From the NCBI RefSeq assembly GCF_026651875.1, contig NZ_CP104067.1, positions 1,674,001-1,738,000 on the forward strand: DNA of 64,000 bases, in the 5' to 3' direction. The notes under the pieces were generated by a model. That model was not told the DNA's origin. It did not search any database and saw only the letters and a program-made list of their open reading frames with translations. Numbering within the stretch: position 1 is the first letter of the stretch; every line of letters starts with the position of its first letter. Positions 1 to 64,000 of the stretch are shown piece by piece. The stretch comes from Alicyclobacillus fastidiosus. GTDB taxonomy: Bacteria > Bacillota > Bacilli > Alicyclobacillales > Alicyclobacillaceae. The translations under genes were made by a program, and so were the position numbers.

Positions 1-85
1 GTTTGATCCGGGAAAGTCCGTTTTAAAGTACAACATCGGCGATGAGATTAAATTGACAGAAGATAGTGATTCGGAGGTATTGTGA
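1..85 (+). CDS. C-terminal end of an unrecognised upstream protein (partial)
   Basis: An open frame enters from the left edge and ends at the TGA at 83-85, giving about 27 residues that finish ...KLTEDSDSEVL. The stop overlaps the start region of the next gene in a TGATG arrangement, which suggests translational coupling. Too little is visible to name a family; it could also be an accidental open stretch. Confidence 0.5.
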   Translation, partial: FDPGKSVLKYNIGDEIKLTEDSDSEVL

Positions 86-1773
86 TGTCCCGTCTACGTA
101 CATCGCCAAAGTACTATTTGGATGACATCGATCTCAAAGATATCAAGGCGTTGGAGATGAGGCTTCAGACATTGGTTCAATGTGAGTTAAAGTCCAGCGC
201 TAATTTAGAGGTCTGGCTGGACCAAGAACGAATGCTCATGGATGGAATTCAAGAAGCCATGACGGGGCACAAAATTGACTTTTATCGGGATACGGGCAAC
301 ACACACAAGCGTGATATGCACCTATACGATCATTCCGTGATTCAACCCATACTCCTCAAGTACCAGAGGGAATTAGACAAAAAATTTTGTTCTTGTCCGT
401 TCACAGGAGAACTACATGACAGTAGATATGGCGCAATGAAACGGGGCAGGCTCGCAAGGCTGCAGCAATTTTGCGAAGCGAACATTCCGTTGACGGTTCG
501 CGAGAAGCAACTCGGGGCGAAGTACAGTGAAATAAGAGGCGCAATGACGGTAGATTGGGAAGGTAAAACCAAGCCATATTCATTTGTTCAGGCGCTCCTT
601 GAACATCCCGACCCAACGATCCGCGAACGCGCTTGGAGGGCACTCGCCGAGGCTCGAAGCAAGGTGAAACCAGAAATTGACGACATCATGAATGAACTCG
701 TCCAACTGCGTCACGAGATGGCGTTGAATGCTGGCTATGGCAACTACCGCGACTATATGTTTCAGGTCAAGGACCGGGAATACAGCATTCAGGATTGCTA
801 CGATTTTCACAAATCGGTTGAAAGGCACATCGTCCCAGCCTGGAACCGGCTTGCAGATGTGTTTCGCTCCGAACTTGGGGTGAACACGTATCGTCCATGG
901 GACAGTACAGCGAAGATGTTGCATTCTATTCCATATACCACTGTCACCGAGTTGATGGATGGTGTTCATGCGATGTTAGTGAAGACGGACACATCTTTCG
1001 CGAAGAGATTTGCGTTCATGAGAGAACGTGGACTTTTGGACTTAGAAAGCAGGCAAGGGAAGCAGATAGGAGGCTTTATGGACCCTTTGCCAGCAAGCAA
1101 GCATGCGTTTGTGTTTTCCAACTTTAGCCCGTCTTTCACTGCGATTATCGCCCTGATTCACGAAATGGGGCATGCCATCCACGTCTACTTGAACGGTGAT
1201 TTTCAAGAGCAGAATTGGCGAGACGAGGTGACAGAACTTTATTCGCACGGGATGGAACTCCTGTTATTAGACAGGCTGGATACGTTTTATCCAAATGAAC
1301 GGGAGTATAAAAGTGCACAGCGCGAAGGACTTCGTCGATCACTAGGGTTACTGATTGGGCCCCTGACTCGGGACATTTTTGAACATTGGATGTACACGCA
1401 CCCGAACCACACGGCTCAGGAGCGCGACGGAAAGTTTCTTGAATTTTGCAAACGGTTTAGGCTGAGTCCTGTAGACACATCGGGGCTTGAATCCGAAGTC
1501 GCGACGAGTTGGGTGGATACCATCCATTTTTTCTTATATCCGTTTTATGCGATTGAGTATTCGATCTCCGAACTTGGTGCATTGCAACTTCTCGAGATTT
1601 ATCGCGCTGATCCAAGGCGTGCAATCAGTTTCTATAAACAAGGCGCTAGTACCAATTTCAATTATTCCATCTCGGATATTTATCTAAGAACGGGCATCAA
1701 ATTTGATTTTTCAGAGAGAGTGGTCAGCAGGACAGGTGAATTTTTGCAGAGCCAAATCGAGCAATTAAAGTAG
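85..1773 (+). CDS. M3 family oligoendopeptidase (zinc metallopeptidase)
   Basis: Cytosolic zinc endopeptidase of the thimet/PepF family that degrades short peptides. The zinc-binding HEMGH motif lies near residue 358, and a downstream glutamate in the segment DEVTELYSHGMELL is the likely third ligand. The length, about 562 residues, is normal for the family and the frame is uninterrupted. The ATG at 85 is preferred to the GTG at 82 because GGAGG at 73-77 gives a normal spacing. There is no signal peptide. The start overlaps the stop of the upstream partial gene. The family call is secure; the exact substrate range cannot be read from sequence. Confidence 0.93.
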   Translation: MSRLRTSPKYYLDDIDLKDIKALEMRLQTLVQCELKSSANLEVWLDQERMLMDGIQEAMTGHKIDFYRDTGNTHKRDMHLYDHSVIQPILLKYQRELDKKFCSCPFTGELHDSRYGAMKRGRLARLQQFCEANIPLTVREKQLGAKYSEIRGAMTVDWEGKTKPYSFVQALLEHPDPTIRERAWRALAEARSKVKPEIDDIMNELVQLRHEMALNAGYGNYRDYMFQVKDREYSIQDCYDFHKSVERHIVPAWNRLADVFRSELGVNTYRPWDSTAKMLHSIPYTTVTELMDGVHAMLVKTDTSFAKRFAFMRERGLLDLESRQGKQIGGFMDPLPASKHAFVFSNFSPSFTAIIALIHEMGHAIHVYLNGDFQEQNWRDEVTELYSHGMELLLLDRLDTFYPNEREYKSAQREGLRRSLGLLIGPLTRDIFEHWMYTHPNHTAQERDGKFLEFCKRFRLSPVDTSGLESEVATSWVDTIHFFLYPFYAIEYSISELGALQLLEIYRADPRRAISFYKQGASTNFNYSISDIYLRTGIKFDFSERVVSRTGEFLQSQIEQLK

Positions 1774-1873
1774 CCGCTTAGGTGGACTCTGCTCATAGAA
1801 TCGGTTCCCATCGGGACTTCAGTTCGGATGGTTGGCTGCAAAACATCGAACTGCGGCGGAGAAAGGGAAGGTA

Positions 1874-2584
1874 TTAAGGGACTCCGTAATACTGATTCCA
1901 TGCTGTCGGCTCGGTGGATGAAATAGCATTTAACATGGCTTGGGCAGTCTGTTGACTGTAGGCACCATTTGCCCGCTTTTCAAACATCGTGAACACCTCT
2001 GCTGTATGTTGAATGAACTGTTTCGCTTGGTTTACGTCGCCTGGATTGGATGATAAAAGCATGATGCCCGCGCCGGTCAAACCAGCTGACACATTTTCCA
2101 TACTTATATTTTGTTGTCTATCTCTATCGTAATATCGGGATACAACGTATAACTTGGCACCTGCTTCTCTCAATTCAGTAGAAACAGATTCGAGGTCTGT
2201 ATGGGATGGATTCTTTGCTAACACCTGTGCGGCAGATTCGGAAGCAATTAGACAGTTCGTTACAGTGCTCCAATTTTCTTCGGCATCGGATGCCGCTAAT
2301 CGGTATATCTGCACAATTGACACCAGAAGGGCGACTATGGCAAACCCATTGCACCAGAAGAAAATCTCGGGCACTCTAGTCCGACTATGCACTCTAATTA
2401 AATCTACGAGCAGACCTACTAAAAACCCTAGTGTGCCTATACTCAACATAGACGCGGTACGAAATCCGAGTGGAGAGAACCAGGTCCACCAACTTGTCGC
2501 TGGCACGCGAACTGGCAATCCGAAGGCACCAAGCGCGATACCAGCGATAGTTCCCCAAACCATAATCGATGTATACAGACGCAT
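1874..2584 (-). CDS. Membrane protein of unknown function
   Basis: About 236 residues. Three hydrophobic segments occupy the N-terminal half (roughly residues 5-25, 45-65 and 80-100), followed by a soluble alpha-helical C-terminal half. The ATG at 2584 follows GCGAGGTGATTTG, a good ribosome binding site, and is preferred to the in-frame TTG 15 bases upstream. It converges with the peptidase gene. I do not recognise the family. The topology suggests a membrane-anchored protein with a cytoplasmic or extracellular helical domain. Confidence 0.7.
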   Translation of the reverse strand: MRLYTSIMVWGTIAGIALGAFGLPVRVPATSWWTWFSPLGFRTASMLSIGTLGFLVGLLVDLIRVHSRTRVPEIFFWCNGFAIVALLVSIVQIYRLAASDAEENWSTVTNCLIASESAAQVLAKNPSHTDLESVSTELREAGAKLYVVSRYYDRDRQQNISMENVSAGLTGAGIMLLSSNPGDVNQAKQFIQHTAEVFTMFEKRANGAYSQQTAQAMLNAISSTEPTAWNQYYGVP

Positions 2585-2800
2585 CAAATCACCTCGCAAT
2601 ACGCTCTAAGGATATGTCAACGGACCCACTCAGAGTACAGGAAAATCAACAACCCCATGCACCCAAATTGATTTGAAGATGAGCTCGTAGGGGAGGGGAC
2701 AAAACATACACTGACGAAAATGGTGAGCCTCTACGATAGTCGTAGATTTTGTTCACTCCTTATTGCACAAAATGTGTACTTATGTTTAAGAGAAGAAAGG

Positions 2801-3415
2801 ATGACCAAAGAAATGGGGATCAAAGTAATCGGTGCCGGACTCCCCCGTACAGGGACGAGGTCCCTAGAATCTGCGTTCACACGTTTGCTCAATGGTCGGA
2901 GTTATCACATGAGCGTCATTCCCGGTCATCCCTTTCAACTTGGAGAAGATTGGGACGGGGCGCTCGCGGGACAATACCCCGATTGGGAGAAGGTATTCAA
3001 TGGTTTCACAGCTACTGTGGACTGGCCTGGTTCGATGTTTTGGCCAGAGTTGAGCGAAGCGTATCCTGATGCACTCGTGTTACTTTCCGTTCGTAGCAGT
3101 GCAGATGAATGGTGGCACAGTTTTGATGAGACGGTCCTGCGCGTGGCCCGTATGGCTCTTGCCCCTGATTGGACCGAAGGATGTGGACTGATAGATCTGT
3201 TGGAGCGCTTCACAGGGACCGCGAAGTGGGATGATCCTGAAATCATGATGTCTGCATACGATAGGCATAATGACGCTGTGAGACGGAGCGTTCCTAGCGA
3301 TCGCCTGTTAGAGTGGCGAGCTACGGAGGGGTGGGATCCTATCTGTCGGGCTCTCCACTTGCCGATACCAAATGTACCTTTCCCGTGGGCGAATGGAAGG
3401 AATGAATGGGACTAA
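2801..3415 (+). CDS. Sulfotransferase-like P-loop protein
   Basis: About 204 residues. The N-terminus reads IKVIGAGLPRTGTRSLESAF, the glycine-rich P-loop-like PAPS-binding motif of the bacterial sulfotransferase family. A tryptophan-rich segment (SADEWWHSF) lies near the middle. Such proteins are thought to transfer sulfate from PAPS, but the acceptor is unknown. The ATG at 2801 lies just after AGAAGAAAGG; an ATG four codons later is possible. It is monocistronic, followed by a DinB gene about 50 bases away on the same strand. Confidence 0.72.
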   Translation: MTKEMGIKVIGAGLPRTGTRSLESAFTRLLNGRSYHMSVIPGHPFQLGEDWDGALAGQYPDWEKVFNGFTATVDWPGSMFWPELSEAYPDALVLLSVRSSADEWWHSFDETVLRVARMALAPDWTEGCGLIDLLERFTGTAKWDDPEIMMSAYDRHNDAVRRSVPSDRLLEWRATEGWDPICRALHLPIPNVPFPWANGRNEWD

Positions 3416-3465
3416 ACGCGAAATCGAATTGGTAGGTAAAACTTTACAAGGGACGTGGGTGTTCA

Positions 3466-3942
3466 ATGAAAACTCTGTTTGAGTACAACTGGCAGGTTCG
3501 TGATGACTGGTTTTCTTGGTGTGAGACGGTTCCAGAAGAGGAACTGCTCAAGTCACGAGGCGCTGGGGTTGGTGGAATTCTGAAAACGCTGTTTCACATT
3601 GTTGCGGTTGAATACAGCTGGATTTGTGATATGACAGGGCGCCCTGATCTCGACGACGATTTCGAAGCACACGCGAGCTTAGAGCGCGTTGTCTCACTCT
3701 CTAGAACCCTTCATCCTGTCATCAGTGATTTCGTGTCAAGCTGGACAGACAGCCGAGAACATCAGACGGTGCAAGTTTACAATCCGAGAACAGGCCAACA
3801 CGAGATATTTCGGGAGGGTGAGATTTTAGGCCATGTCATCGCCCACGAGATTCACCACATAGGCCAACTGTCTGTGTGGGCGAGGGAAATTGGACGAGAG
3901 CCGGTCACGGCAAACTTAATTCGAAGAGGACTCTACAACTAA
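3466..3942 (+). CDS. DinB family four-helix-bundle protein
   Basis: 158 residues, the usual DinB/YfiT length. The three metal-ligand histidines expected for this fold are visible: FHIVAVEYSW near residue 44, then HEIHHIGQL near residues 124-132. Family members are metal-binding helical bundles; some act as thiol-dependent S-transferases, but the substrate here is unknown. The ATG at 3466 follows a purine-rich AAGGGACG. It may be cotranscribed with the sulfotransferase-like gene. Confidence 0.85.
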   Translation: MKTLFEYNWQVRDDWFSWCETVPEEELLKSRGAGVGGILKTLFHIVAVEYSWICDMTGRPDLDDDFEAHASLERVVSLSRTLHPVISDFVSSWTDSREHQTVQVYNPRTGQHEIFREGEILGHVIAHEIHHIGQLSVWAREIGREPVTANLIRRGLYN

Positions 3943-4178
3943 GTCAATTTGTCCGTGCAATTCATTTCTTCGTATGAAGATGATTGCCGTCTGGTAAGAC
4001 ATACGAACCTAAAACAGATGCGGCCGTACAAAAATATATCGAAAAAGTTCGGTTGTCGCAGCGGCGAAGCAAAGTTCACTGCCACCTCATCTGATTGCGC
4101 AGATTGACGACTATCTCGCTAACTTTGGGGCCGGGGTAGACAAAGGGGCGGGGAGAATTGGGCACGAGTCAAATTTTG

Positions 4179-4733
4179 ATGGATTTCGTAGAGGAGTTTG
4201 AAACGGACCGACTGATGATTCGGTCTCCACGATGGGGAGACGGTGCTGCAATCAACATGGCGATCCGGGAAAGTATTGCGGAGCTTCGTCCATGGATGCC
4301 TTGGGCGAAGCAACAGCCGACGATTGATGAATCTGAGGAGAACGTGCGTGTCGCACGGCTGAAGTTTTTAGAGCGCTCCGATTTGAGATTACATATCTTC
4401 CACAAGGAAACGGGCGAATTCATAGGTGGAAGTGGCCTGCATCGTATCAACTGGGAAGCTAAAAGGTTTGAAATAGGATATTGGATTCGAACATCGCAGA
4501 GCGGCAAAGGGTTTATGACGGAAGCGGTCGAGGGAATTACCAATTTTGCAATTGACTCGTTGTTCGCCAATCGCATTGAAATCCGGTGTGACTCTACCAA
4601 TACTCGCAGTGCCCGTGTAGCAGAGCGACTCGGCTTTACGTTGGAGGGCATTTTGCGAAATGAAACATGTGACGTCAGTGGATCGCTGCGGAATACCATG
4701 ATATTTGCGAAGGTTCGCGGGTATGAGTTCTGA
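4179..4733 (+). CDS. GNAT N-acetyltransferase, RimJ/RimL-like
   Basis: About 184 residues. It begins with the FETDRLMIRSPRWGDG segment typical of ribosomal-protein-type acetyltransferases. The acetyl-CoA loop region reads GYWIRTSQSGKGFMTEAV, and the C-terminal helix carries the NTRSARVAERLGFTLEG motif. It transfers acetyl from acetyl-CoA to an amine, perhaps an N-terminus or a small molecule. The start is uncertain: a TTG at 4158 sits too close to GGGGAGAA, so the ATG at 4179 was chosen. Confidence 0.85.
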   Translation: MDFVEEFETDRLMIRSPRWGDGAAINMAIRESIAELRPWMPWAKQQPTIDESEENVRVARLKFLERSDLRLHIFHKETGEFIGGSGLHRINWEAKRFEIGYWIRTSQSGKGFMTEAVEGITNFAIDSLFANRIEIRCDSTNTRSARVAERLGFTLEGILRNETCDVSGSLRNTMIFAKVRGYEF

Positions 4734-4797
4734 CATCGCACCATGGTTGTGGCATAGGCCAAGGCTTAGCTGAATTGTGATGAAAAGGGGGGCAGCT

Positions 4798-5235
4798 TTG
4801 AGGCTGATCGATTACAGAGTCAGCAATGTCCCCATCAGTCGGGTCAAACAACTGTTGTCATATGCGGTAGGTGCGCCTAAAGACGAGAAGCTTAAGCGTA
4901 TCCTCGACAAGGTGTATGCTGATGCGAATGCAATTCTGTACACCTGCATGGAGAATGGCGATACGGCATTGGGAGTCGTTGGGTGTCAGCGAACAGGAGA
5001 GAGTTCGGTCGAAATCCTCCACATTGCTGTCGATAAACGGAAACGCAATCAAGGGATTGGAAGAAAAATCATAGATGAACTGTTGGCACTGGAAAAGCTC
5101 ACAGAACTGACCGCAGAGACGGATGCTGAAGCTGTGGATTTTTACCGCAAATACGGATTTTCGATACACGCTCTTGGTGAAAAGTATCTTGGCGTAGAGA
5201 GGTTCCTCTGCCGATTCAAGCAGCCGGTCTATTGA
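4798..5235 (+). CDS. GNAT N-acetyltransferase
   Basis: About 145 residues with the core GNAT signature: beta-4 VEILHIAVDKRKRNQGIGRK near residue 75 (acetyl-CoA pyrophosphate loop RNQGIG), then AVDFYRKYGFSIHALGE near the C-terminus. The TTG at 4798 is preceded by AAAAGGGGGG at a five-base spacing and is preferred to the upstream GTG at 4777. The substrate is not predictable. It is the second GNAT gene in tandem, but the two differ in sequence, so this is not a recent duplication. Confidence 0.82.
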   Translation: MRLIDYRVSNVPISRVKQLLSYAVGAPKDEKLKRILDKVYADANAILYTCMENGDTALGVVGCQRTGESSVEILHIAVDKRKRNQGIGRKIIDELLALEKLTELTAETDAEAVDFYRKYGFSIHALGEKYLGVERFLCRFKQPVY

Positions 5236-5332
5236 GGATGAGGATGCGTTTGTCGTTACGGATTTAGATGAATCATGAGCTTCGTTGAGACACCCGAAAA
5301 TCAACCTATTTTGACTGAAGGGGGCTGTTTCG

Positions 5333-5751
5333 ATGTTTGCGGGGGACGTTGAATCTTCCGTTGGGGAAGTTTTGGCGACTAGTCGTAGTGCGACACATGC
5401 ATTTAGCAAGCAAATGGTAGACAGCATTCAACTTGTTGCGGGCTTGGGCGTAGAGGGTGACGCACACATGGGAAAGACGGTCAAGCATCGCTCGCGCGTG
5501 GCGCAAGACCCGACTCAACCCAACACCCGCCAAGTGCACCTGATTCATGCGGAACTTCTGGACGAACTGCACACTGCAGGGTTCCAAGTGGCGCCTGGGC
5601 AGATGGGTGAGAACATCACGACGCGGACGGCAATTTAATTCGTAAGGCGGGCGTCATGGGAATCGTGCTGAGTGGAGGAGAAGTTCGAGCCGGTGACCCA
5701 ATCCGCGTAAGCCTCCCTGCACCACCCTATGTGCCTCTCGAGCGAGTCTGA
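5333..5751 (+). pseudogene. MOSC domain protein with an internal deletion
   Basis: The N-terminal 98 codons read as a MOSC protein up to GQMGENITTR, then meet a stop at 5636-5638. From about 5626 a second frame continues with the C-terminal MOSC segment DGNLIRKAGVMGIVLSGGE and ends at 5751 (PLERV). Intact relatives have some 45-50 residues between these blocks, including the metal-sulfur cysteine region. The two ends are therefore joined by an out-of-frame deletion near 5624-5628. The ATG at 5333 has GGGGGCTG upstream. MOSC proteins move sulfur to the molybdenum cofactor or to N-hydroxylated compounds; this copy should be inactive. Confidence 0.82.
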
Positions 5752-5785
5752 ATTTGGCGATTCACAAGCGCGCTGATAACGTGAA

Positions 5786-5831
5786 AATCTCCTCGCACAG
5801 ATGGCCTTGGAGAGAGGCGTGCGAGGAGATT
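5786..5831. terminator. 13-bp perfect inverted repeat, possible terminator or RNA hairpin
   Basis: AATCTCCTCGCAC at 5786-5798 is exactly complementary to GTGCGAGGAGATT at 5819-5831, with a 20-base loop. There is no clear T-run on either strand, so intrinsic termination is only a possibility. It lies 35 bases after the MOSC remnant. Confidence 0.45.
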
Positions 5832-6214
5832 AAGGTGAAGGATATCAGGCACCTTCATTATAGGCACGGTCGCTTTTGATGTTCAATGAAACGTGTACTC
5901 TACATATAGCCATTTCATGACACCTATGTTCTCACAGGACATACCTATGGTCCCTGAGGACACAGAAGTACTACTCATTAAGGACAAGTCATTAACAAAA
6001 CCCATACAACACATACACGACAATCAGTATTTACGGAAAGTTTGTGACGGAGTGTATTCGCCGCGATATTCGCAGTGTCTTTGATGTTGGTGTTGTACAC
6101 TTGCCAGCTATAGAACACATTCCATGGGTTATTACGAATTTGATCTGCATCGAGAGTCCATACAGGGACAAATGATAAATTAAAGTTATTTTAACAAAAA
6201 ATTAACATTAACTA
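5832..6214. other. Gap with coding remnants only
   Basis: No intact gene is seen. An open frame without a start runs from about 5999 to 6175 (+) and has protein-like composition (YGKFVTECIRRDIRSVFDV in its middle). It may be the tail of a deleted gene of unknown family. The last 40 bases are A+T-rich and precede the IS. Confidence 0.4.
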
Positions 6215-7361
6215 CTCAAGTTTCGCACCCGGTTTGAGCCAATGAACGCTTGGTATGATTGGGTTTTCGGGCATTGAAAAAGGCAAAACATCCTCATTTT
6301 CTAGTAGACTGAAGTTGTCGAGACCACAATCTACGGAAAGAGGATGTTTCGCCTTATGGTACGTGAACCTGAGGACCAAGATCAACTCCAATCCATGGTT
6401 TTTGCTTTCTTCAAGGAGTACAGAATTGCACGACTCCTAAAGCAGTCGAACATCACCAAACAAGCCGGTGTGGCTGTTCTGGATGTGTTCCGCGCCATAT
6501 TCAGTCTCGTATTTACTCAGCGAAGTTTGAACCGTTGGTTGAAGCAGTCAGGTGGTGAAGGGTTTGGTAAGGATACGGTGTATCGATTCTTAAATTCCCC
6601 CCGTAACAACTGGCGGCGTTTTCTGCTTTTGCTGAGTGCTGCCGTCATACAACGGATATCTCGGCTCACTTCAGACGACAGAGCAGATGTACTAATTGTC
6701 GACGATTCGCTGTTTAGTCGCAGTCGTAGCAAGAAAGTCGAATTGCTTGCCAGGGTTTACGACCATGTGTCTCACAAATTTGTTCGTGGGTTTCGAATGC
6801 TTATATTAGGCTGGTCGGACGGGAATTCATTCGTGCCACTCACCTTTTCGTTGCTCAGTTCTGAAAACGAGCGCAATCGCCTACGTGGTGTTGAAGGGTC
6901 CATCGACAAGCGCACCTGCGGTTACAAGCGTCGGAAAGAGAGCATGCAAAAGGCAACGGACATTCTGTTCGAGTTGCTGACCCAAGCACAAGGCATGGGC
7001 ATTACCGCCAAATACCTGCTATTTGACAGTTGGTTTGCACACCCGGCGACCATTCTTATGGCCTTGAAGCATTCGATCCACGTTGTCTGCATGCTCAAAG
7101 CCCCGCCCAAGGTTCACTACGAATACGAAGGACGGCGGATGACACTAAAAGAATTGTACTCTGCTCTGAAAAACGCCGTGGACGAGCAAAGATCCTTGCT
7201 TCTGTCATGGTGACGATAGGACAAGATGCAAAGGGCAACCCAGTTCTCGTGAAGATTGTGTTCGTTCGAGACAGGAACCGTTCCAGCCAGTGGTTGGTTT
7301 ATAAGCCATTTACCCAATGCTATCAAGGAAAAACTGGCGGCCTAAGGGTGCGAAACTTGAG
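6215..7361 (+). mobile_element. IS4-family element, internally deleted copy
   Basis: The terminal inverted repeats are CTCAAGTTTCGCAC (6215-6228) and GTGCGAAACTTGAG (7348-7361). The element is 1147 bp against 1516 bp for the related copy at 11524-13039. The flanks TTAACTA and TTAATAA are similar but not identical, so any target duplication has decayed. The transposase is broken, so it can only move if helped in trans. Confidence 0.85.
6344..7355 (+). pseudogene. IS4-family transposase, frameshifted and C-terminally deleted
   Basis: The first frame (6344-7213) encodes the N-terminal two thirds of a DDE transposase with LIVDDSLFSRSRSKKVE and LLFDSWFAHPATIL blocks (first and second Asp). The reading shifts near 7200 to another frame that continues IVFVRDRNRSSQWLV. 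At about 7300 it jumps to the element's right end. The catalytic Glu region (YxxRWxIExFFK in the relative at 11635) is missing. It is a dead gene. Confidence 0.85.
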
Positions 7362-7692
7362 TTAATAAGTCGTAAAAAATGTCGAAAGGTGTACATTTGT
7401 TGTCACTTTATATGGGGAGACATTTCAAAACTTAGTGTGAAATCTACGATTCTACAGTTGCATCGTTCATCTCTTCGAGAAATCATAAATCCCTATATTT
7501 ATTTCAAATGGGCTATACATATTTTAAACACTGTATATTTTCGTAATAAAATTCACTCATATTACTACATGGAAAATTACACGCAAATGCTACAACACCG
7601 GGGAATATCACAGATAATATAACAGTAGTTGTATAGACTAATACACATAACATGACCTATACTCCTTGAAATTAACATTGTCTTAATAAGAA
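7362..7692. other. A+T-rich gap between two IS elements
   Basis: No convincing gene. The segment AACATGACCTAT at about 7650-7661 repeats the outer end of the next IS (around 7691-7702), so it may be a leftover IS end. The 7-bp duplication ATAAGAA of the next element is at 7686-7692. Confidence 0.4.
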
Positions 7693-9345
7693 CATGACCT
7701 ATGCAGTTGTCCCCAACAATTGGTTGGTTGAAAAGGGACAGAACCACCCGATTTCTAGATTGGGTGGCCAAAGTCTACGAATCAGTCTTGCAAAATCCTT
7801 TGCGACTGTGTCAAGATCGAGTGTAATCGAGTCTGGTTTATTTCTACTATGGACTCGACGTGTGTGGCAGCGGATGCAAATTAGATTGCGGATCACTTGG
7901 CCGTGGGTGCAATCCTCTTTGCCCGCTGTTTTTCGTTGTGCCCAAAGCAGATACCGAATGAGAGTTTCCGCCGTGAATAGCAGCGTCAGGTGTGCATGAA
8001 TGTGGTTCTCGTTTTGTGAATGGCAGTTCAACATACCCAACTCTTGCTTGGCTGTACGAAACAGGATTTCAATATTCCAGCGGCGTAGCCATGCCCCAAG
8101 CACTTCCTGTGGAACGTCGTGACGATTACTCATCAGCAGATATGCACCCTTGTAGTCGGCCGCGGGTTCGTGGTCTGATTCGTCGGTTGTGTCGATCCTG
8201 CTTCGCTCGGTATCCTTAGACTCCTCCTTAACCCGCCAGCCAACCACTGCAGCAATGGGTGTGTACTTCATTTTTATGATCATTTGTCCTTTACGATTGC
8301 GTTTTTCTGTCGGCATCTGTATGTAGATATCCTGACAGACTACAGAAGCAACTTTCGCCTTGGGTTGCATCTTCAAGCGCGGATAGACTTCACGAATCAA
8401 ATCTATGGGCTGTATGGGAACAAATCGTTCACGCCCGGTGCCCGGTTCAATGAGTCGACGGAACAGCTTCGTATTGCGTTTCGCCTTCGTGATCCAATCG
8501 AAATTGGCAGACTCGCACTGACGCAAGAATGGTTTGCTGAAGTACCAACGGTCCATAACAACCCACAATCGACACGATACTTGTTTGCGAACATCCTGAA
8601 GCATGCGCCATGCCAAGTCTAGTTTTGAAGACTCTTTAGCTGTCTCCGATTCTGGTTTCTTCCAGATGGAATAGGACCATGGGTACTCAACACCGTTTCG
8701 GCGAACAGCGTGTAATGCGACGATGTTCATGGCCCATGTGTAGGTTTTGCTGGAACTGTCGTAAAGCCAATAGAGAAAGGGGATTTTCTTCGCATATGGG
8801 TGTGGTGCATGCGTGTCGTCCAAGGCCAGAACATCGCCATTTGTTAGTGCAGTGTCTGTGTCATCCTGAAGCCTTTCAGTACGCTTATTGTTGAATACAT
8901 CCCAACCGGAAAACCCGGTCAGAAACCGACTGAGTGCGGATTGCGATATCTTCTTCGCGCCGAGTGTCTGTTGCAGTAGACCGTCTTGGTTATAAAACGA
9001 CGACAATGCATTCACCGAGGGAGAACGGTTAATTAATCCGACCACGTAAAGGAAAGCAAGGACCCAGGTCGCCACACCGCGAACTTTGAAAATGCCGGAT
9101 TGAGATAGTAGCAGAGAGAGGTCAAAACGCTCCCACAGGGTACAAAGCAACGGTATCCCACCGACCTGACTGAACGACGATAAAACTTTGAACTTTGGTT
9201 TGCATAAATTCGCCACGCACAACACCCGAATCACTAAGAGGTAGGTAACCAGTACCTTCTCGGCGATTATTGCGGTGTTTTTGATTTGTCAAGTCTTTTC
9301 TTGTTTTCGAAATTCCTAATTCATACAACAACTGCATAGGTCATG
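7693..9345 (-). mobile_element. DDE insertion sequence (IS4/IS701-like), apparently complete
   Basis: 18-bp perfect terminal inverted repeats: CATGACCTATGCAGTTGT at 7693-7710 and its complement at 9328-9345. A 7-bp target duplication, ATAAGAA, is at 7686-7692 and 9346-9352. The element is 1653 bp with one long transposase gene on the minus strand. The exact target repeats suggest a fairly recent insertion. Confidence 0.93.
7699..9234 (-). CDS. Transposase, DDE superfamily (IS4/IS701-like)
   Basis: About 511 residues, uninterrupted. The first catalytic Asp region reads GDVLALDDTHAPHPYAKK (near residue 140) and a second reads LWVVMDRWYFSKPF. The C-terminal Glu region reads LRRWNIEILFRTAKQELGM (near residue 400), followed by a hydrophobic helix LTLLFTAETLIRYLLW. 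It catalyses cut-and-paste transposition by binding the 18-bp ends. Start codon uncertain: the GTG at 9234 lacks an obvious ribosome binding site. The family lies near the IS4/IS701 border, which I cannot resolve by eye. Confidence 0.85.
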   Translation of the reverse strand: MIRVLCVANLCKPKFKVLSSFSQVGGIPLLCTLWERFDLSLLLSQSGIFKVRGVATWVLAFLYVVGLINRSPSVNALSSFYNQDGLLQQTLGAKKISQSALSRFLTGFSGWDVFNNKRTERLQDDTDTALTNGDVLALDDTHAPHPYAKKIPFLYWLYDSSSKTYTWAMNIVALHAVRRNGVEYPWSYSIWKKPESETAKESSKLDLAWRMLQDVRKQVSCRLWVVMDRWYFSKPFLRQCESANFDWITKAKRNTKLFRRLIEPGTGRERFVPIQPIDLIREVYPRLKMQPKAKVASVVCQDIYIQMPTEKRNRKGQMIIKMKYTPIAAVVGWRVKEESKDTERSRIDTTDESDHEPAADYKGAYLLMSNRHDVPQEVLGAWLRRWNIEILFRTAKQELGMLNCHSQNENHIHAHLTLLFTAETLIRYLLWAQRKTAGKEDCTHGQVIRNLICIRCHTRRVHSRNKPDSITLDLDTVAKDFARLIRRLWPPNLEIGWFCPFSTNQLLGTTA

Positions 9346-9418
9346 ATAAGAACTTCACAATTGACTGATAAGATGAAATTCGTGTTTGATATGGTCCTTG
9401 TGGAGGGAAACGAAACTC

Positions 9419-10828
9419 ATGAAAGACAACAACAAGATTTTAAAAGCACTTGATGAAGCGCCGTTAAGCTTGTTTCATCTCCGTGCTGTGTTGATTTCAG
9501 GAATGGGATTTTTTACAGACGCCTACGACTTATTCATTATTGGTGCTGCTCTGATGCTGATAAAACAACAATGGCACCTTGACCAAACGATGGTAGGGCT
9601 TGTGGGCAGTACAACTTTAATCGCCAACTTTTTCGGAGCATTTATCTTTGGGCGATTGGCCGACGTAATAGGGAGAAAAACCCTGTATGGATTGGTCGCC
9701 ATCATCATGTCCGTCGGTGCAGTACTCACAGCGTTTTCACCCAATATTGTTTGGCTCATCATCTTCAGGTTCATTTTAGGTCTAGGCATTGGTGGGGATT
9801 ACCCAATCAGTGCAGTACTGATGAGCGAATATGCGAATGTAAAAGATCGTGGAAAACTCGTTGGAATGGTTTTCTCAATGCAAGCTTTAGGGTTAATTGC
9901 TGGTCCGATCGTTGCTATCACGCTACTTGCCAGTGGGATTAACCATGATTTGGCATGGAGGATTATGCTAGGATTAGGCGCATTGCCTGCACTGAGCGTG
10001 ATTTATGCCAGGCGTAAAATGCCGGAATCTCCACGTTACAAGGCTCAGGTGCTTGGGCAAACACAAAACGCCATTCAGGATCTGCAGGCATACACGAAGG
10101 ACCAAGTGCGCGTCACAGCTACACATTCTGTTGCAGCACAGGAAACCCGGATGCGTTTTATGGAATTCATCACAAATCGTAAAATGATGCTGACATTGCT
10201 CGGCACTGCGGGCTGTTGGTTTGTATTTGACTATGCGTACTACGGAAACTCGATATCTACGCCACTGATTATGAAGATGGTCTCGCCTCACGCAAGTTTA
10301 ATTCAAACGGAAGCATGGACGCTCATTATTTTCTTGATTGCAGCCGTGCCGGGATATGTCCTGGCAGTCACCAAGATCGACAGAATCGGTCACAAGCGCC
10401 TGCAATTTATCGGATTTATTATTATGGGACTCGCCTTTCTTGCCATGGGGATTATCCCAGGTATCACATCAACGCTGTTGCCATTCCTTTTACTCTATGG
10501 CATTAGTTATTTCTTTGCGGAATTTGGTCCAAATACTACGACGTTTATTTTGCCATCGGAATTGTTCCCGGTTAGCGTACGAACCACAGGGCATGGGTTC
10601 TCTGCAGGCATTGCAAAAGTGGGGGCATTTATCGGGGTATTTGTCTTCCCGCTGCTTACCAAGACATTTGGATTGAATGGTACGTTTATTATCACCTTTG
10701 CATTCTCAGTAATTGGCATGCTTCTAACCTTAATTCTTCCGGAGCCTGCGAATAAATCAATCGAAAGTGAGCAGGATCAACGCCCGCGTGAGAAAGTGGT
10801 TGTGGTACAAAGAACACGAAATGCGTAG
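9419..10828 (+). CDS. MFS transporter, phosphate:H+ symporter-like
   Basis: About 469 residues with twelve predicted membrane helices. The first helix carries GMGFFTDAYDLFIIG, the signature of the phosphate:proton symporter branch. The loop 2-3 motif is GRLADVIGRKTLYG, helix 4 reads FRFILGLGIGGDYPIS, and PESPRY closes the first half. The ATG at 9419 is preceded by GGAGGG. It acts in the cytoplasmic membrane; an inorganic anion or organic acid substrate is possible. The gene is intact although IS elements lie on both sides. Confidence 0.85.
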   Translation: MKDNNKILKALDEAPLSLFHLRAVLISGMGFFTDAYDLFIIGAALMLIKQQWHLDQTMVGLVGSTTLIANFFGAFIFGRLADVIGRKTLYGLVAIIMSVGAVLTAFSPNIVWLIIFRFILGLGIGGDYPISAVLMSEYANVKDRGKLVGMVFSMQALGLIAGPIVAITLLASGINHDLAWRIMLGLGALPALSVIYARRKMPESPRYKAQVLGQTQNAIQDLQAYTKDQVRVTATHSVAAQETRMRFMEFITNRKMMLTLLGTAGCWFVFDYAYYGNSISTPLIMKMVSPHASLIQTEAWTLIIFLIAAVPGYVLAVTKIDRIGHKRLQFIGFIIMGLAFLAMGIIPGITSTLLPFLLLYGISYFFAEFGPNTTTFILPSELFPVSVRTTGHGFSAGIAKVGAFIGVFVFPLLTKTFGLNGTFIITFAFSVIGMLLTLILPEPANKSIESEQDQRPREKVVVVQRTRNA

Positions 10829-10933
10829 AGGTAATACTCGTTACACTTCCATATAATTCATAATATAGCTACTTGTAACCCGTAAAGAAGGAGATGAGTG
10901 CTTGGAAAGTGTACCAGACCCTGATCGAACAAA

Positions 10934-11012
10934 CGGGGAATTGTTCACCGTCTAGAACGAGCCTACGCACGGATTCGCATCAGCGTATTAGTTCAGCGTG
11001 TTCAATTCCCCG
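10934..11012 (+). promoter_or_regulatory. Leader hairpin upstream of the DUF1003 remnant
   Basis: CGGGGAATTG at 10934-10943 pairs perfectly with CAATTCCCCG at 11003-11012, closing a 59-base region. The next gene starts 20 bases further on. This could be a structured leader or a weak terminator; it matches no riboswitch consensus I can confirm. Confidence 0.4.
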
Positions 11013-11032
11013 AAAAATGGGGAGTTGGGCAC

Positions 11033-11392
11033 ATGGGAAAACGTAGTTACGATGTCAAACTGCAAGATATTCGGCAGGAAGCCTTCACATTTGAGGGTTT
11101 TGACATTCCGATCAACGAAACGGATGCAAAGAGAATCGATCGGTTAGTGGACAACTACGAACGTCGAATTATGATGCATTTGGATGACGACTATATTCGT
11201 CGGACTAAATGGACAGAGGGGTTGGCTGATCGAATTGCCTCGTTCGGGGGCAGTTGGTCCTTTATTATAATTTTTGCGCTCATACTTGCAGTTTGGATTT
11301 TGTGGAACACACTTCCTTTCACACCGTTTCATTTTGATAAACATGTTACGGGAATAGGCTACAAGTTCTCCGAGATTACAGCCCAATCATGA
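11033..11392 (+). pseudogene. DUF1003 family membrane protein, C-terminally truncated
   Basis: 119 codons. The middle has the DUF1003 signature: ADRIASFGGSWSFIIIFALI followed by LAVWILWNTLPF. In intact relatives this continues with a conserved FD-YPFILLN-type second membrane segment and a hydrophilic tail. Here, after HFDK, the frame reads unrelated residues to a stop, so the second helix has been lost to a deletion or frameshift. GGGGAG precedes the ATG at 11033. The function of the family is unknown. Confidence 0.7.
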
Positions 11393-11523
11393 CTCTTTAT
11401 GTTGTGACCTCTCCTCTGATCCTGCAGAAATGCGTGACATTTTTGATGCCGACGACCAAAGACAAACCACATTATACCATTTCTTAACGATGCCTCTAGA
11501 AATTTTTAAATTATTCTTAATAA

Positions 11524-13039
11524 CTCAACTTTCGCAGAGTGAAATGTGTAGCTAGCCCTTGTGGCGTAAAGACTTGAACGGATTAGAATATTAGCGTTGA
11601 CAAATCAAAAGCACCACTTGCTTTGGTATAGTAAATGCGACCAAACACTACCATACCGGAAGAGGTGCTCTCCTATATGATAGGTTATGAGACGGAAAAC
11701 AACAATCAATTGCCTGTCGAAATTCGTCCTGCCTTTCAAGAACTAAAGGTCCTTAAGCATCTGCGTAATGCTGGCATCACCAAGAGGTTTGGGGTTGCGT
11801 GTTCCTACCTATTCCAGCTTGTGTTTGTGCTCATCTTCCATCATCGAAACTGGTTTCAATTTCTTGATAGCGCAAAGTCAGAATCATATCCTGGCAAGGA
11901 TGCTGTGTACCGTTTTCTCAATCATGCCGGATTTGCATGGCGACGCTTTCTCCTATTGCTCAGTGTGGAGGCCGTGAACAAAACCAGTTCGTTAACATCT
12001 GACAAGCGTGTCAGCGTATTCGTTGTCGATGACTCCATGTATGAGCGGAACAGGAGTAAGTGCGTGGAACTCTTGGCTCGATTCAAAGACCATGCACGGA
12101 ATTGCTACTACAAGGGATTTCGTATGTTGACGTTAGGCTGGTCTGACGGTCATACATTCGTCCCAGTGGACTTTTCTCTCCTCAGTTCCGTCAAGTCGCA
12201 GATTCAAGGCTTGGGTCAATCGATTGATAAACGCACTCACGGATACAAACGCAGAATGGAATCACTTCTCCCGGCCCCAGATATCATCCCTGCCATGATT
12301 GACCGTGCTCTGTCTGCTGGAATGAATGCCTCGTACGTATTGATGGACAGTTGGTTCACGCACGCTCCGTTGATTCAAGCCGTGCTGGATAGGGGACTGG
12401 ACGTCATCGGAATGGTCAAGGCGGACAACAAACGATATTTACTCGACGGACGGTGCCTGTCCTTGCAAGAGCTGTACTACGCTGCTACGCCCGTTCAAAG
12501 TACGAAGAAAGGAATCTTAAGGTCCATACATACTCAACTGCGCCCAGGCATCCCGATCAAAATGGTGTTCGTTCGTCACCGAACCAACAAGAAGGAATGG
12601 CTGGCTATCCTGTCTACAGATACGACGCTGACGGTCGAGAAAATCGTACAGATTTACGGCATTCGATGGGACATTGAAGTGTTCTTCAAATGCACAAAAT
12701 CATTACTGCGTCTGCAGAAAGAGTTTCAAGGACGTTCCTATGACATGCTCATCAGCCACACGACGATTGTCTTTTCACGGTATATTCTGTTAGCTTGGCA
12801 GCACCGCCAGAGCACGGACAACCGTACATTGGGGAATCTATTTCTAATGCTCTGCGACGAAGTGAGCGAACTGGACTGGGCCATCGCATTGAGCCAATTG
12901 GTTGAACTTGTAAATGATGTTTCCAAGAAGGCAGGCAAACGACTCTCGAAACTGATTCGCAGTCAACTACAGCGGTGGATCGACGGTTTACCCAGCTATA
13001 TCAAGGCATATCTCCCTGTTTTGGCCTGCGAAAGTTGAG
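11524..13039 (+). mobile_element. IS4-family element, complete copy
   Basis: The inverted repeats begin CTCAACTTTCGCA (11524-11536) with their complement at 13027-13039. The 7-bp target duplication TTAATAA is at 11517-11523 and 13040-13046. At 1516 bp it carries an intact transposase and is the full-length relative of the deleted element at 6215-7361. Confidence 0.93.
11635..13038 (+). CDS. IS4-family transposase
   Basis: 467 residues. DDE catalytic blocks are visible: SVFVVDDSMYERNRSK (first Asp, near residue 128), YVLMDSWFTHAPL (second Asp, near residue 237) and YGIRWDIEVFFKCTK near residue 341. The last matches the IS4 signature Y-(2)-R-(3)-E-(6)-K exactly. The stop lies inside the right terminal repeat, so the gene fills the element. 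It mediates cut-and-paste transposition with 7-bp target duplication. It could act in trans on the deleted sibling at 6215-7361 if its end sequence is accepted. Confidence 0.93.
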   Translation: MRPNTTIPEEVLSYMIGYETENNNQLPVEIRPAFQELKVLKHLRNAGITKRFGVACSYLFQLVFVLIFHHRNWFQFLDSAKSESYPGKDAVYRFLNHAGFAWRRFLLLLSVEAVNKTSSLTSDKRVSVFVVDDSMYERNRSKCVELLARFKDHARNCYYKGFRMLTLGWSDGHTFVPVDFSLLSSVKSQIQGLGQSIDKRTHGYKRRMESLLPAPDIIPAMIDRALSAGMNASYVLMDSWFTHAPLIQAVLDRGLDVIGMVKADNKRYLLDGRCLSLQELYYAATPVQSTKKGILRSIHTQLRPGIPIKMVFVRHRTNKKEWLAILSTDTTLTVEKIVQIYGIRWDIEVFFKCTKSLLRLQKEFQGRSYDMLISHTTIVFSRYILLAWQHRQSTDNRTLGNLFLMLCDEVSELDWAIALSQLVELVNDVSKKAGKRLSKLIRSQLQRWIDGLPSYIKAYLPVLACES

Positions 13040-13116
13040 TTAATAATATATCAAAATCGGGTTGTTATCGTTCTAAATGAGAATTCTTAATTGTCGTAAA
13101 GCCGGGAGGTAAATGT

Positions 13117-14442
13117 GTGATAAACAAGCTCGGGAACACAACTAAAGTGCTGGGCATAACCGCAGCATCGGTGATATTCCTAGCAGGTTGCGAGGCGGTA
13201 CAGACGGCTAGTGGAAGCTCTGATGCAAGCTCGTCTTCATCGAAATCGGCCTCTGGCGTCACCGACATTACTTTCTGGAACGGTCACCCATCAGGAGATT
13301 TGCAGACGCAGATGCATTCAGAAGTGGCTCAATTTAATAAAACCCACCCGGACATTCATGTTAGCTATGTGGATAAATACACTGAGGTCCAGCCAATAAC
13401 AGCTGCGTTTGCCGCGCATGATGCCCCAAACGTTGGTATGCCCCATGTCGCAGATGCGGAGCAGTTTGAGAAGGACGGTTACTTGGTTGACTTGACACCG
13501 TTCATGTCTAACAAGAGCGCTATTCAGTCTGACTATTATCCGAACGTATGGAATTCGGTCAATATCACCCCGGGTCAAACATACTTGTTGCCTTATGAAG
13601 AAAGTGCGCAAATGGTTATTTACTACAATCAGAATCTACTGAAACAGGCAGGCATAACACAGGCACCGAAAACATGGAACGACCTCGTGTCTGATGCGGA
13701 GAAGATCACGACACTCGGTAACGGTGATCATGGCATTGCTTGGACTCCATCCCTAACACAGTTTTTCGTTATGGCTGAGGACTTTGGTGGAAGTGTCTTT
13801 GCAAGTTCAGGAGACACCAAGTTTGCGCTCAACAATTCCGGTGCAAACAAGGCACTGACCATGCTACGTCAAATGGTTGTAAACAAGTCCCTGCTAATTA
13901 CGCAGAACTATAACTACCAATTGGACTTCGGTACGGGGAAAGTCGGCGTCCTCATGGATGCATCAGCCGGTTTCACATACGATAACGGTTCGGCTGGCGG
14001 TAAGTTCAAGATGGTTGCAACTCCGGCACCGGTCGGGAATTCCGGTCAGCAATACAACTTCGTGGATGGGGATGCGCTTTGTGTTTTTAACACAGGGACA
14101 AAGGCTCAGCAGCAAGCAGCCTATACCTTCATTAAATGGTTGGCAAGTCCATCGACCAACGCAGAATGGAACGAATCCACCAACTACGTGCCAACTGGTC
14201 CAGCATCCGATAAACTTATGCAATCGTTTTACAAGACGAATACGAACTATGCGGCTTCGTTCTCTGCTCCGAACAATTGGATGACGGAACCGTCGCAGAA
14301 TACCGCTGCATACGAAGCGGCAACGACGGCTATGGATTCAGATTTTGAAAAGGCGTTACTTGGTCAGGAGTCGGTATCAACAGCGCTTCAAAACATGACA
14401 ACGATTGGCAACGAGTATCTGAGTGGAAAGAAGCAGGGGTGA
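13117..14442 (+). CDS. ABC transporter substrate-binding lipoprotein (carbohydrate uptake)
   Basis: 441 residues. A lipoprotein signal peptide ends in the lipobox LAGC (Cys near residue 25), then a Ser-rich linker leads to the domain beginning ITFWNGHPSGDLQTQMHSEV, typical of family 1 extracellular sugar-binding proteins. PYEESAQMVIYYNQNLLKQA is the characteristic hinge block. The GTG at 13117 follows GGGAGG. It captures a sugar outside the membrane and delivers it to the two permeases encoded next. No ATPase gene is nearby, so a shared MsmK-type ATPase is expected. It begins 77 bases after the IS at 11524-13039, which may have displaced its promoter. Confidence 0.93.
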   Translation: MINKLGNTTKVLGITAASVIFLAGCEAVQTASGSSDASSSSSKSASGVTDITFWNGHPSGDLQTQMHSEVAQFNKTHPDIHVSYVDKYTEVQPITAAFAAHDAPNVGMPHVADAEQFEKDGYLVDLTPFMSNKSAIQSDYYPNVWNSVNITPGQTYLLPYEESAQMVIYYNQNLLKQAGITQAPKTWNDLVSDAEKITTLGNGDHGIAWTPSLTQFFVMAEDFGGSVFASSGDTKFALNNSGANKALTMLRQMVVNKSLLITQNYNYQLDFGTGKVGVLMDASAGFTYDNGSAGGKFKMVATPAPVGNSGQQYNFVDGDALCVFNTGTKAQQQAAYTFIKWLASPSTNAEWNESTNYVPTGPASDKLMQSFYKTNTNYAASFSAPNNWMTEPSQNTAAYEAATTAMDSDFEKALLGQESVSTALQNMTTIGNEYLSGKKQG

Positions 14443-14449
14443 TACAACG

Positions 14450-15388
14450 TTGGACACATCCTTTGTTGCAGGCAGAGAGAGTCCCGTGGCTTCTCTCTCT
14501 GGATGTCGTCGGGCTCGTAAAGATTTCTTGGTAGCCGTTGCGTTTTTAATCCCGGCTTTCGCGTTCCTCATTATATTTGTGTATTTTCCAACAGTACTTG
14601 CGGTCTTACTTGCGTTTATCCACTTTCAAATTGGAGTATCAGGAAGTACCTGGGTGGGTTTGTCCAACTTTAAGGAGGCCGTAACCGACGCTGTATTTCA
14701 AAGGTCGATTGTCCACACTTTGTACTACGCTGCGATGGTTGTACCAGCTACATTGATTCTGGCAACCGCGATTGCGTTGTTGATTAATCGAGCTACAAAA
14801 TTTTACAGTTTTATTCGCGTTTTTGTGCTACTACCGTATGTGACACCCGCCATCGGGACCGCAATAGGTTGGATGTGGATTTATGATCCGACCTACGGCC
14901 TGGCTAATGCAGTGCTGCATTGGTTGCATCTTCCAATGTTACAGTGGCTGCAGTCGCCATATCTTGCGTTGCCGTCTATTGCCATCTACTCACTTTGGCA
15001 TGGCGTTGGATTTGACGTCGTCATTATGCTCTCTGCGCTTAGCGGACTCCCGAGTGGCGTATTGGAGGCATCGCTGGTGGACGGCGCGTCACCGTGGCGG
15101 AGATTCTGGAGAATTACGTTGCCACTCATCTCACCAACGATGTTTTTTTTGGTCATCGTTACAACCATTGGATCACTACAGGCCTTTTCACAGGTATTCG
15201 CCCTATCTAGTGCGACGGGGGGGCCAGAAAACTCGACTACGACTGCACTATTTGATATCTACCAGACAGCTTTTACATATGGGAATTTTTCTTACGCATC
15301 AGCGATGGCTATCATTCTGGTTGTCTTGATCCTTGCATTGACGCTATTTCAACGTTGGGTTGGTAAACGGATGGTGTTCTATCAATGA
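14450..15388 (+). CDS. Carbohydrate ABC transporter permease, MalF type
   Basis: About 312 residues with six predicted membrane helices. The cytoplasmic EAA loop that docks the ATPase reads LEASLVDGASPWRRFWRITL (near residue 205). The TTG at 14450 follows AGGGGTGA at normal spacing and lies eight bases after the stop of the binding protein; an upstream in-frame GTG would overlap that gene. It forms the translocation channel with the next gene product. Confidence 0.9.
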   Translation: MDTSFVAGRESPVASLSGCRRARKDFLVAVAFLIPAFAFLIIFVYFPTVLAVLLAFIHFQIGVSGSTWVGLSNFKEAVTDAVFQRSIVHTLYYAAMVVPATLILATAIALLINRATKFYSFIRVFVLLPYVTPAIGTAIGWMWIYDPTYGLANAVLHWLHLPMLQWLQSPYLALPSIAIYSLWHGVGFDVVIMLSALSGLPSGVLEASLVDGASPWRRFWRITLPLISPTMFFLVIVTTIGSLQAFSQVFALSSATGGPENSTTTALFDIYQTAFTYGNFSYASAMAIILVVLILALTLFQRWVGKRMVFYQ

Positions 15389-15439
15389 GTGTACAGTCTT
15401 TATTTTGCTCTTAAACCGGTAGAGAGGAATGTCAGATTA

Positions 15440-16261
15440 ATGTCTACTAAATGGTTGAAAATTCCACGATCGTTTATGGCTCTGATCTGTGGGCTAGGAT
15501 TTCTTGTTCCACTATACATTACGCTTTGTACATCATTGGATGCGCCCGCCCACGTATTTACATTCCCGCCCCATCTAACACTCGACTTTAATTGGAGCGC
15601 GTACCGAGATGCGTGGCACATGTATCAGTGGTTGGACTATTTCCGGAACACAATCTTAATCGCGGTGTTTACGATTCTCATCTCTTTGGTGACCTCCATG
15701 CTCGCAGCTTACGCACTGAGCTTTATTAAGTTTCGCGGACGCAATTTCGTATTTACGTTAGTGTTGCTTGTCATGATGATTCCTGGCGAAACACAGTTGA
15801 TTCCCAATTTCGTCATCATGGCTAAACTGGGATTGGTTGATACGATTGCGGCTCAGGTGCTACCGTACGGGGCGTCCGCATTCGGTATATTTTTGCTCCG
15901 CCAATTTTTCCTATCCTTGCCGAAGGACTACTGGGAAGCGGCGCGAGTGGATGGATGTGGCCATCTCAGGTTTCTCTGGTCAATTGCAGTACCGATGTGT
16001 CGACCAATCTTATTCACAATCGCACTGTACAGTTTTATTGGATGTTGGAATTCACTCATTTGGCCGCTGATGGTTACTCAGAGTCCCAAGGCACAACCGA
16101 TTGAGGTTGCATTAGCGACGTTCTTGACATCGAACTCCGCCGATTGGCAAGGCTTATCCGCTGCTGCAATTTTTACGACTTTGCCTGTCGTTATTGTCTA
16201 TATTCTACTACAGAAGCATATCATTCGTGGAATTTCTCGCGGTGATGGGATTCGTTTCTGA
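15440..16261 (+). CDS. Carbohydrate ABC transporter permease, MalG type
   Basis: About 273 residues, six membrane helices, EAA loop YWEAARVDGCGHLRFLWSIA near residue 175. The ATG at 15440 follows AGAGAGGA; the frame is also open from a GTG directly after the previous stop. It is the second channel subunit of the importer in an operon with the two preceding genes. The substrate class (mono- or oligosaccharide, or glycerol phosphate) cannot be decided from the permease. Confidence 0.9.
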   Translation: MSTKWLKIPRSFMALICGLGFLVPLYITLCTSLDAPAHVFTFPPHLTLDFNWSAYRDAWHMYQWLDYFRNTILIAVFTILISLVTSMLAAYALSFIKFRGRNFVFTLVLLVMMIPGETQLIPNFVIMAKLGLVDTIAAQVLPYGASAFGIFLLRQFFLSLPKDYWEAARVDGCGHLRFLWSIAVPMCRPILFTIALYSFIGCWNSLIWPLMVTQSPKAQPIEVALATFLTSNSADWQGLSAAAIFTTLPVVIVYILLQKHIIRGISRGDGIRF

Positions 16262-16376
16262 GTCTGTTCTATTCAAACGATGACACATTGAATGGAGGGG
16301 TATCATGGGACCGGTCTTATCACAACACCCTCGTGTTACCCCTTTCTCATGAACTTAATCAGTGGGGGCTGAAATC

Positions 16377-17192
16377 TTGAAAATCGCACTGCTATCAGAT
16401 ATTCATTTAGATGTTAATTCGTCTGATGACCAAGGTCTGGGTAGAGACATCAGTTTAGATGTCGCTTCTTTCATCCAGTCACTAGACGTTGATAGGATTG
16501 TTATCGCAGGTGACGTCGCAGAGTCCGCTGTAAATTGCCTCTCCTATCTGGAGTATATCGAGACCAACGCTAAAAAACCTATTTCATTTATTCCTGGAAA
16601 TCATGACGTTTGGACTGAGGGGACCAGCTCCTGGGACGAATACAACATGTATCGCAATCACCACACTTCATTAATTGATTTACCGCTGCAGTTGACCGAT
16701 AAATACGTTCTAGTCGGCAACATGGGGTGGTATGACTACACCTTTGGACTACCAGAGTACAAGGTCGAAGAGTTTATTACACATCGACCTAAAAATTGGG
16801 ATGTAAAAGCTAAGTTTCACATGAGTGACCCCGCCTTCGCAAATATTTTGATGGACCAACTGCAATCACAACTTGAGAATTGCCGTCAATACAGAGTGCT
16901 CCTCGTTACACACTTCGTGCCATATACCGAATTTCTTGTTCGAAAACCTGACTCTCCAGAATGGAATTGGTCCAATTCATTCATGGGATCACGGCGAATA
17001 GGTGAGATCATCAATCTCTACCCAAATATAGAGTACGTTGTCTTCGGACACACCCATATGCGTTTTGGAATGGTAAATACACAAGGTCGTAAGGTAATCT
17101 GTAAACCACTGGGCTACGTTCATGAGTGGGAAAGCCCCGATCTGAATGAAGAGTTAAAACGAGTGACCACTATCATTTCCCTTGATGAATAA
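16377..17192 (+). CDS. Calcineurin-like metallophosphoesterase
   Basis: About 271 residues with the dimetal phosphoesterase motifs in order: LSDIHLD at the N-terminus, IAGDVAES near residue 48, FIPGNHDVW near residue 77, a histidine in VTHFVPY, and FGHTHMRFGM near residue 222. It hydrolyses phosphomonoesters or diesters; the substrate is unknown. The TTG at 16377 has GGGGG eight bases upstream; a GTG at 16362 is an alternative. It follows the sugar importer by about 115 bases and may be cotranscribed with the next ORF. Confidence 0.88.
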   Translation: MKIALLSDIHLDVNSSDDQGLGRDISLDVASFIQSLDVDRIVIAGDVAESAVNCLSYLEYIETNAKKPISFIPGNHDVWTEGTSSWDEYNMYRNHHTSLIDLPLQLTDKYVLVGNMGWYDYTFGLPEYKVEEFITHRPKNWDVKAKFHMSDPAFANILMDQLQSQLENCRQYRVLLVTHFVPYTEFLVRKPDSPEWNWSNSFMGSRRIGEIINLYPNIEYVVFGHTHMRFGMVNTQGRKVICKPLGYVHEWESPDLNEELKRVTTIISLDE

Positions 17193-17242
17193 ATAAACAA
17201 CAAAGCAACAATCCGGCATACTCCTTAAAGGAGGCTACGTCA

Positions 17243-17527
17243 ATGATTCGCCTAGGTTGTAACTATTCTCCACAACTAATTGATTTACTACGGAAAAATA
17301 GGGTGGAAGTAGACTATATTAAACAGGGAGTGTTATCTATGATATCAGATTTACTTTACTGTATTCATTGCTGCACCCTGCATCCGATAACCAGGAAAAG
17401 TACTGTATTCAAAACAGGTTTCAGACGTGTAAATGGGAAAGACGTTCCACTCGGATTTTGCAAGCAGTCCAAAAGGGACGAATCGTCAGACGATTATTCT
17501 TACTGTAGCGTAAACTGTACACTTTGA
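17243..17527 (+). CDS. Small chimeric ORF with a Cys-rich C-terminal part
   Basis: 94 codons. The ATG at 17243 has a strong AAAGGAGG. The first 27 residues (MIRLGCNYSPQLIDLLRKNR and on) look like the start of a larger enzyme, perhaps a TIM-barrel type. The rest is different: CIHCC near the middle and YCSVNC at the end suggest a small metal-binding or disulfide fold. An internal ATG at 17339 has its own CAGGGAG site, so the Cys-rich 62-residue part could be a separate gene. Either the ORF is a deletion fusion or two starts are used. The 3' end overlaps the Spo0E-like gene on the other strand. Confidence 0.5.
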   Translation: MIRLGCNYSPQLIDLLRKNRVEVDYIKQGVLSMISDLLYCIHCCTLHPITRKSTVFKTGFRRVNGKDVPLGFCKQSKRDESSDDYSYCSVNCTL

Positions 17528-17678
17528 AGCGTTTGGCTTGAATACGATTGATAAATACGTCTAGGCGTTGGCTTGCAGCAATAACATCGGGATGTGTAAG
17601 GCTGCCTCGGTCTTCTGCAATTTTTATCATTTGACTGCGAAGTTCTTCCACAGTACTATACTTCAGGTTAATTATCAT
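17421..17678 (-). CDS. Spo0E-like aspartyl-phosphate phosphatase
   Basis: About 85 residues. The N-terminal half has the Spo0E family pattern: VEELRSQMIKIAEDRGSLTH followed by PDVIAASQRLDVFINRI, including the SQxLD signature. Spo0E proteins dephosphorylate the response regulator Spo0A and delay sporulation. AGGGGATC precedes the ATG at 17678. The family core needs only some 50 residues; the basic 35-residue tail that overlaps the opposite ORF is unusual. It is divergent from the DUF155 gene, 325 bases away. Confidence 0.75.
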   Translation of the reverse strand: MIINLKYSTVEELRSQMIKIAEDRGSLTHPDVIAASQRLDVFINRIQAKRFKVYSLRYSKNNRLTIRPFWTACKIRVERLSHLHV

Positions 17679-17696
17679 GATGTGATCCCCTAACAC

Positions 17697-18002
17697 ACTC
17701 CAAAATTCAACACCGAGTTACAATACCACAGGAGACGTGTCGAAGGTTGTCTAAGAACGTCATACTCGTACAAAAGCAGGTGACTTCAATGTATAGCCTT
17801 AAGTATTTCTAGTGCAACGGTCTAAACGTGTCTTTGCATAAACGTTTCCCCAGTAACATGAGCGGTATAGCAATTTGTTTTCGTATAACAGACTGAACGA
17901 AGTAGTCACTCTATCATATATTCTTATGAGGGATATAAATCATACGTTTGTATAGAATAGGGATTAATGAATACGACCAAATTGTGAAGGTGAGAAATAA
18001 TA
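17697..18002. other. Divergent intergenic region
   Basis: About 300 A+T-rich bases between the Spo0E-like gene (minus) and the DUF155 gene (plus). It must hold both promoters, but no box pair is clear enough to name. No coding potential is seen. Confidence 0.4.
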
Positions 18003-18664
18003 GTGGATAATATTACCTTTAAGGCGTTTGCGATAACACATGAAATTAATTTAAACAAGATTGCAACTCATTGTGGTATTCCTAGAAAATTCACTTGGGA
18101 GCAACCCTTAATCTTATCAAAGGGTACTCTAAAATCTATCTTTCACAAGAATATAGATAAATCACAACGAATACTCGTTTTTTCCTTTGGAAGCGTTGTC
18201 TTCATTAATTTTATTAATTCCAATGAGATAAATATATTTTTAAATTTTATTCACTCCTTCGAACCTGATATTGATCTTAAGAATGCAGACAAATATACGG
18301 ACGATTATAGCCTCAACATTAGAGAAACTGAATTTATTAGGCTGACTGACGAGTACGTAGAAGTGCGTGAATATGAGAATTTTTACCCTGAATTAATTTC
18401 TACTGTACTTGCAAAATCGGTAGCACTCGAGAAAACAGAGGAACAACTAGAGAAAATCCTTGATAAGCTCGAAACTATGATTGACCAACTAGAAAAAGGA
18501 AAATTGAGAATTGGTAACAAGGAACTAGCAAGGACTACTGCTAAAATCTTACGTCACGAATATAATACGCTTGCGTATATCATGATTCTAGACAAACCTG
18601 ACATTACATGGAGCAGTAGCATCGCAAGTGAATTTTACGATAAGATGCTGAATTTTTTTGAATT
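18003..18664 (+). pseudogene. RMD1/YagE family (DUF155) protein, 5' part, split by IS
   Basis: The frame from the GTG at 18003 (AAGGTGAG upstream) encodes about 220 residues of a DUF155 protein: a FSFGSVVFINF block near residue 60 and a helical SVALEKTEEQLEKILDKLE segment near residue 139. It runs to FYDKMLNFFEL at 18664, where the IS begins. The missing C-terminus is found at 23277-23466. Relatives are membrane-anchored through a C-terminal helix and of unclear function in bacteria. Without the tail the protein would lose its membrane anchor. Confidence 0.88.
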
Positions 18665-19706
18665 GAGCGTTTTGCAGAATTGCGTTTCTCTGTGAAACGA
18701 AAAAAGAAGCAATACCAGCTTGAGGGTTTTAATTTACATTTTTTGTTTGTGCTGTATAGGTTTGCACATGCCCATGTCGGTAGCAGAGAGTCAGGAATCC
18801 TGTCCGATTATGCTGTTTTCAGTGCGTTCGCTATCGCGTTCATCGCCAGCGCAGAAGCAAGTAGAACAATCGTATTGAGATACGCGTATGTGGTCACCTT
18901 CTGAATGCCACGAATGTGCACATCGTTGACTGTAAGATTTTCTTTGAGCCGAGAATTACAACGCTCCACCGACGTTCGTTCATTGTAGAGCGCTGTCCAA
19001 CCCCGCGTATTTCGGTGCGGGTTCGCGTAACGTCTGACATCTTCGGTGATGCTTGTCTTGACCACCATTCCGTAGTTGGAGTCGGAGCAAGCTGCAATTC
19101 CAAGTGGGCAATCCACTTTACCAACGGCATGCGGACAGCGGAACTTTAATCGGTCACCGTCGGCTCCCCAATACACCATGTCGTAGCCCATTGAGCAGCG
19201 AGGTGTGCCATGATTGCCTGCGCGCCATAGCCACGGGCGGCTTCATAGTTTTTCACCTGGTCATAGCCAGCGTCCATCATGACGTATCTGACCTTCCAGC
19301 CATAGTTCTCGACGACTTCTTTCATGAGTGGAATTGCCATCTCACCGTCATACACATGAGCAGGTGTTACCTCCAAGGCTACCGGTAACTCGCTGGCAGT
19401 ATCCACTGCGAGGTGAATTTTGTAACCGAACCACGTGAGCTTGTTACCAAATGTGTCGTATTTGGCACCCCAGTTGGCGTTACCGGTTTCTTGGCTACGT
19501 GATTTCGGTTGCTTCTTCTGATATGAACGAGGATGTCAAGCACCACTACAACTCCCGCTGTGCCACTGTTCTAAAACAGGGATTTCGCGTTGCTTCACAT
19601 GGAGTGGCGGCTCCGATAGGCTGATTCGCCATACGGCCCTTCCGAGGCGCTCGTCCGGCATCACGTCGGGGCCGCAGAGGCTCCATGTCAAGCAACTAAC
19701 CTCGAA

Positions 19707-19903
19707 GACTCGGCACGAAGGCAAAAACTTCTCGACGGTGAGCATTCTGATATTCGTGGGTTGATTACCACAGTTAATCTCTCCGTCTAGAGGACCTGCC
19801 ACGAACTCATGGCGTGCGTTCGGTTCGCGAGGGCAATACCTAGCACAAGAAGAAAACGTGGGTTATCCTCCTACGGTTTACACTTTTGCCTTCGAGCCCA
19901 GTC
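19707..19903 (-). ncRNA. Predicted bridge (seek) RNA of IS110 copy A
   Basis: A long stem pairs 19707-19726 with 19884-19903 (18 of 20 positions). Inside are two arms. The donor arm is GACGG/CCGTC (19734-19738 / 19783-19787) with apex GTGG/CCAC (19756-19759 / 19768-19771). The target arm is CCACG/CGTGG (19799-19803 / 19857-19861) with inner GTGC/GCAC (19814-19817 / 19843-19846). The donor internal loop contains CTGATAT (19747-19753), identical to the core plus left end of this element, and AGTTA (19772-19776), complementary to its right end plus core. The target loop contains CTCAT (19806-19810) and AGAAGAA (19848-19854), which match the two sides of its own target. Copy B shows compensatory changes. 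The boundaries and strand are inferred. Confidence 0.82.
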
Positions 19904-19957
19904 TTCCAGTTTTCTCATTCAAGGTTCCCGGTGAACGCGGAAGTATAATTCTATTGG

Positions 19958-21070
19958 TTAAGCTTTATCTTTCTGCATTTGGCGTGCGATTGCCCACATG
20001 AACCCAGCTAATTCACGAGCGACTGCAGTTATAGCTTGATTAGAAGGTTTCCCTTTACTGACAAGGCGTGTGTACTTGTTATGGAGTCGATTTTGGGCCT
20101 TCCATGATATTCGTTGGACCTCAGCCGGCTGACCCTGTTGTCGTTTTCGAATTTCTCCTTTAACCGCCGGTCGATAGCGGTAACTCCAGGCTGACTCAAC
20201 CAGTACCCGTCGTAGATGTGTGTTTCCTGTCTTTGTAATTCTTCCTTTGCGTTTCACGCTACCGCTCGAGTGTTCACTAGGCACGAGCCCTGTATAACCC
20301 ATGAACTGACGCGGATTCACAAACCGTCTAAAGTCACCGATTTCTGCTACAATCGTGACTGCAGTGGTTTCCTTTACTCCTCGAAGAGATTGCAGTGCTT
20401 GGATAAGAGGGGCATGAGAACTTGTCTCTGCAGCATGATGAATCTCGGTCTCTAGTCGTTTGATTCGTTGCTCCACCTCATCTATGGCATGGAGATACTC
20501 GCGAAAAGTCACGTCTTCGTATCGATTTTCAAATTTCAAGGTGTCTAGCCATGCCCGATATCGAGTCTTCCAGGTGGTCATTTTTTGTTTGGGCTTAATA
20601 TCGTGACGAAGCAAAAACTTAGATAGACGGTGGCGCGCACGCAATTGGTCTTCTTTTGCATCCTCTCGCGCTCGTACTAAGTCTCGAATCCCTTCATCTT
20701 CTCTTGTCGGAACGTAGACTGGTGTGAGCTCTCCAGCTCGAAACAACTGAGCTAATCTCAATGCATCTCGACGGTCTGTCTTAATTCGCTCACCTGGCCG
20801 TTTCGGAATGAGGGTGGGTGCAACGACGATGCATCTAACCCCAAGTTGGGTAAGTAAGCGTTGTAACTCATAACCCGTGGGACCAGCCTCATAACAAGCT
20901 TCGATTTCACTTGCGTTTCCGAGCTTTGAAAACAGTTTGCGTACAGCTTCCGGAGTATTGGGCACTTCTCCGTAATATCTAGCCGCCTCACGACTTCCGA
21001 CATCTGCTATGGCCACCGCAATGAAATCCTTTGACACGTCTAAGCCCACGACTTTTGTGATATCCTTCAT
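19958..21070 (-). CDS. IS110-family DEDD recombinase, copy A
   Basis: 370 residues. The N-terminal RuvC-like DEDD domain shows VVGLDVSKDF (first Asp), ACYEAGPTGYEL (Glu) and KTDRRDALRLAQLFRAG (paired Asp region near residue 98). The C-terminal domain shows LRGVKETTAVTIVAEIGDFR, then GLVPSEHSSG, with a serine expected to act as nucleophile, and TKTGNTHLRRVLVESAW. GGAG precedes the ATG at 21070. Enzymes of this family integrate a circular element without target duplication beyond a dinucleotide core, guided by an element-encoded RNA. Confidence 0.95.
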   Translation of the reverse strand: MKDITKVVGLDVSKDFIAVAIADVGSREAARYYGEVPNTPEAVRKLFSKLGNASEIEACYEAGPTGYELQRLLTQLGVRCIVVAPTLIPKRPGERIKTDRRDALRLAQLFRAGELTPVYVPTREDEGIRDLVRAREDAKEDQLRARHRLSKFLLRHDIKPKQKMTTWKTRYRAWLDTLKFENRYEDVTFREYLHAIDEVEQRIKRLETEIHHAAETSSHAPLIQALQSLRGVKETTAVTIVAEIGDFRRFVNPRQFMGYTGLVPSEHSSGSVKRKGRITKTGNTHLRRVLVESAWSYRYRPAVKGEIRKRQQGQPAEVQRISWKAQNRLHNKYTRLVSKGKPSNQAITAVARELAGFMWAIARQMQKDKA

Positions 21071-21801
21071 ATTATCGGCTCCTTCACAGTGTAGCTCTGG
21101 TCGGTCACATCTACTGGTAATTCTCTTTACTCAGCAGTATGGCCACTAACCTACGAGAATGTGACATGGAGCCGAACCTCGTTCATGATAACTCATAGGC
21201 GCCAATCGCTGTACTGTCAATCGCAAGATGAGTTCCGTCGATGATGCCGGAATCTTTGCATTGACTGACCAGGTCAATAAAGAGTTCCTTAGCAAGATCC
21301 TTATCCACTACAGCGTTGAAGACTCGACTGATTGTGGCGATTGACGGTGGGCGTTTATCCACCCGAAACCCGCATTGGTACCGGAAACGTAGGTCGCTAT
21401 CCAAACGGTTATGTAACTGGGTAAAGGTTGAAATTCCTTCAAGTGGAGCAACGAGCAATGCTCGCAAAATTGCTTCACGATTGATAGGCTTTGCACTCTG
21501 GGGTGACGAATTGCTGAACTTTACCGCGTATTGCTGAAGATCCAGGGCAGCAAAGAACAGTTCAAGCCGCTCGCTGGGTTCGATTTCTAACCATTGCTCA
21601 AAGGAAAACAGAGACTTTTGGAGAAGATACAAGTGGACTTCCCTCCTGTCGAGGTTTCTTGTTTGGTCACTTGAAATCTTCTCGATGTTGGGGTGAAGTC
21701 CTTTTTTATGTTCTGTTATCCCTTGCCCTGCAAGGGCTCAGAAATCTGCAAAACGCTGTTATGAACGAGGCCTGTCAAGCCCCGTATTTCATGGATTTAT
21801 T

Positions 21802-21986
21802 GAAGGTCAGGCGCCGAAGGCAAGTTATATCGACGGTTGGCATTCTGTTATTCGCGGATTGGCTACCGCATGTCGTACCTCCGTCAAGGGCTGCCTCTGA
21901 CTCAAAGCGTGCATTCAGATAGGCCTAGCACATAGCGTTTACGAGGGTTCCCTCTTCCGGAAACTTGCCTTCGCCGCCCGACCTTC
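21802..21986 (-). ncRNA. Predicted bridge (seek) RNA of IS110 copy B
   Basis: A 25-base stem (21802-21826 with 21962-21986) pairs at 23 positions. The donor arm is GACGG/CCGTC (21832-21836 / 21881-21885) with apex GCGG/CCGC (21854-21857 / 21866-21869), where copy A has GTGG/CCAC. The target arm is CCTC/GAGG (21894-21897 / 21943-21946) with inner GTGC/GCAC (21909-21912 / 21928-21931). The donor loop holds CTGTTAT (21845-21851), identical to the core plus left end of this element. The target loop holds CTCAA (21901-21905) and AGCGTTT (21934-21940), matching the two sides of its own insertion site. The second donor guide (TGTCGTA at 21871-21877 against AGTCATA) is imperfect. Confidence 0.82.
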
Positions 21987-22032
21987 AAATAAGTAAGCTC
22001 GTAGAATAAGTGTACCGTGATCGAATTCTTAT

Positions 22033-23166
22033 TTAAGCAATCGAATTTGTGTTTTCTTTATCCCGCATTCGTTCCGCCATGCACCCAATTGCCCAGATAA
22101 ATCCTAATAATTCTCTTGCCACTGCTGTTACAGCAACGGAGTGATTTTTGCCTCTAGAAATCAAACGAAAATATTTACGGTGCAATCTATCTTGAGCCTT
22201 CCAAGCAATTGCTTGTGTCTGAGGTGATTGCCCTTCTTGTCGTTGTTTAATTCGACCTTTTATTGCAGGTGAATAACGATAACTCCACGCGGATTCGGCT
22301 AGAATGTGGCGAACATGTGCATTCCCTGTTTTGGTTATCCCACCTTGCCAACGATTTGCACCACTAGAGTATTCTCGTGGGACTAGTCCTGCGTAAGCCA
22401 TAAGTTGCCTAGGATTCGAGAAGCGGGAAAACTGCCCAATTTCCGCAACCAATGATGTTGCGGTGACCTCAGCGACACCACGAAGTGTCTGTAAAGCTTG
22501 AATGACAGGAGCGTGGAAGCTATCTGTTGCCTGAACATGAATTTCTTGTTCTAATCGCTGAATACGTCCATCAATTTCATCCAATTGGTGTAGGTATTCT
22601 TGGAATGCCATCCTCTGAGCGCGATTCGTAAATTGTAAGGTATCCAGCCACTTGCGATGTTTCGGTGTCCAATTGCGTATACCCTTTGGTGTGCGAAGAC
22701 CCCATCGTAACAAGAATTTCAACAACCTATGTCGAGTACGCAATTGATCTTCTTTAGCGTCCTCTCTTGCACGTACTAGATCTCGAAGTCCCTCGTCATC
22801 CTCTTGCGGCACCCATACACTCGTCAATTCTCCCGCTCGTAATAACTGCGCCAGACGTAATGCGTCTCGACGATCAGTTTTTACTCGATCCCCCTGACGC
22901 ACTGGGATTAGGGAAGGGGCAACTACCATACATGACAAACCCATCTTGGTTAGTTGGCGATACAATCCATATCCTGTAGGTCCCGCTTCATAGCAAAATT
23001 CCAATTGTACGTCGTTTCCTAACTGCCTAACCAATTTACGAATTGCTTCAGGATTATTTGTAATTGTTCCAAAAAACCGCGGGGCACCACGCCCTATGTC
23101 TGCTATGCCCACCGCAATCGAATCCTTTGACACGTCTAAACCTACGAATTTTGTGCTATCCTTCAT
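22033..23166 (-). CDS. IS110-family DEDD recombinase, copy B
   Basis: About 377 residues, a clear homologue of the copy A enzyme with the same motifs: FVGLDVSKDS, EFCYEAGPTGYGL, KTDRRDALRLAQLLRAG, LRGVAEVTATSLVAEIG, GLVPREYSSG and TKTGNAHVRHILAESAW. The ATG at 23166 follows GGGAGCCGATAAT, the same leader as in copy A, and is preferred to the ORF-extending start 11 codons upstream. No lesion is visible, so it may be active. Confidence 0.95.
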   Translation of the reverse strand: MKDSTKFVGLDVSKDSIAVGIADIGRGAPRFFGTITNNPEAIRKLVRQLGNDVQLEFCYEAGPTGYGLYRQLTKMGLSCMVVAPSLIPVRQGDRVKTDRRDALRLAQLLRAGELTSVWVPQEDDEGLRDLVRAREDAKEDQLRTRHRLLKFLLRWGLRTPKGIRNWTPKHRKWLDTLQFTNRAQRMAFQEYLHQLDEIDGRIQRLEQEIHVQATDSFHAPVIQALQTLRGVAEVTATSLVAEIGQFSRFSNPRQLMAYAGLVPREYSSGANRWQGGITKTGNAHVRHILAESAWSYRYSPAIKGRIKQRQEGQSPQTQAIAWKAQDRLHRKYFRLISRGKNHSVAVTAVARELLGFIWAIGCMAERMRDKENTNSIA

Positions 23167-23276
23167 ATTATCGGCTCCCTTCGTATTGTAGCTCTGCATT
23201 GGCTATCGCTAGTAACAGTATTGCCAATGTAACCTACGTTGTTACGAAACGGGGCCGACCTCGTTCATTATGACTC

Positions 23277-23466
23277 AATTAAATGATCGGTATAAAATTT
23301 TAAAAAGCAAAACAGAAATTTTATATAACATCATGGAAGGTTTCTCCACGATTAGCCATTCAATTCGGGGACTGTTCGTTGAATGGATTGTCGTAATTCT
23401 TATTGTTTTCGAAATCGTTCTCACGCTTTTGGGGGTTATAGGGTGGCTCCCCCAAAAAGGGAGCTA
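23277..23466 (+). pseudogene. RMD1/YagE family (DUF155) protein, 3' part
   Basis: Directly after the AATT duplication the frame reads NDRYKILKSKTEILYNIMEG, then a membrane helix EWIVVILIVFEIVLTLLGVI near the C-terminus. This is the typical tail of DUF155 proteins and completes the fragment at 18003-18664. The apparent start ATG at 23270 lies in the IS end and is probably accidental. Confidence 0.88.
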
Positions 23467-24114
23467 ACTTCAATGTAAGTAAGTTCTGACGGCCAGCCTC
23501 AATGCGTTGTGTCGTGAACTCGGTTGTCAGCCAGGTGATTTGATTCAATATGTAGAGGATGAGGAAACATAAAAAGTCCCGTGCCTGCCGAGGGAGCTAA
23601 CACGGGATAACATCGGGTAAAACAAAACATAAAATTGAAATAGTTCCTCACAAGTATACGACGATCCATTGCGACATGAAGACTGTTATATATTGTTGGT
23701 GAAAAGGGAGCAAGCATCCATCCACCTGGACGTATGGACGGATACCCCGATCAAGCTCCCTATCTTATTAATAGGACCACGGATTATGTCTATATTCAGA
23801 CCATCATGCCCTGACCTGACGGTGCTGAAAACTCCCCATACAACGCACACAGCCACCCCGCGTGTGGGTGACTGTTCGCTAACACTGGATTAGAAATGGG
23901 ACCGCCAAGTATATGCCATATCTGAATATTGAAAAGTACTTTACTGTGCCTTTATGTATCGGTAAAAGTGATGTCTGCTCAGTCCAGTTATCGTGGTGGA
24001 CGAGTACCGTTGAACAGTGCCGCAAACAGTCGTTTTTGGTACTGTTCTTCTTGAACTAAATCCTCCACGAGGGAGTTCAATATCAGTTGAATCCCTCCCG
24101 GCAGAAAGCGAAAT
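23467..24114. other. Gap without recognised gene
   Basis: About 650 bases. A short hairpin CCCGTG/CACGGG lies near 23578-23606. An imperfect hairpin, GAGGGAGTTCAA with TTGAATCCCTC, near 24068-24095 could end transcription of the APC permease on the minus strand, but no T-run follows. No credible reading frame. Confidence 0.4.
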
Positions 24115-25476
24115 TCATTTAGCGATTTCCAAGATTTTCGGCTTATCTTTCAATCCCTTTGTTGAAATTGCGAGAACGATTATCCCAACGACAAACCATC
24201 CGATGCCAAAATAGAACGTCGTGTGCGAAAAATTGAGCCAAACATACAAAAGTACACTAAAACCAATCAAGGGCATGAGAAGGTGACTAAACCATTTTCC
24301 GGTACGTTTTTTGAAGAAGAAGTAAATAACGACGGTTAAATTGAGCGCCATAAATGCTGTGAGGGCACCAAAGTTGACCAGTGAGCTGAGCGTGTTAATG
24401 GATGATAAGCAGCTAACCACAATCGATACCACAGCAACTAAGAGCGTCGAGACATAAGGTGTTTTGTATTTGCCGTGTACCTTCGACAGGATGGATGGAA
24501 GCATTTTGTCGCGTCCCATACTGAAGAGAAGCCGCGAAATAGCAGCTTGTGCGGCCAACGCGTTAGCAATGCCCCATGCGATAACCGTGATGACTAAGCA
24601 CCATAACTTCAACCATGTTCCACCGACACGTTCGGCAATAAAATAGAATGCAACGTTCGGGTCAGGGAAATGGTTGAAATCTGGATACGCGACTGCGGCC
24701 AGGTACGTCATCACCATGAATAATACCGCGACGACAACGAGTGCCCACACCGTGGCACGCCCTACGGTTTTGCGACCACCCTTCGTTTCCTCAGACAACG
24801 TACTAATTCCGTCGAATCCAAGGAAACTTAACACGGCTACTGAGGTTGCTGCACCGACCATACTAAGACTGAAGCCGTGTGAACTGTAAATCGGCGCGAT
24901 GGTGAAAGACGTTCCGCCTTTGTGTGCTGCAACGTATGCGAAGGCCATAATTCCAAACAGAATGAAGGTTAAGATTTCGATAGCCAATATTATCCAGTTC
25001 GCTCTATTCGTCATCTGTACACCCAAGATATTGATGAACGTATTAATGGCGACAAACACGATAATCCAAACCCACGTTGGAACGCCCGGAACAAGCTCGG
25101 CTAACCATGAGGCCGAAACCAAGTAGAGTAAGGAAGGAATTAGAATATAGTCAAGCAAGATCATCCAACCGGCGATAAATCCGACATAAGGATTCCAGCC
25201 ACGTTGCACGTAAGAATATGCCGAGCCAGCGATGGGGAACGCCTCGGACATCCGCGAGTAACTAAAAGCTGTAAACACCATTCCGACAAGTCCAATGAAA
25301 TACGCCAATACAACCATCCCGTTCGCGGTCTGTACAACCTGGCCGTAGATACCCATCGGGGCAATGGGAACCATGAAAATAAGTCCATAAACGAGCAAAT
25401 CCCAAACAGATAGGGACCGCTTTAACTCCTGCTTGTACCCATAATTCTCTAAGTTGGATTGCGTTTGGATAGACAC
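24115..25476 (-). CDS. APC family amino acid permease
   Basis: 453 residues, about twelve membrane helices. Helix 1 reads VYGLIFMVPIAPMGIYGQVV, with the unwound substrate-binding segment of the APC fold, followed by FTAFSYSRMSEAFPIAGSAY, the APC signature. Helix 6 contains LSFLGFDGISTLSEETKGG. The GTG at 25476 follows AGGAGGAGGGG. It imports an amino acid or polyamine by proton or sodium symport in the cytoplasmic membrane. The upstream 50 bases border the IS1634 element, which may have affected its promoter. Confidence 0.92.
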   Translation of the reverse strand: MSIQTQSNLENYGYKQELKRSLSVWDLLVYGLIFMVPIAPMGIYGQVVQTANGMVVLAYFIGLVGMVFTAFSYSRMSEAFPIAGSAYSYVQRGWNPYVGFIAGWMILLDYILIPSLLYLVSASWLAELVPGVPTWVWIIVFVAINTFINILGVQMTNRANWIILAIEILTFILFGIMAFAYVAAHKGGTSFTIAPIYSSHGFSLSMVGAATSVAVLSFLGFDGISTLSEETKGGRKTVGRATVWALVVVAVLFMVMTYLAAVAYPDFNHFPDPNVAFYFIAERVGGTWLKLWCLVITVIAWGIANALAAQAAISRLLFSMGRDKMLPSILSKVHGKYKTPYVSTLLVAVVSIVVSCLSSINTLSSLVNFGALTAFMALNLTVVIYFFFKKRTGKWFSHLLMPLIGFSVLLYVWLNFSHTTFYFGIGWFVVGIIVLAISTKGLKDKPKILEIAK

Positions 25477-25561
25477 CTAGTTCCCCTCCTCCTAACAGAT
25501 GCGTTTGAATATTATAAATCTGTTTATTTAAACTCGGCTTCGACAGTCGTAGATACACGAA

Positions 25562-25596
25562 ATCCCGAAACCCGTTGGTGCTTCTAGGGTTTCGGG
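25562..25596. terminator. Hairpin at the left end of IS1634
   Basis: CCCGAAACCC and GGGTTTCGGG form a perfect 10-bp stem with a 13-base loop at about 25564-25596, just after the transposase stop on the minus strand. It is probably the element's own terminator, which would also insulate the APC gene; no strong T-run. Confidence 0.5.
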
Positions 25597-25598
25597 AC

Positions 25599-25607
25599 TG
25601 TGGATAA
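25599..25607 (-). repeat. TTATCCACA nonamer in the IS1634 left end
   Basis: The minus strand reads TTATCCACA, the DnaA-box consensus. Three more copies lie in the right end of the same element (29865-29873, 29883-29891, 29970-29978). Confidence 0.6.
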
Positions 25608-26206
25608 CTTCGTGTGGTGCCTACAGCGTATCTGTGGATATGTCCGAGAACAACGGTGGATGTTCGTAACCCAGCGCTTTCAGGATTTGTGCCTGCTCCG
25701 GGGTTACTTCTGTTCGCTGCCGGACTCTGCCGCTACCAGCTTTGTAGGTTACAAGGTGCATCTCGTTCATGACAGAACGGATCTCTCGCCATGTGTGGCT
25801 AGTTCGGTTCTCTGCCACCCGAACCAAAAGTAACGAGAGCCAGCACAGTAGTACATGTGCCCGAATCCGCTCATTCTTCCTGTGGTACATCGGGCGCAAT
25901 TCCATGGTCTGTTTCAGAGAACGGAATGCCGCCTCAACCTGCCAGAGCTGCTTGTATCCAAGGGCCACATCTTCCGCGGACAGTGTGTCGTCTGAGGTTC
26001 GGATCAGATACTTTCCGTCCAGTCGTTCCATCGCCTTAACCGCCTGGTGGTCAACTGTGAGATTGCCACGCTTGTCCGACTTCAAGTAACGCTTGAAGGT
26101 CGGGTGACTTTGCAATCGACAGTGCGCCTTGGTGTGTGCGTCGTTATCCAACTCCTTGAGTCGTGCGAGCTCTGCTTCCAGGGCCTTGAGGTGTGTTTTG
26201 TCAAGA

Positions 26207-26318
26207 AGATTTCCCTGGTTTTATCATCACTTTTTCCTTGGTGTAATCATCGATTTTTCCCTGGTGTGATCAACTAAAATCCCCTGGTATTATCACGAGA
26301 ATTCCCTGGTGTATTTCC
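26207..26318. repeat. IS21 left-end repeat cluster
   Basis: Five imperfect copies of a motif resembling TTTCCCTGGTGTAATCATC occur about every 22-24 bases between istB and the left tip. Such arrays are known transposase-binding sites in IS21 relatives. Confidence 0.75.
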
Positions 26319-26331
26319 AGTTCTGTTTGGG

Positions 26332-27072
26332 TCATTTTTGCCGCATCAATGCGTGTTTTAGTCGGTAGCTTTCTCCCTCAAACACAACAAGTTGTCCATG
26401 GTGCGCCAGACGGTCAATCATTGCAGCAGCCATCTGGTCATCCGTGAAAATACCGCCCCATTTGGAGAACTCCAGATTCGTGGTGATCACCAAACTTCGT
26501 CTCTCGTAACTAGCTGCAACCACTTGAAATAATAGCTGCGCCTCTTCACGGTCCATCGGAAGGTAACCCCACTCATCAATGACCACAAGCTGAGCCTTTT
26601 CTAGTTCCTTCATTATGCGTTCTAAAGATCCAGCGCGTTTGCTCTCGCTCAGTCGTGTCACCAGGGATGCTGCGGTGAAAAACCTCGTAACAATTCCCAT
26701 CTCACACGCTTTCGTTCCTAAGGCAATGGCAAGGTGTGTCTTACCAGTGCCGACAGGACCATACAGAACGAGGTTCTTTTTCTCCTGGACAAACTGACAC
26801 GAAGTCAGTTCATCCAGGGACAAGGTAGAGGGCAGGCGAAGTGAACTGAATTCGTACCCCTCCAGCGTTTTTCGTACAGGGAACGCAGCTCGTTGAAATA
26901 AACGAATTCTCCGCTGACGCTCGCGGTGCTCCAATTCCTCCCGGAACACCTTATGTAGAAACTCCTCCTGTCTTGGCGTAGCTTCTAAATCGCATAACCG
27001 TACCGCATTCTGACTCAGGATTAATTGTCGGCAGTATTGTGAGATTTCTAGTCGTATCTCACTGCGGTCCAT
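26332..27072 (-). CDS. istB: IS21 helper ATPase IstB
   Basis: About 246 residues of the AAA+ DnaC-like helper family. Walker A is LYGPVGTGKTHLAIALG near residue 99, Walker B is VVIDEWGYLPMD near residue 160, and sensor 1 lies in VITTNLEFSKWGGIF. The ATG at 27072 follows GGAGGTGAAGTGC and overlaps the end of istA by 14 bases. It forms ATP-dependent filaments on DNA that select targets and activate IstA. Confidence 0.95.
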   Translation of the reverse strand: MDRSEIRLEISQYCRQLILSQNAVRLCDLEATPRQEEFLHKVFREELEHRERQRRIRLFQRAAFPVRKTLEGYEFSSLRLPSTLSLDELTSCQFVQEKKNLVLYGPVGTGKTHLAIALGTKACEMGIVTRFFTAASLVTRLSESKRAGSLERIMKELEKAQLVVIDEWGYLPMDREEAQLLFQVVAASYERRSLVITTNLEFSKWGGIFTDDQMAAAMIDRLAHHGQLVVFEGESYRLKHALMRQK

Positions 27073-28549
27073 GCACTTCACCTCCGAATGCGGGTAGTAA
27101 AACATCATACTGGCTCATGTCGGGTCCAGGCTCCCCTGGCGTATCCAGACCGTAGTGAGCAATCCGAGCCGCAACAACTGCTGCATTGACCTCAATGCCT
27201 TGTGTGCGTTTGCGAACAATTGCTTCCTGTATCGAAGTCACCGCAACGTCCAAGCCATATTGGTTAGACAAATCCTTCATGAGGCGTAACGCTTGCCGTA
27301 ACCCACTCTTGTCCTGCTCATCCATGTAATCACGAACCTCGTAGGACATTTGGCTACGCATCAGGCTGTTTCGCCATGCTCCTGGTTTTACAATCAATTG
27401 ATCTAGCATCGTTAACCAGTCGACTGTGTCTGTCCGCTCTGTACCGAACTCCCTTTCGTGGCGAGAGATAACGTCACCCGCTTCATCAAGTGGTTCAATG
27501 AAATGTGCGCCGATCCGGACAATAATCTCCCGGTCTGCATACAGCGGCGAGGAAGAATAAGTGTGCTTGCCATCAAGTATGAACTTGCCATAGCCGTTGG
27601 TCTTTACATGCCCATATCGGCAAGATTCAAACGGCGCGTTTGGGAGTGCTCGCATGGCTTCCTTGTCCTTCTCAAACAACTCGCAGATAGGTACTCCTTT
27701 CTTGTAGTGCTCGCGGCTATTATCCAAATCGCATAGTTCGAATAATTCAGTGTTCCACTCATGCAATGACACTTTGGATGGTAGGGGAACCATGTAATTT
27801 CTCCGAGCGTAACCAACCTTGTTCTCCACATTTCCTTTTTCATGACCGCTATTCGGATTGCAGAATGTAATCTCAAATCCGAAATGGGCTTGGAATCGCT
27901 TAAACAACTGTGTAAGGCGAACTAGCTCTCCAATTCGCCTGCCGGCTGCTGTGGCATTGTCAATCACAAGTCGTGACGGAACACCCTCAATATGATAAAA
28001 GACGTCCATTAATCCTTGGCATAAGCATTCAGCAGTTTCACCGAGAAAGCACTGAACAAATCCTGCATTGCTATGCGGGAAAGATACCACCAGATACTTC
28101 GTAACGCGTCGCACGCCGTTTACAATCACATCACATTCACCAAAATCAGCCTGAGCCTCTCCAGGATGCCACTGAAGTTCAAGATAGCCCTTCTTACTAA
28201 GGTGCTGGCGTTGACGAAATGCGGTCACGTATCGGTTCACGGTCGGGTACGAACAGTTGAACTCCGGAAACTTTTTCACGAGTCGGTCATATACTCGCTT
28301 CCCCGTATGACGTTGCTTGTACCGATTTTTAGCATCTTGAAGAAGCCATGCATCAATGGTTGGTTTGTAGGGATCCAACTTGGATGGCTTAGACACTGGC
28401 ACAGGCAGCCTTGGGGAGAAGTCCTCCTGCTTCATGTATTTCCGAACGGTCTTGGGATCTAGCCCCAATTCCTTTGCAATCTGATACGCTCCTTTCTCTT
28501 GGAGTTGCAGTTCCTTGATCCGGTGAATCTGCTCCATACTCATCGTCAT
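27059..28549 (-). CDS. istA: IS21 transposase IstA
   Basis: About 496 residues. The N-terminal helix-turn-helix reads KGAYQIAKELGLDPKTVRKY. The DDE core has QWHPGEAQADFGEC (first Asp), SRLVIDNATAAG (second Asp) and HEKGNVENKVGYARRN (Glu). A SYP-type second HTH (NCSYPTVNRYV) precedes the core. The ATG at 28549 follows AGGAGGAGAAAGG. It joins element ends to the target with IstB. Confidence 0.95.
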   Translation of the reverse strand: MTMSMEQIHRIKELQLQEKGAYQIAKELGLDPKTVRKYMKQEDFSPRLPVPVSKPSKLDPYKPTIDAWLLQDAKNRYKQRHTGKRVYDRLVKKFPEFNCSYPTVNRYVTAFRQRQHLSKKGYLELQWHPGEAQADFGECDVIVNGVRRVTKYLVVSFPHSNAGFVQCFLGETAECLCQGLMDVFYHIEGVPSRLVIDNATAAGRRIGELVRLTQLFKRFQAHFGFEITFCNPNSGHEKGNVENKVGYARRNYMVPLPSKVSLHEWNTELFELCDLDNSREHYKKGVPICELFEKDKEAMRALPNAPFESCRYGHVKTNGYGKFILDGKHTYSSSPLYADREIIVRIGAHFIEPLDEAGDVISRHEREFGTERTDTVDWLTMLDQLIVKPGAWRNSLMRSQMSYEVRDYMDEQDKSGLRQALRLMKDLSNQYGLDVAVTSIQEAIVRKRTQGIEVNAAVVAARIAHYGLDTPGEPGPDMSQYDVLLPAFGGEVHGPQ

Positions 28550-28616
28550 CCTTTCTCCTCCTCGCATTTCTACAAAGAGGATTGTAAGAAGCAAATGACA
28601 CAATTAGGAGAGATAC

Positions 28617-28712
28617 ACCAGGGAAATTTCCAGATCAGATCAGGGATTTCCTGATGACATCAGCAAGGATTTCTTAATGATTAGATCAGGGAATTTCTGA
28701 TGATCGAAACCT
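28617..28712. repeat. IS21 right-end repeat cluster
   Basis: Repeated GATCAGGGATTTCCTGAT-like units, about three to four copies in both orientations, lie between the istA promoter region and the right tip. They mirror the left cluster and probably bind IstA. Confidence 0.7.
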
Positions 28713-29864
28713 CCATTTTTATTTGACCATACACACCTTGAGGTGTGCCTCGCGCCGAAACGCATCTCGGCGAGCTTCATCTGGGTTGCGAACGAGCACA
28801 TATCGGACCCGTGCCTCACCGTCTCCTACGACGATTTCCTTTATTTCAAGGTTATCCCGTATCGTTTTAAATCGCCCAGGACGAGACATGGCATCTTCGA
28901 CTGTCTGCTTCCCAGAGGTCATCTTCTCTCCAGCAATGTAATGCCCTCCGGCTTTCTGGAGTTCACGTAAATTGTCCTCCGAGCTGAACCCACGGTCGAC
29001 GACCGTAACGACGCGTCCGAGACGCCAGCCAATGAGGTCCTTCTTCACTTCTGGAATGACGGTCATGTCTGACGTGTTCCTGGCCATACCCAACACCGCA
29101 CAGGGATGCCGTCTCGGGTCACTGCAAAACCAATTACGACCTGCGGTAAGTCCGGCCGGTGGTCCTTGGAGTAGCCGGGTTGCTTCAGACTGTCTTCTTC
29201 CGGCTCGTCATCCATTTCAAAGTAGCTTGACGTGGTGTCAAAGAACAGTAAGTCGACTTCCAGGTTCAACAAGTCGGCGACAGTCTCGAACACTTCTCTC
29301 TGGATGTCTACGTCCGATTCAATCAGGAAATCCATTGCACGGTACCCCTGGTGGACCTCAAAGTTCTCAACACCGGGGAGTGCGATGTCTCGCTTCACCC
29401 AGTCCTCCATGCCAAGCTTGCTCGAGGGGTCCAAGGCTCGATTGGCGACCATCGCAAAGATGGCCCGCTCTATCGGGGCTTCATATTTGCGCTGTGCCAG
29501 ACGCTTGGATATGGCTTGACCCACGCCAAGTTCATGCCACAACGAGTCGACGATATAAGCGGTGCCAAACGTTTTGCTATCGAGCAGACTCAACTGCACG
29601 CTATCCTTGGGCTCCGACGCAACGGGTTCATCACCAAGGAATCGTGAGATGCTCGCGGCAAGCCTCTTCAATCCATCCATGTCCACTTCATCTTCACGCC
29701 CGAAGTGGTAGAGGACTTTCGCTTGGGGATTGCCGGTCTTGGGATTGCGTTCATTATGGGCAAGCTGCACGTAGGACGTGACAGAACCGTTTTTATTTTT
29801 TCGTGATATCCGCCGTATGTACATGTCTACATTTTAAAATCATATGTTCTACGAAGTCAACTAC

Positions 29865-29978
29865 TGTGGATAACAATACTAGTTATCCACAGAAATTCGC
29901 ATGTCTACAACTTTTCGTAAAAATGCCTACATAAAATAACCGGAATTCCGCGCCGTTACGGGATTCCGGTTATCCACA
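29865..29978. repeat. Three TTATCCACA nonamers and two hairpins in the IS1634 right end
   Basis: TGTGGATAA at 29865-29873 and TTATCCACA at 29883-29891 form an inverted pair (CTGTGGATAAC with GTTATCCACAG). A third TTATCCACA lies at 29970-29978, next to a 13-base stem of AACCGGAATTCCG near 29938-29973 with one mismatch. The nonamer equals the DnaA-box consensus. Whether DnaA binds is unknown. Confidence 0.6.
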
Positions 29979-30019
29979 AATGCTTATAAACGGGTTGTAA
30001 CTGTCGAACCCGAGTTAAA

Positions 30020-30359
30020 GTATTATACATTTTAGAATGTTCTCTGGATATACAGGTTTAGAGGGAATAAAAGGTTCGCATCATAGGGTGGGACAACGTA
30101 AGTCAATTCCCGCTGCTGGGGAGTGGAAAGACGGATTATGTTGCTCTCAAGGCTTTGCTTTGAGTCAATAGTTATGGATAGAAATGTTTTACGGATGCCG
30201 TGGTATGTATGGTGAGTCAACTTCACCAACCCTTTTTTGATCCTGTACTGGAATCGGGCCTGTATTTTGTTTCTAAGGCGTTTTAAAGGTATTCCGGTAC
30301 ATATTGTATCTGGATTGTTTTACATTACGTCAGAAACGAATTTTTTGAGGTGAATGCAC
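30020..30359. other. Gap between IS1634 and the FtsK-alpha-like gene
   Basis: About 340 bases with no credible gene. It should contain the promoter of the next gene; GAGGTG at 30347-30352 is its ribosome binding site. Confidence 0.4.
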
Positions 30360-30896
30360 TTGGACAATAAAGCGGATGAGATAGTGAAAACTGCAGCTCA
30401 AATTGAGGGTACAATGCAGATATATGGAGTTAATGTCAAAGTTGTTGAGGCTGAACGTGCTAAAGACCATGTTCGATATTTTGTCCGTCCCTCTTCCGGA
30501 GTTAAAGTAGCTCGAATGCTGGAATTGAAGGATGATCTATCTCTTGTGATCGCTGCACGTCAGATTCAAATGGAGCCTGTACCCGAAAAGTCATGTGTTG
30601 CTGTCGATGTTTATTCGGTTGAGAAACACATCTGGCTTGATCGCGAAGAAATCCCACGTTCCGAATATCTTCCTCAAAATGCAGCTAAGATACAGAAAAA
30701 TATTGATTCCTTAGCGACCACACGGGCAATTTTTTCTCATGAGTTAGATGAATGGGATTACAGCTTTACCCTAATTCGGGAGGCAGTAAAACAGGGCTAT
30801 GAGGTACGGATAAAGAAGGTACAGGACCGAGATAGCGAGCATGTGGATATCAAATTGTTTGATCTGAGAAAGTCCCCGATGGATTGGTTTGAATAA
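30360..30896 (+). CDS. Stand-alone FtsK-alpha-like domain protein
   Basis: About 178 residues. Residues 20-80 resemble the alpha domain that precedes the motor in FtsK/SpoIIIE translocases: HVRYFVRPSSGVKVARMLEL, then DDLSLVIAARQIQMEPVPEK. Intact translocases continue into Walker A and B, but here an unrelated C-terminal part follows (YSVEKHIWLDREE to KSPMDWFE) with no nucleotide-binding motif. The TTG at 30360 has GAGGTG at a seven-base spacing; an ATG at 30354 is too close to it. It could modulate a hexameric translocase or be a domesticated fragment. A terminator follows, so the gene looks like a complete unit. Confidence 0.65.
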   Translation: MDNKADEIVKTAAQIEGTMQIYGVNVKVVEAERAKDHVRYFVRPSSGVKVARMLELKDDLSLVIAARQIQMEPVPEKSCVAVDVYSVEKHIWLDREEIPRSEYLPQNAAKIQKNIDSLATTRAIFSHELDEWDYSFTLIREAVKQGYEVRIKKVQDRDSEHVDIKLFDLRKSPMDWFE

Positions 30897-30970
30897 TATC
30901 TCCCTTCGGTCAAATTTACTCAGCATGTAAAGTTCATTGATTGGTTAGACATCAAGGAAGATGAAGAGAA

Positions 30971-31035
30971 CCCCCTATGTTTGAAGCTCCGGTGCGAATA
31001 TTGGTCGCATTTGGTTTTTGTAGGGGGCTTTTGGA
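30971..31035 (+). terminator. Rho-independent-like terminator after the FtsK-alpha-like gene
   Basis: CCCCCTA (30971-30977) pairs with TAGGGGG (31021-31027), followed by CTTTT; a smaller GTGCGA/TCGCAT stem lies inside the loop. Confidence 0.6.
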
Positions 31036-31228
31036 GGATTGTGAAATTCGCTAAGTATTCAGGAGAAAAGTGGTCAAAGGGTGAGGTGAAATCTCGAATA
31101 TTATATAGACGAGTTAGGTGAGAACTTGAAGCAATTGTTTTCGGATCCTAGGAGCGTGTCCGAGTAATCCCTGAAGTATTTTGTAAAAGGAAATTTCCGG
31201 ATCAATAACGAAGTCCCCTGTATTGGTA

Positions 31229-33124
31229 ATAGCCTCTCGGCATTCGGTTTTCGCTGACTCCTCAATGGTTCTGTCCTTCAGGAAGTGTGCATTTGCCCCC
31301 ATGTTCGTCTAGTCCACTTGACAAATTAAAATTGGAAATGCGGCGCCGTTGTGCGAAGAAAACATGGTGTTTACACCAAAAATACTTGACTTTTCAAAAT
31401 CACCCCAACAATCCCCGAGAAGAGCTTTTCCGCTCTATCTCATCGGAATTGGGGTTGCGTTATGTTACCAATGATCAGGTCTCATGAGCAGTATCAATCG
31501 TTCGTTCAGCAACAACTTCGTATTCACTACACCAATGGGTCACTTCTGTTTGTCGCCAAAGACTGGTCCCTTGTGAAGAAGTTCTGGATTACTGACCTCT
31601 CTGACACGTTTAACTTACTGCGAGACACTTTCTCGTGTCGTGGTCCAAAATCCATTGACCCTGCCGACTTACTCCGTTCATACCTGCTCATGGTCCAGGT
31701 CGGAGAACCATCTATCACAGAATGGGTAAATCAATTACGGCGCTGCCCGCTGTATGCCATCCTCAGCGGCTTTGAGTACGGTCAAACGCCAGGTGTCGGT
31801 ACATTCTACGGCTTTTTCCACCGACTGTGGTCTCACGGTTCTGTAAACCTTTCACCCAAGCGCAGACTCAACCGAAAGAAGATCAAAGGTGGTAAGAAAG
31901 GACAAAAGGCACCAACCAAAGCGTACAGCAAAATCGCGAACCTAATGGCTCAGCTGCAGAAGCGTTCCAGCGCCAAAGCCCAACCTTTCGACGTTCTGCT
32001 CAGATTGTTTCAGCACCAATTTCTTGCTATCTCTGCAAAGTCGGGCTTGTTAGGTAACACCCATGCGCTGTCTATTGCCAGCGATGGAATGCCACTTCAA
32101 ACAGCAGCCCAAGTTCGCAGTAAACGACTTTGCAACTGTCGAGAGCTCGGTATTGAGCCATGCAGGTGCTATCGTATCTACTCCCAACCCGACTGTGACA
32201 TGGGCTGGGATAGTTATCGAAACAAATACTTCTTTGGCTATCATCTCTATACGTTTGTTGCTGCGGATAGTCCCTACGACCTGCCACTGTACCCTCGGCT
32301 TCAACGAGCGTCACGCCATGATGCGACCTCCTGGGTGGTCAGTACCCGCGAGTTCCTTGAACGCTTTCGTGAGTACACCTGGGACAAAGCCATTTTAGAC
32401 GCGGCTCATGATGCATTGCCGATCTACGAATATCTTCATGCACGACAGATTAAGCCGTTCATTGATTTAAATCTACGGAGTACGGGAAGCAAGGGTGTTC
32501 GAAAGGATGACATCACGTTTTCCCCAGCTGGGGTTCCGTTCTGCAAGAAGGGGCTGGAGATGAAAGATCGTGGCTACGACTATACACGCGGACGCCGTAA
32601 ATACTACTGCCCACTTGTTGTCAAAGGCGTGGTGACTTGTGATACGCCCTGTTCCGATTCACCTTACGGAAGATGCGTACACACCTATACCAAGCACAAT
32701 CCTCGCTTGTTTCCACCCGTCGCCCGCAACAGCGACGAGTGGAACAATGTCTACAAACGCAGAACCACCTGCGAACGCAGCAACAAGCGAGTCAAAGAGG
32801 ATTTTCTCCTCGAAGCTGCCAAGCACCGCAGTACCATGATGTGGACCGTCCGCATCTATGGCATCGCCATGTGCCAACACATGGACGCCTGGTACCAAGA
32901 GAGTAATCTCGACCCGAGATCGATGCTCTTGTCAGCTTAAGAATATCCCAATCATACCATCTTCAGTGATGACTTTTTTAAAACCGAATCGTCATCGCTC
33001 TGTTTGCTATACCCTTCTTCAAGAAACATGCATGATGCCGCATGGATTCTGCCGTTTTCCAGTTGATTACTGGGAGAATTCCTGGTTCATCCCACTTTTC
33101 TGTACTGCAATACCGAGAGTCTAT
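31229..33124 (+). mobile_element. DDE insertion sequence nested in the IS1182 leader
   Basis: The ends ATAGCCTCTCGGCATT and the complement of ATAGACTCTCGGTATT are imperfect inverted repeats. The 4-bp duplication GGTA is at 31225-31228 and 33125-33128. It is 1896 bp and carries one transposase gene. It separates the IS1182 transposase from the outer 77 bp of its element. Confidence 0.88.
31462..32940 (+). CDS. Transposase, DDE type, family not resolved
   Basis: 492 residues, uninterrupted. Basic linker KRRLNRKKIKGGKKGQK near residue 133; catalytic-type blocks HALSIASDGMPLQT, DKAILDAAHDALPIYEYL and the C-terminal RRTTCERSNKRVKEDFLLE. Cysteines occur in clusters (CNCRELGIEPCRC, CDTPC). The end sequences and 4-bp duplication support a DDE element near the IS1182/ISNCY group. 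Start ATG at 31462 lacks a strong ribosome binding site. Confidence 0.82.
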   Translation: MLPMIRSHEQYQSFVQQQLRIHYTNGSLLFVAKDWSLVKKFWITDLSDTFNLLRDTFSCRGPKSIDPADLLRSYLLMVQVGEPSITEWVNQLRRCPLYAILSGFEYGQTPGVGTFYGFFHRLWSHGSVNLSPKRRLNRKKIKGGKKGQKAPTKAYSKIANLMAQLQKRSSAKAQPFDVLLRLFQHQFLAISAKSGLLGNTHALSIASDGMPLQTAAQVRSKRLCNCRELGIEPCRCYRIYSQPDCDMGWDSYRNKYFFGYHLYTFVAADSPYDLPLYPRLQRASRHDATSWVVSTREFLERFREYTWDKAILDAAHDALPIYEYLHARQIKPFIDLNLRSTGSKGVRKDDITFSPAGVPFCKKGLEMKDRGYDYTRGRRKYYCPLVVKGVVTCDTPCSDSPYGRCVHTYTKHNPRLFPPVARNSDEWNNVYKRRTTCERSNKRVKEDFLLEAAKHRSTMMWTVRIYGIAMCQHMDAWYQESNLDPRSMLLSA

Positions 33125-33150
33125 GGTATTCACAGTGGAGGCTTCGAATC

Positions 33151-34542
33151 TTGGGAAAAAAGTTTCGTGACTACGACCCGAACCAACTCATTCTACTACC
33201 ACCGGGGTTAAATGAATGGCTACCTGACGGCCACCTGGCGAACTTTGTCAGTGATGTGGTCGATCATATCGATATCTCCATCATTACAAAACAGTACGAA
33301 CAAGAACTGCGAGGTTTTCCCCCGTACCACCCGGCAATGTTATTGAAGATTCTGGTTTACGCATATTGCACAGGCATGTACTCTTCCAGAAAGATCGCAA
33401 AGGCCTGTCAGGATGTAGTGGCGTTCCGAGTCCTGTCCGCAAATCAGTTCCCGGATTTCCGGACAATCAGTGATTTTCGGAAACGCCATTTGGTCACCTT
33501 CAAAGAACTTTTCTTGGAAGTCTTGAAGATTGCCCAACATGCAGGGATGGTTAAGCTCGGGCATGTATCGCTGGATGGCAGCAAGATTCGGGCAAACGCA
33601 TCCAAACATAAAGCGATGAGTTACGAGCGGATGAAGCAGCAAGAGCAACGACTCCGCCAAGAAATCGCCGAGCTTACGCAGCAGGCTGAACGCACCGACC
33701 ATAGTGAAGATAAAAAGTACGGTAACACCATGGGCGATGAACTCCCTGAAGAGTTAGCCCGTAGAGAGACCCGGTTGGCAAAAATTCAGGAAGCAATGTC
33801 CTCTCTGGAGAAAGAGGCCAAGGAAAGAGTGGAACAACAGCAACAGAAAGACGAACAACAAGACAAGAAGGACGATGACAACGGCCCCACCAACCAGACA
33901 GGCGCCAGGAAACGCGGTCGTCCACGCAAGGAGAGTCATCTCGCAGGTGTTCCGGAGGACAAGGCTCAACGCAACTTCACGGATCCGGAATCTCGCATTA
34001 TGAAATCGAAAGACGGCTTTATCCAAGCATACAATGTGCAGGCTGTCGTCGATGAAGAGTACCAAATCATTGTTGCAACAGATGTTATAGACCACACAAA
34101 TGACCACGGTGTCCTGCGTACAATGGTCGAAATGACGGCGGAGAATACGAAAGCGACGATGCACAAAATCTCATGTGATGCTGGCTACTTTGCCGAAGAC
34201 GACGTGACATGGCTTCAAGAGAAAGAAATTGACCCATACATCGCAACAGGTCGTCAAAAGCACAATGAAGTGCCTGAGTCACCGAGAGGACGAATACCGA
34301 AACACTACACCATTAAGCAACGTATGACTCGGAAACTAAAAACAAAGAAGGGCCGTGCCGTCTACGCGAGACGCAAGGCTATCGTAGAGCCTGTGTACGG
34401 TCAAATTAAGGGTTGTCGACGATTCGACCAATTCTCACTTCGAAGCCTTGAGAAGGTCAGAGGAGAATGGTCGTTAGTTACCATGTGCCATAATCTGCTT
34501 AAGATATTCAAATACGGTCATATAAACTGGGCAACGTGCTAA
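33151..34542 (+). CDS. IS1182-family transposase, copy 1
   Basis: 463 residues, identical to the protein at 59460-60851. N-terminal DUF772-type region (MLLKILVYAYCTGMYSSRKI), first Asp in GHVSLDGSKIRANASKH, a long Glu/Gln-rich coiled coil at residues 155-230, second Asp in HKISCDAGYFAEDDV, and the Glu block RRKAIVEPVYGQIKGCRRF. The start codon (TTG at 33151) retains its local context, but the nested IS ends only 27 bases upstream and may have removed the native promoter. Confidence 0.93.
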   Translation: MGKKFRDYDPNQLILLPPGLNEWLPDGHLANFVSDVVDHIDISIITKQYEQELRGFPPYHPAMLLKILVYAYCTGMYSSRKIAKACQDVVAFRVLSANQFPDFRTISDFRKRHLVTFKELFLEVLKIAQHAGMVKLGHVSLDGSKIRANASKHKAMSYERMKQQEQRLRQEIAELTQQAERTDHSEDKKYGNTMGDELPEELARRETRLAKIQEAMSSLEKEAKERVEQQQQKDEQQDKKDDDNGPTNQTGARKRGRPRKESHLAGVPEDKAQRNFTDPESRIMKSKDGFIQAYNVQAVVDEEYQIIVATDVIDHTNDHGVLRTMVEMTAENTKATMHKISCDAGYFAEDDVTWLQEKEIDPYIATGRQKHNEVPESPRGRIPKHYTIKQRMTRKLKTKKGRAVYARRKAIVEPVYGQIKGCRRFDQFSLRSLEKVRGEWSLVTMCHNLLKIFKYGHINWATC

Positions 34543-34729
34543 AGATGGTGCTTAACCGACCAGTCCCCGTCTAATGAAGTAAGTGCCCATGGGGAAAGTC
34601 ACCCATAGTCGAATAAAATATGGAACTGAACTCAAATGCAGAAAGTCTAAGCCGCAATACTCGGACACGCTCCTAGTCGAGGATAACGCCCCTGTGGGTA
34701 CGGTGTATCGCGTCGGGAGGAGGATTTGG

Positions 34730-34981
34730 ATGCATTTTCATGCAACCAGGCTCTTGGTCAGCAATTTTCGTGAAAGCCTCGAATTTTACAGGGACGTTTT
34801 GGACTTTAAAGGATGGCACAACGATGAAATGGAGTACGCATACTTTGAAAAACAACAGTTGGCACTGTTTGCACGAGAGAGAATGCCTGCTGCCCTAGCC
34901 AGAGTTGCTACCCCGCCGTCATCGCAATTCGTGCTTCAATTTGAAGTCGACGACGTCGACGAGGTGTCATCAAATTTTTAG
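34730..34981 (+). pseudogene. VOC (glyoxalase-like) protein, C-terminally truncated
   Basis: The ATG at 34730 follows GGGAGGAGGA. The frame encodes one beta-alpha-beta-beta-beta module, ATRLLVSNFRESLEFYRDVL to QFEVDDVDEVSSNF, then stops at 34981; intact relatives have 120-130 residues and a second module. A shifted frame just after the stop reads LGLSDIVPPDSPF, suggesting a small deletion. VOC proteins bind metal and act on small molecules. It lies 54 bases right of the IS1182 end. Confidence 0.72.
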
Positions 34982-35055
34982 GATTAAGTGATATAGTGCC
35001 ACCGGACAGCCCCTTTCAGTGTCGCCGATGAATTGAAAAAGCGAACATGTCGAGG

Positions 35056-36081
35056 TTAGAAAATCCGGTAGTTGCGAATCTCGAGGGCGACCAAATCCCC
35101 CACCTGTACAACCGGATCATGATTCGACGGGACATAGGCGTGAATCGCATGATTCCCTGCCAAACGGATCTCGAGGTCATAGTGTGTACCCTTGAAGAGC
35201 GATCGAACAACGGTTCCAATTGCGTTGTCTTCAGTTTGCGGTGACCGGATTTCAATATCCGTTGGCCTGATTACGACGTGGACCTCTGAAGCTTCAGGCC
35301 GACCTTCTACAGGGAGTTGAACGGGGCCTATCGAAACGGTCCCATGCTGAACTGTTCCTGTAAATCGATTGGCCTCTCCGACGAAACCTGCTACAAAGAG
35401 GTTTGATGGTGTTTCGTAAACCTCCTTTGGCGTTCCGAACTGCTCAATGTGCCCCTGATTCATCACCAATACTCGGTCTGCGACCTCAAGTGCTTCCTCC
35501 TGGTCGTGCGTGACGAAAATACTCGTGATCCCGACTTCGTCATGGACTTGCCGAATCCACTTTCTTAGTTCACGCCGAACTTGTGAATCGATGGCCGAAA
35601 AAGGTTCGTCCAATAACAGTACGCTCGGATTCGGTGCAAGAGCTCTCGCCAAAGCCACTCTTTGAGCTTGCCCTCCGGACAATTCCCGTGGGTAGCGACG
35701 CTCCAATCCACCTAATCGAACTAGGCTCAGCATTTCCCTAACACGTTTGTGCACCTGGTCTGATGGGAGCTTCTGTACCCGCAAACCAAATGCGATATTG
35801 TCAAATACGGTCATATGTTTAAACAAGGAATAGTTCTGAAAGACAAACCCAACTCCTCGTAACTGGGGGGATACGCCGTCCACCGATTCTCCCCTGATTC
35901 TCACTTCTCCAGAGGTCTGGCGTTCTAATCCCGCGATGATGCGCAACAGTGTGGTCTTTCCGCTTCCACTGGGCCCCAAAAAGCCGATCATTTCACCATT
36001 TTCAATGGAAAAGCTAACGCCGCGCAGTGCCCCATGCGTTCCGGTAAAATTTTTCACCACGTCTTTCACTTCTATCGTCAA
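35056..36081 (-). CDS. cysA: Sulfate/thiosulfate ABC transporter ATP-binding protein
   Basis: 341 residues. Walker A GPSGSGKTT near residue 36, Q-loop FVFQNYSLF, signature LSGGQAQRVALARAL near residue 135, Walker B VLLLDEPFSAID, and H-loop FVTHDQEEA. A C-terminal TOBE-type regulatory domain follows (VHVVIRPTDIEIRSPQ). It energises the CysTW channel. Last gene of a four-gene minus-strand operon, overlapping cysW by four bases. Confidence 0.95.
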   Translation of the reverse strand: MTIEVKDVVKNFTGTHGALRGVSFSIENGEMIGFLGPSGSGKTTLLRIIAGLERQTSGEVRIRGESVDGVSPQLRGVGFVFQNYSLFKHMTVFDNIAFGLRVQKLPSDQVHKRVREMLSLVRLGGLERRYPRELSGGQAQRVALARALAPNPSVLLLDEPFSAIDSQVRRELRKWIRQVHDEVGITSIFVTHDQEEALEVADRVLVMNQGHIEQFGTPKEVYETPSNLFVAGFVGEANRFTGTVQHGTVSIGPVQLPVEGRPEASEVHVVIRPTDIEIRSPQTEDNAIGTVVRSLFKGTHYDLEIRLAGNHAIHAYVPSNHDPVVQVGDLVALEIRNYRIF

Positions 36082-36875
36082 CGCGAATCACTCCCTTGTT
36101 TCCTCTTTGTCAGTTGAAGCAGGATTAGCGTCAGAAACGAACCAGCCGCTAAGATGAGGGAGACGGCATACGCGGCTCCCATCTCGTTATCCGCAGTCGC
36201 TTGATAGACGTAGAGGGTGGCAGATTGGGTGACCATGATGACGCTTCCGGAAACGACCAGTACCGCGCCGAATTCACCTAAGGATCTCGATATCGTCAAC
36301 ATCACGCCATACATTAAACTCCATTTGATTTCGGGGAACGTGACTTTCCAAAACGTAACCCATGGTCCTGCGCCAAGAGTAAAGGCGGCTTCCTCCTCGC
36401 CGATCCCGGTTTGCATCAGATGCGGGACGAGCTCGCGTATGACAAACGGGAATGTGACGAAGAGTGTGGCTGCGACCATCCCAGGCATCGCAAATATAAA
36501 TTTGATGTTTGCATGTTGCAGCATCCCACCGATGAACGTATTTGGACCATACGTGACCACCAGAGCCAAACCTGCGATGACCGGGGAGACGGCGAACGGC
36601 AAATCGACAATCACATTGAACACTTTCCATCCCACGCCCTTGCGTGCGATTTGAAGCGCCACGAGTACGCCGAAAATGGTATTGATGACGACGGTACATA
36701 GCGTGATTTCAGCGGTCAGTTTGAGGGAAAACAACGCCTCTGGTGCGGTCAACTCTTTCGCGAACGAGCTGACTCCGTGTTGCAAGGCGCCCGCTACAAT
36801 GCCTGCCACGGGAAGAATGATCAGCACGAGAAACCAGATGTAAGTGATACTAAAGAGTGACATTCGGCGTATCAT
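36078..36875 (-). CDS. cysW: Sulfate ABC transporter permease CysW
   Basis: 265 residues, six membrane helices. The EAA loop reads GEEEAAFTLGAGPWVTFWKV near residue 155, followed by SRSLGEFGAVLVVSGS, which is typical of sulfate permeases. GAGGGAGGG precedes the ATG at 36875. The start overlaps the end of cysT by 26 bases, indicating coupling. Confidence 0.94.
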   Translation of the reverse strand: MIRRMSLFSITYIWFLVLIILPVAGIVAGALQHGVSSFAKELTAPEALFSLKLTAEITLCTVVINTIFGVLVALQIARKGVGWKVFNVIVDLPFAVSPVIAGLALVVTYGPNTFIGGMLQHANIKFIFAMPGMVAATLFVTFPFVIRELVPHLMQTGIGEEEAAFTLGAGPWVTFWKVTFPEIKWSLMYGVMLTISRSLGEFGAVLVVSGSVIMVTQSATLYVYQATADNEMGAAYAVSLILAAGSFLTLILLQLTKRKQGSDSR

Positions 36876-37719
36876 GGATATCCCTCCCTCGATTGAGGGG
36901 CTTTGAGAAGAGCGATCTCACAACGCCTCTCTGTCTGTAGTGAAGCAGGTAGAACTGGTACAAGAGAGCGAGAAGGGCCACCGCTATTAGCACGACTGAA
37001 ACCGCCGCAGCGCCTTGTTGATCATCGTTTTCGAGCAACCCGTAGAGATAGACAGCCGCGACTTCCGTGTGCATGGGCTTGTTCCCAGCTACCATGACAA
37101 CTGCACCGAATTCCGCCAGTGCTCTACTAAAACTGAGTGAGAACCCCGTAAGCACACCAGGCAAAATGGTCGGAAATACAATCGAGCGAAACACCCTGAA
37201 GGGGCGTGCACCCAGAGTGGCCGCCGCCTCCTGCATTCCGCGGTCCATGTCGCTGAGTAACGGTTGGACCGAACGCACCGTATACGGGAAGGTGACAAAG
37301 ACCATCGCGATGACAATCGCCACAGGAGAGTAGGTCAGATGAATGCCGTGACGGAGAAACCACATTCCAATTGGAGAGGTTGGTCCGTAAAGAAAAATGA
37401 GCATCAATCCGCTGACGGTCGTTGGAATGGAAAAAGGGAGGTCCACGATTGCGTTCAGTACGGTTTTGCCCGGTATTTCTTTCTCAAACATGTGCGCGAC
37501 GAACGTACCGGCGATCACGTTGATGATGGCTGCCACCAATGCAGTTTCGACCGTTAGTTCAAATGCCGAAAGCGCCATGGGGCCGGTGACGGAGCGTAGG
37601 AACGCGCTCCACCCGTTTGAAAAGGCCTGCTGAAAGATAGCTCCAATTGGTAGCACGATGAGCAATAGCAGGTATCCCGAGAAACTCGTGAATGCCAAAT
37701 GGCGAAGTTTGATACGCAT
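36850..37719 (-). CDS. cysT: Sulfate ABC transporter permease CysT
   Basis: 289 residues, six membrane helices. The EAA loop reads GMQEAAATLGARPFRVFRSI near residue 170 and the sulfate-permease block is FSRALAEFGAVVMVAGN. The ATG at 37719 directly follows the TAA of the binding-protein gene. It pairs with CysW to form the channel. Confidence 0.94.
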   Translation of the reverse strand: MRIKLRHLAFTSFSGYLLLLIVLPIGAIFQQAFSNGWSAFLRSVTGPMALSAFELTVETALVAAIINVIAGTFVAHMFEKEIPGKTVLNAIVDLPFSIPTTVSGLMLIFLYGPTSPIGMWFLRHGIHLTYSPVAIVIAMVFVTFPYTVRSVQPLLSDMDRGMQEAAATLGARPFRVFRSIVFPTILPGVLTGFSLSFSRALAEFGAVVMVAGNKPMHTEVAAVYLYGLLENDDQQGAAAVSVVLIAVALLALLYQFYLLHYRQRGVVRSLFSKPLNRGRDIHDTPNVTL

Positions 37720-38769
37720 TTATTTGGACTCCAGGACAGTGTTCCAAATGCCGTTTGTCGAATAAAGGTCCGCGTTAATCTTGTTCCATCCGCCCAACTG
37801 TGCCACGGTGAATAGATCTTTAGGCGTCTTGTAAAGCGCGTCCGCTTTTGTCTTCAAGGCTGCGTCTACTGGCCGGAAACCTGCGTTCATGTAGATTTGC
37901 TGAGCCGTCGCACCCTCCAACCACTGTACGAATGCCTCCGCCACCTGACGGTCGCCATGTTTATCCACGTTCTTGTCGACGACGGCGATCGGGTTCTCGA
38001 TGAGCATAGTGGAACTCGGGATCACTTCGTCGAATGTCTTTAGGTGGTTGCTTTGCTCTAAAATCTCATTTTCGTAACTTACGACTGCGTCCCCCGTCCC
38101 GCTTGTGAACGTGGTCATCGATGCCTCACCGGACTTGTCGAGGACATCGACATTCTTAACGATCTTTTCCAGCAGCGATTCTGCATTTTTAGCACCGCTG
38201 CTTCGGGACGTCGCATAGTAGATGGCATTGATATCCCACTTTGCTCCTCCGGAGGTGGAGGGGTTGGGGAGATCGACGACGACGCCTGGTTTTGCGAGGT
38301 CGGACCAGGTGGTGATATGTTTGGGATTTCCACTTCTTACACCGATGGCCACAATCGAGTCCGTCACCATACCTCCAGTAGGACCGGATTTCCAATTGTG
38401 CGTGATCAGCCCTGCCTGTTGAATCTTATTGATGTCGTCCTCTAGAGACAGGGCCGCGACGTCCACCGGCAGCCCGCTGGTGATAGCCCGGGCCTCAGCA
38501 CCATCAGCATCAAAGGAAGCATTGAAAGTCACGGTCTGACCAGTCCTAGCCTTCCAGTACTTCTCGAATGCCGGAAACAACTCATTCTCATACACATTTT
38601 TCGTAACGCTGTAAGATCCGAAGTAAAGTGTGACCGGTTTCGTCGATGACGATGCCCCAGTATTGTTCGCATGGCCATTCGTAGAAGAGCCTGATGAGCT
38701 CTGTGTGCCGCAGGCCACAAGCCCTAAACTCGCCAACAAGACAGATCCGGCGACGGCTATTTTATTCAT
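37720..38769 (-). CDS. sbp: Sulfate-binding lipoprotein
   Basis: About 349 residues. The lipoprotein signal peptide ends LGLVACGTQ (Cys near residue 20). The mature domain shows the sulfate-binding family blocks LYFGSYSVTKNVYENELFPA, FDADGAEARAITSGLPVDVA and PSSTMLIENPIAVVDKNVDK. The ATG at 38769 follows GGAGGGG. It captures sulfate or thiosulfate outside the membrane and is the first gene of the cysTWA operon. Upstream bases show no S-box or other riboswitch that I can recognise. Confidence 0.93.
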   Translation of the reverse strand: MNKIAVAGSVLLASLGLVACGTQSSSGSSTNGHANNTGASSSTKPVTLYFGSYSVTKNVYENELFPAFEKYWKARTGQTVTFNASFDADGAEARAITSGLPVDVAALSLEDDINKIQQAGLITHNWKSGPTGGMVTDSIVAIGVRSGNPKHITTWSDLAKPGVVVDLPNPSTSGGAKWDINAIYYATSRSSGAKNAESLLEKIVKNVDVLDKSGEASMTTFTSGTGDAVVSYENEILEQSNHLKTFDEVIPSSTMLIENPIAVVDKNVDKHGDRQVAEAFVQWLEGATAQQIYMNAGFRPVDAALKTKADALYKTPKDLFTVAQLGGWNKINADLYSTNGIWNTVLESK

Positions 38770-38914
38770 ACGGGTACCCCTCCAAATATACCGACTATAC
38801 AACTGAGAATTGTAGGTTTTGATAAGCCGAGTATATGTGCGAACGATGTAGGGGGTCAACGAAAGTATGGTGTATCCGCTCATTTTTGCCTGTTTTGTTA
38901 TGATGTCATAACAA

Positions 38915-38945
38915 GTTAAAAAACAGCCACTTCCTATGGCTGTTT
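38915..38945 (-). terminator. Rho-independent terminator after the hydrolase remnant
   Basis: AAACAGCCA (38921-38929) and TGGCTGTTT (38937-38945) form a 9-bp stem. On the minus strand it is followed by a run of six T, so it ends transcription coming from the gene at 38983-39459. Confidence 0.78.
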
Positions 38946-38982
38946 CGCATCGCAGTCATTTTGGGGTTGTGGTCTGCCTCTC

Positions 38983-39459
38983 TTACGAGAGGCCTGCCGC
39001 GGCCTTGAAGTGATGAACCTGGTTCAGCCAATCCAATGTCAGCCGTCGCAATTTTTCCGAACTGTCCCCAGAAGAGTAGGTGTGGTCAGCCTCCCGCAGC
39101 ACCTCAGCTCGGCACGTCTGCGCACTTGAGCCGAATGCATCGAAATAGAGTGAACAATCGCTCACAGGAATTTCCTCGTCTGACGTCCCGTGGACCACAA
39201 GGGCCCGGCCTGCAAAGTGTTTGGCGGCCTCTAGTGGATGGTGTGCCGCTAAGGAGTCAAAAAACGAGGGTGTAAGGCCATACCCGAGGTAACAGGCGGT
39301 GCCCAGACGATAGCAGTCGTTCAGTACGTCATTGCCAAAGTCGATCCGGCCAACTGTAACTGATGAAACTCCTCCATTGGCTGTAGCCTCCCGCATACCT
39401 TGCCTATTCCCATACCACCTTTGCACGTTTCTCTGGCACATGTAAGGGAGCCGTTTCAC
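38983..39459 (-). pseudogene. Alpha/beta hydrolase, C-terminal half only
   Basis: The frame contains the second half of an alpha/beta hydrolase: GRALVVHGTSDEEIPVSDCS (acid residue of the triad) and EVLREADHTYSSGDSSEKL (catalytic His). The nucleophile elbow GxSxG and the N-terminal sheet are missing, and the first 30 residues look non-homologous. It is a 5'-truncated remnant, followed by an intact terminator. Confidence 0.75.
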
Positions 39460-39656
39460 GCCGGCAAGGGAGATCTAGTTTATGTCAAGTATATCTTGAG
39501 GGTATGTCGAACCTATTTCAAAATAACATTAAACCGATTGTTTTTGTTTGTTTTGTAATAACGTTATACACCGTTGGAAGAAACTGTGCTCCCTGCTGGG
39601 GAGAACAGTTCTTCTGTAGCTGTTTTTGTACCACATGAGCGACAACGCCACGTATG

Positions 39657-39674
39657 TGTCTGAATACACAGACA
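39657..39674. promoter_or_regulatory. Candidate enhancer site for the sigma-54 activator
   Basis: TGTCTG-N6-CAGACA is a perfect 6-bp inverted repeat about 145 bp upstream of the -24 element, where enhancer-binding proteins usually bind. The assignment to the activator at 42758 is inferred. Confidence 0.5.
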
Positions 39675-39813
39675 TAATGTGTAGGGGAATCGGTACATAA
39701 GCCGACACTGTCGTCGCATGTATTTTGAGATAAATATAAAGACAAAAAGCGTTTGGCGCCCTATTTTCCGTGTTGCGCATGATTCGAAATTATTTTAATA
39801 AATCTCCATCTTG

Positions 39814-39830
39814 TTGGCATGGAATTTGCT
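39814..39830 (+). promoter_or_regulatory. Sigma-54 (-24/-12) promoter
   Basis: TTGGCATGGAATTTGCT matches the TGGCAY-N5-TTGC consensus, with GG and GC ten bases apart as required. It lies 44 bases before the ATG of the Fe-alcohol dehydrogenase, and the cluster encodes a GAFTGA-type activator. Confidence 0.82.
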
Positions 39831-39873
39831 TTAAGTGAAGTGTGGAGGCTAAATGTGTAAAGGAGTGACCACG

Positions 39874-41070
39874 ATGAGTTCAGTTCGAGAGTTCCGCGTA
39901 CCAGAGCTCGTATATACCGGGGTAGGATCACTACAGAAGATAACGACAGTTGTACCGAGTGTCGGATCGAAAGCCCTGATAGTCAGTGACGCAATCATGA
40001 CAGACTTGGGGTACGTTGCTCGAGTCGCAGAACTGTTGGCTAGCGCTGGAGTCGCGCATGAAGTGTATTCTGGCGTCGATGCTGAGCCGACGGACGTGCA
40101 TGTAGAAGAGGCATTGGGTGTCTTTGCGGCAAAGGGCTGCGATGTAGTGATTGGCCTTGGTGGTGGGAGTTGTATCGACGCCGCGAAAGCGGTTGCCGTC
40201 ATGGCAGTAAATCAAGGTTATATCGGAGACTACATGGGGGAGCGAAAATGGTTCAATGAGAAAGCAATTCCGCTCATTGCAATTCCGACCACAGCTGGAA
40301 CCGGGTCGGAAGTCTCAAGTGTCACAGTGATTACCAATACCAAGGATGACATCAAGATGATGATTCGCCAGCGAGCACTCATCCCATCTGTCGCCATTGT
40401 CGATCCGGCGCTAACCATTTCGTCTCCACCCAATGTAACTGCCGCGACAGGCATTGACGCGCTGTGTCACGCCATCGAAGCTTATCTCTCGAAACGCAGT
40501 CATCCACTGACGGACACCTTGGCTCTGTCAGCTATCCAAAAAATTGTGAATTATATTGGGCGAGCGTACGCCAATGGCGAAGATCTAGATGCGCGCGAAG
40601 CCATGTCGATTGCGGCGATGGAAGCCGGGATGGCCTTTACGAACGCGTCTGTCGGCTTGGTACATGGGATGTCTCGTCCGATAGGGGCCATTTTCCACGT
40701 ACCGCACGGCGTGTCGAATGCGATGCTGTTACCCACTGTTTTGGAGTATTCGAAAGATGCTTGTACACAACGACTAGCCGATATCGGAAGAGTGCTCAAT
40801 CCATCGCTTCAATGTAAGTCTGACGAAGATTTGGCAACTTACGTGGTCGAGCAAGTGAAACAGCTGTGTGCAAGTGTAAAGATCCCTAATATGCAGCAAT
40901 GGGGAATTGATGTAAACGAGTTTGAGCGGGTACTCGATAAGATGGCGACAGATGCAATTGCAAGCGGCAGTCCTGCAAACAATCCAAAAGTGCCTTTACA
41001 TGATGAGATTGTCGAACTCTACAAAACAGCTTACACGGCTGATTTCGCGGTGGTGAAAGCGGATTCCTAA
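39874..41070 (+). CDS. Iron-containing alcohol dehydrogenase
   Basis: 398 residues of the group III Fe-dependent dehydrogenase family. The NAD-binding loop is GLGGGSCIDAAKAVAV near residue 90 and the metal site region is GIDALCHAIEAYLS near residue 198. A conserved histidine block reads GLVHGMSRPIGAIFHVPHG. The ATG at 39874 follows AAGGAGTGACCACG. It oxidises an alcohol or hydroxy acid with NAD. First gene after the sigma-54 promoter; with 3-hydroxybutyrate dehydrogenase nearby, a hydroxybutyrate-like substrate is possible but unproven. Confidence 0.92.
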   Translation: MSSVREFRVPELVYTGVGSLQKITTVVPSVGSKALIVSDAIMTDLGYVARVAELLASAGVAHEVYSGVDAEPTDVHVEEALGVFAAKGCDVVIGLGGGSCIDAAKAVAVMAVNQGYIGDYMGERKWFNEKAIPLIAIPTTAGTGSEVSSVTVITNTKDDIKMMIRQRALIPSVAIVDPALTISSPPNVTAATGIDALCHAIEAYLSKRSHPLTDTLALSAIQKIVNYIGRAYANGEDLDAREAMSIAAMEAGMAFTNASVGLVHGMSRPIGAIFHVPHGVSNAMLLPTVLEYSKDACTQRLADIGRVLNPSLQCKSDEDLATYVVEQVKQLCASVKIPNMQQWGIDVNEFERVLDKMATDAIASGSPANNPKVPLHDEIVELYKTAYTADFAVVKADS

Positions 41071-41129
41071 TCGATAAAAATTGAGTCATTAGCAAAGGAA
41101 CAGATATCGACTACGGAGGAAACGAAGAC

Positions 41130-41212
41130 ATGACAACCACTTCGACAGAAATAGAGACAGTGAAAAACTATGTAGGTGGCCAGTGGGTTGAGGCAGAAAC
41201 CGGAGATTACCA
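41130..41212 (+). pseudogene. Aldehyde dehydrogenase, N-terminal fragment
   Basis: The ATG at 41130 follows GGAGG. The frame reads ETVKNYVGGQWVEAETGDY, the conserved N-terminus of aldehyde dehydrogenases, most like methylmalonate-semialdehyde dehydrogenase. After about 27 codons homology stops and the frame runs into the leader of the MFS gene. Some 460 codons have been deleted. Confidence 0.8.
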
Positions 41213-41239
41213 TTGTGGTTTGGAAGGGAGACTGGATTT

Positions 41240-42634
41240 ATGTCTTCAGCACCGAAGAACAATCCATTATCAAGGCTTGAACGGATACCTGTTTGGCCGC
41301 ATGGGTATCGGTTATTAATCGTACTTGGTTTAGGATATTTCTTTTCATTTTTCGACATCACGAATATCTCGTATGGGATTCCGGTCATTACAAAGCAGTT
41401 CGGTGTTTCCTCCAGTCTAGCTTCCACCGCTGTTACCACCAGTTTAGTTGGGTACATCATTGGTGCCATTATCGTAAGTGTCATCAGTGACTATTTTGGT
41501 CGACGAATGGCTTTGATAGCAGGGATTACATTGTATACGGTTGGTTCATTGGCAACGGCATTCAGTCCAGACGTCACGTGGCTCATTGTCTGGCGCTTCA
41601 TCGTCGGCATGGGGATTGGAACGATGATCTCTCAGGTATCGACGTATATGGGGGAGATTTCGCCAGCTGTCTTACGCGGTCGCTTCACAGGCTTGGCAAA
41701 CGTCTTTGCGTTTGCTGGATTAGCCGCTGTACCTTTTACGGCGATGTGGCTTGTTCCGCATTACTCGTGGGGATGGCGTGCACTGTTGTTTGTCGGTGCA
41801 CTCGGTGGCCTGACGATGCTGTTTATGGCACGTGACCTGATTGAATCCCCTCGGTGGTTAATTATTCACGGTCATTATGATAAGGCTGTCGCGTTAGTGG
41901 ATAAAGTTGAACAACAGGCGATGAGGAAAATGGGGACCACAGAGCTGCCGCCGATTGTCGAAATTCCATTTGAAGAAACGGCACACGAATTCCCCATTCT
42001 GTCGCTTTTGCGACCACCCTATGTCTGGCGGATGCTCATTCTGTTACTCTACTGGTTTCTCTGGTATGTGGGAGACTATGCATACCTGGGCATGGCGCCG
42101 ACTGTGCTCGTGCAATCCGGCTTTGGGTTGGGCAACAGCATTGGCTTCTCTGCCATTTCAGGCATCGGGTTCGTCGTGGGTGCACTCTACGTGTTGTTCT
42201 TTGGGGATAAATTCGAGCGGAAGTACTCGCTCATGGTAATGGGGATCGTCGGCGGCATCGCCGTCATCATTGCCGGTGTTGCACCTTCCCCAGTAATGGT
42301 CATTATCGCAGGATTTCTGTTTACCACGACGATTGCCATGTTGTCGATTATTGGCTACATCATTACGGCTGAACACTTCCCAACGCGGGCTAGAAGTTCC
42401 GGTCTCGCGATGTGCGATGGCATCGGTCACTTAGGTGGGGCTGTGGCGCCAGCCATTACGTTAGGTGCGTTTAACGCGTGGGGATTTTCGGGTGCATTCG
42501 GTTTGATGGGTGTCGCAACGTTGGCATCCCTGATTTTCATCGCAATGACTAGTCGAGCAACCCGGAAAAACCTCGAAATTGTAAACGATGCACACGGTAA
42601 GGACATTCACGCATCGTCCATGACCATCAACTAA
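41240..42634 (+). CDS. MFS transporter, sugar/organic acid type
   Basis: About 464 residues, twelve predicted helices. Helix 1 reads LGLGYFFSFFDITNISYGIP, the loop 2-3 motif SDYFGRRMALIAG, helix 4 WRFIVGMGIGTMISQVSTYM, and DLIESPRWLI closes the first half. GGAAGGGAGA lies upstream of the ATG at 41240. By context it may import a short hydroxy acid or related catabolite. The gene follows the deleted aldehyde dehydrogenase remnant directly. Confidence 0.88.
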   Translation: MSSAPKNNPLSRLERIPVWPHGYRLLIVLGLGYFFSFFDITNISYGIPVITKQFGVSSSLASTAVTTSLVGYIIGAIIVSVISDYFGRRMALIAGITLYTVGSLATAFSPDVTWLIVWRFIVGMGIGTMISQVSTYMGEISPAVLRGRFTGLANVFAFAGLAAVPFTAMWLVPHYSWGWRALLFVGALGGLTMLFMARDLIESPRWLIIHGHYDKAVALVDKVEQQAMRKMGTTELPPIVEIPFEETAHEFPILSLLRPPYVWRMLILLLYWFLWYVGDYAYLGMAPTVLVQSGFGLGNSIGFSAISGIGFVVGALYVLFFGDKFERKYSLMVMGIVGGIAVIIAGVAPSPVMVIIAGFLFTTTIAMLSIIGYIITAEHFPTRARSSGLAMCDGIGHLGGAVAPAITLGAFNAWGFSGAFGLMGVATLASLIFIAMTSRATRKNLEIVNDAHGKDIHASSMTIN

Positions 42635-42757
42635 GTGTAAAATTTATCGTATCGATAGGTTAGAAAAGTTGATTCACTTACAACTATCGAAGACTGCATG
42701 TGCGTCGGACAAAGACTGAGGTGCAGTCTTCCCATCTCTTCAAGGAGGTTCAGTTGT

Positions 42758-44197
42758 ATGCATGCCATCCGAAATTCTACAGACGTGCTCCAACTGATCC
42801 TAGATACGATGTACGAGGGAATTGTACTGGTAGATGAACAGGGTCATATTCTGGAAATGAACCAGGCCTACCTTAAGCTATTAGACATGGAGCGGGATGC
42901 GGTCATTGGCCGGCACGTGACAGATGTGATTGAAAACACGCGGATGCACAAAGTTCTGGAGACAGGGATTCCAGAACGGGGGCATCTCCAGCAACTTCAG
43001 GGTCATGACATGATTGTGCATCGGATCCCAATTTGGCAAGACGGAAAAATGATTGGCGCGTTAGGTGTTCTCATTTTTGAAAGCATCGGTGAACTCTATC
43101 GCATTATCGAGCGGACTCAAGAAATCCTGCGATCCGATAATGCCGGACCATCAGACTTGCGTCAGGATGTCGAAACGATTCCCCAGCGGCGTGCTTATAC
43201 GATTGACGAGACCATTGGTCAGAGTCAATCTATTATGTTACTGAAGCAAATGGCCAAAAAGGCAGCCAAGACACCTGTTACGGTCCTCATCACGGGTGAA
43301 AGTGGTACCGGTAAAGAGGTCATGGCACAAGGGATTCACTACGAAAGTAACAGAGCAAACGGCCCTTTCGTCAGCGTGAATTGTGCAGCCATTCCGGAAA
43401 ACCTGCTTGAAACCGAGTTGTTTGGATACGATGACGGCGCCTTTACAGGTGCGAAAAAAGGAGGGAAGCCGGGACAAATTGAGTTGGCGCACATGGGGAC
43501 GTTGTTTTTGGACGAAATAGGGGATATGCCTGTGAACATGCAGGCGAAACTACTTAGAGTTTTGGAAGAGAGAGAAATTCAGCGGGTTGGTGGCATCACC
43601 AAGCGGTATGTGAATACGAGAATTATTTCCGCGACGAACCGCGATTTGGAGCAAATGGTCCAGAAGGGGCAATTTCGTGAAGACCTGTACTACCGACTCA
43701 ACATTATCCGTCTTCACTTACCTCCATTAAGAGAGCGCAGAGAGGATATTCCCGTTCTCCTTGCGTTTTACTTAGAGGAGGTATCAAAGCGGTTACAAAA
43801 GTCACTTGTCCATTTGTCGTCGGACGTGGTCGGGCTGCTTGTGAGATACGACTGGCCAGGAAACATTCGAGAATTGGTTCATACAGTGGAGGTTTTAGTG
43901 AGTCTAGCCGATTCGAACCACATCACAATTTCTGACTTTCCACCGCACTTGACCAAATTTTTCGCATCACCATATGACTTAGGCGTTACAGAGCGAACAC
44001 CGACTCCAAACGTCGATGTAAGCAGAATGGAATATCATCGTTCAAACGGTGTTCGAGACTCGATAGCGAACTATGAAAAAAAGATGATTGAGGATGCCTT
44101 GGCGGACGCAGCGGGAAATAAGTCGTTGGCGGCGCAAAAACTTGGTATTCATCGTTCTACGCTCTATGAGAAGTTGAAGCGCTACAATCTCAACTAA
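42758..44197 (+). CDS. Sigma-54-dependent transcriptional activator (PAS-AAA-HTH)
   Basis: About 479 residues. An N-terminal PAS-like sensor ([20 protein letters not shown]) spans residues 10-110. The AAA+ domain follows at about residues 145-385 with Walker [10 protein letters not shown], the sigma-54 contact loop GAFTGA, and Walker [14 protein letters not shown] Fis-type helix-turn-helix closes the protein ([20 protein letters not shown]). AAGGAGG precedes the ATG at 42758. It probably senses a metabolite through PAS and drives the promoter at 39814. Confidence 0.95.
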
Positions 44198-44202
44198 AAC
44201 TA

Positions 44203-44409
44203 TGCGGCTCGTACGTCGGTGAAAACAAAGAGTTCGAAAGACAAGTCCTCGCAGGTGATTGCCGAGGTTGAGCAACTGGTAGAGGCCGGACAGCTCAAAA
44301 GGGGACGATACATACACCTGGCATTTACGTGCAAAAGTTGATTGACGGGCAGCAAGAAAAGCGGATCGAAAAGAGGACCATCACGATCCCCGATGGGAGT
44401 GAGAGATAG
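44203..44409 (+). pseudogene. scoA: scoA (3-oxoacid CoA-transferase subunit A) remnant
   Basis: Three pieces of ScoA are recognisable in different frames. SYVGENKEFERQVLAG (from 44209) matches the middle of ScoA. VIAEVEQLVEAGQLKRG (from about 44255) matches the region near the C-terminus. GIYVQKLIDGQQEKRIEKRT (from about 44318) matches the tail, ending at the TAG at 44407-44409. The N-terminus and the part between pieces one and two are deleted, and one further frameshift separates pieces two and three. An intact ScoAB would convert acetoacetate to acetoacetyl-CoA. Confidence 0.82.
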
Positions 44410-45204
44410 ATGAGTGAGAACAAACTCACCCTTCACGGCCGGACCGCCATTATCACTGGCGCCGCGAGTGGAATCGGTTTCGCTGTGGCACAATGCTTCG
44501 CACAAGCAGGCGCGAATGTCGTGCTATCTGATATCAATGCGCAACAGGCGAACTTTCGTGCAGAGGAACTTCGGAATTCGAATTATCGAGTCGCTGCTTT
44601 CCCAGCGGATGCGAGTCAGGAAGCAGACATGCAAAAATTGATTGAGTTTGCCGTACGTAAATTTGCTACTGTAGACGTCTTTGTAAATAACGCGGGTATG
44701 CAATACGTCTCGAGCCTTGAGAATTTTCCGGTAGCGAAATTTGAACAGATGATTCGATTGATGCTCATCGGCCCTTTCATCTCCACAAAAACCGTGTTTC
44801 CCATCATGAAGAAAAACGGCTACGGTCGAATTATTAACATGGCTTCGGTCAATGGGCTGATTGGATTCGCAGGGAAAGCTGCTTATAATTCAGCGAAACA
44901 TGGCGTGATTGGGTTGACGAAAGTCTCTGCCCTCGAGGGCGCTTCGCACGGGATCACGGTGAATGCACTATGCCCGGGATACGTTGATACGCCGCTTGTG
45001 CGCAACCAACTTGCGGACATCGCCCGTTCACGTGGTGTACCCGAGGAGAAGGTGCTTGAAGAAGTCATATACCCACTTGTTCCGCAGCAGCGCTTACTCA
45101 CGGTGGAAGAAGTAGCCAACTACGCGCTGTTCTTAGCTTCAGACTTAGGTCGAAGCATTACTGGTCAGGCTGTAGTCATGGATGGAGGGTATCTAGCACA
45201 ATAA
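44410..45204 (+). CDS. bdhA: 3-hydroxybutyrate dehydrogenase (SDR family)
   Basis: 264 residues. Rossmann motif TGAASGIG near residue 18, DVFVNNAGMQYVSS near residue 90, catalytic Ser in NMASVNGLIGFAGK, and YNSAKHGVIGLTK with Tyr and Lys. The block NALCPGYVDTPLVRNQLAD is characteristic of 3-hydroxybutyrate dehydrogenases. It oxidises (R)-3-hydroxybutyrate to acetoacetate with NAD. GGGAGTGAG precedes the ATG, which directly follows the scoA remnant's stop. With scoA broken, acetoacetate activation must come from elsewhere. Confidence 0.92.
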   Translation: MSENKLTLHGRTAIITGAASGIGFAVAQCFAQAGANVVLSDINAQQANFRAEELRNSNYRVAAFPADASQEADMQKLIEFAVRKFATVDVFVNNAGMQYVSSLENFPVAKFEQMIRLMLIGPFISTKTVFPIMKKNGYGRIINMASVNGLIGFAGKAAYNSAKHGVIGLTKVSALEGASHGITVNALCPGYVDTPLVRNQLADIARSRGVPEEKVLEEVIYPLVPQQRLLTVEEVANYALFLASDLGRSITGQAVVMDGGYLAQ

Positions 45205-45310
45205 ATTCGCAGTGAAGTTTTCTTTCAGTGGAAATTGTACCGTTCAAATGCCGTTCGTTTGGTTCTACGCTGTCTTGCATACCTATAGGGACTCAAAGAG
45301 ATTCAAATGT

Positions 45311-45340
45311 AAAAAACGAGCGGAGAGTGCCCCGCTCGTT
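45311..45340 (-). terminator. Rho-independent terminator of the GntR gene
   Basis: AACGAGCGG (45315-45323) pairs with CCGCTCGTT (45332-45340); on the minus strand the stem is followed by TTTTTT. It may also act weakly on the plus strand after bdhA. Confidence 0.82.
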
Positions 45341-45427
45341 CATTACAATCTCGGCATTACAGTTCATTCGGTTCAATAAGTCGCATGACGCCGTACGTAT
45401 AAGTACAGACACACGTACAATCCACTG

Positions 45428-46153
45428 TTATTCCCGTGACAACTTAACTTCAAAGTGGTATCGACTGGACGCATAGCGAACTTCAGAGAATTCGACGGGG
45501 GTCCCGGTCTCGTCGGACGTCACGCGACGGATCATCAATATCGGTTCATCGGACTTGATAGATAGTTTCTGAATGTCCTCGTAGACTGCCCGTGTCGCAT
45601 AGATCTCTTGTCGTCCGAAAGAGATTTTCACGCCGTACTGCTCAAAGAAACCGTAGACGTGATTGTATACATCTCTCAACTCAAGCGCAGTATCCAGGTT
45701 GAGTTGTGGGGGAGGAACCAAGTAGGATGTCTCGCGAAAAACCGGTGAACCTTCGACTTTGGCCAGGCGGCGGATTTGAATCACGTTGCTTGACGGCTTG
45801 ACGTTGAGAAACTCTGCAACGATCATCGGGCACGTAGTTATCTGGCTCCCCTTTAGTTCAATCTCGACGGCGTACCCGTGTGACCTCAGCTCCTCCGCAA
45901 AACCGTGCAGTTTCGAGGCTGCGAATGCTTGTTCCCTCCCGACGAGGAACGTTCCCTTGCCTTGCCTCCGAATCAGGTAGCCTAACGAAACCAAATCCCG
46001 AATTGCCTGGCGGACGGTAATCCGGCTAACCCCCATTTCCTCAGCCAATTCGGACTCAGAGGGAATCTTGTCCCCGATGTGCCACTTTCCGTCTTGTATA
46101 TCCTTCAGGATTTTGTTCTTTAGATGCTGATACAGAGGGACACTTGTCTTCAT
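45428..46153 (-). CDS. GntR family regulator with UTRA domain (HutC subfamily)
   Basis: 241 residues. The N-terminal winged helix reads KIPSESELAEEMGVSRITVR, then LVSLGYLIRRQGKGTFLV. From about residue 90 the UTRA ligand domain follows (IRRLAKVEGSPVFRETSYLV). It represses transport or catabolic genes until a small ligand binds. It is divergent from the MFS pseudogene at 46585, its likely target. Confidence 0.93.
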   Translation of the reverse strand: MKTSVPLYQHLKNKILKDIQDGKWHIGDKIPSESELAEEMGVSRITVRQAIRDLVSLGYLIRRQGKGTFLVGREQAFAASKLHGFAEELRSHGYAVEIELKGSQITTCPMIVAEFLNVKPSSNVIQIRRLAKVEGSPVFRETSYLVPPPQLNLDTALELRDVYNHVYGFFEQYGVKISFGRQEIYATRAVYEDIQKLSIKSDEPILMIRRVTSDETGTPVEFSEVRYASSRYHFEVKLSRE

Positions 46154-46584
46154 GTTTCAGCCTCCTTTGCCATCAAAGGTACGTTCGTTGTGCGCCTTCT
46201 CGCCGCCCATTGACTTTCTCCGGCGGCGTGTATCTCGTTGAAAACATCCAGTGTTGACTGTGTATAACAATATGTATAAGACTAATTAAATCGCTCGGAA
46301 TTATCAACATTTTATTGGCCGCAGGTTTGCTTGAGCGCGAGGCACGCTGTAGTTTCGTTGAAATATGAGGATTAGGCAAGAACTTATGAAGTTCCGACAT
46401 GGATCATCGGACTTCACAACAGTACTCTATAAACAATTGAAAACGCATTCATTCAAGTCTTTCGGAAGAGGGGGGAGGAAGTCAATCAGTGTTTCCGGCA
46501 CGAGGGGGACGAATTCAGTGGGTTCGAACGGCAACTGGCAGGGCGAAGTAGAAGACAGAACCTTGAGAACGGGGTGAGTGCGAC
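46154..46584. other. Divergent intergenic region with candidate operator repeats
   Basis: About 430 bases without a gene. Two TGTATAA repeats (46261-46267 and 46273-46279) follow TTGACT (46254-46259) and could be promoter or operator sequence for the GntR regulator; evidence is weak. Confidence 0.35.
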
Positions 46585-47875
46585 ATGGATAAAAGTGTCC
46601 CGTCAAGACGTTGGTTACGCATTATTCCAGTGGCTTTGTTGATGTACACAATTGCGTATATCGATAAATCGAATGTGAGTTTTGCTTTTTCTGGCATGGA
46701 GAAGGACTTGGGCTTTGGGGCTACGGCATCTGGATTGGTCTCAGGAATATTATTTTTCGGATATTTGTTTACCCAGATGGCTGGCGGTTACATGGCGTCG
46801 CGAAGCAGTCCAAAGAAAATCGTATTTTGGTTGCTGATCGTCTGGGGTCTGTTCGCGATGCTGACCGGATTTGCACACAACTTAACCGAGTTATTAATCG
46901 CGAGATTTCTGCTTGGTTTAGCTGAAGGGGGCGTATTCCCTTCAACCATTGTGTTATTCAGCAAATGGTTCCCGAGTCATGAACGTGCCCGTGCAACTGG
47001 TTATTGGATCCTTTGTCAATCGCTCGGTTCCATCGTGATGGCCCCGCTATCCGGCTGGATTTTGTACCTGTTCAACTGGCGGTGGCTATTTTTTATAGAA
47101 GGAGCAATGCCGTGGGTGTGGGCTATTGTTTGGTGGATCTTTATATCTGACGACCCCAGGCAGGCAAAATGGATTTCGGAGGAAGAAAGATCCTACATCC
47201 TTACTGCCCTAGAAGCAGAACAGAAGACGATTCAACGAAGTAAGACAAATTATCTTGAAGCGCTGCGTGACAAACGAGTTTGGATCTTGCTCTTCTACTT
47301 GCTCTTCGAACAGATCGGGTATTACGGGGTCAGTATGTGGTTGCCTACCATCGTGAAGAGCTTTAGCCACCAAGGAAGCGTTGGGGTGGGGTATCTTACC
47401 GCTCTTCCCTGGATAGCGGCAATGATCGGAATCATCATCAACTCCAATCATTCGGACAGAACCGGTGAGCGCATTAAACATGCTTCTTATCCACTGATGA
47501 TTGGTGCCCTTTTTTTTGGTCGCGTCCGTTTTAATCGGGGCGTCTCATCCGGTTTGGAGCCTCGTCTGCACCATTCTTGCCGTTGGCGTCATGAACTCTT
47601 ATAACGGCGTAGTTTGGGCTATCCCCGCTTCGATATTCTCATCGAACAACCTAGGCGGGACAGTTGGGTTTATTAACGGAATCGCGAACCTGGGAGGATT
47701 CTTCGGCCCCTTTATCGTTGGATTTCTGATTCAGTCCAGTGGACATTTCTTGTATGGAACGATATTTAATGCGCTGTGCCTCATTGTTGCGGGCCTTGTT
47801 ATTCTCCCTCTTGCCAATCCAGGTTTTAAAAGTGGCAAGGGCCAACATATAAGCCATGTAGCCAGTTCAAAATAG
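46585..47875 (+). pseudogene. MFS transporter (anion:cation symporter type), frameshifted at a T8 run
   Basis: The first frame (46585-47520) encodes ten or so helices beginning LLMYTIAYIDKSNVSFAFSG, with WFPSHERARATGYWI typical of the glucarate/tartrate-type branch. At TTTTTTTT (47510-47517) the frame is lost; the continuation FFLVASVLIGASHPVWSLV lies one frame away and runs to 47875. With seven T the protein would be continuous, about 430 residues. This could be a true null, a phase-variable state or an assembly error. Confidence 0.85.
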
Positions 47876-47964
47876 CCCACCTAGTCAGTCTTTGGGTGGC
47901 GGACTTTGTATGGCTACCTAGGTCAATGATTGCATTCAAACATACGGAAAAGGTGGTAGGGTGC

Positions 47965-48741
47965 ATGAAACCGGATTATATGCAACTTAGTGGAAAAATT
48001 GCGCTTGTCACAGGTGCGGGCGGGGGCATTGGCCGTGCTGTTGCGCTTGACCTTGCCGAATTAGGGGCTAAAGTTGCGGTGAATTATCTGAGTAATGGAG
48101 ACGGTGCTAGGGAGACCGTTGAAACAATCCGCAAGCGGGGAGGCCAGGCTGTAGCCATTCAGGCAGATGTTACGAATGAAGAACAAATCCAAAGTCTTGT
48201 TCTGCAAACAGAAAAATCGTTTGGTGACACCATCGATATTTTGGTCAACAACGCAGGAACGCTTGTGGAACGTCGCGCAGTAGAGGACATGACTATGGAT
48301 TTGTGGAAAAAGGTCATGGATGTCAACGTCACTTCAGCAGTATTTACAAGTAAAGCTGTGATTCCTGGAATGAAATCGAAGGGGTCTGGAAATATCATTA
48401 ATTTGAGCTCTCTCGCCGCACATAACGGCGGAGGCTTAAGGGCCATTGCGTATGGTACTTCGAAGGGCGCAATTGTTACGTTCACTCGGGGACTAGCTAG
48501 AGAACTCGCACCATTTGGAATTCGTGTCAATTGCGTTGCGCCTGGATTCATCGATGACACGAAGTTTCATGCGACGTTTACCACTAGAGAGGCGCGTGAC
48601 GCTACCATCGCGGCGATTCCCCTTGGTCGTGGAGGCGTTCCTCAAGACGTAAGTCGCAGCATCGTCTTTCTCGCAACTGAACAGAGTTCCTTTATAACCG
48701 GGGAGACGTTGGATATCAACGGTGGGGTACTGATGAGGTAG
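47965..48741 (+). CDS. SDR family oxidoreductase (FabG-like)
   Basis: About 258 residues. Cofactor motif TGAGGGIGRA near residue 19, DILVNNAGT near residue 90, catalytic INLSSLAAHNG and YGTSKGAIVTFTRGLARELA. The C-terminus DINGGVLMR is typical. It reduces or oxidises a carbonyl or hydroxyl with NAD(P). The ATG at 47965 follows AGGTGGTAGGG; the frame extends further upstream without a better start. It lies downstream of the MFS pseudogene, suggesting a sugar-acid catabolic unit. Confidence 0.88.
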   Translation: MKPDYMQLSGKIALVTGAGGGIGRAVALDLAELGAKVAVNYLSNGDGARETVETIRKRGGQAVAIQADVTNEEQIQSLVLQTEKSFGDTIDILVNNAGTLVERRAVEDMTMDLWKKVMDVNVTSAVFTSKAVIPGMKSKGSGNIINLSSLAAHNGGGLRAIAYGTSKGAIVTFTRGLARELAPFGIRVNCVAPGFIDDTKFHATFTTREARDATIAAIPLGRGGVPQDVSRSIVFLATEQSSFITGETLDINGGVLMR

Positions 48742-48827
48742 CACATCTTCCACAAGCCATCCAAGGTACAAAGTGGATTTGGGTGATTGTGAATGATCGG
48801 ACGTGGGTGTGCTGTGAATTCGTTTGC

Positions 48828-48864
48828 AAGGTCGGTATCCACATGTGTGGTACCGACCTTTTTT
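48828..48864 (+). terminator. Rho-independent terminator
   Basis: AAGGTCGGTA (48828-48837) and TACCGACCTT (48851-48860) form a perfect 10-bp stem followed by TTTT. It separates the SDR gene from the convergent AraC gene; the stem could serve both strands. Confidence 0.9.
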
Positions 48865-48886
48865 CACATTGGACACATCGGTATGC

Positions 48887-49783
48887 TTAGAAGCTCAAAA
48901 TGGGAGGTTGCGCATCGGTGATGAAATCCTGTTCGAGGATAATGTCTTTTCCGATGACCGTTCTCGTCTGTTCACGGTAGTTCGAAGGTGAGATGCCAAT
49001 CTTGCCGTGAAACAGCCTTGAGAAGTAGTGGGGCGTCAAGCCTACCCGTTCAGCGATTTCTGTAATTGGGACATTGGTCATGCAGAGAAATTCCATGGCC
49101 TTTTCGAGACGAATGTTTTGCAGGTACTGTATTGGGGTAATCCCAGTCTTCGCACGAAACAGCTCGATCAGATAGTGCGGATGATAGCCCATATGATCAG
49201 CGAGCTCCTCCAATAAAATTTGCGACTGGAAGCGCTCTTTTAAGTAATCGATCATATGTTGCACGACGGGGTGATCGCTTGACACGTCCTGCGTGATTAC
49301 ACTTGTTATTTCATCCTGTGTGGTGGGGCTGCCACTACTATGAAGAATGGATAATAAGGCGCTCTTGAAACCGACGTCAATTCGGTAAGGAAAAATGGCG
49401 TTGGGATTGCGTAGATTCGCACAGGACAGATGGAACAGCTGTTTAAATTGGTTTGTATCCGTCACCACTTGCGGACCATGGACGTTGAATGTACGAATGA
49501 AATCAACCAGCTCGTCCTGGACGATGAATTTAAAGTCGAGCGTGGTCGTGTCAGCCGTGTAATGGAAACTGTGCTCGGCTCCTTGCTCAAACAAAAAACC
49601 ATCGCCCGTGCGACACGGGAACGACTGGTTTTTCACGCGGACGGATCCCGCCCCTTCTGTTACTAGAATGAACTGAAAGAAGTCATCGTGAGCATGTGGC
49701 TTGACGCCGCTATTTCGTGAGTAATCAATGCGAGCGATCCACAAAACACGTAATTGGTTATCCCGCAATTGTTTTTCGCACAC
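48887..49783 (-). CDS. AraC family transcriptional regulator
   Basis: About 298 residues. A cupin-type sensor domain (KPHAHDDFFQFILVTEGAGS, residues 25-110) precedes two C-terminal helix-turn-helix units: LLEELADHMGYHPHYLIELF and PITEIAERVGLTPHYFSRLF. The GTG at 49783 follows GAAAGGGG; the frame is open to 49843. It probably responds to a sugar or sugar acid and regulates nearby catabolic genes. Confidence 0.9.
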   Translation of the reverse strand: MCEKQLRDNQLRVLWIARIDYSRNSGVKPHAHDDFFQFILVTEGAGSVRVKNQSFPCRTGDGFLFEQGAEHSFHYTADTTTLDFKFIVQDELVDFIRTFNVHGPQVVTDTNQFKQLFHLSCANLRNPNAIFPYRIDVGFKSALLSILHSSGSPTTQDEITSVITQDVSSDHPVVQHMIDYLKERFQSQILLEELADHMGYHPHYLIELFRAKTGITPIQYLQNIRLEKAMEFLCMTNVPITEIAERVGLTPHYFSRLFHGKIGISPSNYREQTRTVIGKDIILEQDFITDAQPPILSF

Positions 49784-50099
49784 AGCTTTTTCCCCTTTCG
49801 CGAGATTTTTTCCCTTGCTCCGCTGAATTTCACCCTGTGCCACGGCTTCTTTGGTTACCTCAGCAACAATGGAAAGAATCGTTCACTGACAAGGTATGTT
49901 TAGTGAAAATCAACATAGAATGACTCGTCACGTCAGGAATAGAACTGAATTTGAAGGGTAGGTAGTCACCGTATTCATTGACCCTCTAAACTGCTGACTA
50001 TCCAGCTTCTATCCACTGTTATCAGGCGTACGCTGAGATGACGATAAGTTCATGTGCTGCAGGGACCTTGACGCACTTCAGGCGAAGGAGGAAGCCTCC
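49784..50099. other. Divergent gap
   Basis: About 315 bases between the AraC gene and the VOC gene. No credible gene or clear promoter boxes. Confidence 0.35.
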
Positions 50100-50477
50100 G
50101 TGATCGAGTGTCAGTATGTTCAACATGTCTCTCTCGCCGTTACCGATCTCAAAAGGGCTAGGCGATTTTACAAAAAGGTACTAGGACTTAAGGAAATCGA
50201 GCGACCAAAATTCCACTTTCCAGGAGCGTGGTTTGCGGCAGGTGCGCAACAACTGCACCTGATTGTCAATCCACGAGCGCAGACGTTGCGCGACATCTCG
50301 ACCATCGATTCGATGGAGAGTCACTTTGCCATCCGCATCGCCAATTATGATGCCGCCATCAGACACTTATCGTCGCTCGGCGTCCCTTTCGTTGCCAAGC
50401 CAGACAGTGTCACAGGGTGGAAACAAATCTACGTTTGCGATCCCGACTGCAACGTCATCGAACTCAACAGTGAGTGA
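50100..50477 (+). CDS. VOC family (glyoxalase/dioxygenase-like) protein
   Basis: About 125 residues. VQHVSLAVTDLKRARRFYKK opens the first module and PDCNVIELNSE closes the second with the conserved metal-ligand Glu; HFAIRIANYDAAIRHLSSLG lies between. GAAGGAGG precedes the GTG at 50100. It is intact, unlike the VOC remnant at 34730. Its substrate is unknown; families include glyoxalase I-like and fosfomycin-resistance-like enzymes. Confidence 0.88.
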   Translation: MIECQYVQHVSLAVTDLKRARRFYKKVLGLKEIERPKFHFPGAWFAAGAQQLHLIVNPRAQTLRDISTIDSMESHFAIRIANYDAAIRHLSSLGVPFVAKPDSVTGWKQIYVCDPDCNVIELNSE

Positions 50478-50703
50478 ATAGGCGGGCTTTCCGACGCCTT
50501 CCTGTAATCCACCACTGTCTTACTTGTCGTCTTTGCCCCAAAACTTGCCCCACGACAGGAATGCTGGTGTTAGACAAAAGGCGAAAAAGCCCCAACGTGA
50601 CGTGATAAGCGATACCAGTATGCAAAATACCAATCGCGAGAATGGTTCGAACGTGTCTTGGTTTCACGGCTGCTTCCTTCTTCCTCGTCATTGCACAATG
50701 CAT

Positions 50704-51001
50704 CTACCCCCATGTTAACACTCGCGCGAGTACATATAGTTTAATCAGTTGGCTTCTTAGTTGTAGTTTAGCTGACCGATTAGGACTGAATTTAACTTTC
50801 ACTTTCAAAAAGTGATACAAGAAGAAAAATACATAACTCACAGGTCCATACATCCAATAGGAGACGAAGTCCATGAATTCAAACTTGGAAGTATCGTTGA
50901 CGTCGTAAAAACTCACTGTCGAGAATGGACAAACTCTTAGGCACCAGCGAAAACGCGATGATCGTCAACCATGCGAACAGCGCACAAACCGACAGATGCA
51001 T
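50704..51001 (-). pseudogene. Small membrane protein, frameshifted remnant
   Basis: The ATG at 51001 follows GGAGAGGG and starts a hydrophobic segment LFAWLTIIAFSLVPKSLSI. That frame closes near 50880. A second frame then gives FMDFVSYWMYGPVSYVFFFL, another membrane helix, ending at 50704. The two look like halves of one small multi-helix protein broken by a frameshift. No family assigned with confidence. Confidence 0.45.
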
Positions 51002-51158
51002 TTTTTTACTGCCCTCTCCGACAATACCTTGTTTGGTGTTGCATCACTATCGTTCACCGTATCTTTTCGACTTAAACAACCGCCTTCATTGATGTAATCA
51101 AGGGAGAAGGGCATAGGATTCATTAAGATGAGGCATTGTTAACGTGAGGTGATCGTAT

Positions 51159-51374
51159 ATGAAAATGGAGTCGGTACAAGAACAGTTAAAACAATGGGGA
51201 GAAATCATGATCACGACAGATGCCGGCGAGACTTATGAAATCCACTTAGGGGACACGAAGTTCGACCTTCAAAATCGTGTGATCGTGCTATCCTCACCAC
51301 ATGCTGAGTACATCATTGATGGGGACGCAATTGAAAACGTGAAAAAACATTATGGTCACAAGGTAGAGAACTGA
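51159..51374 (+). CDS. Small hypothetical protein, about 71 residues
   Basis: GAGGTGATCGTAT precedes the ATG at 51159. The protein is acidic and looks like a small beta-rich domain (ITTDAGETYEIHLGDTKFDL, VIVLSSPHAEYIIDGDAIEN). No membrane segment or known motif. Codon use and the strong ribosome binding site support it as real. Confidence 0.7.
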   Translation: MKMESVQEQLKQWGEIMITTDAGETYEIHLGDTKFDLQNRVIVLSSPHAEYIIDGDAIENVKKHYGHKVEN

Positions 51375-51899
51375 AAACTGACGTATCGCCGGGACAGGGG
51401 TTTCGACGTTTAAGGAGAGATTCAGTTCATCCACAGGCTGTATTCAGACAGACGGAGTACACTTCCTACATGAACACTGGGGTAGGACGGTAAAAGTGGC
51501 CGTCATGTCTGTTGAGCGAAGGTGGGGCTTACAGGCGTTTCGTTTTCAATGAAGTTTCAAAGTCGGCACGGTACACTGTGTTCAGTCGATGCATCTCTTC
51601 ATGAACTTTCAGTCTCTATTACCCCCTTATCGGCCTTGCAGATTTGCAGGGCCACTTTTTTATCCTCCAATCGCATGATTTCCTCCCCATGCACACTCTT
51701 TGCAAGATGGAAACATCGATATAGGTGCGGATGACGGTACACCCTCTTTCTGAGATGGATTCAGATTACATACGAAGGATCCAAGGGGGAATGTGGAGAA
51801 ATGTAGACGCCTTACCCTAAGGATAAACGATAGGAGTCACTGGCCAAATGATCTGATTAAACACAGGGATTTCTCATTGTCACGGAATGGAGAACGCGA
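51375..51899. other. Gap with at most a tiny ORF
   Basis: About 525 bases. On the minus strand a 25-codon ORF at 51599-51676 (MRLEDKKVALQICKADKG at its start) has GGAGGAAATC before its ATG; it may be a micro-protein or a remnant. Nothing else is seen. Confidence 0.3.
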
Positions 51900-52256
51900 A
51901 TGGATAAAAGCGAATTGAAGGGCCTTATCGAATCAAGGTGCCGTGACGTCAAGGTGTGGTTCCTTGAGCAGGCGGAGTGGTTGCTGTTAAAGACGGCTGG
52001 AGATCAGGCATTTGGTGCGATTAGACTGAATCAGAAGCCTTTGGTTACGTTGTACGTTGACACTCAAACGGGACATCCTCTGGACTCGTTGTTACGTCTA
52101 AATGGAATACGCGTCGATTCAAGAATCAAAGAAGATTACATTGACAATAAGATTGACGTAGAGGACGACGCTTATGTTATTCCGAGCATCATCGATTACG
52201 CTGTTTCTTTGGGCATTGTTAAAACAGGAAGTAGGGTTCGAAGCTTGGAAGATTGA
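51900..52256 (+). CDS. Hypothetical protein, 118 residues
   Basis: The ATG at 51900 is preceded by GGAG. The protein begins DKSELKGLIESRCRDVKVWF and ends IPSIIDYAVSLGIVKTGSRV. It is soluble, with mixed helix and strand, and shows no recognisable catalytic motif. Composition fits a real gene. Neighbours give no functional hint. Confidence 0.65.
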   Translation: MDKSELKGLIESRCRDVKVWFLEQAEWLLLKTAGDQAFGAIRLNQKPLVTLYVDTQTGHPLDSLLRLNGIRVDSRIKEDYIDNKIDVEDDAYVIPSIIDYAVSLGIVKTGSRVRSLED

Positions 52257-53157
52257 CTTCGGTGTGTTCCGGGCAGAGTTGAGGTGCACCGAGTGGAACC
52301 CTGATGGGGCGTGAACCCATCAGATCTGGCCTTTCCTCGACAACCACTATCTGGTGATGATGATTCGTGGTTTCGATACTGCGACACAAATTCCACAAAT
52401 TCCTTGATCGTATAGGGCCAAAGAGGGTGTAGAGTAATGGTAAACGGTATACTGAAGAGGGTGCGATGATTGGGGTTCAATCCAATGCCTTTGATGACTT
52501 ATCTACGTGAACTATTGGGTCTTGAAGGCTGGTACTACAAACGAATGCAGAAGAAGATTAGTTCATATTGAAATAGCAGTCAAAATGTACGATGAGTGCA
52601 TATTTGGCGCGTGTTTTACCGATTTTGCTTAACCCGTTTAAAACGTAGGGGCTTTTGAGACAATCAAAGGCTCCTGCAGGGCCACCTACAAATGATCTAG
52701 CAATGCCTGGGCTAAGCTGCCCGAACCACCTGCATTTGCAAAGGCGTAAAACCTGTTGGCGGTGTTAGGCTTGCCGATCATTCACGTTCCACGATCTTCG
52801 CTATACGCATGCAACTTGGTTGTTGGAAAGTGGAGTCGATCTCAAAACCGTTAGTCAACGATTAGGCCATTCATCAATCGAGGTAAAATCGCGGTAACTG
52901 CAGGCCCCTTTCTGCCAATCACCCATTGCGTACGCCCTTTGTCTTCCATCACATCTTCGACTATAGACAACAAGAAGTCTTATTCAAACTTTCTGATACC
53001 TTTATGCCCTTTGGTTATAACATCCTTTACTGGGGAAATGCATGGGGCTCAATTCCCTTCGCACGAGAGTGATTAATTTCCAGCATACATGATTGGATGG
53101 ATACCATACTAAAACAGGCGATCGTGTTGAATCGAAAAGATAAGGTGGTGGATAAGG
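52257..53157. other. Gene-poor region with an integrase remnant
   Basis: About 900 bases. The only recognised coding remnant is the tyrosine recombinase tail at 52781-52897. A 28-codon ORF near 52483-52569 (MPLMTYLRELLGLEGWYYKR) is possible but unsupported. Confidence 0.4.
52781..52897 (+). pseudogene. Tyrosine recombinase (phage-type integrase), C-terminal fragment
   Basis: The frame reads FTFHDLRYTHATWLLESGVD and then LKTVSQRLGHSSIEVKSR before TAA at 52895-52897. HxLR and LGH are the His/Arg and His boxes of the catalytic domain. The catalytic tyrosine and everything upstream of the HDLR box are missing. It suggests a past integrated element at this place. Confidence 0.82.
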
Positions 53158-53355
53158 GTGGCGGATGGAAACCCGTTGCAGAATGTTGCGCGTAATATCG
53201 CAAAAGGTACGAGAAATGCCGCTTCAAACGGGGATATATTAGATACGGCAAGGTCAGCTGTACAAGGGGCGGTTACGGCTGGGCAAAAAGTAAGCAGCAA
53301 CGTTGCAAAATCAGCCAGTAATATTGTAGACGCAATGCAACAAAACCAAAAGTAG
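53158..53355 (+). CDS. Small hydrophilic protein, 65 residues
   Basis: A GTG start at 53158 lies downstream of AAGGTGGTGG. The sequence is rich in Ala, Asn, Ser and Gln (NVARNIAKGTRNAASNGD, VAKSASNIVDAMQQNQK) with no hydrophobic core, resembling small spore-associated or disordered proteins. Family not recognised. Confidence 0.5.
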   Translation: MADGNPLQNVARNIAKGTRNAASNGDILDTARSAVQGAVTAGQKVSSNVAKSASNIVDAMQQNQK

Positions 53356-53743
53356 ATGAAAATGGTTAAATAATCCAGAATGGGAAGCGTGCATAAATCG
53401 GAGAAGGTGATGGTTCAGCCGAATGAATCAAACGTTGCTGAACCATCGCCGTAAGTTTTCCAAAATTGCGGTTTCTATGGTGGGCTGATTAGTTGGGTAG
53501 CACAGTGGTGGATCGTCTAGGTACTTCCTTTCAGACAGAACAATTAAGACGCTTAAGATGCCTTCAACTGGGTTCTTTCTGACCATTTAACATTCAATAT
53601 GTGGTTTTTCATCACCACGTTTGACTCCTCTATGTCAGATGATTAAAACACTGATTACCTAATACTTTGTTAAGTAATTGTCCAAAATATTCGTGACTGT
53701 GACTGAATGACGGCTGTTGAACAGGTATCACGAGGTGAAGAAC
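53356..53743. other. Gap without gene
   Basis: About 390 A+T-rich bases upstream of the hydrolase pseudogene. A weak hairpin, GGTTCAGC with GCTGAACC, lies at about 53412-53442. Nothing else is seen. Confidence 0.35.
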
Positions 53744-54543
53744 GTGCCGACGAAGATGATTAACGGGGTAAATCTTTATTACATTGCGAGGGGGCAAGGG
53801 GTCCCTATTATCCTTATTCACCCTCCTGTCTTGACTAGTATCAGTTTTGCCGCTCAATTACAAGAATTGTCCAAGGAGTATCGGACTATTGCTTTCGATA
53901 TTCGTGGTCACGGTAAAAGCCAAGGTTCCAAGGACGCAATATCCTATCCGTTAATTGCTTCTGACATCAAAGAACTGATGAATAGCCTTCAAATCGACAA
54001 GGCTTATCTTTGTGGTTATTCAACAGGAGGATCAGTGGTATTGGAATTTCTATTACGTTATCCGGACCGTGCATATGGGGGCATCGTTGTCGGTGGCATA
54101 TCAGAATGCACGACGTACGGTTAAAGGCTCGAATATCACTTGGTATTGTACTGACGAAATTAGGCGCAATGCGTACATTAGCGTTTGGACTAGCATGGAG
54201 CAATTCAGAACGAAAGATGTTTTGGGAAACATTCAGGGATGCTAAACGGGGGATTAGTAAAAATGCGGAACAATACTACCGATATAGCCTTAAGTATAAC
54301 TGTACTGACGAGCTACCAGCAATAAAGCACCCTGTACTTCTTGTTTACGGTGAAAAGGATAAGGGTTTTCATTCGTATGGTCAGTTGTTGCATCAACTTC
54401 TCCCCCAAAATGAGTTAGTTGTTATATCGAATGTAAAACATCAAATTCCTTCAAAAGCTGCGGCAACCTTTCATAACGTGATAACTCAGTTTATAAACAA
54501 ACGGTTAAAGGAATTGGAACTGCATTCAACAACGGACAAATGA
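53744..54543 (+). pseudogene. Alpha/beta hydrolase with a frameshift
   Basis: The GTG at 53744 (GAGGTG upstream) starts a hydrolase: oxyanion-hole region IILIHPPVLTS, IAFDIRGHGKS, and nucleophile elbow CGYSTGGSVV. At about 54105-54115 one base appears to be missing; the continuation MHDVRLKARISLG lies in the next frame and holds the acid (LVYGEKDKGF) and histidine (SNVKHQIPSK) before the stop at 54543. All triad residues are present across the two frames, so the break is recent or a sequencing error. Confidence 0.85.
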
Positions 54544-54637
54544 GTTAAGTTAGAAAACGATGTGAGAACCATTAAGTTAATTCTTCAATTTCGCGCAACA
54601 CTGATGGTGTTCGTTAGGGATCGAAGGGTGGGGTTTG

Positions 54638-55336
54638 ATGTCACAACCTCTCTGTATTGTTATCCATGGGTTCACTGGAAGTCCACGGGAGGTCCAGCCA
54701 TTGGCAAAAGCATTGTCTACAGCGGGATATGAGGTGGTTGCCCCCTTGCTACCCGGACATTATTGTGAAAAAAAACGCATGGACAAGGCGACGGCATCGG
54801 ATTGGATAGGTGCGATTGAAGAATTGACTAAAAGAGCAATATACGAAAAGCGGGTTGTACACTTAATTGGGTTTTCAATGGGAGCGATGATCGCGGCAAT
54901 CATAGCGTCTCGCCACTCCATTCGCACCTTGGTATTACTGTCTCCTGCCGTTTACATCGTCACACCAAATGTTTTACTTACACGATCAAGACGGATGGTT
55001 AAGCTCGTGAGGGAAAATCGATTCTTGTTTAGTCAAGCCATGCGAAATGAATTTACAAGCATGGGTTCCGCACCGCTATACAACGTTCTGCAATTTCAAA
55101 AAGTTATACGTGATGCAAAAAAAAGGATACCATACATAGATATTCCGGTTTGTATCGTACATGGTTTGGAAGATGAAATCGTTGATCCTAAGAGTTCCTA
55201 TTGGATTTACAAGACTGTGTCAACTCAAGAAAAGGAAGTGCACACCTTGTCCAATTCTGGGCATCTAGTTTGTTATGGCATAGAAGTAAATGTTCTTGTT
55301 AAAACGGTTCTTTGCTTTTTGAATAAATATACGTGA
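54638..55336 (+). CDS. Carboxylesterase-type alpha/beta hydrolase
   Basis: About 232 residues. Oxyanion loop IVIHGFTGSPREVQ at the N-terminus, nucleophile in LIGFSMGAMI near residue 92, acid in VHGLEDEIVDP near residue 178, and His in SNSGHLVCYG near residue 208. The size and motifs fit thermostable carboxylesterases (Est30-like) that cleave short acyl esters. GGTGGGGTT precedes the ATG at 54638. It lies 95 bases downstream of the hydrolase pseudogene, and the two are distinct subfamilies. Confidence 0.9.
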   Translation: MSQPLCIVIHGFTGSPREVQPLAKALSTAGYEVVAPLLPGHYCEKKRMDKATASDWIGAIEELTKRAIYEKRVVHLIGFSMGAMIAAIIASRHSIRTLVLLSPAVYIVTPNVLLTRSRRMVKLVRENRFLFSQAMRNEFTSMGSAPLYNVLQFQKVIRDAKKRIPYIDIPVCIVHGLEDEIVDPKSSYWIYKTVSTQEKEVHTLSNSGHLVCYGIEVNVLVKTVLCFLNKYT

Positions 55337-55529
55337 CAGGGCACTTTGTTTTTTGCCGGTAATGACGCCGCGGAATGAAAGTAGTCGTGATACATATGAG
55401 CGGCAGGGCGGAAAAGTCAGGAAAAAAAGAAGAGCGCAAGGTTAAGCACTTCAAGAATGATGCGATATTAGTGAACCTTAAAGGATAAAGGCCCATATGA
55501 TGTGTGTAAAAGTGAAGAGGAGATGTACC

Positions 55530-56000
55530 GTGCAACCTTTACACACTGTACACACGGGATATGCAGATGTATTAAACCTGGTTGAACAAAGCATTAAAGC
55601 GGAACAGGTGTTTTGTTCTATTGTTACACAAATGAAGTATTTACCTCAATTCAAAGGCCAAACTGCTTTGAACATCGTGCACAGAGAAAATTATGAAACT
55701 AGCTATCATCGCAATACAGCAGCTGGCAACCTGGAGCGCCTGGTCACAGGTGAGTCGGATGAACTGTTGATACTCATGACAGTTGAATGCTTCATTGAGA
55801 CTCGGCAACATGACAAAATCGCGGGAACTTCTCTGGGGAATATTGTTGTCACGTCCTCGGAAGACCAGCAGTGGATTATTGTCGCTACGGAGTGGCATAA
55901 GCAAAGAAGACAGTATCTAAAATCCGCAGCACGAGTCCTAAGAACCCTAATTGGACCGGAGTTATGGAACAAAGGCGCATCGATGGTTGAAGGTGCCTGA
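55530..56000 (+). CDS. Hypothetical protein, about 156 residues
   Basis: The GTG at 55530 follows GAGGAGATGTACC; an upstream ATG extends the frame but lacks a site. The protein has a helical N-terminus (TGYADVLNLVEQSIKAEQVF) and the block TSLGNIVVTSSEDQQWIIVA. No known motif and no signal peptide. A terminator follows at 56066. Confidence 0.65.
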   Translation: MQPLHTVHTGYADVLNLVEQSIKAEQVFCSIVTQMKYLPQFKGQTALNIVHRENYETSYHRNTAAGNLERLVTGESDELLILMTVECFIETRQHDKIAGTSLGNIVVTSSEDQQWIIVATEWHKQRRQYLKSAARVLRTLIGPELWNKGASMVEGA

Positions 56001-56065
56001 GAGCACACTTCGGTTAGCCCCGCTTTGGCGGGTTGTATTAAGGTATTAGGCATCATCATATAGAA

Positions 56066-56107
56066 AAGTCTCCAAATCCACAGTGAAAGTGGAGATGGAG
56101 GCTTTTT
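56066..56107 (+). terminator. Rho-independent terminator
   Basis: AAGTCTCCAAATCCAC and GTGGAGATGGAGGCTT form a long, slightly bulged stem followed by TTTTTG. It ends the transcript of the hypothetical gene at 55530-56000. Confidence 0.8.
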
Positions 56108-56192
56108 GTTTTAAGGAATTCTTAATCAAAGTGGGGCTTCAAAAATCCAAAATTGACTTTTGGGACACCCCCATAGCGCTATTGAACCGGGC

Positions 56193-56881
56193 TTAGTTAC
56201 TGGTTGTACTGTTACTATCGGTCGTTGACCCTGTGTTACTAGTTGTATTTCCCGGATCGGAAGTACTAATGGAGCTGGTCGTGGAGTTTGTCTTTGAACT
56301 TGTCTTTGAACTGTTGGATGCAGCTTTGTCGATCGTTTTTGTAATCTGGTTGAGCTCCTTTGAAGCCTTGTTAAAAACTCGAGTTAACTGAGCAACGCGG
56401 GAGTCCCTTCTTGGCATCATTTACAGCGGATTGAAGATGAGCTTTGGTGATATCGTTCTTCGTTTGCTGGATATCGTGTTGGATTAAACTTTGATCGGTT
56501 TCCAGTGTCTTCTTGACACTGTTCAGGATTTTCTCAGCGGCGGGTGTAGTTTTCACAATGGTACCGTGGTCATAACCTTTATCCTGCTTTACAGTGGTGT
56601 CATATGTAGTGATAGCCGACTCAAGGTCTTTGCGAGCTGTTTGTTCCTTTACTAAATCTGCTCGATACGTTGCAAGATCCTTTTTAACCTCACTCTTGAG
56701 GGCACTGTTGTGTTCGTGGGCGAGTTGTTTTTTGCAATGCGTCAATTTGGTTCAGGAGAGATTGATTCGCGCTTACCGTGTGCGATGCCGGTGTCTTCGT
56801 AGCTGCGAAAGTTGTAGTTGCCATTGTTAGTACTGTGGATACTGCAACACATGCGCTTACCACTGATACGATTTTCCTCAT
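56193..56881 (-). pseudogene. Secreted coiled-coil protein with two frameshifts
   Basis: The ATG at 56881 follows AGGAGGCG. A signal peptide (hydrophobic core VSACVAVSTVLTMATTTFA) leads to a helical region. At a run of six A (about 56732-56737) the frame moves to QLAHEHNSALKSEVKKDLAT, and at GGG near 56411 it moves again to DSRVAQLTRVFNKASKELNQ, ending in a Ser/Thr/Asn-rich tail at 56193. With one base fewer at each run the protein would be continuous, about 225 residues. Probably an extracellular or wall-associated helical protein. Confidence 0.75.
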
Positions 56882-57160
56882 ATCGAGTTCGCCTCCTAAA
56901 AGTTTTAAAGATCGTCATCTCAAGATGACGCAATCTTTAATTCCCTTAGAGAGTAGAGTTAGAAAATCAAAAAACGTTCAAGTTGTTAAACTGTCAGCTA
57001 TTCAATTGTTTTAGACAAAGGGTCTCCCGAAACCCCGTCCCGAATACGTATAGAGTTGAAGTGTCAACCGCGTCTGATGATTTTAGAGGCGCCATGGTGT
57101 GGGACATCGCTAGTCGTATGTAGGGCGCCTCTGACCCATCCTATGAACATGCTGTTCTTG

Positions 57161-57562
57161 TTACCCTTGTGCCTCTGTAGTGACCTGCCACTTAACGCCG
57201 AATTTGTCCTCTAAACGCCCAAATAGGCTACCCCAGAATTGCTTTTCGAGCGGCATAATCACTCGCCCGCCTTCCGACAGCTTGGAGAACGCCTGCTGCG
57301 TTTCTTCGTCCGTTTTGAACTCGAGGGACAGATCGAAGCCGCTATTGCTGGCAGGTGACTCGTGCATCGTATCGGCAATGTAAAAGTTCACACCTGCGGC
57401 GCTGAATGCCATATGGATAATTTTATCTTTGAGCGCTTCATCGGTACCGGGGGCTTGTCCATACGTCATTTGGTTGTGGATTTCCCCGCCTAGCGCTTGC
57501 ACGTAAAACTGCGCTTGTGCTCTGGCATCCTCAGAATAAAAATAGGGTGTCAACTTTGCCAT
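57161..57562 (-). CDS. VOC family protein, PhnB-like
   Basis: About 133 residues. The start reads AKLTPYFYSEDARAQAQFYV, followed by GGEIHNQMTYGQAPGTDEAL and HMAFSAAGVNFYIADTMHES; the C-terminus is EDKFGVKWQVTTEAQG. This is the PhnB/YjdN type of the vicinal-oxygen-chelate fold, often called 3-demethylubiquinone methyltransferase-like, with unknown activity. GGGA lies six bases before the ATG at 57562. Confidence 0.88.
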   Translation of the reverse strand: MAKLTPYFYSEDARAQAQFYVQALGGEIHNQMTYGQAPGTDEALKDKIIHMAFSAAGVNFYIADTMHESPASNSGFDLSLEFKTDEETQQAFSKLSEGGRVIMPLEKQFWGSLFGRLEDKFGVKWQVTTEAQG

Positions 57563-57740
57563 TTTGATTCCCATCCTCTACTTAGAATTGGTCGTGTTCC
57601 TTCGATACTAATACGAAGGTCAAGTTTTGTCATCCATCCAACAAAAGCTTGGGGAAGGACCACGATTCAGCAAAGGACTTAGCCTACAGATGAGGAATAC
57701 AGTTACGTGTATGGAGTTCACGTTGCGATTGGAGGGTTTG

Positions 57741-57979
57741 TTGTGGATAGATGATCTAAGTGGACCCGAAGTGGCGGAATTGATAAGACGACATCTTCAA
57801 AGTATGGCGTTACATTCCCCACCCGAAAGTATACACGACGTTTGAGTTTGGAAACCGGTTCAATGGGGGCGTTTGAACCAGCCAGACGACTGTATGAGAG
57901 TGTTGGGTTTCAGTATTGTGAGCCGTTTTCGAATTACATTGAGGATCCGAATAGCGTATTTATGACTAAGGAACTGTGA
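57741..57979 (+). pseudogene. GNAT acetyltransferase with an internal deletion
   Basis: GGAGGG precedes the TTG at 57741. The first 30 codons read [20 protein letters not shown] to SPPESIH, a GNAT N-terminus. Near 57838 the frame shifts and continues with the C-terminal block [40 protein letters not shown] and VFMTKEL to the TGA at 57977-57979. Intact relatives have about 155 residues with the acetyl-CoA loop in between; that part (about 75 residues) is missing. Confidence 0.85.
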
Positions 57980-58336
57980 CACCTGGACGGAATTTACAAA
58001 TCCTGATGTCTTCTGAGTGACAGCTACTGAACATAAATTCAAGGTGGGGGTTTCTCGTCGTCGAGCCTGGTTGAGCGTGACCCAGAGTACAGCGTCCACT
58101 TCCTCAGCACTCTTGCAAAATGCCTCCTTATGATCGATAAAGAAAGACAACGACGCTGGTCGCCGTCATCCAAGCAAACGATGTGCGAAGTACATAATGC
58201 AGGGTACCAAATATCTCCCTACCAATCTTTTCGGGAGATTTCTCATAAAAGGAACATCACAAATACCAGTATTCCGTGCACTATAGAGGCATATCTATTT
58301 CTGTGGCATTTTGATCAGTCTTGGAGGAGCCGTTTG
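57980..58336. other. Gap with a possible Nudix remnant
   Basis: About 355 bases. On the minus strand (about 57980-58150) an open frame contains KSAEEVDAVLWVTLNQARRR, which resembles the C-terminal part of Nudix hydrolases but lacks the Nudix box. It is probably a remnant. Confidence 0.35.
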
Positions 58337-58552
58337 ATGGAGTGGATCGATGAAATTTCAAAACGATTTTCAGATGGTGAACAAGGTGTTGACCAAGACG
58401 TGATACGTTTGATCACTGCCCTCACCTGCGCGGTTGAAGGACTGAAACAAGTGGAGATGCAGATTGTTCACGGGAATCTCTCGCTGGCGAGGTCCATTAT
58501 ACATGATACAATTCGGGAGATACGAGATGTTGGCTCGCAACTAAATTATTAG
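58337..58552 (+). CDS. Small helical hypothetical protein, 71 residues
   Basis: The ATG at 58337 follows TTGGAGGAGC at good spacing. The sequence is helical and amphipathic (VIRLITALTCAVEGLKQVEM, LARSIIHDTIREIRDVGSQL). No family recognised; the size would fit a small regulatory or partner protein. Confidence 0.6.
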   Translation: MEWIDEISKRFSDGEQGVDQDVIRLITALTCAVEGLKQVEMQIVHGNLSLARSIIHDTIREIRDVGSQLNY

Positions 58553-58733
58553 AATATTGAATCACTTACACCATAGGGAAAGCGGATTCACATTCGAGCA
58601 AGCATCGCAATCGACCGTCAAGTAGTCAGTAGAAATAGTATACCGGCGTCGAAAATAGGGTAGCTCACCTCGGTTCGCATCGTTGAACGTCGCGGTGAGC
58701 TCTGTTGGGCTGTCGTATAACCTGCTGTTCTTA

Positions 58734-58934
58734 CTATTTCAGACGCGTAATTGTGGGCTTTCTTGGTGACGTGGGTGGGGTTGGTGGATTGATACCCAAA
58801 GCATTTTCCATGTCCTGTGTAATCTGTTTTAGGGCTCTGTAGCAATCCTCGTCAGAAACGGAAGAGTCCCATATCACGTCGCAATGCCCATCCTCGTAGA
58901 CAATCACATTGGCCACATATCGAATATCACTCAT
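58734..58934 (-). CDS. Small hypothetical protein, 66 residues
   Basis: GGAGGATACAT precedes the ATG at 58934. The acidic first 45 residues (YVANVIVYEDGHCDVIWDSS) look like a small domain, followed by a Pro-rich tail PPTPPTSPRKP. No known motif. Confidence 0.6.
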   Translation of the reverse strand: MSDIRYVANVIVYEDGHCDVIWDSSVSDEDCYRALKQITQDMENALGINPPTPPTSPRKPTITRLK

Positions 58935-59329
58935 ATGTATCCTCCTCTGTACGCGAGAAGCGCGATTTGAATCGGGTTCATCTAGCGTTTGGAAAATTAA
59001 CCAAATTTATTCATGATGAAGATGGTAGGAATGGTGAAGGCCATCTAGATCCTGATATCTATGTGGTTATCTGATCATATTGCGGAACAAATCGTTTGGT
59101 CAAGAGGCTTCCTATCACTCGATCAGCAGTTGACAACCTTCCGCTAGAGAAGCGGTACACTTTGTACGGGCGTGGGGTGAGCCCCGTATAGTAGCTGAAC
59201 CCGTGCCCCACGCTGTTTAGGTTGAAGTAACCGTGACACTGTGAGCGAGAAGTTATGCCGCATCCTGGCCACAAATGGCAGAATCCAACATGCAAATGGC
59301 GATATACGCCATGATTTTATATTTACTAG
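58935..59329. other. Gap left of IS1182 copy 2
   Basis: About 395 bases. A short frame ending at 59073 (+) reads KFIHDEDGRNGEGHLDPDIY and may be the tail of a lost gene. No intact gene. CTAG at 59326-59329 is the IS target duplication. Confidence 0.35.
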
Positions 59330-60950
59330 GAGCGTGTCCGAGTATTGCGGCTTAGACTTTCTGCATTTGAGTTCAGTTCCATATTTTATTCGACTATGGG
59401 TGACTTTCCCCATGGGCACTTACTTCATTAGACGGGGACTGGTCGGTTAAGCACCATCTTTAGCACGTTGCCCAGTTTATATGACCGTATTTGAATATCT
59501 TAAGCAGATTATGGCACATGGTAACTAACGACCATTCTCCTCTGACCTTCTCAAGGCTTCGAAGTGAGAATTGGTCGAATCGTCGACAACCCTTAATTTG
59601 ACCGTACACAGGCTCTACGATAGCCTTGCGTCTCGCGTAGACGGCACGGCCCTTCTTTGTTTTTAGTTTCCGAGTCATACGTTGCTTAATGGTGTAGTGT
59701 TTCGGTATTCGTCCTCTCGGTGACTCAGGCACTTCATTGTGCTTTTGACGACCTGTTGCGATGTATGGGTCAATTTCTTTCTCTTGAAGCCATGTCACGT
59801 CGTCTTCGGCAAAGTAGCCAGCATCACATGAGATTTTGTGCATCGTCGCTTTCGTATTCTCCGCCGTCATTTCGACCATTGTACGCAGGACACCGTGGTC
59901 ATTTGTGTGGTCTATAACATCTGTTGCAACAATGATTTGGTACTCTTCATCGACGACAGCCTGCACATTGTATGCTTGGATAAAGCCGTCTTTCGATTTC
60001 ATAATGCGAGATTCCGGATCCGTGAAGTTGCGTTGAGCCTTGTCCTCCGGAACACCTGCGAGATGACTCTCCTTGCGTGGACGACCGCGTTTCCTGGCGC
60101 CTGTCTGGTTGGTGGGGCCGTTGTCATCGTCCTTCTTGTCTTGTTGTTCGTCTTTCTGTTGCTGTTGTTCCACTCTTTCCTTGGCCTCTTTCTCCAGAGA
60201 GGACATTGCTTCCTGAATTTTTGCCAACCGGGTCTCTCTACGGGCTAACTCTTCAGGGAGTTCATCGCCCATGGTGTTACCGTACTTTTTATCTTCACTA
60301 TGGTCGGTGCGTTCAGCCTGCTGCGTAAGCTCGGCGATTTCTTGGCGGAGTCGTTGCTCTTGCTGCTTCATCCGCTCGTAACTCATCGCTTTATGTTTGG
60401 ATGCGTTTGCCCGAATCTTGCTGCCATCCAGCGATACATGCCCGAGCTTAACCATCCCTGCATGTTGGGCAATCTTCAAGACTTCCAAGAAAAGTTCTTT
60501 GAAGGTGACCAAATGGCGTTTCCGAAAATCACTGATTGTCCGGAAATCCGGGAACTGATTTGCGGACAGGACTCGGAACGCCACTACATCCTGACAGGCC
60601 TTTGCGATCTTTCTGGAAGAGTACATGCCTGTGCAATATGCGTAAACCAGAATCTTCAATAACATTGCCGGGTGGTACGGGGGAAAACCTCGCAGTTCTT
60701 GTTCGTACTGTTTTGTAATGATGGAGATATCGATATGATCGACCACATCACTGACAAAGTTCGCCAGGTGGCCGTCAGGTAGCCATTCATTTAACCCCGG
60801 TGGTAGTAGAATGAGTTGGTTCGGGTCGTAGTCACGAAACTTTTTTCCCAAGATTCGAAGCCTCCACTGTGAATACCAATACAGGGGACTTCGTTATTGA
60901 TCCGGAAATTTCCTTTTACAAAATACTTCAGGGATTACTCGGACACGCTC
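59330..60950 (-). mobile_element. IS1182-family element, copy 2, complete
   Basis: 1621 bp. Ends GAGCGTGTCCGAGTA (59330) and its complement at 60950, flanked by CTAG on both sides (59326-59329 and 60951-60954). It encodes the same protein as copy 1 and has the opposite orientation. It retains the native leader that copy 1 lost to a nested insertion. Confidence 0.95.
59460..60851 (-). CDS. IS1182-family transposase, copy 2
   Basis: 463 residues, identical in every residue to the product at 33151-34542. DDE blocks GHVSLDGSKIRANASKH, HKISCDAGYFAEDDV and RRKAIVEPVYGQIKGCRRF; the central Glu/Gln-rich helix is a likely coiled coil. It catalyses insertion at CTAG with 4-bp duplication. Identity between copies shows recent transposition within this genome. 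Confidence 0.95.
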   Translation of the reverse strand: MGKKFRDYDPNQLILLPPGLNEWLPDGHLANFVSDVVDHIDISIITKQYEQELRGFPPYHPAMLLKILVYAYCTGMYSSRKIAKACQDVVAFRVLSANQFPDFRTISDFRKRHLVTFKELFLEVLKIAQHAGMVKLGHVSLDGSKIRANASKHKAMSYERMKQQEQRLRQEIAELTQQAERTDHSEDKKYGNTMGDELPEELARRETRLAKIQEAMSSLEKEAKERVEQQQQKDEQQDKKDDDNGPTNQTGARKRGRPRKESHLAGVPEDKAQRNFTDPESRIMKSKDGFIQAYNVQAVVDEEYQIIVATDVIDHTNDHGVLRTMVEMTAENTKATMHKISCDAGYFAEDDVTWLQEKEIDPYIATGRQKHNEVPESPRGRIPKHYTIKQRMTRKLKTKKGRAVYARRKAIVEPVYGQIKGCRRFDQFSLRSLEKVRGEWSLVTMCHNLLKIFKYGHINWATC

Positions 60951-60954
60951 CTAG

Positions 60955-61338
60955 CAAACAAAATAGTGATATCGACTGGAGCAGTCGTATCTTCGAGCCC
61001 TGACACTAAATACGGCACGTGTCGATCGGGAGGTGCTGATGGCCGAGGCCGATGAGGGGAGGGTGTTCATGAACTAGCGATTCTATCTGATTTTCTCCTG
61101 ACTCGTTCCAACTCCGTCAGATCACCGTGGTGAAGGATACGGAATCCGTATCCGAACTCGATTTCCGCAATGATCTAGCTACCCTAAAAAGAAAGCGCTA
61201 TCAAACAGGGTGGTCTCCCATATGCGTCAGTTGTTCGACGGACCGTGTACCGATGGATCGTCGAAATGGAAAGGTTGAATTCAATTCTCTCACCACGGGG
61301 ATATATCCGCATTTTATGTTAAGGGTCGGTGAAAGTGG
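60955..61338. other. Regulatory gap upstream of the second sugar importer
   Basis: About 385 bases. No gene is convincing. It contains a 19-bp palindrome at 61135-61153, described separately. Confidence 0.4.
61135..61153. promoter_or_regulatory. Perfect 19-bp palindrome, candidate operator
   Basis: GGATACGG-AAT-CCGTATCC has 8-bp perfect arms and a 3-base centre, 186 bases upstream of the binding-protein start. The form suits a dimeric repressor such as a LacI or GntR type, but no regulator gene is adjacent. Confidence 0.5.
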
Positions 61339-62943
61339 ATGCGAAGTCTTGGGCGATGGAAGTGGATCTCGGTCGGTCTGTGCGGCGTGCTTCTTACGAC
61401 CGGAGGGTGTGCTGCCCCTGCGAATGAGCAAGCGAACCGGAGCACAAACGCGAAGACGGACGCTGGAAGCAACGCCACGAGTGATGTCGGCGCGGGTGCT
61501 ACGGGGCACAGTGGTGCAAAAATCGTGATCACGATGGATGCGCAAGGCTACACGCCGATTCAACCAACGGAGGACAACCCACATCCGAGTACGCTGTTAG
61601 GGACATTGGCAGAACAGTACGAAAAGCTTCATCCCAACGTCAGTATTCATTTTTTACCCGTAGCCATGACAGGTGTCTTAGGTTCGCCTGGTGGTTTAGT
61701 GGCCAAAGCGAACGCAGGTGAAGCGCCAGACATTGTCTGGGCGCAGGAGAACCAGGTGAACAGTGGCGCCTATCCTGCCGGGCTATTTGTCAACCTGAAG
61801 CCTTATCTCGAATAGCCGAACCCGTACATTCCAGGTAATCAACATTGGATAGACGCTTTCGATCCCGCCATTATTCGCGACGTAACCGCCCCAAACGGCG
61901 ACATTTATGTGGATTCTGCTGAGCTTGTGGGCGCGGCTGTCTTTTACAACAAACAAGTGTTCAAAGCGGCAGGGATCAACACGCCACCCCGGAACTTCAC
62001 CGAGCTTCTTCAGGATTCAAAACGGTTGAGTGCAAAGGGATATTGGCCGTTCGGCCTGGCACTCGGTCCAGGTGAACAGGACTCAGCACCCAGTTGGTTT
62101 GAACGTTACGTCATGACCTCGTTTTTTCAGTCGGACCTCTCGGCATTTGATGTGGATCACAACCAGTTCGAGACCGGGAGCCTCGATTACGCCGTAGGCG
62201 TCAAAAAGGGGCTCTTCACAATGAAGGATCCGCGATACGCGGAGGCATTTAAACTTCTGAAGCAATTTTCAACTTATTGGGAACCGAACTCGGTCGATTA
62301 CACAAGTGGTCCAAACGGGCAAAATCTCGCTTCGACCTGGCTCATGACGCCCTTTATCGACAACAAGCTGGCGATGGTATTTCTAACGAGCGGTGCATTT
62401 TCACAGTTGAAACAGCTCGGCTGGACAGATAGCCAGTACGGTGTGATACCGTTCCCGAATATCACGAAATCGGCGACCCCTTATGCAGGAAATACCGACA
62501 TTAGCTATGTGGTCAATGCGCCCACGGCCGATTGGCAGTACTACGTTTCAACAGAGAAGGCGGATCACACAATGACACCCGCGAAGCAGAAAGTCGTAGT
62601 GGATTGGTTGAAATACATCACAACGCCAAAACACAGCGAAGAAGTGATCAATCAACGCGGGACGACCGTGCCGACCATGATCGGTACCAAAGCGGTGACG
62701 GCTAGCCTGAAAACTGCGATTCAGCCACCTGACACCCTAAAACCCCCTGTTATCGTCGACGGTATCCTCGATAACACGTTGACACCTACGGCGGCCAATC
62801 AAGGATACAAAATCCTTACTGGGTATTTGACCAATCAGCTCACATTCTCCCAATTTTCTGAACAGTGGGACGAGTTGATCGAACAGCAGACGGATGCGTG
62901 GGCTGCACAAAATCACGTGGACTTGTCCAAATATCTCACGTAG
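61339..62943 (+). pseudogene. Sugar ABC transporter binding lipoprotein with an in-frame stop
   Basis: The ATG at 61339 starts a lipoprotein signal ending LLTTGGCAAP (lipobox TGGC). The mature part reads KIVITMDAQGYTPIQPTEDN, LAEQYEKLHPNVSIHFLPVA and APDIVWAQENQVNSGAYPAG. A TAG at 61813-61815 interrupts FVNLKPYLE, and the same frame continues PNPYIPGNQHWIDAF to 62943, 535 codons in all. No frameshift is needed, so one substitution explains the stop. Amber readthrough, pseudogenisation or a sequence error are all possible. Confidence 0.88.
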
Positions 62944-63011
62944 ATGGTTTTTGTTCTACAGGACATGACCACGGCGCATTAACCCATTCCTGTTCAAAGG
63001 AGGATTGTCAA

Positions 63012-63965
63012 TTGGGGAGAAACAGCAGTGTTGTGATTGACGATACGCATCCTGTCGTGGCGCCATCTACACGAGTCAAGAAGTCGAGGAGCAGTTGGCG
63101 GCACGTGCCATGGTGGATGATGCTGCCGTCGTTCATCTTGATCATCTGTTTATACTACTATCCTAGTGCAAGCACGTTAGTCTACTCCTTTTTTAACTGG
63201 AACGGATTTAGCAAGCCTAGCTTTGCGGGGTTAGCGAATTACGCAACTTACCTCAGTGCTCGTACGACACCGTTAGAGTGGTTACACCAGGGCATTATGA
63301 CGATAGGGATGGTGCTGGTCGCACTCGTCGTACCACTCGCCGCGGCGGTGGCGGTGAACGGTATCCAAAATCGGAGATTATCATATATCGTAAAGGTGCT
63401 GCTGGTGTTACCGATGGCCGTCCCATTTATCGTCAACCTGTCCATCTGGGCTTTCATATTCAACCCCTACCTCGGGCCGATCAATAAAATTCTGCGTTTT
63501 CTTGGACTCGGGGCACTTGCGAATGGGTGGTTAAGCGCTCCTCATGTCGCCATCTACGCCCTCATCGGGGTCGGGTTTCCTTGGGTGGCAGGACTCCCGT
63601 TTTTAATTTATCTAGCCGGATTGCAAGGAGTGAGCCATGAACTCTACGATGCGTTTGCCATCGATAGCGGCAGTTCGTGGAAGCGCTTTCGAAACGTCGA
63701 TCTCCCTGCCTTACGTGGCCAAATTAAGCTCGTGGTCATCTTGTCGGTCATCGGATCGATGCAGAACTTCATTATGATCCTCCTATTGACGAACGGAGGA
63801 CCGGGCTACGCCACCCAGGTGCCTGGGCTCTCCATGTATACGGCGGCATTCAACAATGATGAATACGGGCTCGGAGCTGCGATTGGCACGGTGTTGTTCG
63901 TTGTGATTGCGGTCATCACAGTGGTTTATATGATCATGGACAGGAGGCGGGGAGATGAAAAATAG
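63012..63965 (+). CDS. Carbohydrate ABC transporter permease, MalF type
   Basis: About 317 residues, six membrane helices starting WMMLPSFILIICLYYYPSA. The EAA-type loop reads LYDAFAIDSGSSWKRFRNVD near residue 215. The TTG at 63012 follows AAAGGAGG at eight bases. It belongs to an operon with the broken binding protein and the next permease. The intact frame and strong site suggest that it is still under selection or only recently orphaned. Confidence 0.9.
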   Translation: MGRNSSVVIDDTHPVVAPSTRVKKSRSSWRHVPWWMMLPSFILIICLYYYPSASTLVYSFFNWNGFSKPSFAGLANYATYLSARTTPLEWLHQGIMTIGMVLVALVVPLAAAVAVNGIQNRRLSYIVKVLLVLPMAVPFIVNLSIWAFIFNPYLGPINKILRFLGLGALANGWLSAPHVAIYALIGVGFPWVAGLPFLIYLAGLQGVSHELYDAFAIDSGSSWKRFRNVDLPALRGQIKLVVILSVIGSMQNFIMILLLTNGGPGYATQVPGLSMYTAAFNNDEYGLGAAIGTVLFVVIAVITVVYMIMDRRRGDEK

Positions 63966-64000
63966 GAGCTGGAAGGCAGTAGGGCGCCTCGCATTCCTTG
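63955..64000 (+). CDS. Second ABC permease, start only (partial)
   Basis: The ATG at 63955 follows AGGAGGCGGGG and overlaps the preceding gene by 11 bases. The visible residues MKNRSWKAVGRLAFL fit the cytoplasmic N-terminus of a MalG-type permease. The gene continues beyond the window. Confidence 0.75.
   Translation, partial: MKNRSWKAVGRLAFL

What the first reader, a model, noticed from the sequence alone, without database searches (positions are those of the whole stretch)
19747..19854. Guides in the copy A RNA match its own target and own ends
Target-loop strands contain CTCAT (19806-19810) and AGAAGAA (19848-19854). The actual insertion site reads TTCTTCT on the left, including the CT core, and CTCAT on the right. 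The donor loop contains CTGATAT (19747-19753), identical to core plus left end (19518-19524), and AGTTA (19772-19776), complementary to the right end plus core. All four sit on opposite strands of internal loops, as expected for RNA-guided targeting. AGAAGAA is low-complexity, so that match alone is weak.
Basis: seen in the sequence. Interest (0 to 1): 0.9.

Follow-up and report, generated by a model that had tools for sequence, protein, structure and literature searches.

The report
RNA-guided IS1111 insertion sequence
A small bacterial jumping gene carries an RNA whose short guide stretches match the place where it inserted and its own ends; this kind of RNA-guided element was described in 2024, and relatives in which guide and insertion site change together show that it is at work here.

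Summary
All sequence statements in the finding are correct at the given coordinates, and its reading holds. Copy A (19520-21193) is an IS1111-group element of the IS110 family. For copy A taken alone the match is no better than chance. Copy B (21758-23275) has other guides that match its own site. Both sit in one IS1182-family element, A in its transposase gene, B in its terminal repeat. This is the bridge RNA / seekRNA system published in 2024: a new member of a known kind. By-product: copy A also holds a covarying hairpin of about 105 nt, apparently an RNA of the opposite strand, without a match in Rfam and found in 26 of 59 genomes of the order.

The parts
19520..21193 (-). Copy A, an IS1111-group insertion sequence (1674 bp, IS1111 convention: 7 bp outside the left and 3 bp outside the right subterminal repeat)
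   Evidence: ends read; five copies in the genome; empty sites in sibling hosts
19958..21070 (-). Copy A transposase, 370 aa
   Evidence: Pfam DEDD_Tnp_IS110 and Transposase_20; NCBIfam NF033542, 275.9 bits, cut-off 140
19709..19899 (-). Guide (bridge/seek) RNA as modelled; outer stem of copy A about 19718-19895; true ends unknown
   Evidence: 28 related RNAs, 33 covarying pairs; coordinates
19848..19854 (-). Right-target guide (RNA TTCTTCT), pairs with target 19513-19519
19806..19810 (-). Left-target guide with core (RNA ATGAG), matches target 21192-21196
19747..19753 (-). Right-end donor guide (RNA ATATCAG), matches right end plus core 19518-19524
19772..19779 (-). Left-end donor guide (RNA GATTAACT), complementary with one extra base to AGTTATC at 21187-21193
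21177..21193 (-). Left end: AGTTATC plus subterminal repeat ATGAACGAGG
19520..19532 (-). Right end: subterminal repeat CCTCGTTCAT plus ATC
19518..19519 (-). Target core AG (CT on +) at the right junction; the other copy is 21192-21193
   Evidence: empty sites
19534..19539 (-). TTGACA, possible -35 box of the promoter made when the ends join (with TATCAT at 21185-21190, spacing 17)
   Evidence: read; inference from the published circle-junction promoter
19592..19696 (+). Covarying hairpin between guide RNA and right end (model R1)
21758..23275 (-). Copy B, second IS1111-group element (1518 bp)
22033..23199 (-). Copy B transposase, 388 aa as listed
21807..21979 (-). Copy B guide RNA as modelled; target guides at 21934-21940 (RNA AAACGCT) and 21901-21905 (RNA TTGAG), right-end donor guide 21845-21851
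18665..21757 (-). IS1182-family host element, terminal repeat GAGCGTTTTGCAGA at 18665 and its partner ending at 21757 where copy B splits it; AATT on both sides

Best explanation
Copy A is an IS1111-group element whose DEDD/serine recombinase uses its own RNA, transcribed on the transposase strand downstream of the gene, to find its target. One loop of the RNA pairs with both strands of the target (three bases, then A and N of the core, then five bases; here ATG-AG-AAGAA); another region pairs with the two element ends (ATATC-AG and AG-TTATC). The element leaves as a circle whose joined ends make a promoter, and inserts without any duplication beyond the AG core. Shown here: anatomy, conserved RNA structure, likely strand, guide-site covariation, empty sites. 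Inferred from published relatives: RNA-protein binding, the circle, the exchange at the core.
For: Guide-site match in 38 elements / 22 guide sets, beyond all 5000 permutations for both guides. RNA structure covaries: 97.5% of cells paired against 89.0 shuffled and 33-47 slid, 18 two-sided pairs against 7.9 shuffled. Family: Pfam, NCBIfam RNA-guided IS110, solved IS621 and ISCro4 transposases at E 7.5e-19. Guide order and position downstream of the gene as reported for IS1111 (PMC11187229). Uninterrupted sites in sibling hosts show insertion without duplication beyond AG.
Against: Copy A alone does not beat chance. 4 of 40 elements do not have the slot as best 9-mer; L013 matches 5 of 8 right-guide positions and L003, L005, L032, L108, L109 match 6 of 8. 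Ten exact ATGAGAAGAA sites outside the host are empty, so the guide is not the whole story. No RNA was measured. Fold energy of single sequences does not favour the chosen strand: copy A equal on both strands, copy B better on the opposite one (-51.9 against -48.2).
Confidence: 0.95

Rival explanations
1. The matches are chance hits of short, partly low-complexity words.
For: For copy A the anchor-free scan is tied and its control equal.
Against: 38 elements with 22 guide sets match at one aligned slot, beyond 5000 permutations for both guides.
Confidence: 0.01
2. The site is chosen by protein-DNA recognition, and the non-coding region merely carries target-like words captured from old sites.
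For: Exact 10-base sites outside the IS1182 host are empty in this genome, so something besides the guide acts.
Against: Words for both sides sit at fixed places of a conserved RNA structure and stop at the same positions in all groups; published IS1111 relatives were redirected by changing the RNA and flanks (PMC11187229).
Confidence: 0.03
3. The RNA is made from the + strand.
For: Single-sequence folds: copy A -55.8 on both strands, copy B better on the opposite strand. On pairs shared by both strand folds G-U exceeds A-C only 11 to 4.
Against: 28 RNAs folded together: -41.1 transposase strand, -36.3 opposite; on the transposase-strand structure 81 G-U and 4 A-C cells, 28 and 4 without two nearly invariant U-G pairs; the place and guide order are those of IS1111 RNAs (PMC11187229).
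Confidence: 0.03
4. The copies of A share sites only because the host IS1182 element was copied with A inside.
For: The window copy and L001 have host flanks identical over both query stretches.
Against: L003 and L004 lie in diverged hosts (80% and 92% on one side, 71% and 83% on the other) and L005 at a different site: at least four events. One search counted guide sets, not copies.
Confidence: 0.02

Closest known systems
IS1111-group elements with seekRNA (ISEc11, ISKpn4, ISPa11, ISPst6; Siddiquee et al. 2024, PMC11187229; parts 1-3 of 9 and passages read)
   Same: DEDD transposase with long non-coding region downstream; subterminal repeats with 7 and 3 bp outside; RNA with the top-strand complement before the bottom-strand match; no extra duplication
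   Different: Transposase 370 aa against 330-350 aa given there; extra hairpin between RNA and right end; target gene and guides new
IS621 and bridge RNA of the IS110 group (Durrant et al. 2024, PMC11208160; passages read)
   Same: Target and donor guides in loops of one RNA; related recombinase
   Different: There the RNA lies upstream of the gene, and the subterminal repeats are 2-3 bp
IS4321 and IS5075 (Partridge and Hall 2003; title seen in reference lists; paper not read)
   Same: IS1111 members that target the terminal repeats of another mobile element, as copy B does
   Different: Their host is the Tn21 family; here an IS1182-family element carries one IS1111 in its terminal repeat and another in its gene

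Membership tests
IS1111 group of the IS110 family | DEDD N-terminal domain and Transposase_20 C-terminal domain | tested here: met
IS1111 group of the IS110 family | Subterminal inverted repeats, usually 11-13 bp | tested here: met
   11 of 12 in copy A; 10 bp perfect core
IS1111 group of the IS110 family | 7 bp outside the left and 3 bp outside the right repeat, no duplication beyond them | tested here: met
   empty sites
IS1111 group of the IS110 family | Long non-coding region downstream of the transposase gene with a structured RNA | tested here: met
   RNA inferred, not measured
IS1111 group of the IS110 family | RNA guide complementary to the top strand precedes the one matching the bottom strand | tested here: met
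   if the RNA is on the transposase strand
IS1111 group of the IS110 family | Transposase length 330-350 aa (range given in PMC11187229) | tested here: not met
   370 aa; the paper gives this as an observed range, not as a criterion
IS1111 group of the IS110 family | Circular intermediate and RNA bound to the transposase | not testable with these tools
   needs experiment
IS110 group (IS621-like) | Long non-coding region upstream of the gene | tested here: not met
   the RNA lies downstream
Bridge RNA (target and donor loops) | Guides for both element ends that change with the ends | tested here: inconclusive
   right-end guide agrees in 36 of 38 by my reading, but nearly all ends are identical; few informative changes
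Rfam families | Match to a curated RNA family | tested here: not met
   window at gathering scores: 0; 19500-19960 at E up to 1: 0

The most novel reading that the evidence does not exclude
A-type IS1111 elements carry, beside the guide RNA, a second structured RNA on the opposite strand (19592-19696 +). It would belong to an undescribed hairpin family of this bacterial order that also sits at intergenic places and at the end of transposase-like genes, and that acts on the expression or mobility of its carriers.
Probability: 0.3. Interest if true: 0.5.

Novelty: new member of a known kind. Interest (0 to 1): 0.35.

Why it matters
One genome holds several IS1111 groups with different guides and sites, and uninterrupted sibling sites. 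That makes a natural data set for the targeting rule of IS1111 elements (three bases, core A and N, five bases) and suggests that the second core base of the target may differ from that of the donor. It also shows two separately guided elements settled in one IS1182 host. The mechanism itself was published in 2024. The hairpin is the part that may be new.

Tried and rejected
Chance could not be excluded from copy A's own sequence, so relatives were used. A first left-guide comparison was one base out of register and weak (1.11 against 0.77, null maximum 1.23); the register was corrected from copy A's AG core. Guide-site mismatches were too few to decide the strand, so structure pairs were used. 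Selection of elements: one search scored 170 loci (duplicates included), 100 passed with up to three mismatches in each end motif, 40 distinct elements passed with at most one on each side, and L036 and L106 were dropped because the RNA region is deleted; more distant relatives were not tested. The window's copy A (L002) has the same 60-bp flanks as L001 and is represented by it. The idea that the hairpin is an ordinary repeat of this genome found no support: model R1 hits only the five A copies there, though only 65 of 422 first-look candidates were scored. Structure prediction was not run. Papers: five searches; I recognised none on the hairpin in those listings, which is no proof of absence.

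Full report
1. Observation. Every letter and coordinate in the finding is right. In transposase orientation (minus strand) the target reads ATG-AG-AAGAA; the element runs from 21193 down to 19520 and reads AGTTATC-ATGAACGAGG at its left and CCTCGTTCAT-ATC at its right end.

2. What it is. The gene at 19958-21070 (minus) carries DEDD_Tnp_IS110 and Transposase_20 and passes the NCBIfam model 'IS110 family RNA-guided transposase' (275.9 bits, cut-off 140). A profile of it and nine relatives finds the solved IS621 and ISCro4 transposases (E 7.5e-19 each). A second such element, copy B, lies at 21758-23275. It has five copies of A and further copies at 59-63% protein identity.

3. The test. Ends were found by motif, without the guides: 40 distinct elements, 38 of which keep the RNA, in 22 guide sets. 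Guide slots come from an alignment anchored on copy A; an offset of up to one base was allowed alike for real and permuted right-guide pairs. Right-guide match at positions 1-10: 0.95, 0.93, 0.93, 1.00, 0.99, 0.95, 0.90, 0.49, 0.22, 0.11; across groups 0.97, 0.51, 0.29, 0.50, 0.42, 0.26, 0.24, 0.26, 0.21, 0.15. Left-guide match at -1 to -6: 1.00, 0.88, 0.62, 0.41, 0.20, 0.04; across groups 0.42, 0.29, 0.28, 0.29, 0.20, 0.08. No permutation of 5000 reached the observed means. Of 38 elements, 16 match 8 of 8 right-guide positions, 16 match 7, five match 6 (L003, L005, L032, L108, L109) and one matches 5 (L013), counted from the table. Examples: copy B guide AAACGCT, site AGCGTTT; L024 guide TTTGACGCT, site AGCGTCAAA; L102 guide ACGTAGACT, site AGTCTACGT.

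4. Weaker side. Without an anchor the slot is the unique best 9-mer in 29 of 40 elements, tied in 7, not best in 4; mean best score 7.45 against 6.73 for a same-strand control; copy A is tied with an equal control. The claim rests on the set, not on copy A alone.

5. RNA and strand. 28 distinct RNAs share 33 pairs in 7 helices: 97.5% of cells paired (shuffled 89.0, slid 33-47), 18 pairs changed on both sides (shuffled 7.9; 0 of 500 reach it). The structure was derived from the same sequences, which favours it. Strand: joint folding -41.1 on the transposase strand against -36.3; 81 G-U against 4 A-C cells, 28 against 4 without two nearly invariant U-G pairs; on pairs shared by both folds only 11 against 4. 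Single folds do not help: copy A equal, copy B better on the opposite strand. Place and guide order agree with published IS1111 RNAs (PMC11187229: parts 1-3 of 9; passages). So the strand is well supported, not proved.

6. Donor guides. The right-end guide agrees with the right end in 36 of 38 elements by my reading of the table (not in L031 and L032). Nearly all share ATATC; the informative case is copy B's group, where both read ATAAC. The left-end guide changes with the left end between the two main types and in L105 and L108; this was not tested statistically.

7. Site and host. A and B lie in one IS1182-family element: three gene pieces match NF033551 below its whole-protein cut-off; terminal repeat GAGCGTTTTGCAGA with AATT on both sides. 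Four of five A copies lie in such hosts; six uninterrupted sites of the host pattern remain, shown for siblings. Copy B and L007 abut the host terminal repeat, uninterrupted in siblings. Exact ATGAGAAGAA stands uninterrupted at 11 places, one of them in a host relative; the backward control has 6. Three filled sites have the exact 10 bases (the window copy, L001, L004), all in hosts. Selection or further preference may act; the numbers are small.

8. Core. In several own-genome and related groups the second core base of the site is A or T (12 of 38 elements: L013-L015, L017, L031, L032, L055-L058, L062, L068), while the left junction reads AG in all of these, and the right guide follows the site (position 2: 0.93 against 0.51). 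Target and donor core seem free to differ there. Inference, not checked on empty sites.

9. Hairpin. Between RNA and right end, copy A and seven A-type relatives carry a hairpin of about 105 nt (window 19592-19696). It covaries, and the G-U / A-C balance favours the strand opposite to the transposase (shared pairs: 9 against 1). Model R1 hits 26 of 59 genomes of the order at E up to 0.001; in the own genome only the five A copies (not exhaustive). In 24 distinct sequences 95.4% of cells pair and 18 of 31 pairs change on both sides (shuffled 9.6); 56 G-U against 6 A-C. That alignment is fitted to the model, which leans it that way. In 6 of 20 fetched loci the hairpin abuts the end of a transposase-like frame that I take from recall for IS3 type. 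No Rfam match at the hairpin of copy A or in 5 of those 20 loci.

10. Verdict. The finding is right and well supported, but the system is known (PMC11187229; PMC11208160, passages only). New member of a known kind; interest 0.35.

Noticed in passing
window 19592-19696 (+); L233-L252: Covarying hairpin of about 105 nt, apparently RNA on the strand opposite to the copy A transposase, in 26 of 59 genomes of the order, without Rfam match; in 6 of 20 fetched loci it abuts a transposase-like frame.
   Followed up: partly
window 18665-23279: Two IS1111 elements with different guides in one IS1182-family element: A in its gene, B in its terminal repeat; AATT on both sides of the host.
   Followed up: yes
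L014-L017, L055-L058, L062, L068: Other IS1111 groups target AACGGGC or ATCGGGGG words, several inside short repeats of the form TTGCGCTAACGGGC...GCGCAA, with a second core base unlike the donor core.
   Followed up: partly
L036, L106: Related elements with intact-looking ends but with the guide RNA region deleted wholly or in part.
   Followed up: no
L007, L008, L027-L029, L098, L105, L109: In this subgroup the right-target guide ends one base further from the conserved TGTGC-like motif, so the loop register differs between subgroups.
   Followed up: no
window 18003-18695: A 230-aa reading frame ends inside the IS1182 terminal repeat, so its original end was probably replaced by the host element.
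   Followed up: no
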